A DNA stretch of 26,207 bases. Origin: a virus. The number at the start of each line of letters is the position of its first letter. Within the stretch, counting starts at the first letter, position 1. The stretch lies in IMG/VR virus record IMGVR_UViG_3300031999_004188, positions 1-26,207 of that record; one strand, written 5' to 3'. The notes beneath the pieces are model-generated. The model saw only the letters and a program-made list of their open reading frames with translations, ran no database searches and was not told the origin of the DNA. The position numbers and the translations under genes are program-made. Positions 1 through 26,207 of this stretch are shown one piece after another.

Positions 1-64
1 CAATGACCCCAACAACCTTATTACCGTTTGCTCGGCTTGTTCAGGCACTCTTGACAAAAAATAA
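1..64 (+). CDS. HNH-like endonuclease, C-terminal end (partial)
   Basis: The frame is open from the left edge (codons from base 2) and ends with TAA at 62-64. The visible residues are NDPNNLITVC followed by SACSGTLDKK. The pattern N-D-P-x-N-L-I-T-x-C-x-x-C is typical of the last part of HNH nucleases, where the Asn lies in the beta-beta-alpha metal finger and the Cys pair helps bind structural zinc. The usual CxxCH ending is CSACS here, so the final His is missing or replaced. Only 20 residues are visible, so this is a family-level suggestion. Homing HNH genes are common in phages and a second one sits in this window at 7990-8451. Confidence 0.45.
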   Translation, partial: NDPNNLITVCSACSGTLDKK

Positions 65-71
65 AAAGCTG

Positions 72-101
72 TTGCATCGAAGGTTCGGGGCATGGTATAA
101 T
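72..101 (+). promoter_or_regulatory. Extended -10 sigma70-type promoter candidate
   Basis: A perfect TATAAT lies at 96-101, with TG at 93-94 one base upstream of it, which makes an extended -10 element. A weak -35 match (TTGCAT, 72-77) is 18 nt away. Transcription would start near 108, just after the endonuclease stop and at the head of the 490-nt gene-free, helix-rich stretch. This is a sequence match only. Confidence 0.55.
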
Positions 102-107
102 ACTTAT

Positions 108-600
108 TAACAGGACAGTTCTCCTTCAATTCCCCTTGTCGGCGACTCAGACAGCTCGTCTCATGAGGAGTCCCCGCATAGGATATTGCAGCGGAATAGA
201 GAAATCGCCAATCTAACAGATTGACGATACCAAAAAAAGAGCTAACGAGAATAGGGTAAAACATCGTATGCTATAAACTCATTAGCTTCTTTTCTAAAAT
301 GTTGTTCGCCATCAGGCGAATAACATCACCCCGACATTTTAGAAAAGAATAATAACCCTGCCACATCTTCCGAAGTAGCGTTTATTACTGTTCAAGCTGC
401 CGTTAAAAGCCGCTGGGTGGTGGTTGATGCTTTTCGGTGGAGCTGGAAGTGTTTTTATAACATTTTAAGTGTAGAGCTATTAGCCTGCGATATACTGTCT
501 CGCTGCGGTGAGGCGGCATCGTAGTTTTCATATTAGTTTTTGCCTATGAGAGAACGCTCGTTCTCTCCTCGTTCTCTCGCAGGCTAATCGCTTTTACGCC
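108..600 (+). ncRNA. Candidate large structured RNA or long structured leader
   Basis: This stretch has no convincing gene and holds a chain of helices. They are: 144-148 with 168-172 enclosing the hairpin 149-152/158-161; CCGC 174-177 with GCGG 191-194; 204-214 with 218-228 (10 of 11 pairs, 3-nt loop); 240-249 with 278-287 (9 of 10); 287-300 with 336-349 (14 of 14) enclosing 301-310/315-324; 350-355 with 382-387; 395-410 with 429-444 (AGCT, CCG and AAAAGC segments); and 479-490 with 577-588 (12 of 12) enclosing 548-555/560-567. A promoter-like site precedes it. No intrinsic terminator is seen before the next gene, so it may be a separate RNA or the 5' leader of the small-gene and terminase operon. 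Size and phage context recall GOLLD and ROOL RNAs, but no homology is claimed. Confidence 0.55.
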
Positions 601-762
601 ATGCAAAAAAAGTGTCTCAAGTGTAAAAGTAAATTAGAAGCAATTCCCAACGATAAGGCTTTTATGCTTTGTCGTTCTTGCGGGCGGGTGCAATCAAAAA
701 CTTATTCCACGCTTCCGAAGGAAGTTGAGCTTGTCATTGAAGACAAGCTTTTTAGTAAATAA
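601..762 (+). CDS. Small zinc-ribbon protein
   Basis: This 53-residue gene starts at ATG 601 and ends at TAA 762. It begins MQKKCLKCKSK and carries two Cys pairs, C5-x2-C8 and C24-x2-C27 (LCRSCGR), the layout of a single zinc ribbon. The C-terminal half is charged (PKEVELVIEDKLF). Small ribbons of this type in phages are usually of unknown function, sometimes nucleic-acid or protein binding. The start lies 12 nt after the end of the long stem 479-588, so that helix could influence its translation. It is the first gene after the candidate structured RNA and probably shares a transcript with the genes that follow. Confidence 0.6.
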   Translation: MQKKCLKCKSKLEAIPNDKAFMLCRSCGRVQSKTYSTLPKEVELVIEDKLFSK

Positions 763-775
763 AAGAAAAAAAACA

Positions 776-994
776 ATGAATCACAATCACACCGAACCGC
801 AAATTTGTCAGCACGAACTGAAGTACTGTAAAAAGTGCGACGTTGTTTATTGCGAAAAATGCCAGAAGGAGTGGAGTATCAATTTTTTCACATACACAAG
901 CCCAATACAGCTTCCCTTGCAACTATACCCATGTATTACTTGCGACCCCTGCGGGCAACCATCCGTTATTACAACGTATCATGGAAATTGTTAA
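776..994 (+). CDS. Cys/His-rich small protein
   Basis: ATG 776 follows an A-rich leader; a longer in-frame version from 725 would overlap the previous gene and is not favoured. The 72-residue product starts MNHNHTEPQICQHELKYC and holds a series of ligand-like residues: C11, H13, C18-x2-C21 (CKKC), C27-x2-C30 (CEKC), then C53, C56 and C59 (PCITCDPCG). These could form one or two small zinc sites. No family is recognised. It overlaps the next small gene by 14 nt, suggesting co-translation. Confidence 0.5.
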   Translation: MNHNHTEPQICQHELKYCKKCDVVYCEKCQKEWSINFFTYTSPIQLPLQLYPCITCDPCGQPSVITTYHGNC

Positions 995-1061
995 ATGCGT
1001 CGCTTACGCTTTTCCGCTCGCCATCATCCTCGTTTTTATAATCAGTAAATATTTTTTTTAA
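981..1061 (+). CDS. Single-span membrane peptide
   Basis: This 26-residue frame (ATG 981, TAA 1059-1061) starts MEIVKCVAYAF and is hydrophobic from about residue 5 to 22, enough for one membrane helix, ending SKYFF. It overlaps the preceding gene by 14 nt. Very small membrane proteins are common in phage accessory regions, but this one is short enough to be chance; the overlap and its position in a run of small genes are the only support. Confidence 0.35.
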   Translation: MEIVKCVAYAFPLAIILVFIISKYFF

Positions 1062-1065
1062 TACC

Positions 1066-1197
1066 ATGCCAAAAACAGCCAAAGGAATAAAAATTTACAA
1101 CGCGCTCCAAAAGCAGTACGGCGAGAAAAAGGGAGCTAGTGTCTTTTTTGCGATGGAGAACAGCGGAAAAATAAAAGGCGTTGCTAAAAGAAAATAA
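1066..1197 (+). CDS. Small basic protein of unknown function
   Basis: ATG 1066 to TAA 1195-1197 gives 43 residues, beginning MPKTAKGIKIYNALQKQYG and ending KIKGVAKRK. The core reads as a helix (IYNALQKQYGEKKG), then VFFAMENSGKIKG. Small Lys-rich proteins with a YG-x2-KG-x-x-VF-A-x2-NSGKIKG pattern occur beside phage structural genes, from memory rather than a search. The role is unknown; nucleic-acid or virion binding would suit the charge. The next gene starts three bases after the stop codon. Confidence 0.55.
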   Translation: MPKTAKGIKIYNALQKQYGEKKGASVFFAMENSGKIKGVAKRK

Positions 1198-1199
1198 TA

Positions 1200-1598
1200 A
1201 TGCCGAAGAAGAATCCGACAATTCAGGAGCGGGCGAAAGAGGAGGAGCTGAAAAGTGCGGCGGAAGTAATTGAAAAAACAAAAGCCGACCTCGCACTCTT
1301 GCAGGAAAAGAAATCGGAAATGCTCCTTGCCAATAACAAAGTTGCCTCATACATCAAGGACAACGTTTTTAAGTATCGGAAAGAATGGTGGGCGGAATGG
1401 CTGCTGATGCTGCGGTCGGACGAGAAGGACATGAAGAAGACGGCGATAATTGAATTCAATAAGTTGCAGGGAAGGGTGCTACCGACGCAGCTGGAGGGAA
1501 CGGCAGGGAATCAGATTATGGTGAACATTCTGGGGATGGGAATTGATGCGGCGGAACCAGAACAGCAGAAGGCAATCGAGGGAGAAATAATAGAATAA
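1200..1598 (+). CDS. terS: Putative small terminase subunit
   Basis: The 132-residue product lies directly upstream of the large terminase with a 16-nt gap, the usual place for the small terminase, which recognises phage DNA and feeds it to the packaging motor. Residues 5-50 are strongly helical and charged (IQERAKEEELKSAAEVIEK onward), as in the coiled-coil oligomerisation part of these proteins. A Trp-rich helix (KEWWAEWLLML) follows at about residues 61-71, and the tail is acidic (EGEIIE). An N-terminal helix-turn-helix is not obvious. The assignment rests mainly on position, size and helical character. Another DNA-packaging cofactor is the main alternative. Confidence 0.55.
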   Translation: MPKKNPTIQERAKEEELKSAAEVIEKTKADLALLQEKKSEMLLANNKVASYIKDNVFKYRKEWWAEWLLMLRSDEKDMKKTAIIEFNKLQGRVLPTQLEGTAGNQIMVNILGMGIDAAEPEQQKAIEGEIIE

Positions 1599-1614
1599 TT
1601 TATAAAAACAATAC

Positions 1615-2952
1615 ATGGAAGTTAATTTGCCGAAAAATTTTACGCCTCGTCCGTACCAGAAAGAGTTTTTGGAAGACAAGCGGCGGTTCAAGGTGGCGGT
1701 GTTTCATCGTCGAGGCGGTAAGACGAAGACGGCACTAAACCAGCAGATAGCGAGAACGCAATTAAAATATTCGAAGAGTCTTGAACAGTGGATGTCGCCA
1801 GCCGACACTCGGCTGACGGAAGAAGAGCGGAACAGAAAAAACGTTTATTATACTTTTTTACCGACGTACAAACAGGCGAAGGAAACTATTTTTGCTCAGT
1901 TGATTGACGAACATGTCCCGATGGAGCTGGTGGATAAAATGAACGAGTCGGAACTGGCGATTTATTATAAGAACGGCAGCGTCCAGCGATTTGCGGGATG
2001 CGAAGACATTAATAAGCACAGAGGAATAAACCCGATTGACGTGGTGTTCGACGAATTCTCGGAAGAAGACCCCGAAATTTGGACAGGAATAATCCAGCCT
2101 GTGCTACGTGAAAATCATGGAACAGCCAGTTTTATTTTTACGCCGAAAGGACGCAACCATTCGTGGGAGATTCTTGAGTATGGTAAACAAAATCCTGACC
2201 AGTGGTTTACGAGCGTTAAGACAGTGGAGGACACGGGCGGTTTTACGGAAGGAGAAATTGAAGAAGCGAAGCGAGCCACCCCAGAATCTTTGTTTTTACA
2301 GGAGTATTATTGCTCATTTAGAGAAAACGCTGGGGCGTTCTTCAGAAAAATAAAAGAAAATTTGTACGAGGCGGACGACTACGTTGACCCGATGCACTTT
2401 TATCAGCTGGGAATCGACCTTGCTAAGTACTCTGACTTTACCGTGCTTGCTCCGTTTGATTTGGCGACGTTTAGGGTCAAGCAACTGGAAAGATTTAACC
2501 AAGTAGATTGGAATTTTCAGAAATATTTGATTGAGGCGACAGCGAGAAAGTACAATAATGCAAAAATTAAGATTGACAGAACGGGAGTCGGCGATGCGGT
2601 GGTGGAAGACTTGGAAAAACGGGGGTTAAATATCGGCGAGGACGGTGCAATTGTTTTTTCAGCCCGTTCTCGGCGGGATTTACTCGACAATTTGTCGATT
2701 CTGCTGCAACAGAGTAAGATTAAGATACCGAACGACCCAGAACTGGTTGCGGAGCTGGAAGCGTTTCAGTTTACGATGACGGAAAAAGGAAAAATAGAAG
2801 TAAGGTCACGGAAAGGGCTGCACGACGACCGAGTTATGGCGTTAGCCCTGGCGGTTCACGGCGTGGACAGCCCGATTAATAACAATTACAAAGACGATTA
2901 CTACGCTGACCAGGAAAATAATAAAAATTTTGACAGGTCTGCAATAATTTAA
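1615..2952 (+). CDS. terL: Terminase large subunit (packaging ATPase and nuclease)
   Basis: The 445-residue protein is the DNA-packaging motor: an N-terminal ATPase drives DNA into the procapsid through the portal, and a C-terminal RNase H-like nuclease cuts the concatemer. The Walker A region is HRRGGKT at 31-37, with the adenine-side PRPYQ motif just before it (11-15). Walker B is IDVVFDE at 141-147. The coupling motif is probably the FTPKGR stretch near 175. The nuclease metal ligands are visible as D268 in LGIDLA, D321 in KIDRTG and D404/D405 in LHDDRVMA. Length and motif order are normal. The start follows an A-rich leader without a Shine-Dalgarno sequence. The portal gene begins 5 nt downstream. 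Confidence 0.95.
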   Translation: MEVNLPKNFTPRPYQKEFLEDKRRFKVAVFHRRGGKTKTALNQQIARTQLKYSKSLEQWMSPADTRLTEEERNRKNVYYTFLPTYKQAKETIFAQLIDEHVPMELVDKMNESELAIYYKNGSVQRFAGCEDINKHRGINPIDVVFDEFSEEDPEIWTGIIQPVLRENHGTASFIFTPKGRNHSWEILEYGKQNPDQWFTSVKTVEDTGGFTEGEIEEAKRATPESLFLQEYYCSFRENAGAFFRKIKENLYEADDYVDPMHFYQLGIDLAKYSDFTVLAPFDLATFRVKQLERFNQVDWNFQKYLIEATARKYNNAKIKIDRTGVGDAVVEDLEKRGLNIGEDGAIVFSARSRRDLLDNLSILLQQSKIKIPNDPELVAELEAFQFTMTEKGKIEVRSRKGLHDDRVMALALAVHGVDSPINNNYKDDYYADQENNKNFDRSAII

Positions 2953-2957
2953 AATAT

Positions 2958-4898
2958 ATGCCAACAAAAAAAGCGAAGAAAGAGGAAATACTGATAAATC
3001 CGTTTCCAGATTATACGCCAGAAGAGGCTGCATATCGCTCGGAGCTGATTAGAAAACTGACCACCGCTCAGGTTGCCAGAGATTCTAATTATCGGGAGTT
3101 TAATGATACTAATTATACTCAGTATTATGATAGCAACCTTAGAGCTGCGAATTCGTATATTGAGCCAAAACGTAATCCAGAGGACACACGTGTTGTGACG
3201 GGAACGACGGAAGAAAAGGGCAGCACGCTGCTTTCGGCGATTCTAAACTACAATCTTGAGCCAAACATCATGGCGTTCGACAAGGAGATGATGGAAATTG
3301 ACGAACTGGGAAAAAATATTGAAGACTTGGTAAAAAAATCACGTGAGATAGAGAATTATGAAGAAAAAAGAGTTTTAATATACAAGGAGATGCTCGACCA
3401 GGGAACTTGCTTCGTCGAGGAGCAGTGGGTTGAGGAAACGAAGGTTGTAAAAAAATTAAAGGATGTTAATTGGAGCGACGGCGTTAAAGTAAAGAGTATT
3501 AAATGGGACGAGACTGATGCGGAAGGATTTTGCGGTTGTCAGACACGGCTTATTCGAGGCGACAAAGTTTATCTCGGCGACATGCGTGATTTTCAGCTTT
3601 CTAAACAGCCATATATTTTTACGCTCGACAAAATGAGTTATGCCGAGGCGGAAACTATTTATAAAAATTGGGACAGGTGGGAGTTCGTTCCGAAAAAAAT
3701 TGTCAGAGTTGTACCGACCGATTACTCCACTTATCGTGATTGGACGCTGGAGGCAGTGCAGGAAAACTTTGTCGAGGTGATTAAGTTTCAAAACAAATGG
3801 ACGAACGAGTTTATGATAATGCTGAATGGTGTGATGATGTTGCCGGTTGGGTTTCCGCTGGAAGCCATTTCACCATCGGGGGATTATACGATTGCCAAAG
3901 GGGATGTTTATCCAATGTCACAATTTTTTGCCTACTCCAAGTCTATTCCGGCTAAAACTAAAGTTGACCAGGCTGTTCTGGACGAAATGATGAAACTGAT
4001 TGTTTTAAAGACACGGAAATCTTATATGCCGCCGATGGCTAATAACACGGGGCGCGTTTTGTCGAGAAAAATATTTAATGCTGGTGAAATTACGAATCAG
4101 ATTGACCCTGCCAAACTGCAACCGATAGGAGACGCTACTGGCGTAACCGCATCAGAATTCAATGCGTTTGAATTTATAAAAGGAATCGTTGACCAAAAAT
4201 CCGTGTCCCCCGCTTTTGCTGGCGACCAAACATCTGGCACGCAGACAGCAACAGAAATATTGGAACTCAAAAAACAGCAAATGATGAAGTTGGGCTTGGT
4301 TATTTACGGAATTATTTCTTTGGAGAAGCAGTTGTCCTGGTTGCGGACTTACAACATTTTAACTAATTGGACGAAGAAGCAGGACACCCGTGTTAATGAG
4401 TTTACTGGTCAGCTAGAAGAGGTCTTTAAGACGATTGAAGTCGAGTCTAATTTTGAAGAAGGGCAGAAAGGAAAAAAGATTATTCAGTTTTCTCCCGAAG
4501 CTGGAGAATATACGCCTGAACAAATAATGCAGGAAGAGAGCATGTTGTCTGAGCAGAAGCGGATGCCAGTGCGAAAGACATATATCAGCCCAGAAATTGC
4601 GAAGATGAAAAACTTTTATTATATTAATATTACACCCGTCGAAAAGGAAACATCTGATTTACAAAAAATCATGTTTAAGACTGACGTTCAGGACGCAATG
4701 AATTTATTTGGTGCGCAATCACTTAATTTTCCGTACCTGATGAAGCGATATGCGGTCTTGTCTAGACAGAATCCTGAAAAATTCTTTATTCCTAACGCCC
4801 CTGTTACTCCATCTGAACAAGCGATGAAGGGTGGTGATAATAACGGATTGGGAGCGCAACTGAATAGAGGGATTGGAACTTCGATGATGGGAGGATAA
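2958..4898 (+). CDS. Portal protein
   Basis: The 646-residue product follows the large terminase, where tailed phages carry the portal, the dodecameric ring at one capsid vertex through which DNA enters and leaves. The sequence has the mixed alpha/beta pattern of large portals: a helical N-terminus with charged repeats (residues 15-60), a wing-like segment with the CxFVEEQWVEE stretch at about 150-161, and a helical stem and crown region (about 410-480, TATEILELKKQQMMKLG). The C-terminal tail is Gly/Asn rich (GGDNNGLGAQ). The large size resembles portals of short-tailed phages of the P22 type. No catalytic motif is expected. Recognition rests on length, position and general pattern. Confidence 0.85.
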   Translation: MPTKKAKKEEILINPFPDYTPEEAAYRSELIRKLTTAQVARDSNYREFNDTNYTQYYDSNLRAANSYIEPKRNPEDTRVVTGTTEEKGSTLLSAILNYNLEPNIMAFDKEMMEIDELGKNIEDLVKKSREIENYEEKRVLIYKEMLDQGTCFVEEQWVEETKVVKKLKDVNWSDGVKVKSIKWDETDAEGFCGCQTRLIRGDKVYLGDMRDFQLSKQPYIFTLDKMSYAEAETIYKNWDRWEFVPKKIVRVVPTDYSTYRDWTLEAVQENFVEVIKFQNKWTNEFMIMLNGVMMLPVGFPLEAISPSGDYTIAKGDVYPMSQFFAYSKSIPAKTKVDQAVLDEMMKLIVLKTRKSYMPPMANNTGRVLSRKIFNAGEITNQIDPAKLQPIGDATGVTASEFNAFEFIKGIVDQKSVSPAFAGDQTSGTQTATEILELKKQQMMKLGLVIYGIISLEKQLSWLRTYNILTNWTKKQDTRVNEFTGQLEEVFKTIEVESNFEEGQKGKKIIQFSPEAGEYTPEQIMQEESMLSEQKRMPVRKTYISPEIAKMKNFYYINITPVEKETSDLQKIMFKTDVQDAMNLFGAQSLNFPYLMKRYAVLSRQNPEKFFIPNAPVTPSEQAMKGGDNNGLGAQLNRGIGTSMMGG

Positions 4899-4901
4899 AA
4901 T

Positions 4902-5231
4902 ATGAGAAAACAAATTAAAAAAGATTTGGAAGCTCTGGAGTTCCAGCCAGAAGAATTTTTTAGCAAGCTTTCTGAAAACGAAAAGAAAGATTTTTTGGCT
5001 GGATGCAGCGTTATCTTTAATAACAAAATTTTTAAGAAGGTTTGCGATGATGTCGGGACTTTGCAGATTTTATATACGGCGAAGGAAGCGATAACGGCGG
5101 AAGATTTGGCGTATGGCAGGGGGCAAATTCATGGCGTGGCGATGCTTTACGAAACGTTCGCAGCTTACAACGCCATGCACTTGCAAAACATTAAGAAGGA
5201 GGAGAACTTTGATAAGTCTGACGTCATTTAA
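4902..5231 (+). CDS. Small head-region protein of unknown function
   Basis: The 109-residue protein lies between portal and scaffold, starting 3 nt after the portal stop. It is mostly helical and charged, with a start MRKQIKKDLEALEF and a C-terminal stretch GVAMLYETFAAYNAMHLQN. Two Cys residues (C35, C49) are present and no metal motif. Proteins of this size at this position are often virion or assembly factors; I do not recognise a family. Confidence 0.65.
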   Translation: MRKQIKKDLEALEFQPEEFFSKLSENEKKDFLAGCSVIFNNKIFKKVCDDVGTLQILYTAKEAITAEDLAYGRGQIHGVAMLYETFAAYNAMHLQNIKKEENFDKSDVI

Positions 5232-5252
5232 TTAATTTTAATAAAAAAAATT

Positions 5253-5810
5253 ATGGCTTTTGAAGCTTTCAACGCTGACGGAGAACCAATCTCAGGAATT
5301 CTTCCGCCAGAAGAAATTAAAAATCTTCAGGCGACGCTTGAGGAGACAAACAAAAAACTTTCCAAGCTGGAGAACAAGGAATTTAATTTTCGGAAACTCG
5401 AAAACATGACGGAGGAGCAAAGAGCAAAGCTTACGGACACCGAGCTTTCGTTGAAGAGGCAACAGGAAGAGTTGGAAGAAAAGCAAAAGTCTTTTGAAGG
5501 AGCGTTTGTTTCCGATGTCAAGGGAGACTTGTTGGCGTCACTTGTCGGCGACGACGAAGAGCTTCGGAAAAAGGTTGAACTAAATTATTCGAGAATTAAA
5601 GATTCGGATAAAGCAAAAAGCCGTGCGGAAATAAAAACTTTAATTAACGATGCTTACGCCATGTCGGTTGGGATAAAGCATCGTAACCCTATTTTTAACG
5701 CCAACAATACTTCTGGTTCTCAATCAGCCAAGACTGTAAAACCAAGTGATGACCTGCTGGAACTCGGAAAAAAATTCGGCTTGAGCGAAGAAGACTTAAA
5801 AAAGGTTTAA
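5253..5810 (+). CDS. Putative capsid scaffolding protein
   Basis: The 185-residue protein is acidic and highly helical. Residues 18-90 form a long coiled coil (LQATLEETNKKLSKLENK and onward), and the C-terminus is a short basic and acidic helix (DLLELGKKFGLSEEDLKKV). This matches phage scaffolds, which line the inside of the procapsid, direct assembly of the major capsid protein through a C-terminal helix, and leave before packaging. The PIFNANNTSGSQSAKT stretch at about 149-164 looks like a flexible linker. Position between portal and major capsid genes supports the call. The start uses an A-rich leader. The function is inferred; no homology search was possible. Confidence 0.75.
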   Translation: MAFEAFNADGEPISGILPPEEIKNLQATLEETNKKLSKLENKEFNFRKLENMTEEQRAKLTDTELSLKRQQEELEEKQKSFEGAFVSDVKGDLLASLVGDDEELRKKVELNYSRIKDSDKAKSRAEIKTLINDAYAMSVGIKHRNPIFNANNTSGSQSAKTVKPSDDLLELGKKFGLSEEDLKKV

Positions 5811-5834
5811 TAATAATTAACTAAAATTAAAAAT

Positions 5835-6272
5835 ATGGTTAAAGAAATTAAGTCCGACGAAGTAGTTTCAATTAAAAAAGATGAGTTAGCAGCGATAATG
5901 GAGAGAGTGAAGAGATTGGAATTTGCTGCGGACAAAGCTCATCTCGCCCATTTTGACGAAAAAAACAAGGGGCAACACGGCAAATCAATTAGGCTGAGAA
6001 TGATTAACGGCAAGGTTGTTTTGTCTTGGGACAATATGATTGAGAATTTAGTTGAAAAAAATCCTGCTGGAGTATGGTCAGAAAAACAAACCATTAAAAT
6101 TTATTACGAAGACAAAACGTCTGAAGACATGGACTTGGTAATTTTTAATCGCCGATTTACGCACATCAAAGCAGATGTTATTTCGGAAACAACAATGTCC
6201 GACGCCATTGTCTATAAGGTGAGAACGGAAGACGGAAGGGAATACGAAATAAATTCTCAATTTATTAATTAA
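5835..6272 (+). CDS. Unknown head-region protein, beta-rich
   Basis: The 145-residue protein begins with a charged helix (EIKSDEVVSIKKDELAAIMERV, about 4-25) and continues with alternating hydrophobic and polar residues that suggest beta strands (SIRLRMINGKVVLSW, TIKIYYEDKT, AIVYKVRTEDGREYEI). It contains neither an obvious active site nor transmembrane segments. Placed between the scaffold and capsid genes, it may be a virion or assembly protein. I do not recognise the family. Confidence 0.65.
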   Translation: MVKEIKSDEVVSIKKDELAAIMERVKRLEFAADKAHLAHFDEKNKGQHGKSIRLRMINGKVVLSWDNMIENLVEKNPAGVWSEKQTIKIYYEDKTSEDMDLVIFNRRFTHIKADVISETTMSDAIVYKVRTEDGREYEINSQFIN

Positions 6273-6281
6273 TATTTCAAT

Positions 6282-6665
6282 ATGTTTATCGGAACAAAAG
6301 AGATTAAGATTACGCTTGACAAGGATGAAAAAAATCTTTCTGTCGAGTTCGTCGATGACAATAATTCAGTTGTAATTAATAAAGAGTTGTTTGACTTAAT
6401 CAAGTCGGAAACAAAGGGTACTGGCAATGTTACCGACAATATCAACGACCTTTTCGCTCGCAAGTTCTTGGCAGAACTGGCTTATTATGACCTGGGTTTC
6501 TATTTTTGTCGTAACATTGCCAATTCGATAGAGGTCTTAGCTCATAATTTGCGGGAAGAGTTATTAAGAAGCACATTTAACTGCTCTGGCGGGGATGACA
6601 TTAACCTTAGACTCTTGACAAAAATCAAAACATCATCTTCCCCAATTGAAGATAAGGTGGTATAA
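6282..6665 (+). CDS. Unknown head-region protein
   Basis: The 127-residue protein opens with beta-like strands (KEIKITLDKDEKNLSVEFVDD) and ends with a helical half (LFARKFLAELAYYDLGFYF, SIEVLAHNLREELLR). The 5-35 segment could be a small beta domain. No motif or family is recognised. Its TAA stop shares a base with the ATG of the next short frame (TAATG), so the two would be translationally coupled. Confidence 0.65.
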   Translation: MFIGTKEIKITLDKDEKNLSVEFVDDNNSVVINKELFDLIKSETKGTGNVTDNINDLFARKFLAELAYYDLGFYFCRNIANSIEVLAHNLREELLRSTFNCSGGDDINLRLLTKIKTSSSPIEDKVV

Positions 6666-6769
6666 TGATTATAGTGCCTTTTTTAGACATAGGTTTTCAA
6701 TATTCGGCTAATCTGGCAACAGGTTGGTCGGAATCGACAACTTATCCGATGGAGCAATACCAGCGTTAA
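6665..6769 (+). CDS. Short coupled frame, 34 residues
   Basis: ATG 6665 overlaps the preceding stop by one base in TAATG, an arrangement that favours re-initiation by terminating ribosomes. The product starts MIIVPFLDIGFQYSANLA and ends PMEQYQR. It is too short to place in a family. It is the last frame before the terminator at 6808-6840. Chance is possible; the tight coupling is the only support. Confidence 0.35.
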   Translation: MIIVPFLDIGFQYSANLATGWSESTTYPMEQYQR

Positions 6770-6807
6770 AAAAAGCCATATTTTCTTCGCAGAGAAACTG
6801 CGTTAAC

Positions 6808-6840
6808 AACACGAATATTACACAAATATCGTGTTTTTTT
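6808..6840 (+). terminator. Intrinsic terminator after the scaffold block
   Basis: AACACGA (6808-6814) pairs with TCGTGTT (6829-6835), extended inward by TATT with AATA around one bulged A, and is followed without a gap by a run of T to 6840. This is the clearest Rho-independent terminator in the window. A smaller stem CGCAG/CTGCG (6788-6792 with 6798-6802) lies just upstream. It separates the packaging and scaffold genes from the decoration and capsid genes, so the latter probably need read-through or their own promoter. Confidence 0.75.
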
Positions 6841-6880
6841 GTGTAATAGGGCTTATTTATTAGTTTTAAAACTTACTTAT

Positions 6881-7327
6881 ATGGCGTTTATTCGCAAAGA
6901 AGGAAAGACAAAAATAATGTATCTTCCTGTTGCTGCCTCTGCTGGAGCGGTAACAAACGGTGCATTAATGGCTTATTCTAGCGGAGTTTTGATTCCTGCT
7001 ACAAATACTGCCAATAACTACGATATGGTTGGTGTAATCAGAAAGGCAATCACAACGGCTGATTCCGATTATGCAGTTGCTCGCTTAGTTCCGATTGAAG
7101 TACCTGTGGAAAAGAATGTTATTTGGGAAGCCCCAGTCAACGTTGGAACTTTAGCCACTACTTCCGTTGGTCTTTATTTTGACCTAGACACAGCCGATAC
7201 TGGCATTGGAGTTGACCAAAGTGCGTCAACCATGGATATTGTGCAATGCGTCAAATATATCAGTACAACTAAGGGTCATTTTATCTTGAATGTTGGCACT
7301 GACGCCAGATTAAAGGCAAATTCTTAA
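6881..7327 (+). CDS. Putative capsid decoration (head-stabilising) protein
   Basis: The ATG at 6881 follows an AT-rich leader; a longer frame from 6839 runs into the terminator T-run and is not used. The 148-residue product is rich in Ala, Thr and Val with short beta strands (IMYLPVAASAGAVTNGALMA, ARLVPIEVPVEKNVIWEA) and ends KGHFILNVGTDARLKANS. The size, beta-strand composition and position immediately before the major capsid gene resemble decoration proteins that bind the capsid surface in phages such as lambda. The call rests on context and composition. Confidence 0.6.
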   Translation: MAFIRKEGKTKIMYLPVAASAGAVTNGALMAYSSGVLIPATNTANNYDMVGVIRKAITTADSDYAVARLVPIEVPVEKNVIWEAPVNVGTLATTSVGLYFDLDTADTGIGVDQSASTMDIVQCVKYISTTKGHFILNVGTDARLKANS

Positions 7328-7396
7328 AAATAATAATTAATTTAAGTTTACTAGGAACAGCGTATGGCCTAAACAATCAGTGTCATGGCAGTAAAC

Positions 7397-7555
7397 ATAA
7401 TTTACAATTATGTAATAATAACTAATGGTATATTAATAGTTATGATTTATGCAAAAAGAGGAACGGGGAAGAGTACTTTGAAATGTAGAACATGTGGAAT
7501 AGTAAAATCATACCAGTTAACATACCATTAGTATTATTAAGTAATTACTAATTAT
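7397..7555. repeat. Long imperfect inverted repeat (hairpin element) at the capsid gene 5' end
   Basis: The arm 7397-7447 is complementary to 7506-7555 over about 50 nt with roughly four of five bases pairing, including the perfect core CTAATGGTAT (7422-7431) with ATACCATTAG. The 58-nt loop reads KRGTGKSTLKCRTCGIVKS in the frame from ATG 7385, a zinc-ribbon-like CxxC scrap, before in-frame stops TAG 7529 and TAA 7538. The gene-free interval between the decoration stop (7327) and the capsid frame (7541) is otherwise AT-rich. The element could be a small mobile insertion, a regulatory hairpin or the remnant of a nuclease gene. Confidence 0.65.
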
Positions 7556-7787
7556 ATCGAACTTAATACAGTTAGTCTGAATGACTTCGTAAAACTTGCG
7601 TCCGTCATTTGGTTAAAGGCTTATGCCAGTGTCGCACAGGTTATGCGTGGTTCTGGCTTGGTAAAGGAATATCCGATACCACAAAACAGCGGCAACACTC
7701 GTGAATTTAGCGAAATAGATTCCGAAGAGTATGCTAAGGCTAAGGGCGAAGGCTCTCAAGCCGAAAGAGCAAAAGTTCAGCAAGGAT
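7541..7787 (+). CDS. Major capsid protein, 5' exon
   Basis: The frame is open from 7541 and reads NTVSLNDFVKLASVIWLK and onward (N at 7565), then a helical and acidic arm (EFSEIDSEEYAKAKGEG), and ends at the first base of a Tyr codon at 7787, where the group I intron begins. HK97-fold capsid proteins have just such an N-terminal arm. No ATG, GTG or TTG occurs in frame between the stop at 7538-7540 and ATG 7643, although the residues before 7643 look coding. Possible starts are a non-standard ATC at 7556 after an AT-rich leader, or ATG 7385 (MAVN) if the hairpin element interrupts the gene. A late start at 7643 would lose the arm. With the second exon the protein would be about 335 residues, normal for the family. 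Confidence 0.8.
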
Positions 7788-7989
7788 TGACAAGTGCTAT
7801 AGTCCTTATAAAATCTTTTCTAATCTACGGCGAAAACCCAGCAGTGGACAACGCCTTGCAAGCAGCGTAAGCGTGCAGCAACAACGACTAACCGAAAAGA
7901 CCGCCGAAAGTCGGCGGATGTAATAGTCTGAACACCAGCCATAACAAGAAGAAACTGGTGAATGAGACTCGAAGTAGTCTCATCGTTCC

Positions 7990-8451
7990 TTACAAATTTG
8001 ACTTAGTGATTAACGGCATCGTTCCCTTTCTAAATTTCTGATGATAACGCTGATGTTCTGACTCGGACGGAAATAAATAAAGATTTTCTATCCGATTGTC
8101 GTCCTTAATTTCGTTGATATGGTGGATTGCATTTTCTTTAGAAAGATAACGACCAAGATGCTTTTCTACGACAAGGACTTGCTCAGGAACATAGTTTTTG
8201 CAATTAGTCCGAGGGTGACCCTTTAAAAGGATGTGTATATATCCTTGGGTAGTTCTGGACTTTCCCCCTTTATAAAGATGACAATGGATTCCTGAACGAC
8301 CGCAGAACTTCCTTCTTGGGATGCTGAACCTAACCAAAGCACGATGTATTATTGATTGATTTATGTCACATAATTTAGCAATTTCTCGCTGACTTAAATC
8401 TTTATCAACATACATCGTATAGAGCCAATCACGATTTTTATATAATTTCAT
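7990..8451 (-). CDS. HNH homing endonuclease, antisense within the intron
   Basis: The start is taken as the internal Met at 8449-8451 (MKLYKNRDW), giving 153 residues; an upstream Met at 8530-8532 would extend into the capsid exon. Residues about 8-48 form a helix-turn-helix (DLSQREIAKLCDINQSIIHRA) likely to bind the target. Residues about 95-140 are an HNH_3-type nuclease domain: VEKHLGRYL, then AIHHINEIKDDNRIENLYL with the His pair, the Asp-Asn and the ENL signature. Such enzymes cut intron-free alleles of the host gene so that the intron is copied in. The gene runs opposite to the capsid gene, which is unusual for phage introns. A promoter-like site (8459-8487) places the mRNA start next to the ATG. 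Confidence 0.88.
   Translation of the reverse strand: MKLYKNRDWLYTMYVDKDLSQREIAKLCDINQSIIHRALVRFSIPRRKFCGRSGIHCHLYKGGKSRTTQGYIHILLKGHPRTNCKNYVPEQVLVVEKHLGRYLSKENAIHHINEIKDDNRIENLYLFPSESEHQRYHQKFRKGTMPLITKSNL
7992..8001 (+). repeat. Direct repeat, left copy, flanking the endonuclease cassette
   Basis: The 10-mer ACAAATTTGA occurs here and again at 8506-8515, where it spans the intron 3' end. The two copies bracket the whole endonuclease gene and its promoter, and the endonuclease stop codon touches this copy. Confidence 0.7.
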
Positions 8452-8472
8452 AGTGTTAATTCTAACACTATG
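8449..8472. repeat. Perfect inverted repeat over the endonuclease start codon
   Basis: CATAGTGTTA (8449-8458) and TAACACTATG (8463-8472) are perfect complements with a 4-nt spacer. The repeat contains the endonuclease start codon and part of its predicted -10 element, so it could be an operator-like site. A transcript starting further upstream than 8472 would hide the start codon in the stem. On the sense strand it may form a peripheral helix near the intron 3' end. Confidence 0.7.
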
Positions 8473-8487
8473 ACATAAAATAGTCAA
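8459..8487 (-). promoter_or_regulatory. Promoter for the antisense endonuclease
   Basis: Read on the minus strand, TTGACT (8487-8482) and TAGAAT (8464-8459) are separated by 17 nt, each one base from the sigma70 consensus. The predicted start at about 8452 is one base before the endonuclease ATG (8451), so the mRNA would be leaderless. Confidence 0.55.
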
Positions 8488-8505
8488 ATTCAGTAAGAAA
8501 TAGTA

Positions 8506-8515
8506 ACAAATTTGA
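8506..8515 (+). repeat. Direct repeat, right copy, at the intron 3' splice site
   Basis: This is the second copy of ACAAATTTGA. Its G at 8514 is the last intron base and its final A is the first base of the second exon. If the segment between the copies were removed, a 213-nt intron (7788-8000 plus the same 3' end) would remain, close to a minimal group I core. Confidence 0.7.
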
Positions 8516-9290
8516 TAGCAAGACCATGACAATAAAACGTGTTGCTATGGACATCGGAATCACCTATGAAATGAGAACACAGAATAAATATCCTGAAGTT
8601 GTTGCTCGCTTGACTGGCAATGCCGCTCAAGCTGCACGCAGAATGGATTTAGATTTGTCTCATCGCTTAACCTTCGCAACAGCAACTACTTATACTGACA
8701 TGGATTCCAACACAATTGATATTGCAACTGGCGATACTCTTTGCTTGGCCTCCACTGGTCACTATTTGAAAGGCACAACTGCAACTTATCGCAACATTCT
8801 TGCTAATAACCCGAAGTTATCTAAGGGTGCGTTAGAGGGAATGGAGAGACTGGTTGCTGAAGAGACCTTAAACCAATTCGGCGAGAAGATGGTAATGGAA
8901 TTTGATATCCTCTGGACAACTGACGACCCGAACACCGTCAACACTGCCAAAGAATATCTGCAATCCACTGCCGACCTTACTGGCATGAATTCAAATGTTA
9001 TCAACGTTTATAAATCCAAGTATCGCCATGTCATTCTTCCTCGTGTCGCCACAACTGCGGCAGGAGCGGTAGATTCGACAAAGAGATATTATTGGGGTTT
9101 AGCGTCTTCGGCTAATTCTTCTCTTTATCTTGGCGTCGCTGAAGAGCCGAGATTGAAAAGTCCGTCTGAAGGAAATAACGGAGATGAATTTAGCACCGAC
9201 GATTGGCAATTTGGGGTCAGATGTGGTTACGGAATCTGCACAGTATCTGGTGTTTGGCTGAAACTTTCGAAGGGTGACGGAAGTGCCTGA
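8515..9290 (+). CDS. Major capsid protein, 3' exon
   Basis: This exon completes the Tyr codon begun at 7787 and continues SKTMTIKRVAMDIGITYEM, then a long helix-rich region (GMERLVAEETLNQFGEKMVM) and a beta-rich C-terminus ending WLKLSKGDGSA before TGA. The order (N-arm, spine helix, P-domain-like strands and axial domain) fits HK97-fold major capsid proteins, hundreds of copies of which form the icosahedral shell. ATG 8526 could be mistaken for an independent start, but the in-frame codons between 8515 and 8526 and the intron splice pairing make it an internal Met. No protease gene for capsid maturation is seen nearby. Confidence 0.88.
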
Positions 9291-9335
9291 TTTTTAGGCT
9301 AATATTAGATATAAATTTGGTTCGGCAGACGCAAG

Positions 9336-9362
9336 TAGAGGGGAGGTAATCTCTCCCCTCTA
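9336..9362 (+). terminator. GC-rich hairpin after the capsid gene
   Basis: TAGAGGGGAG (9336-9345) pairs perfectly with CTCCCCTCTA (9353-9362). No T-run follows, so it may stabilise the 3' end of capsid mRNA or pause polymerase rather than be a classical terminator. The remaining interval to 9472 is AT-rich and contains a second stem, ATTAAGATT (9379-9387) with AATCTTAAT (9414-9422). No gene is seen between 9291 and 9472. Confidence 0.5.
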
Positions 9363-9472
9363 GCCAAAACTTTAAATAATTAAGATTACTAATTAGGTAA
9401 AATAATTTTAAAAAATCTTAATAATTCAATGATAGGATAAATCCCTCATTTTGAGGTGACATCGGCTGGTCG

Positions 9473-10465
9473 GTGGCTATCGAAGAATTTACAATTATGT
9501 TAAACGGATTTCAAAATAGCCGCTATGGTGCTATTTCGAGGATGCTTCCTGCTACTTTGGGAAAAATATTTTTCGTTTGTCACGCTGAAGATGCGTGGAC
9601 ATCCGATATAATGAACGAGTTTCCAGTGGATAGCGATGGAGTGCCACGAGTTTATGTCACAACGAAAAGTGCCGACACTGATAATTTAGCGATTCAAGCC
9701 GCATTAGATGCTTGTCTTGCTGGCAGAAATGATTATGTCTTAGTCATGCCGTCAAACAACGACTACGACTTGGCGGTAAAACTGACGATGAGCAAAAGAA
9801 GCGTCCACCTGCTTGGTTTCGATTATTTATCGAACAAACAGGAAGTTGGCAGCAACAGTGCCGTAAAATTGCACATGGTTGCTGATGACGATGCGATTCT
9901 CCTTTCTGGCGGAAACTGCGAAGTTGCTGGCTTCTATTGCAAGAACTACAACAACCAAAGCTTTGTTATGATGAGCGGTGGCGTTGCCGACTGCACACAC
10001 ATTCATCACAATCACTTTGGCTTGTATGCCACAACTACTAATGGCGTTCCTTCTATTGATGCTTCGACTTCTTCAAGTTCGTTCCTTTGCTTTGAGAGAA
10101 ATACCTTTGCGTCTGCTGTTTCTGACCTGACATTTTCTTCGGTCATTAATATCGGCTCAAGCAATACTTGGGCGAAAGTGCTGCACAATAATTTCATGAT
10201 TGGCGATGGCAACACCATTACCAGCGTTATCTATAACATTTCCTACAAAGGGCAGGTTAATGATAACGACATCATGGCTGCTAACGGCGGCGGTGGTGCG
10301 ACAAGTACTATTACGAACTGCATTACGATTGGCGGCGGAAGTGCGACAAGAAACAATATGGCTGTTGTTAATACGACTACTACCGATTTAAGCGGTGGCG
10401 GTTCTTACAGCTTTATCAACAACTACAATGGTTTGAACGGCGGAACATTAGCTACTACTTCTTAA
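9473..10465 (+). CDS. Beta-helix virion protein, probably head- or fibre-associated
   Basis: The 330-residue frame starts at GTG 9473 (MAIEEFTIMLNGF); no ATG lies between the upstream stop and this codon, and an internal Met at residue 9 is the only close alternative. The C-terminal two thirds show repeating short strands with Asn, His and Gly turns (HIHHNHFGLYATT, LHNNFMIGDGN, NDNDIMAANGGGG), the look of a right-handed parallel beta-helix as in pectate-lyase-like fibre proteins. The N-terminal 100 residues are a mixed alpha/beta part. It follows the major capsid gene and sits between hairpins, so it may be an abundant virion protein. No catalytic residues are claimed. Confidence 0.6.
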   Translation: MAIEEFTIMLNGFQNSRYGAISRMLPATLGKIFFVCHAEDAWTSDIMNEFPVDSDGVPRVYVTTKSADTDNLAIQAALDACLAGRNDYVLVMPSNNDYDLAVKLTMSKRSVHLLGFDYLSNKQEVGSNSAVKLHMVADDDAILLSGGNCEVAGFYCKNYNNQSFVMMSGGVADCTHIHHNHFGLYATTTNGVPSIDASTSSSSFLCFERNTFASAVSDLTFSSVINIGSSNTWAKVLHNNFMIGDGNTITSVIYNISYKGQVNDNDIMAANGGGGATSTITNCITIGGGSATRNNMAVVNTTTTDLSGGGSYSFINNYNGLNGGTLATTS

Positions 10466-10478
10466 TAGATACTTTGCT

Positions 10479-10501
10479 CAGGGGAGATTTTATCTCCCCT
10501 G
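10479..10501 (+). terminator. GC-rich hairpin after the beta-helix gene
   Basis: CAGGGGAGA (10479-10487) pairs with TCTCCCCTG (10493-10501), 9 of 9, with a TTTTA loop. The stem core GGGGAG/CTCCCC is the same as that at 9336-9362. There is no T-run, so termination is uncertain. Confidence 0.5.
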
Positions 10502-10529
10502 GAACAAATTATTTACTAATGCAAAATTT

Positions 10530-10757
10530 ATGAGCGAAACAAAGTATTACATTAATTGTCCACGATGCCTTACGACAGGAGTTTTTCATGGAGTAGCACC
10601 AGTTACTGAAGAGGAGATAGAAGAGAATCCATGTTCGAGTTGCGGCGGGGTTGGTTTTACTGAAGCTGGGAACATCGACATTACTGCCATCATGGAAGAA
10701 TTGGATTATGTTCATGGCAAGGTTACGGCTATTTGGGAAAAAGTAAAAAATAAATAA
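10530..10757 (+). CDS. Small zinc-finger protein, DnaJ-like motif
   Basis: The 75-residue protein has C10-x2-C13 (NCPRCLTTG) and C35-x2-C38 (PCSSCGGVGF), the CxxCxGxG-type pairing of DnaJ zinc centres, which bind one zinc and sometimes assist folding. The remaining C-terminal half is a helix (ITAIMEELDYVHGKVTAIW). It lies between virion genes. A chaperone or regulatory role is possible but cannot be told from the sequence. Confidence 0.65.
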   Translation: MSETKYYINCPRCLTTGVFHGVAPVTEEEIEENPCSSCGGVGFTEAGNIDITAIMEELDYVHGKVTAIWEKVKNK

Positions 10758-10763
10758 TCTTTT

Positions 10764-10934
10764 ATGCCGATATTTAAAAAATTGAAGGCATATAATAAAC
10801 AGGAATTAGAGGGAGCGGTTTTTGGCTTTGGTTGTTTAAAGGCGAGAAATTACGACACTGGCAAAAACGGACGTTTGTTTCTTTTTTCTATAAACTTTAA
10901 GAAAATAAAGTTTATAAAGAAAATATTTGTCTAA
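10764..10934 (+). CDS. Small basic protein of unknown function
   Basis: ATG 10764 to TAA 10932-10934 encodes 56 residues starting MPIFKKLKAYNKQELEG and ending KFIKKIFV. It is Lys/Phe rich and has no motif. The C-terminal part contains a perfect 11-bp inverted repeat in the DNA (10889-10899 with 10906-10916), which may be a coincidence of the Lys-rich coding sequence or a regulatory hairpin. No family is recognised. Confidence 0.45.
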   Translation: MPIFKKLKAYNKQELEGAVFGFGCLKARNYDTGKNGRLFLFSINFKKIKFIKKIFV

Positions 10935-10953
10935 TTAATTAATCCTGACTAAA

Positions 10954-11049
10954 ATGGAAGAGACAATTTTAGACCCTGAAGTTGAGACACCAGCTGTCGA
11001 GACTCCAGTGGTCGAAGAAACACCGATAGTTGACCAAGGAAGAACTTAA
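10954..11049 (+). CDS. Small acidic Pro/Val/Glu peptide
   Basis: A 31-residue frame starting MEETILDPEVETPAVETPV and ending DQGRT. It is made of near-repeats of V-E-T-P with alternation of Glu and Pro. No domain is present. It may be a small gene or a disordered tag. The frame is followed by a hairpin at 11060. Confidence 0.4.
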   Translation: MEETILDPEVETPAVETPVVEETPIVDQGRT

Positions 11050-11059
11050 TAACTACTTT

Positions 11060-11084
11060 AGAGCGGCAAAAAAATTGCCGCTCT
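11060..11084 (+). terminator. Hairpin, terminator-like
   Basis: AGAGCGGCAA (11060-11069) pairs perfectly with TTGCCGCTCT (11075-11084), loop AAAAA. The following TTGTAGTGATT is not a strong T-run, so this is a weak terminator or an mRNA-stabilising stem before the duplicated gene pair. Confidence 0.5.
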
Positions 11085-11113
11085 TGTAGTGATTATTAAT
11101 CTAACAACTTAAT

Positions 11114-11506
11114 ATGCGTAATCGAAAAATTTATACAATCTTCAGTGCAGCGGTAGCGGATGGAATCGGCAATATTCTTGACGTCAGGGATTTCAGAAAT
11201 TGCGTTGTTACCATCTCTAGCAGCGGCACATCAACATTTACTGCTTATTGTGTCGGAGCAATCGGCGACACCGCCCCAGATTTTGCGGCGACTCAATCAC
11301 CAACTAATGCTTGGGACTATTTAGAGCTGGCAGATTTATCAAATAGTTCGTCTCCCGTGCGCGGAGTGACTGGCGTTTCTTCAACCGGAGCGGATGTTTG
11401 TAACTCTTATGAAGTCAACGTCAATGGCGTTGATTGGTTAACGTTTAATTTAGACTGGACTGCGGGTGCGGTGACTATCACGGCAACCTTAGTCGATAAT
11501 GCTTAA
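11114..11506 (+). CDS. Virion-like beta protein, paralogue 1
   Basis: The 130-residue product starts MRNRKIYTI and has a beta-sandwich-like alternation of Thr/Ser/Val and hydrophobics, ending VTITATLVDNA. It is paralogous to the next gene: by eye well over half of the residues agree, including DFRNCV, SPTNAWDY, PVRG, DVC and DWLTFN. The first 26 bases of the two genes are identical. Two conserved Cys (in NCV and DVC) may be buried or disulfide-linked. The role is probably a capsid or fibre-associated surface protein, inferred from size, composition and location. Confidence 0.6.
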   Translation: MRNRKIYTIFSAAVADGIGNILDVRDFRNCVVTISSSGTSTFTAYCVGAIGDTAPDFAATQSPTNAWDYLELADLSNSSSPVRGVTGVSSTGADVCNSYEVNVNGVDWLTFNLDWTAGAVTITATLVDNA

Positions 11507-11549
11507 TTAAATTTTGTCTGCCTTAGCAGATAAAATAAAATAAATAACT

Positions 11550-11945
11550 ATGCGTAATCGAAAAATTTATACAATAATGAGTGCAAAAGCGGCGACTGGT
11601 ATAGGCAACTTTATTGACGTTAAGGATTTTAGAAATTGTGTTATCTGTATCGCCACAAGCGATAGTTCTAATTCTACCGTAAAATGCGTCGGCTCAATCG
11701 GTGACGATGCGGCGGCATTTGCATCGGCTCAATCGCCGACTAACGCCTGGGATTACATAGAATTAGCGAATCTTGCTGATAGCTCCGCTCCCGTGCGTGG
11801 AGCGACTGGAGTCGTCACGACTGGAACGGATGTTTGCAGGCTGTATGAGGCGAACATCAATGGTATTGACTGGTTGACTTTTAATATTACGGCATACTCT
11901 GCTGGTAAAGTGACAATAACAATTACAGCCGTTGATAACGCTTAA
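11550..11945 (+). CDS. Virion-like beta protein, paralogue 2
   Basis: A 131-residue tandem duplicate of the preceding gene, again starting MRNRKIYTI and ending VTITITAVDNA. The differences cluster in the 40-60 region and around 95-115, while the shared anchors listed for paralogue 1 are kept. A small stem (TCTGC 11517-11521 with GCAGA 11526-11530) lies between the two genes. The pair is followed directly by a coiled-coil gene and the large fibre gene, so a role in the virion surface or in fibre attachment is plausible. No known family is assigned. Confidence 0.6.
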   Translation: MRNRKIYTIMSAKAATGIGNFIDVKDFRNCVICIATSDSSNSTVKCVGSIGDDAAAFASAQSPTNAWDYIELANLADSSAPVRGATGVVTTGTDVCRLYEANINGIDWLTFNITAYSAGKVTITITAVDNA

Positions 11946-11947
11946 AT

Positions 11948-12589
11948 ATGTTTAACAGATTGCACGACATTCTCTTACAGCGGGAATATCAGGCTAAGAC
12001 AAAAGAACTTCGAGAAAATTGCGAAAGCATTGGAAGCAATCTGTCGGATTTTAAGCAAGAGATAAACAAACTGGAAGACAAAAATATTTATTTGCGGGAA
12101 AAAAATAACGAACTGGTTACTAACAATAATTTTTTAGCAATGGAAATACTGGCACAGAGTGAAACTATTTCTCGGAATAAACAAGAATTTAATGATTATA
12201 AAAACGAAGAGACGAAGCTGATAGACACAAAAAATAAAATAGAAAAAAACATTTCAGACATTAATATTTTATTATTAGAAATAAGAAAAAAATATGATGA
12301 AGAAACTAAAAAGCTTGAACTGGTTAAAAACAATATTAAAGAAGGTAAAATCTTTTTTGATAAACTTCAGGAAAAGATGAACGAGAATCTTGTCAAAATT
12401 TCTGAGCAGGAAAAATTTTTAAAAACAGAAGACGAGAAAGACAGAACTAAAAAGGAAGAATTACGTAACAAGGAAATTTTTTTAAACGAAAAGGCACTAA
12501 ACAATCGGCAAGAGGATGTTCGCTTAGGAATTTACAGGGAACGTCTCAACATACATTATCGGAATCTTGGTTTAAATATTAAGCTTTAA
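11948..12589 (+). CDS. Long coiled-coil protein
   Basis: The 213-residue protein is almost entirely charged helix with heptad spacing of Leu and Ile (ELRENCESIGSNLSDFKQ, INKLEDKNIYLREKNNEL, KKLELVKNNIKEGKIFF). It has no membrane segment and one Cys near residue 26. It sits two nucleotides upstream of the large fibre gene (12592). Coiled-coil proteins here may be fibre connectors or assembly helpers. The mechanism is not shown by the sequence. Confidence 0.6.
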   Translation: MFNRLHDILLQREYQAKTKELRENCESIGSNLSDFKQEINKLEDKNIYLREKNNELVTNNNFLAMEILAQSETISRNKQEFNDYKNEETKLIDTKNKIEKNISDINILLLEIRKKYDEETKKLELVKNNIKEGKIFFDKLQEKMNENLVKISEQEKFLKTEDEKDRTKKEELRNKEIFLNEKALNNRQEDVRLGIYRERLNIHYRNLGLNIKL

Positions 12590-12591
12590 AT

Positions 12592-15500
12592 ATGGCACGA
12601 ACAGCAGACCAATTAACAAACGGCGAGGTACTGGATGTACAGGAACTCAATCTTTTGGCTGACAGTGCCGCTAACGAATATATCGCCAAAGTAGGCGGGG
12701 CTTTCATAAACAAAGCGGACACGAGTACAGGTGCTAATACCGCACTTTCCAACCTAGTTTCAACGGCGGTTAATACCGACTTAAAGTTCGGCGTTGGTAA
12801 CGGAGCAACTTATACTTTTGGAACAAAGGACGCTACCGCAGTCGATACTGGAGGAGATAATCTTGTAATTTCCGCTGGTGATGGACTCGGCGTAGCACCT
12901 GGCGGAACAATAGCTATTGTCGGTGGAGATGGCGGTTCGACTACGACTGGCGGTGCTGGTGCTGGTATTTTAATACAAGGCGGTGATGCTAAGGGAACTG
13001 GAGCAAATGACGGTGGTAACGTTGAGTTAGTGCCAGGCACTAAGACAGGTGCAGGAGCTAACGGCGTTGTTTATATTCAAGACCCAACATCTAATCTTCA
13101 GGCTAGTTTTAATACGGCTTCACTGGCAAGTGCCAATAAGTCTTACACCTTTCCTAATCGCTCTATTACTTTTGATAATATAACGACTTCGACAACAACA
13201 AACGGAACTGGCTTTTTGAAGGGTAACGGAACAGTCGTTAGCTTTGATAATTCTGCTTACATAAATACAACACAAAACGCTTTAACTAAAGAGCCGACAG
13301 GCTTTTCTGTTCAGCCTACAATAAATTATGACCCGACTACTCAAAAGATAACTCTTACTGGAGCTTTCGTAGCTTATTATCAAGGAGTTGATGTTTCAGT
13401 GGCTAATCCGACATTTGTAAATGGCTGGGTTTCGACAGCACACACTAACACTGCCGACCATAATTATTTTCTTTCTTATGATGGAGCTAACTTTGTCTGG
13501 ACTACTGACGCTTTCTCTGGATTCGACCAAGTTTTAATTGCTTCAGTTTATTATGGAACTGCGAATAAATATGCTTTAAGAGAAAGCCACGGCTTTATGC
13601 CTTGGCAAGACCACCAAGAATTTCACGAAACTATCGGAACTTACAAAAGCTCTGGTGGAACGATTCCAGCAGCAAGCTATGCTTTAAGTTCTACTACTGC
13701 GGCAGATAGAAGACCAAACATTGACCAGACTATTATTCAAGATGAAGATTTAGCAACGACTTTGCCTGCCTTAACTTCTGAAACATATACAATCTATAAT
13801 CTTACTGGAACTTCTGTCGGTGCTTATACTCTAGATGCAACTGATATTATTCCTTTAAGCACCAACAATCCTTACTACAATACTTTTTCAACTCCGAACT
13901 GGGGACAGACATTGATGCCAGCCAATAGTGCAGCGACTGTTTGGATTTATGCCTTGCCAGTTACAACTTCGGCTAACTCGCAAGCATACAGATATTTATT
14001 TATTCAACCTCAATGGATTACTCAAGCTACAAACGCAAGTGCTGGTGCTATAACTACTGCTGTAAATACTGAAGCTTTAAGACTTCCAAGCGAGCTTAAT
14101 TTAGGAACACTCACAACGCAAGCACCAGAACTTATTTGTATTGGAAAGATTATTATTGATTTTACTACCAACTGGACACTAAGAGCTGTTACTTTATTAA
14201 CTGGAAATAAATTTAGCCAGATTGGCAGTCCTTCAGGGAACTATTTATCAACAGTCGCGACTGACGCTACTCTCACTGGAACAGGAACAGGGGCTAGTCC
14301 GCTTGTTGTAGCTAATCCAGTAGCACCGCAAACAACTGGCTTTACTATTACAGCAGGAACGACACCTAAAGTTTTAACTGTGGCTGATACAGCTTCAGTA
14401 ACTGGAACGAATACGGGAGATAATTCGGCAAACTCAAATATAGGATTAGTTCATACGGCAGGAGCAGAGACAATAACTGGTGCTAAGACTTTTGACAAAG
14501 ACACGATTATTACTAAAGGCACTTCGACTGGGACAACGACACTCTCAAATGCTAATACTTCTTCCAGTAATTATACTGCAATATTACAAGCTAAAGACGG
14601 AACTCTAGCTTTAACTTCTGATATTTCTGCTGGTGGTGGAGATATGTTGTTAGGTACAGTGCAGACTGTCACGGCAGAGAAGAAATTTGATAAGGATAAA
14701 ATATCAATGATTGGCACTTCTACTGGAAGAAATATTATCAGTGTGGCGAATACGAGTGCGACAGATTATACAAATATTCTTCCAGCTAAAGACGGAACAG
14801 TTGCGATGACTACTGACATAGTATCGCAGGTTGAAGATTCGATTGTTGACGGACACACAACAATCGCTCCCTCTGGTAACGCAGTCTTTGATGCTCTTGC
14901 TTTAAAAGCACCTCTTATATCTCCTTCGTTTACTACGCCTGCTCTTGGCACTCCAACAGCGGGAGTTCTTTCGTCTTGTTCTGGTTATCCTGCCGCTTCA
15001 ACTTCAGTAGCAGGCTTAGCTCCAATAGCGACAGCACCTGCTTCTGGACTTTATAATTATGTTGGGATTACCAACGGAGAAACGGCTTACACGAATAAGG
15101 CATTATTTGATGCCACAGTTCCTTCTACGCAAGCGTTTGGAGATGCGGCGGCACTAGGAACTTCGGCGTTTGCGACCAGACAAGACCATAAGCACGCTAT
15201 GATGGCAGCCCCAACTTCTGTATCGGGCAACGCAGGAACAGTTACAACAGCAGCGGAAACCGCCGATACTTCTTGTTCAATAGCTTTCGTTACTGATGTT
15301 TCAGGTTCTCTTCCTTTAAAGACAAATACCAACTTAACCTTCAACGCTTCAACTGGAGTCTTAACCTCGGCTTCGGCAGTTTTAACGACAGCGGATATAA
15401 ACGGTGGCACGGCAGATGCGGTAACGATTGGTGGAGCAACGGCAGCAGCAGGAACATTTACGACAGCGAAGGCAGACCATATTGGAGAAACGACTGGAGC

Positions 15501-16092
15501 TCATACAATAGTTTTTGATAACACAATTACAAATGCAGGACAAAGTGATTTAACTACAATACACTCAACAACTACCTTAGCTGACCATATCGGCGAACAT
15601 ACAGGAAGTCATACTATCGTTGCGGACAATACAATAACGGCAGCGACTGGGGCTGGAATAATACTACCAGCAGGAGGTGGAGTTAAGCTAACCTTACCAA
15701 CAACAAATGCTCAATGCACAGGGAATTATACTGATTCGTTTAATGCAGGATATTCTTCAGCAGTCGGTGATTTAGTTTTCTTCGGCACAGGCGGTAAGTG
15801 GTTAGAGGTTGATGCTGATGCGATAGCAACTTGCGTTGGTTTAATGGGAATAGCATTAGAGGCGAAGAATGACGGTGAGGCGATGAAGGTTGCTTTACCT
15901 GGCTCGTTTGTTCATATAGACGCTTGGAATATGACCGTTGGAGCGGTTCAATACGCAGGCGAGACTCTAGGTGCAATTCAGGAAGCAATCCCGACTGGTG
16001 CGGACGCTGTAATTAGAGTTGTCGGCTTCGGTTTAGATGCTGATACTCTGGCGTTCTTCCCGTCAAGTGATTCACAAACAACCGTAGCTTGA
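12592..16092 (+). CDS. Large tail fibre or receptor-binding protein
   Basis: The 1166-residue protein is dominated by Thr, Gly, Ser and Ala and beta-type segments, typical of fibre shafts. The N-terminus (residues 1-45) is helical (ADQLTNGEVLDVQELNLLAD) and probably attaches it to the particle. Residues about 90-155 are Gly-rich (GGDGGSTTTGGAGAGILI). Residues about 638-680 and 704-740 are two copies of one unit, with GTSTG, then NTS, then AKDGT and a Thr/Ser-Asp-Ile ending. A second repeat pair, HIGExTGxHTIVxDNTIT, falls near 962 and 998. The C-terminal 120 residues form a distinct domain with conserved Gly and Asp (GKWLEVDADAIATCVGLMG). The host-recognition role is inferred from composition and repeats. 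Confidence 0.7.
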   Translation: MARTADQLTNGEVLDVQELNLLADSAANEYIAKVGGAFINKADTSTGANTALSNLVSTAVNTDLKFGVGNGATYTFGTKDATAVDTGGDNLVISAGDGLGVAPGGTIAIVGGDGGSTTTGGAGAGILIQGGDAKGTGANDGGNVELVPGTKTGAGANGVVYIQDPTSNLQASFNTASLASANKSYTFPNRSITFDNITTSTTTNGTGFLKGNGTVVSFDNSAYINTTQNALTKEPTGFSVQPTINYDPTTQKITLTGAFVAYYQGVDVSVANPTFVNGWVSTAHTNTADHNYFLSYDGANFVWTTDAFSGFDQVLIASVYYGTANKYALRESHGFMPWQDHQEFHETIGTYKSSGGTIPAASYALSSTTAADRRPNIDQTIIQDEDLATTLPALTSETYTIYNLTGTSVGAYTLDATDIIPLSTNNPYYNTFSTPNWGQTLMPANSAATVWIYALPVTTSANSQAYRYLFIQPQWITQATNASAGAITTAVNTEALRLPSELNLGTLTTQAPELICIGKIIIDFTTNWTLRAVTLLTGNKFSQIGSPSGNYLSTVATDATLTGTGTGASPLVVANPVAPQTTGFTITAGTTPKVLTVADTASVTGTNTGDNSANSNIGLVHTAGAETITGAKTFDKDTIITKGTSTGTTTLSNANTSSSNYTAILQAKDGTLALTSDISAGGGDMLLGTVQTVTAEKKFDKDKISMIGTSTGRNIISVANTSATDYTNILPAKDGTVAMTTDIVSQVEDSIVDGHTTIAPSGNAVFDALALKAPLISPSFTTPALGTPTAGVLSSCSGYPAASTSVAGLAPIATAPASGLYNYVGITNGETAYTNKALFDATVPSTQAFGDAAALGTSAFATRQDHKHAMMAAPTSVSGNAGTVTTAAETADTSCSIAFVTDVSGSLPLKTNTNLTFNASTGVLTSASAVLTTADINGGTADAVTIGGATAAAGTFTTAKADHIGETTGAHTIVFDNTITNAGQSDLTTIHSTTTLADHIGEHTGSHTIVADNTITAATGAGIILPAGGGVKLTLPTTNAQCTGNYTDSFNAGYSSAVGDLVFFGTGGKWLEVDADAIATCVGLMGIALEAKNDGEAMKVALPGSFVHIDAWNMTVGAVQYAGETLGAIQEAIPTGADAVIRVVGFGLDADTLAFFPSSDSQTTVA

Positions 16093-16102
16093 TAAAAATT
16101 TT

Positions 16103-17314
16103 ATGGCTTTAATTTGTTTTACAGGTTTTGAATTTGGAAGCGCCACTTTTAATATCGGTGATGCTCTTTCAGCAGGAGCAGGAGCGACTATTTCAACTAC
16201 TACAGTCAGAACAGGAACTTATGCAGGAAGAATAACCCCTGTTACGACAGAAGCGTGTTATTTTCAATCTTATTTATATGCTTTTGCTGGTCTTGGAAAT
16301 GGAACAGGGTTTAATCACGCAACTATTTATAGTCAGTTTTATTTCAGATATGCGGTAAAACCGACTACGAATCCTGTTTGTATTCATAGTGTTTATAACA
16401 CTTCTTCCGATTTAAAGTTTAAAGTAAAGTTGGATAAGAATGGAAAGTTATCAGTTTTTGATAAAAATGGAACAATTATCGGTTCTCCCGGAGCAACAGT
16501 TTTATCAGTAAATACTTGGTATCGGATAGATACCAAAGTAACGACTGGAACTCCGACATCGGCTTATGAGTTAAAGATAAACGGAACATCAGAGCTTTCA
16601 GGTAATGCTGATTTGACTAATGTAAATTGTGGAAGCATATTTTTTGGTGATGTTATTGGTTCAAACCCAGCGGAAAATGTAGACTTTTTTTATGATGATA
16701 TTGTCATAGACGATGCCGCTTATCAGACAGGAGATGTTGAAGTCAAATCAATTCTTCCGATTACTAATGGCTCAACAATGTCGTGGGCTAATGGAACTGG
16801 GGCAAGTGATTATACTCAAGTCAATGAACTTCCTCCGGCCGTTGCCGAGTATGTTCAATCGCCGACTACTGGAAATCCAAATATCGCTCTTTTCGATATG
16901 CAGTCCTGTGCGACTAAATCGATTACAGGAACGATTAAAGCCTTAGAAGTTGTTACGCTGACGAGAGAAAACACATCTGTCACTTCAGCGACTTTTTTAA
17001 GAATAAAGTCAGGAGCATCAGCGACTGATACAGCAACTTTTAATGGGACAACGACAGCAAGTTCAAGAGGATTATTGACGCTTGTTGACCCAGCGACTGC
17101 AACTGCGTGGACAACTGGAGGAATTGATGCGATGGAAATGGGTAACGTGGAAAACAATGCCGTCGCAGTCAGGGGTTGTTCAGTTGTCGGAATGGTTGCT
17201 TATGTCCCAGCTACATCCAATATTAAAACATATAACACTAATGTTAGGGCGAATATAAAAAGCATAAATACTAATCTAATAGCGAACGTGAAGACAGTAA
17301 ACACAATTACCTAA
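16103..17314 (+). CDS. Virion protein with concanavalin-like fold and C-terminal repeats
   Basis: The 403-residue product begins MALICFTGFEFGSATFN and contains a probable jelly-roll (LamG or concanavalin-like) domain over about residues 1-215: TYAGRITPV, YSQFYFRYAVKP, WYRIDTKVTTG, FFYDDIVIDDAAYQ. Such domains bind glycans and occur in fibre and tail adhesins. A second Thr/Ala-rich domain follows to about 370. The last 32 residues are three tandem units of about eleven residues (NIKTYNTNVRA, NIKSINTNLIA, NVKTVNTIT), a pattern common at the ends of secreted phage or surface proteins of AT-rich genomes. The role is inferred. Confidence 0.6.
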   Translation: MALICFTGFEFGSATFNIGDALSAGAGATISTTTVRTGTYAGRITPVTTEACYFQSYLYAFAGLGNGTGFNHATIYSQFYFRYAVKPTTNPVCIHSVYNTSSDLKFKVKLDKNGKLSVFDKNGTIIGSPGATVLSVNTWYRIDTKVTTGTPTSAYELKINGTSELSGNADLTNVNCGSIFFGDVIGSNPAENVDFFYDDIVIDDAAYQTGDVEVKSILPITNGSTMSWANGTGASDYTQVNELPPAVAEYVQSPTTGNPNIALFDMQSCATKSITGTIKALEVVTLTRENTSVTSATFLRIKSGASATDTATFNGTTTASSRGLLTLVDPATATAWTTGGIDAMEMGNVENNAVAVRGCSVVGMVAYVPATSNIKTYNTNVRANIKSINTNLIANVKTVNTIT

Positions 17315-17323
17315 GGAGATTCA

Positions 17324-17419
17324 ATGTGTTGTCATAACTTAAAAGACACGCCAGCGATTTTATCAGGCGACATAGCCAAAGATTGCGGAGTGTCTTCTGC
17401 CAAGGGATTTGTTCTTTAA
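17324..17419 (+). CDS. Small Cys-containing peptide with a strong ribosome site
   Basis: A 31-residue frame, MCCHNLKDTPAILSGDIAK and onward, with three Cys and one His at the N-terminus and middle (C2, C3, H4, C21). AAGGAG at 17313-17318 is five bases upstream of the ATG. This is unusual for the window, where most genes have no Shine-Dalgarno site. It lies between the adhesin gene and the lysis cassette. A function cannot be assigned. Confidence 0.45.
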   Translation: MCCHNLKDTPAILSGDIAKDCGVSSAKGFVL

Positions 17420-17440
17420 GAGAAAAGTGTAAACACAGGA

Positions 17441-17475
17441 AGGGGGTGGTCTAGTCTAAGAGAGGCTAACCCCCT
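17441..17475 (+). terminator. Hairpin before the lysis cassette
   Basis: AGGGGGT (17441-17447) pairs with ACCCCCT (17469-17475), with a 21-nt loop. There is no T-run. It may separate fibre from lysis transcription or protect mRNA ends; the sequence gives no more than the stem. Confidence 0.4.
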
Positions 17476-17504
17476 CTCAATTCTAATAAACTAACCTAAA
17501 TATT

Positions 17505-17684
17505 ATGAAGACAATCTACAATTTAGCTTTAGTAATCTGGAAGTTTCTAGACGGAAAGAAGCTGTATATTTCTGGCGTATGCTGGATTATCATCGGTTGT
17601 ATAAACGACTTTAACGCCGAGCAAATAATGGAAGGATTTGCCTTAGTTGGTATTAAGTCTGCTTTGGTTAAAGCTCCTAAATAA
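17505..17684 (+). CDS. Small membrane protein, holin-like
   Basis: The 59-residue protein starts MKTIYNLALVIWKFLDGKK and has a hydrophobic segment at about 21-32 (YISGVCWIIIGC) and a second weaker one (MEGFALVGIKSALV, about 42-55). Short proteins of this kind in phage lysis cassettes form holes or support holins. It is the first of four membrane frames ahead of two peptidases, which supports lysis. The amphipathic C-terminal helix is typical of phage-encoded holin-like proteins, but no family is certain. Confidence 0.55.
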   Translation: MKTIYNLALVIWKFLDGKKLYISGVCWIIIGCINDFNAEQIMEGFALVGIKSALVKAPK

Positions 17685-17856
17685 TACGAACAGAAAGTTC
17701 TTAGAATACTTTTACCGACTTTTCTTTAATAGCGTTGAATGGTTGATAAAATTGGCGATACTATTGGTATTAGCCGTAATCCTTACTGTCTTTCTTTACT
17801 TTAGTTCAATCGCCGTATCATTTATTTTTATTTACATAATCAATCTGTATGGATGA
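17647..17856 (+). CDS. Hydrophobic membrane protein, lysis cassette (start uncertain)
   Basis: The frame is open from a TTG at 17647 to TGA 17854-17856. It has no ATG; TTG 17743 would give a 37-residue version. The C-terminal 40 residues are one or two membrane spans (LIKLAILLVLAVILTVFLYF, then AVSFIFIYIINLYG). The 3' end overlaps the next start by 8 nt. A TTG start at 17647 would overlap the previous gene by 38 nt. It probably contributes to the membrane step of lysis. Confidence 0.45.
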   Translation: MVLSLLWLKLLNNTNRKFLEYFYRLFFNSVEWLIKLAILLVLAVILTVFLYFSSIAVSFIFIYIINLYG

Positions 17857-18070
17857 AAAAGATTTAGAGAATATGAAGGTTGACTTAGCCTGCAATACGC
17901 AGATGCTAAAGAGTCACGACTCCTTGCTGGTTAAGCTGGCTGAGGACATTGTTCAGATTAAGGACAAGCTGTTAGGCAGACCATCGTGGAACATAATGTT
18001 GCTCGTTTCAACACTGGCAACTGCTTGCGGAACGCTTCTTACTTATATTTTAACTTCTCATAAGCTATGA
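17849..18070 (+). CDS. XhlA-like lysis protein (coiled coil plus one membrane span)
   Basis: The 73-residue protein begins with a charged helix (MDEKDLENMKVDLACN) that forms a short coiled coil to about residue 45, then has one membrane segment (NIMLLVSTLATACGTLLTYIL, about 48-68) and a short tail. This is the layout of the haemolysin XhlA family, which works with holins at the membrane in Bacillus phages. It overlaps its upstream neighbour by 8 nt and its downstream neighbour by 4 nt (ATGA). Confidence 0.6.
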   Translation: MDEKDLENMKVDLACNTQMLKSHDSLLVKLAEDIVQIKDKLLGRPSWNIMLLVSTLATACGTLLTYILTSHKL

Positions 18071-18156
18071 GTATTTATTGGAAAGCAATCTTAGTGATGA
18101 CAATGTTCTTAGTTTTATTTACTATAACTTTTTGCTTAAATGTCAGGAGCTACTAA
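18067..18156 (+). CDS. Tiny membrane protein, lysis cassette
   Basis: A 29-residue frame starting in the ATGA shared with the previous stop. It starts MSIYWKAILVMTMFLVLF and is essentially one membrane helix followed by a short basic tail (NVRSY). It overlaps the next gene by 17 nt. It could be a spanin-like or holin-regulating peptide; size and context are the only evidence. Confidence 0.4.
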   Translation: MSIYWKAILVMTMFLVLFTITFCLNVRSY

Positions 18157-18577
18157 AAAGATATTTCTTGAACCAATAGCAATATTTAACTCGGAAATAA
18201 TTGTCTGTGTCGGTGCTACTTTTAAGAACTTTGAGGAGTGGATAAATAAGACTAAACTTTCCAAGTCGTTTAAGAAAGATTATAAAGATATTAAACCTCA
18301 AATAGAGAAAGGATTTAAAATCTTGAAGGAAACAAGTCTTGGGTGTATGATTTGCTTGAAAAACAAAGAAGGTATATGTTATTTTCTTCTTTTGTTAAGA
18401 ACGTGGGGATTCGAGATGAGTTCTTATGATGTTCTTCTTCACGAGGTGATTCACTACAAGCAGTTTCAATGGGAAGCGAAGACAATAGGAGCAGAAGAGA
18501 TTGAGTTTGAAGCGTATTTCATTGAAAATGTTTTCCTACAATTAAGAAATAGTTTAAATAAGCTGTATAAATTATAA
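18140..18577 (+). CDS. HExxH zinc-metallopeptidase-like protein
   Basis: The 145-residue protein carries LLHEVIHYKQF, with HEVIH at residues 101-105 matching the zinc-binding HExxH motif. The downstream Glu in the EFEAYFIENVF helix (Glu124, about 19 residues after the second His) is placed as in gluzincin-type third ligands. The N-terminal half has a helix of charged residues (FEEWINKTKLSKSFKKDYK) and a strand (SEIIVCVGATF). No signal peptide is seen. Genomic position between a set of membrane genes and a cysteine peptidase suggests a lysis or virion-peptidase role. It could also be an inactive remnant; the two key motifs argue against that. Confidence 0.65.
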   Translation: MSGATKKIFLEPIAIFNSEIIVCVGATFKNFEEWINKTKLSKSFKKDYKDIKPQIEKGFKILKETSLGCMICLKNKEGICYFLLLLRTWGFEMSSYDVLLHEVIHYKQFQWEAKTIGAEEIEFEAYFIENVFLQLRNSLNKLYKL

Positions 18578-18579
18578 AA

Positions 18580-19422
18580 ATGGATTGGAAAACCTATCTT
18601 ACTCGTCCCAATAAAATCCAGTTTATTAACGCAGGTTTTAATAATGCGTTTGATACGGAAGCGTGCGTCACCTTCGCAACGCTAAAAGCGATACAGACTT
18701 TGATGAATACTAAACTCTTTGTAAAAAACAATTTTGAGTGGTTAAGAGATAATGGATATTTTAACAAAGACACTAATCTTGACTTCTCTGTTCGCTACAC
18801 CGCATCAATGAGCAATACCACGATTTACGGCAACACCTTTTGGAATGTAATGAATTGCATCAAAGCCTATGGACTCGTTCCTGAAAGCCTTTATCCGAAT
18901 AAGGCAAATAGTTGGAATGAGTATATGAGCAAAGACGCAATCACGCAGGAGATGAAAGACTTGGGAGCGGAGTTCTTAAAACGATTCGATATAGACGACA
19001 TTGACTTTGATTTATCAGTATCGCCTGCCGTTGGCAATGTCAGATTCGCTGATGGGTTGGGGATATTATCCCCAACTGGTCTGCTGAATCATTACGTGAT
19101 GATTGAGAACGAAGAAGCTGATTGCTACGACATCTCTGACTCTTACTGGCAGGAAGAAAAGAAGTATGCCTTGGATAAGGTGTTTTATTTAAGAGGTTTT
19201 AAAATAATAGAAAAATCTATGACAGACGAACAATTTATTAAGAACAACGAGGGTAAAATCGTCTTTGAAGGCGTTGGCAAAGGAAGATTTGGAATTATTA
19301 TCGGCGGCAAGATGAGAGATATAACGCCAGAACGCTCGGCTCAAGCTTGTTTATACGCTATCAAGAGTGCGACAGTTCAGACTGACTTATTTGACTCAAT
19401 TCCTAAAGGACTTAATTTTTAA
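18580..19422 (+). CDS. Papain-like cysteine peptidase, candidate endolysin
   Basis: The 280-residue protein shows the triad order of clan CA peptidases. Cys29 lies in FDTEACVTFATLKAIQT at the start of the long helix. His171 is in LNHYVMIENE. The third residue is likely Asp187 in YDISDSYW, where papain has Asn in NSW. The spacing Cys-142-His-16-Asp is reasonable for the C1 family. Residues 215-280 form a C-terminal extension with Gly-rich (IIIGGKMRDI) strands. No membrane or signal segment is seen. It starts 2 nt after the HExxH gene, in the lysis cluster, so it may cut cell-wall peptides or a surface protein of the host. A virion-maturation peptidase is the main alternative. Confidence 0.65.
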   Translation: MDWKTYLTRPNKIQFINAGFNNAFDTEACVTFATLKAIQTLMNTKLFVKNNFEWLRDNGYFNKDTNLDFSVRYTASMSNTTIYGNTFWNVMNCIKAYGLVPESLYPNKANSWNEYMSKDAITQEMKDLGAEFLKRFDIDDIDFDLSVSPAVGNVRFADGLGILSPTGLLNHYVMIENEEADCYDISDSYWQEEKKYALDKVFYLRGFKIIEKSMTDEQFIKNNEGKIVFEGVGKGRFGIIIGGKMRDITPERSAQACLYAIKSATVQTDLFDSIPKGLNF

Positions 19423-19431
19423 TATAAATAT

Positions 19432-20790
19432 ATGATAAACACCCGCATAGAAAACGCAAACTTATTGGTCAGCAATCTGACGCTGACTGACAGCATGAAA
19501 ACAACTCGGCTAATTACTGATTCGCCAAGTGCGTCGGGAACGATTTCGGTTTCTGGTATTTCTGGTTTCGCCATTAATAATTACATTTTAATCGGCAACT
19601 TCGGCGACCCAACGGCGGAAATAGTGAAGCTTCATGCCGCTACCGCACCGACTGGCACAACAATTACTCTTGCCACTAATACGACCAGAGACCATTACGC
19701 CGATACGCCAGTTACCCTTATTAATTATAATCAGGTGGAGTTCTCTCGTGCAACAACCTTAACTGGGGCAAAAGTAGTCCTCGGTTCAGTTCAAACGATA
19801 AACGCTGACAGAAAGGAAAGCTATTATCAGGACTTGACAAATTCAACTGGTTATTTCTTTGTTCGTTTTTACAACCTTATTTTGACGACTTATAGCTCTT
19901 ATTCGACTGGAGTGTCTTATTCTGGCTTGGGAAGCACAACGGTTAGGGATATAGTGGAAAAAGCCTGTGCCGACGCCTCAGTTGAGATTGGCGGGCAATA
20001 TAGCGGCGAGAAGCAACTCGTTCAAGACGCTAATGACTGTCAAGATGCGATTACTAAATACGATTGGAAATTTGAATTAGTGCCAGACGATTCGTCAATT
20101 ACTGCCACGCAATATGAAAATACTTATGCCCTGACTGGACTGACATACGAATTAAAATATCCAGGCAACGTGCAAGGATTAAAGGGCGTTAAATTCGGCA
20201 ACGCCAGATTAAAGTTTATTGATAATGACGAAATGGACGTTATCTATGCCGACGTTTCAAGAACGACTGTTGCGACGCAAGCGGGAGTAGCAGCGACTTC
20301 GATTGTTTTAACTAATACGGCAGAATTCGCTTCAGCTGGCACGGTCTTTATTAACGGAATGGACATTGTTTATACCGCTAACGACACATCAACCAATACT
20401 TTAAGCGGAATACCTGCCGCTGACATAACGGCAATTATCGCCGTTGGCAGTATCGTTTGGCAGAACATTAATCCAGGCTTGCCAGATAAATATACGATTA
20501 CGATTGACAACAAAATAGTTGTTAATTGTCCAGTGGACACAGAGTACAATGGTTATAGTTTTAGGATGGAATACCTTAAAGCTCTGACCCGCTTCACTGA
20601 ATTCGCTTCCACGACAGAAGTTCCGTTTACTGATGATATGCAAACCTTTATCGCCGCTAAGATTGAAAAGAGAAAGCGGAATTTCGAGAACTTCGGAATC
20701 TTTATGAAAGAATTCAATGATTCGATTCAGGGGAATCTCAACTCTTATAAACTGCCTATTTTGGAAGATACGATTTATTATAACTTTTAG
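19432..20790 (+). CDS. Head-tail adaptor-like or tail structural protein
   Basis: The 452-residue protein starts MINTRIENANLLVSNLTL and has beta-rich N-terminal and middle parts (SASGTISVSGISGF, LTNTAEFASAGTVFINGM) joined to helical segments (STTVRDIVEKACADASVEI; FIAAKIEKRKRNFENFGIF, residues about 405-425). The C-terminal helical half with the PFTDDMQTFIAAKIEKRK pattern recalls head-to-tail adaptor proteins of short-tailed phages. Position directly before the beta-propeller tail protein fits. The family is uncertain; a baseplate or tail-tube component is the alternative. Confidence 0.5.
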   Translation: MINTRIENANLLVSNLTLTDSMKTTRLITDSPSASGTISVSGISGFAINNYILIGNFGDPTAEIVKLHAATAPTGTTITLATNTTRDHYADTPVTLINYNQVEFSRATTLTGAKVVLGSVQTINADRKESYYQDLTNSTGYFFVRFYNLILTTYSSYSTGVSYSGLGSTTVRDIVEKACADASVEIGGQYSGEKQLVQDANDCQDAITKYDWKFELVPDDSSITATQYENTYALTGLTYELKYPGNVQGLKGVKFGNARLKFIDNDEMDVIYADVSRTTVATQAGVAATSIVLTNTAEFASAGTVFINGMDIVYTANDTSTNTLSGIPAADITAIIAVGSIVWQNINPGLPDKYTITIDNKIVVNCPVDTEYNGYSFRMEYLKALTRFTEFASTTEVPFTDDMQTFIAAKIEKRKRNFENFGIFMKEFNDSIQGNLNSYKLPILEDTIYYNF

Positions 20791-20795
20791 ATAAT

Positions 20796-22256
20796 ATGTT
20801 GATGAACGAACGACATCTAAATAACTTTCTCACTCCGCCGTCAACCGAATTGTCTCCGCTTTTAATGGCGGACAATCAGCTTAGTATCTGCAACGGTGTC
20901 AATCTTTCTTATAAGCTTGGCAAAATAATCAAAGACTTGGGTTACAGCAAGGTCGGGACAACGCTGGAAGCTGGCAAATCACTGACAGGGCTTTATCATT
21001 TTCGCCAATCATCTTCTGTCAATAAAGTCTTGGCGACGATTAATAACGCCGCAGGGACTAACTTAACTCTGAAATATAACAACGCAGGCACATGGACGGA
21101 TATTAATGTCGGGGCGACTTGGGACGGTTTTGAAGATTCACGGGTTGATTTTGAAACTTTTATCGGCTATTGCTTTATGGTCGGCTACGACTCAACCGAT
21201 TCTGTCTTTCTCCCTGTTGCATCGCTAACAGGCACGACGTTTTCAACCGCAACCAATGTAACCAACATGGCACAGGGCAAATATATCACCCGCTATCGTG
21301 ACCGCCTGTATGTCGCCAATTGCTATTCTGGCTCAACACTTTATCCTTATCGGGTTTACTATTCTTCTGTTCCTGTCGCAGGAGCGATAACTTGGACGCC
21401 CGCTTCCGACTTCTTTGACGTGGACTATTCTGAAAGTATTACGGGCATGGGTTCTAATTGGGACAGATTAATTGTTTTTACCGAGTTCTCTGCCTATGTT
21501 TATGACCAGTCTAGTCGCAAGAACATGTTTGACATTGGCTGTATTAATAACCGCACTATCAGCACCTTTTCTTCTTACTTAATTTGGGCGAATAAAGATA
21601 ATATTTGGACAAGCACGGGAGGGCAACCGACGCCGATTGGCAACGACATAAAAGAATTGCTGATGAATTCAACAGCAACAAATTGGACGTCCGAAGTCGT
21701 GGATGGAGAATACATAATTTACTTGGGAGCGACAGAAGCCAACGGCTTATCTTACGCCAACTGTATGGCAACTTATACCTTTGCGACTGGCATGTGGCGA
21801 TGGCGGGAGCTTTACGATGGTGTTGGCGTTCTCGCCCGCTATACCGACGGCGTTGATGATTTTCTTTATCTCGGAGTGTCTGACGGCATGGTGCATGTTA
21901 AATCTAAATATACCGATACTACGCCTATTTATGCCGATGATGGCAAGCCAATTATTGCTCACGTGCGGACAAAGGCGTTCGACTTTGGCGACCCTGCTGT
22001 GCAAAAAACAGTCAATAAAATAATGGTTTACGCTCAATACGCCCAGGGCGTGACAATCAGGTTTAGAGTTTATGACCGCAATCAGGAAATAATAATGCCG
22101 TTTACCGACATCGGGCAGCTCACGGGCGTAATTAATAGTTTTGATAAAAGGTTAACAGGACACTTAATTGAATTTGAATTTAAAGAATATAGCCCCAATC
22201 AAGCGTTTGAGATTCTAGGTCTCTCGCTTCAACTGGGACAAGACTCAACTTTATGA
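20796..22256 (+). CDS. Beta-propeller tail nozzle-like protein
   Basis: The 486-residue protein has a repeating strand pattern, with LTGLYHFRQSSSVNKVLATI, YITRYRDRLYVANCY, WDRLIVFTEFSAYVYD, YLIWANKDNIWTST and FATGMWRWRELYDGVG at regular spacing. This is typical of the propeller of short-tailed phage tail nozzles (P22 gp10 and T7 gp12 types), which seal the tail and carry the fibres. It follows the adaptor-like gene and overlaps the next gene by 4 nt. Its length is usual for the family. The assignment rests on the pattern and order. Confidence 0.65.
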   Translation: MLMNERHLNNFLTPPSTELSPLLMADNQLSICNGVNLSYKLGKIIKDLGYSKVGTTLEAGKSLTGLYHFRQSSSVNKVLATINNAAGTNLTLKYNNAGTWTDINVGATWDGFEDSRVDFETFIGYCFMVGYDSTDSVFLPVASLTGTTFSTATNVTNMAQGKYITRYRDRLYVANCYSGSTLYPYRVYYSSVPVAGAITWTPASDFFDVDYSESITGMGSNWDRLIVFTEFSAYVYDQSSRKNMFDIGCINNRTISTFSSYLIWANKDNIWTSTGGQPTPIGNDIKELLMNSTATNWTSEVVDGEYIIYLGATEANGLSYANCMATYTFATGMWRWRELYDGVGVLARYTDGVDDFLYLGVSDGMVHVKSKYTDTTPIYADDGKPIIAHVRTKAFDFGDPAVQKTVNKIMVYAQYAQGVTIRFRVYDRNQEIIMPFTDIGQLTGVINSFDKRLTGHLIEFEFKEYSPNQAFEILGLSLQLGQDSTL

Positions 22257-23263
22257 GCGGAATAGCAGGATTGAATAATACTGTAAACAACACCAACAGA
22301 AACCCAGCCTTGGCTGAGGCGGGCTTTGATGTCAATAATAACCGCACTCCTATTCCTGCCAGCGTTTTAGCGAACATTAATTTTAGCCAAGTAAATCAGG
22401 AAATACCAGAACGCTCAATCTGCATAAACAAAGTAAGCTTTAGGGACTTTGACTATATCGTTGACTTGAAGGGGGACGGCACGCACACGAACGTCTTTGA
22501 TGCTCTGAACGAAGCGAAGCGTGCAGGCGGCGGGTCAATTTATCTGAAGAACGGTGAGTATATTTTACCCGACGATTTGGTGCTTGAGTCTAATATTTAT
22601 TTAATTGGTGAAGATAAACGAAACACTATTATAAATCTTAACGGCGATAATGCCATTAAGGTTTTGGGTGATACGAGTTATCGGGCGGGAACGATTGCCG
22701 TAACTGCCGATGCGACAGTCACGGGAACGGGAACGCTTTGGGCGTCAAACCTGGCGGCGGGAGATTATATCGTTTTCAGCGGAAACTATTATGAAGTTTT
22801 AACGGTCACGGATGATACGCATCTTGAACTGGTTAGCACCTATTTGGGGAGTGCTGCCAGCGGTTTAACATACTATGCAGGAACATTTAAAACTAACGTT
22901 ATAATGGAAAATTTTACGGTTAAGGGTCAGGATGTGGCGGTGGCAAGTCAGGCAATTTATTTGCAGGGATGCCTGGGGATAGTAGTAAAGAATATTATAA
23001 TGAACGAAAACGACGCAACCTATACGACCAGCCTGAGCCTTGCTTACGTGTTTAATTCCGTCTTTTCCGATTTAGATATAATTAATTCTGGCTTGGACGG
23101 AATAGACATCGTTGCTTCCGACTATAACCAGTTCAGTAATATCAACACTAACGGGAATAATCAGAACGGGATTCTTCTATACGGAGCGAACCACAACGTG
23201 TTTAATAATATAAATTCAAATGATAATAATTACACAGGAATTTCGATTCTTGACTACACTTAA
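22253..23263 (+). CDS. Right-handed beta-helix fibre protein, N-terminal part
   Basis: The 336-residue protein starts at ATG 22253, overlapping the previous stop (ATGA). Residues 1-65 are a probable attachment region (MSGIAGLNNTVNNTNRN). From about residue 70 the sequence has the pectate-lyase-3-type beginning (VDLKGDGTHTNVFDALNEAK, then AGGGSIYLKNGEY) and then coils of a parallel beta-helix (NQNGILLYGANHNVFNN, NDNNYTGISILDYT). Phage proteins of this form are tail spikes, some with polysaccharide-degrading activity. The helix is cut by a TAA stop after only part of the turns, and more helical turns follow in the next gene, which suggests a split spike. Confidence 0.7.
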   Translation: MSGIAGLNNTVNNTNRNPALAEAGFDVNNNRTPIPASVLANINFSQVNQEIPERSICINKVSFRDFDYIVDLKGDGTHTNVFDALNEAKRAGGGSIYLKNGEYILPDDLVLESNIYLIGEDKRNTIINLNGDNAIKVLGDTSYRAGTIAVTADATVTGTGTLWASNLAAGDYIVFSGNYYEVLTVTDDTHLELVSTYLGSAASGLTYYAGTFKTNVIMENFTVKGQDVAVASQAIYLQGCLGIVVKNIIMNENDATYTTSLSLAYVFNSVFSDLDIINSGLDGIDIVASDYNQFSNINTNGNNQNGILLYGANHNVFNNINSNDNNYTGISILDYT

Positions 23264-23266
23264 TAT

Positions 23267-25096
23267 ATGCCAGCAATAAAAGTTTTAGCAATTGGGGGAG
23301 GCGGCGGCGGTGGAAATTCCACTGGTGCTTGGGGTGACGGCGGCGGAGGCGGCGGCGGTTTTGTTTATGATGCCGCACACAATGTTTCTGCTGGTAATTA
23401 TTTAGTTACAGTTGGAGCTGGCGGAGCAGCGAAGGTAGCGGTAGGAAGAGGAAACCCAGGTGGTGACTCTATTTTTAATACGATAACAGCCTATGGCGGG
23501 GGCGGTGGTGGAAACGAAACCACACATGGCGGGAATGGCGGTTGCGGTGGCGGAGTCGGTCAAAGCGGTGTCCTTTTTACATTAAATCCAGGTATAGGTT
23601 CTCAGGGCGGGAATGGCGGAATATCTGTTTTAACTGGAGTTACAACTGGCGGCGGCGGGGCTGGTCAAGCTGGACAAGTTGGCGTTGCGTCAACCACTGG
23701 CGGAAATGGCGGTAATGGAACGGCTAACTCAATTTCTGGGGCAGCAGTTACTTATGCGGGCGGCGGTGCTGGCGGTGGCAGTTCAACCGTTGGGACAAGA
23801 GGAACTGGTGGCACTGGTGGCGGTGGTGGTGGACTAGACGCAACCGTAAATGGCACTAATGATTTAGGCGGTGGTGGTGCTGGCGGTGGAACAAGAATCT
23901 GCGGAGCTGGCGGTTCGGGAATCGTAATCATCCGCTATCTTACGACAGATTTCGGAACTTGCACTGGCGGCACAAAGACAACTGACGGAACAGATACCCT
24001 GCACACATTCCTGCTGGCTGATAGCGGAACTGATTTTCACGTTGTAATAAAAGGAGTAATATCTTCTAATAACAACACTTTTTCCAACGTAAATTGTATT
24101 TCTAATAATCGCTCTGGTTTATATATGCAAGGCTCGGGCGTTACCAGCTCGGATTATAATTTATTCATAAACTGTAACTTTGCTTATAATCTGTATTCGG
24201 GGATTGAACATAGTTACGCTAATTACAACAATTTTATAAACAGCAACTGTTCAAACAACGGAGATGCGGGGATTCTTATTGATGCTCTTTCGACTGGAAA
24301 TAAGATACAAAATTGTAATTGCAGTTCGAATTCGATTAACGGAATTTTAATAAGAAAATCAAATAATAATATAATAAACGGCAACTTCGTCTCCATGAAT
24401 CAACAACACGGCATTTATTTGAAAGGCTCTTACGACAACTGCATTGGCGGGAACGAAGTAATTAATAACGGGCAGAAAACAGACAATACTTATTCGGAAA
24501 TTCAGCTTGAGCAATTCGTTGATGGCGGCACGACCTATGTGACGACTTATAACAACGTCAGCGATAATCGGGTGAATAACACAACAGCAACCGACCCGAA
24601 ATACGGAATCAGGGAGGAATCATCGGCTGTAGATTACAATATTTTTGCCAACAACATTGTCACCAACGCTCAGACTGCACAGATTTCTATTCAGGGGGCG
24701 AATTCTATCAATGATAATAATATACCTGCGGGAGCATCGACTGAAGAAGCCGCAACAATCACTGGGGCAAGAGTGGTTGATACAGCTTCGTCCAGCGTAA
24801 ACTACGCTCATGGTATGTCGAAGATTCCAACCAGAGTATCGGCATCTTCAGCTTCTAATGCGGCGGCGATAGGAGTAAGTACGGGATTCTATGCTGGCGG
24901 GGCAAATTATTGTGTTTATCGTTATAGCACTGGTGCTTTAGTCGGAACAAGCGCAGGCTTAATATACTACGAAGATACCAACGGAACAGTTGTCGGAACA
25001 GTAACGGCGACTGACGGAACTAATGTCACAATCAGCTGGGTAAGAACGGGAACGCCAAACGGAGTGACAATCAATTTTGTTCTAGAAGTTGAATAA
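23267..25096 (+). CDS. Glycine-rich adhesin fused to beta-helix and C-terminal domain
   Basis: The 609-residue protein starts 3 nt after the previous stop. Residues 1-225 are a polyglycine-rich module (AIGGGGGGGNSTG, then GDGGGGGGGFV, ending GSGIVIIRYL), a known phage and surface adhesin type whose Gly stacks form polyglycine II layers. Residues about 260-487 are beta-helix turns (NNNTFSNVNCISNNRSG, NLFINCNFAYNLYSGIEH) that look like a continuation of the helix in the preceding gene. Residues about 490-609 form a C-terminal domain (NYAHGMSKIPTRVSAS) seen at the ends of phage fibres. Together with its neighbour it probably forms the receptor-binding spike. Confidence 0.7.
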   Translation: MPAIKVLAIGGGGGGGNSTGAWGDGGGGGGGFVYDAAHNVSAGNYLVTVGAGGAAKVAVGRGNPGGDSIFNTITAYGGGGGGNETTHGGNGGCGGGVGQSGVLFTLNPGIGSQGGNGGISVLTGVTTGGGGAGQAGQVGVASTTGGNGGNGTANSISGAAVTYAGGGAGGGSSTVGTRGTGGTGGGGGGLDATVNGTNDLGGGGAGGGTRICGAGGSGIVIIRYLTTDFGTCTGGTKTTDGTDTLHTFLLADSGTDFHVVIKGVISSNNNTFSNVNCISNNRSGLYMQGSGVTSSDYNLFINCNFAYNLYSGIEHSYANYNNFINSNCSNNGDAGILIDALSTGNKIQNCNCSSNSINGILIRKSNNNIINGNFVSMNQQHGIYLKGSYDNCIGGNEVINNGQKTDNTYSEIQLEQFVDGGTTYVTTYNNVSDNRVNNTTATDPKYGIREESSAVDYNIFANNIVTNAQTAQISIQGANSINDNNIPAGASTEEAATITGARVVDTASSSVNYAHGMSKIPTRVSASSASNAAAIGVSTGFYAGGANYCVYRYSTGALVGTSAGLIYYEDTNGTVVGTVTATDGTNVTISWVRTGTPNGVTINFVLEVE

Positions 25097-25116
25097 TTAA
25101 TTTAATATAAAATACT

Positions 25117-26207
25117 ATGGCTTTATACATAAGTCCAAACGGTCAAATCACTGCCACCCAAGTTACTGGCTCTAAACCTTTTAACGGAGGAAGCGTTGGT
25201 GATTACTTTCCTCAAGCACCTGTTACTCCGCCTGTTACTCCGCCTGTTACTCCGCCTGTTACTCCGCCTGTTACTCCGCCTGTTACTCCGCCTGTTACTC
25301 CGCCAGAATCGTCTGGTGGAAGAACAATTATTTATTTTACAGACGGTTCGAGCAACTCTGTCCCGACTGGCGATTTATCGTATTGGCAAAATCAAGGCTG
25401 GACAACAACCAAGCCTGCGGCGACTGAAGCCTCGCCTATTTTAGATGCGGAAAAGAAGTGGGTAAATGATTTATATAATAAATATTTTGACCGCACGGCA
25501 ACCTCAGCAGAATTGGCAAACTGGGCGACGACAACGCCTGCGGCTTTAGAGCAATTTTTGCAAAAAGAACAAAAGACTTACGGTTATGTTTCCAAAGCGG
25601 CGGGTGCGGACAATAAAAAACGATATGACGATGCGATGTCGATGATTGACGCCAGTGATTTGCCAGCTGACATTAAAGCTCTCTGGAGACAGGTTGTCGG
25701 GATGTACCCGAACTCAACCGATTTTAATACTAAAGAAATTATAGATACTTTTAACAAAGTTAAGACAGGCACGATTGACCCGTATTATAAAGAATTGACA
25801 GACGTTGCCCTTAAAGATTTGCAGACATCAGTTGACCAATCCAATGCGGCGAGACAAGCAGAGCTGGAAACACAGGGAGTCAATGCCGCCAATGCCGTAA
25901 AAACGTCCCAGGGCAATTTAGAGGCTGCTGGTATGACATTTTCTGGTGAAGGAGTCAAACAATTGGGAACTGGCGGTGCTTATGGAGCAACTGGCGAAAC
26001 GCCAGTTGCTACCCCTTTTGCGGGAATTACACCCGAACAGATGCAAGGTTCTGTCGGACAATCAAACAGGTTAATTGCCACTTCCACTGCCGCTAAATAC
26101 GCCAAAGACCAACAGAGCCTAGGAAGAACAGCTGAGACGGCGTTGGGGACAAACGCACTTAGAGGAATCTCTGGTTTACAATATAATCCTGCGGGAGTTA
26201 ATTTAAC
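25117..26207 (+). CDS. Virion-type protein with PVTP repeats (incomplete at the right edge)
   Basis: The frame opens at ATG 25117 (MALYISPNGQITATQVTGS) after an AT-rich leader and stays open to the end of the window, so the C-terminus is missing. Residues 35-62 are seven PVTP tetrapeptides (25219-25302), a stiff linker. After it comes a Ser/Thr-rich stretch, then helical sequence (ILDAEKKWVNDLYNKYFDR; IDASDLPADIKALWRQVVG; AARQAELETQGVNAANAVK) and a Gly-rich region (QLGTGGAYGATGET). At over 360 residues it may be an internal or ejection protein of the virion. No family or enzymatic motif is recognised. Confidence 0.6.
   Translation, partial: MALYISPNGQITATQVTGSKPFNGGSVGDYFPQAPVTPPVTPPVTPPVTPPVTPPVTPPVTPPESSGGRTIIYFTDGSSNSVPTGDLSYWQNQGWTTTKPAATEASPILDAEKKWVNDLYNKYFDRTATSAELANWATTTPAALEQFLQKEQKTYGYVSKAAGADNKKRYDDAMSMIDASDLPADIKALWRQVVGMYPNSTDFNTKEIIDTFNKVKTGTIDPYYKELTDVALKDLQTSVDQSNAARQAELETQGVNAANAVKTSQGNLEAAGMTFSGEGVKQLGTGGAYGATGETPVATPFAGITPEQMQGSVGQSNRLIATSTAAKYAKDQQSLGRTAETALGTNALRGISGLQYNPAGVNL
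25219..25302 (+). repeat. Seven tandem 12-bp repeats (CCTGTTACTCCG)
   Basis: Seven perfect copies follow each other and encode PVTP. As the unit is a multiple of three, gain or loss of copies changes linker length without changing frame. The copies are identical at every codon, suggesting recent expansion or slippage. Confidence 0.95.

Follow-up and report, generated by a model that had tools for sequence, protein, structure and literature searches.

Large structured RNAs encoded by phages are few, and their functions are mostly unknown. Among those described, the packaging RNA (pRNA) of phi29 and its counterparts, about 120-174 nt long, occur in phages without a TerS/TerL pair and exemplify a structured phage RNA encoded near packaging genes, while the lambdoid late-leader (6S) RNA, about 190 nt long in lambda and ending in a terminator, lies where the late transcript begins, ahead of the packaging genes. 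The GOLLD and ROOL RNAs are frequently, if not universally, located near tRNA islands. They are large, densely folded phage RNAs whose function is likewise unknown, and many GOLLD RNAs exceed 800 nt (PMC12286853). A further hallmark of both families is assembly into cages built of identical RNA copies (homo-oligomers). In phage HK022, the put RNA, with about 70 nt and two stem-loops, belongs to the early operons, where putL sits directly behind the early promoter, and acts in cis to make polymerase terminator-resistant at least 10 kb away without a dedicated protein factor (PMC9378689).

The locus considered here opens the window, by which we mean the whole viral record of 26,207 bases. From 5' to 3' it comprises a truncated small zinc-finger-like ORF, a promoter (72-101), about 490 nt without a gene, three small ORFs, a TerS-like gene, TerL, portal and virion genes; nearly all genes of the window, including the recognised late genes, are on the + strand. 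The ORF cut by the start of the window is complete (1389-1598, a small HNH-like zinc protein) in contig 3300031772_007738 (hereafter L002), which carries the same RNA at 96% identity and reaches 1.5 kb further upstream. The small ORFs start at 601, 776 and 1066, the first two being zinc-ribbon-like; the product of 601-762 (+ strand) has 53 aa, two CxxC motifs and a weak zinc ribbon match, and is identical in L002. A terminator-like hairpin (AGCTTGTC-ATTGAA-GACAAGCT, then TTTTAG) lies at 727-750, at the end of this ORF, with a sub-threshold Rfam match to DUF2815 RNA. Further along the + strand follow the TerS-like gene (1200-1598), which is assigned from its position before TerL and its homologues in relatives, Pfam and PHROG matches being absent; TerL (1615-2952; Pfam Terminase_6C, 3e-9; PHROG 2, 4e-30); and a portal-like protein of the head-tail adaptor family (2958-4898; PHROG 332, E 3.5e-5), whose identity is 97% with L002 and 43-76% with other relatives. 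Searches with TerL and portal retrieved L003 (TerL 77%), L007 (74%), L061/L078 (73%), L062, L020/L021, L070 and others, all of them metagenome contigs and some of them fragments, and a host look-up in genome collections found none. A TerS homologue is the first operon gene in L003, L007, L061 and L062.

The promoter combines a weak -35 (TTGCAT, 72-77), an 18-nt spacer and an extended -10, TGGTATAAT, at 93-101, with the -10 box at 96-101 and a predicted start near 108. TTGCAT, poor as it is, is the best -35 at the usual spacing, TGNTATAAT is expected by chance 1.4 times per window, and a consensus promoter scan did not include 72-101 among the promoters it listed. The extended -10 (TG-N-TATAAT) that a first-pass annotation of this DNA had pointed out is thus present as a chance-prone motif, and its weight is raised because it is identical in L002 and because extended -10 promoters also precede the leaders of L003 (TTGACA-17-TACAAT) and L007 (TTGACA-17-TATTAT), each with a TG just before the -10. 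On reading the sequences, L062 and L021 likewise present extended -10 promoters at the equivalent position. The sole other exact copy of TGGTATAAT in the window, at 6658-6666, is upstream of the ORF at 6839-7327 and could be a second virion-gene promoter.

The stretch at 108-600 is non-coding and folded as a + strand RNA. It begins directly behind the promoter, contains no ORF longer than 42 aa wholly inside it, and shows no intrinsic terminator at its end. When 105-620 was folded, the + strand reached a z of -7.69 against 100 dinucleotide shuffles, none of which was as good, and the reverse strand -3.69; a rerun on 108-600 gave -7.8 (20 G-U pairs) for the + strand and -3.9 (8 G-U pairs) for the reverse strand, and control stretches of equal length downstream (601-1093 and 1200-1692) ranged from -1.2 to +1.0. 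Since palindromic DNA would fold about equally on both strands, this bias favours an RNA transcribed from left to right, and the same bias, with more G-U pairs on the + strand, is seen in L002, L003 and L007. Every helix named in the first-pass annotation exists: that at 287-300/336-349 extends to a perfect 16-bp inverted repeat (287-302/334-349; 18 bp counting one G-U), that at 479-490/577-588 has 12 bp, and those at 204-214/218-228 and 240-249/278-287 have one mismatch each, the latter at 246. Folding predicts three domains on the + strand. The 5' domain (108-360) would consist of a long irregular hairpin (118-197), hairpins at 204-228 and 240-287 and a long hairpin at 288-348, with a possible closure at 111-114/357-360; the middle domain (361-465), of a long hairpin rich in G-U pairs (361-446) and a small one (447-465); and the 3' domain (469-599), which reaches a z of -5.6 when folded alone, of a closing helix (469-490/577-599) around hairpins at 497-514, 515-544 and 548-567, the closing helix ending 1 nt before the ATG at 601.

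Comparison with L002 lends this fold further weight. The two RNAs differ by eight substitutions, five of which fall in predicted pairs without breaking any of them: from the window to L002, A128-U187 and A145-U171 become G-U and A248-U279 becomes C-G in the 5' domain, whereas U498-G513 becomes U-A in the 3' domain. The change of A248-U279 alters both sides and accounts for two of the five paired substitutions, so that the covariation check suggested at the outset yields one compensatory change and no broken pair, within two near-identical copies. When the same eight changes were placed at random, all pairs stayed intact in 0.5% of 3000 trials (P = 0.005), a test that concerns one pair of closely related sequences on a predicted structure; a weaker test, which scored the folding energy after mutation, found 6% of 600 trials equally good. 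The middle domain is unchanged. L002 also lacks 1 nt at 275 and 11 nt at 557-567, the latter being an 11-nt repeat in a junction of the 3' domain, and because these deletions break any reading frame across the RNA they exclude a conserved protein there, thereby bearing out the earlier description of a 490-nt stretch without a gene. The collections searched contain just these two near-identical copies: a blastn search of the RNA against phages and plasmids gave no matches, and a 21-nt loop motif matched L002 only.

How this RNA compares with the described systems depends on which of their features is considered. It shares with GOLLD and ROOL its size and dense folding, and with pRNA its location near packaging genes, and kinship to these had been entertained at first; however, a search of all Rfam covariance models, GOLLD and ROOL included, matched no family in the window at the gathering threshold, nor any up to E 10 in 1-1200 beyond chance-level unrelated matches. 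The window holds no detectable tRNA, let alone a tRNA island, and the RNA runs into the mRNA, so that kinship to GOLLD or ROOL is not supported. Nor is kinship to pRNA: there is no Rfam pRNA match, the phage encodes both TerS and TerL, and the RNA is missing from relatives. A group I intron or HEARO-type reading, also considered, was dropped for want of Rfam support. The lambdoid late-leader RNA occupies a similar place on the transcript, but the window RNA has no terminator at its end. By position, the nearest described analogue is HK022 put, which, like the window RNA (predicted start at 108, -10 at 96-101), is structured and opens a phage operon immediately behind a promoter; the analogy does not extend to size, architecture or genes, put having about 70 nt and two stem-loops in early operons and the window RNA about 490 nt and three domains ahead of late genes.

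More distant relatives reveal that the same place can be occupied differently. In L003 the promoter is followed by about 260 nt of non-coding sequence (z -4.65) and then TerS, and in L007 by about 340 nt of structured RNA (z -6.05) and then TerS, so that both phages have structured leaders of 250-340 nt between an extended -10 promoter and the small terminase. After alignment by sequence alone (MAFFT), with a consensus structure derived from the same alignment, every consensus pair is kept, 24/24 in the 5' hairpins of the two (6 double changes) and 32/32 in the 3' domains (9 double changes); when the partner strand is shifted by 1-3 columns, pairing falls to 31-60%. Because the consensus came from that alignment, a structure-free control was added in which all antidiagonals were searched and compared with 2000 column shuffles: the 3' domain shows four runs of at least 6 conserved pairs, compared with 0.5 expected, and three runs of 7 pairs, of which the 2000 shuffles produced none. 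The three longest runs correspond to the outer helix (3 double changes), P2 (1) and P3 (2). The RNAs of L003 and L007 are thus homologues with strong covariation. P2 crosses P3, and each of them competes with the inner portion of a long nested helix, so that this RNA has either a pseudoknot or two conserved alternative folds, as in a switch, two alternatives between which two sequences cannot discriminate. Rfam searches up to E 10 gave nothing for either RNA beyond chance-level matches to unrelated families, and the pair thus represents a covariation-backed, possibly pseudoknotted RNA outside all Rfam families, to which the window RNA adds another of greater length in the same position; each of these RNA classes comprises two sequences.

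The window RNA could not be linked to that pair. Its local alignment to the L003 and L007 RNAs was no better than shuffles, and covariance models built from them did not match the window, where the best scores were 7.7 bits (R1, 5' hairpin) and 6.3 bits (R2, 3' domain). What they share is a gross plan, namely a long irregular hairpin followed by a branched domain closed by a helix of about 20 bp that ends shortly before the first start codon, a likeness that can be due to chance. In sum, the first-pass view of a promoter-led structured RNA beside the packaging genes holds, resting on the compensatory change in L002 and on the structured RNAs of L003 and L007 in the same slot, and of its two proposals, a new phage RNA class or a long regulatory leader, the leader is the best reading, whereas a class of its own finds no basis in two near-identical copies that do not match the L003/L007 models.

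In L061, L062 and L020/L021, on the other hand, the leader is absent, and the distance from the -10 box to the TerS ATG is about 11-16 nt, which would make their mRNAs leaderless or nearly so. Near-perfect palindromes of about 19-25 bp at L061 2445-2510 and L062 2388-2441 (z about -8 to -10 in 160-nt windows) were considered as counterparts of the leader and rejected, palindromic as they are and far from the late promoter. The occurrence of a structured RNA in some relatives and of nothing in others defines an optional slot between the late promoter and the first late gene. In the TerL and portal tree a possible clade of the window, L003 and L007 has a support of about 50, with which either one gain or several losses of the leader would be compatible. 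Having relatives with and without the RNA at one defined spot makes its function testable by swap or deletion in a reporter.

Taken together, these observations lead us to consider that the window RNA is probably a structured leader that acts in cis on the late operon, with its packaging and virion genes, cis action being suggested by its slot and by the absence of a terminator at its end. Host polymerase would start near 108 at the extended -10 promoter, as the motif and its conservation indicate, and the first 490 nt would fold co-transcriptionally, domain by domain, before the first gene, in agreement with the folding and pair conservation. While still being made, the RNA may then engage the elongating polymerase, by itself or together with a phage protein, and permit read-through of more than 25 kb of co-directional late genes. 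This last step, the mechanism that we favour most, is drawn by analogy with put and is offered tentatively, as a possibility on the doubtful side, given that put is far smaller (about 70 nt compared with about 490 nt); for the explanation as a whole, a compromise between the claim of a cis-acting leader and the put-like mechanism, our confidence is evenly balanced. The relatives with a TerL identity of 73% manage without any leader, which makes the leader accessory rather than essential in the clade, and an accessory RNA is hardly what a part of the packaging motor should be.

Among the alternatives, a free-standing non-coding RNA, cut or terminated off the mRNA and acting in trans in the manner of GOLLD, ROOL or the terminated lambdoid late-leader RNA, would accord with the size and helix density, with the terminator-like hairpin somewhat downstream (727-750) and with the pseudoknot-like RNA of L040 (1490-1620), which ends in a terminator-like hairpin at a promoter-like site. 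We deem it unlikely, since the RNA itself ends without a terminator, has no Rfam match and no tRNAs nearby, and the RNAs of L003 and L007 continue directly into the terminase gene. A leader that controls translation, its structure gating or positioning initiation at the first start codon, is likewise improbable, notwithstanding that the foot of the last helix beside the ATG at 601 would fit such control equally well. An SD-like core precedes just 4 of the 25 gene starts examined (one of these positions, 6882, not being a true start codon), and in a phage mostly without Shine-Dalgarno sequences it is worth noting that the last helix stops 1 nt short of the first AUG; the last conserved helix of L003 and L007 ends about 13-15 nt before the terminase start, which in L003 appears to be ATA rather than ATG. 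The distance from the last helix to the start codon nevertheless differs among the three phages, and the window RNA precedes a zinc-ribbon ORF instead of TerS. Distinctly more speculative, and in our opinion rather improbable, is the idea that an exchangeable slot for RNA belongs to the late promoters of this clade and is filled by a pseudoknotted or switching RNA family, too diverged for the window to align with L003 and L007, whose members by themselves would control polymerase or else position the ribosome on the start codon, Shine-Dalgarno sequences being hardly used in these phages. Returning to the preferred cis-acting leader, its nature as an RNA is challenged by the notion of a DNA element of the packaging system (a cos or pac site with inverted repeats), for which the location just upstream of the terminase genes and the small HNH-like zinc protein upstream in L002 (1389-1598) could speak; this is very unlikely, given that the stability is strand-specific with G-U pairs favouring the + strand, that changes from A-U to G-U and from G-U to A-U are tolerated, that the promoter points into the element, that relatives lack it, and that a G-rich element, more widely shared and located further upstream, makes a better candidate for the packaging site. 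Chance or low-information structure is hardly credible with a z of -7.7, a compensatory change and control regions near 0, even if the window RNA itself is backed by one comparison.

Several minor features of these genomes deserve mention. The G-rich element (like GGGGTGGGGGTGGG), a candidate packaging site or quadruplex, is found upstream of the late promoter/terminase region at L002 1254, L003 5235, L061 4083, L062 3118 and L070 3707, and GAATTCTAAAAAAAGGTC occurs just before a promoter in both L002 (about 1302) and L007 (about 5). The apparent ATA start of TerS in L003 (ATACCAAAAGAAG, within 5637-5670), where relatives have ATG, comes shortly after the structured leader. In L040, a distant relative, reading by eye suggests that the promoter-like site upstream of the terminase region (1490-1620) leads into an RNA in which two long helices cross, GGTGCGACGTT/AGCGTCGCACACC and one of about 20 bp around TTGGCTTGC, and then into the terminator-like hairpin. 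L010 bears at 3592-3850, without an ARAGORN or Rfam call and with a fold z of only -1.9, a tRNA-like RNA with a 7-bp acceptor (GGGATAG/CTATCCC) and D-arm-like and T-arm-like hairpins around an insert of about 150 nt.

Two further features concern the major capsid gene of the window. At 7787-8525 this gene is split by about 730 nt that are missing from the uninterrupted genes of L003 and L061; this insert matches no Rfam intron family, carries, on the opposite strand, a gene for an HNH endonuclease (Pfam HNH_3, 1.5e-8) and probably represents a mobile intron or an insertion of that sort. At 7413-7558, a 146-nt piece that contains long inverted repeats (arms of 28 and 24 nt) separates the expected capsid ATG (7410-7412) from the second codon, whereas the L003 gene continues there without a break; in its present form, the capsid ORF of the window has no ATG at that place, which raises the question of whether the piece is bypassed or spliced, or whether translation would begin at a non-AUG start.
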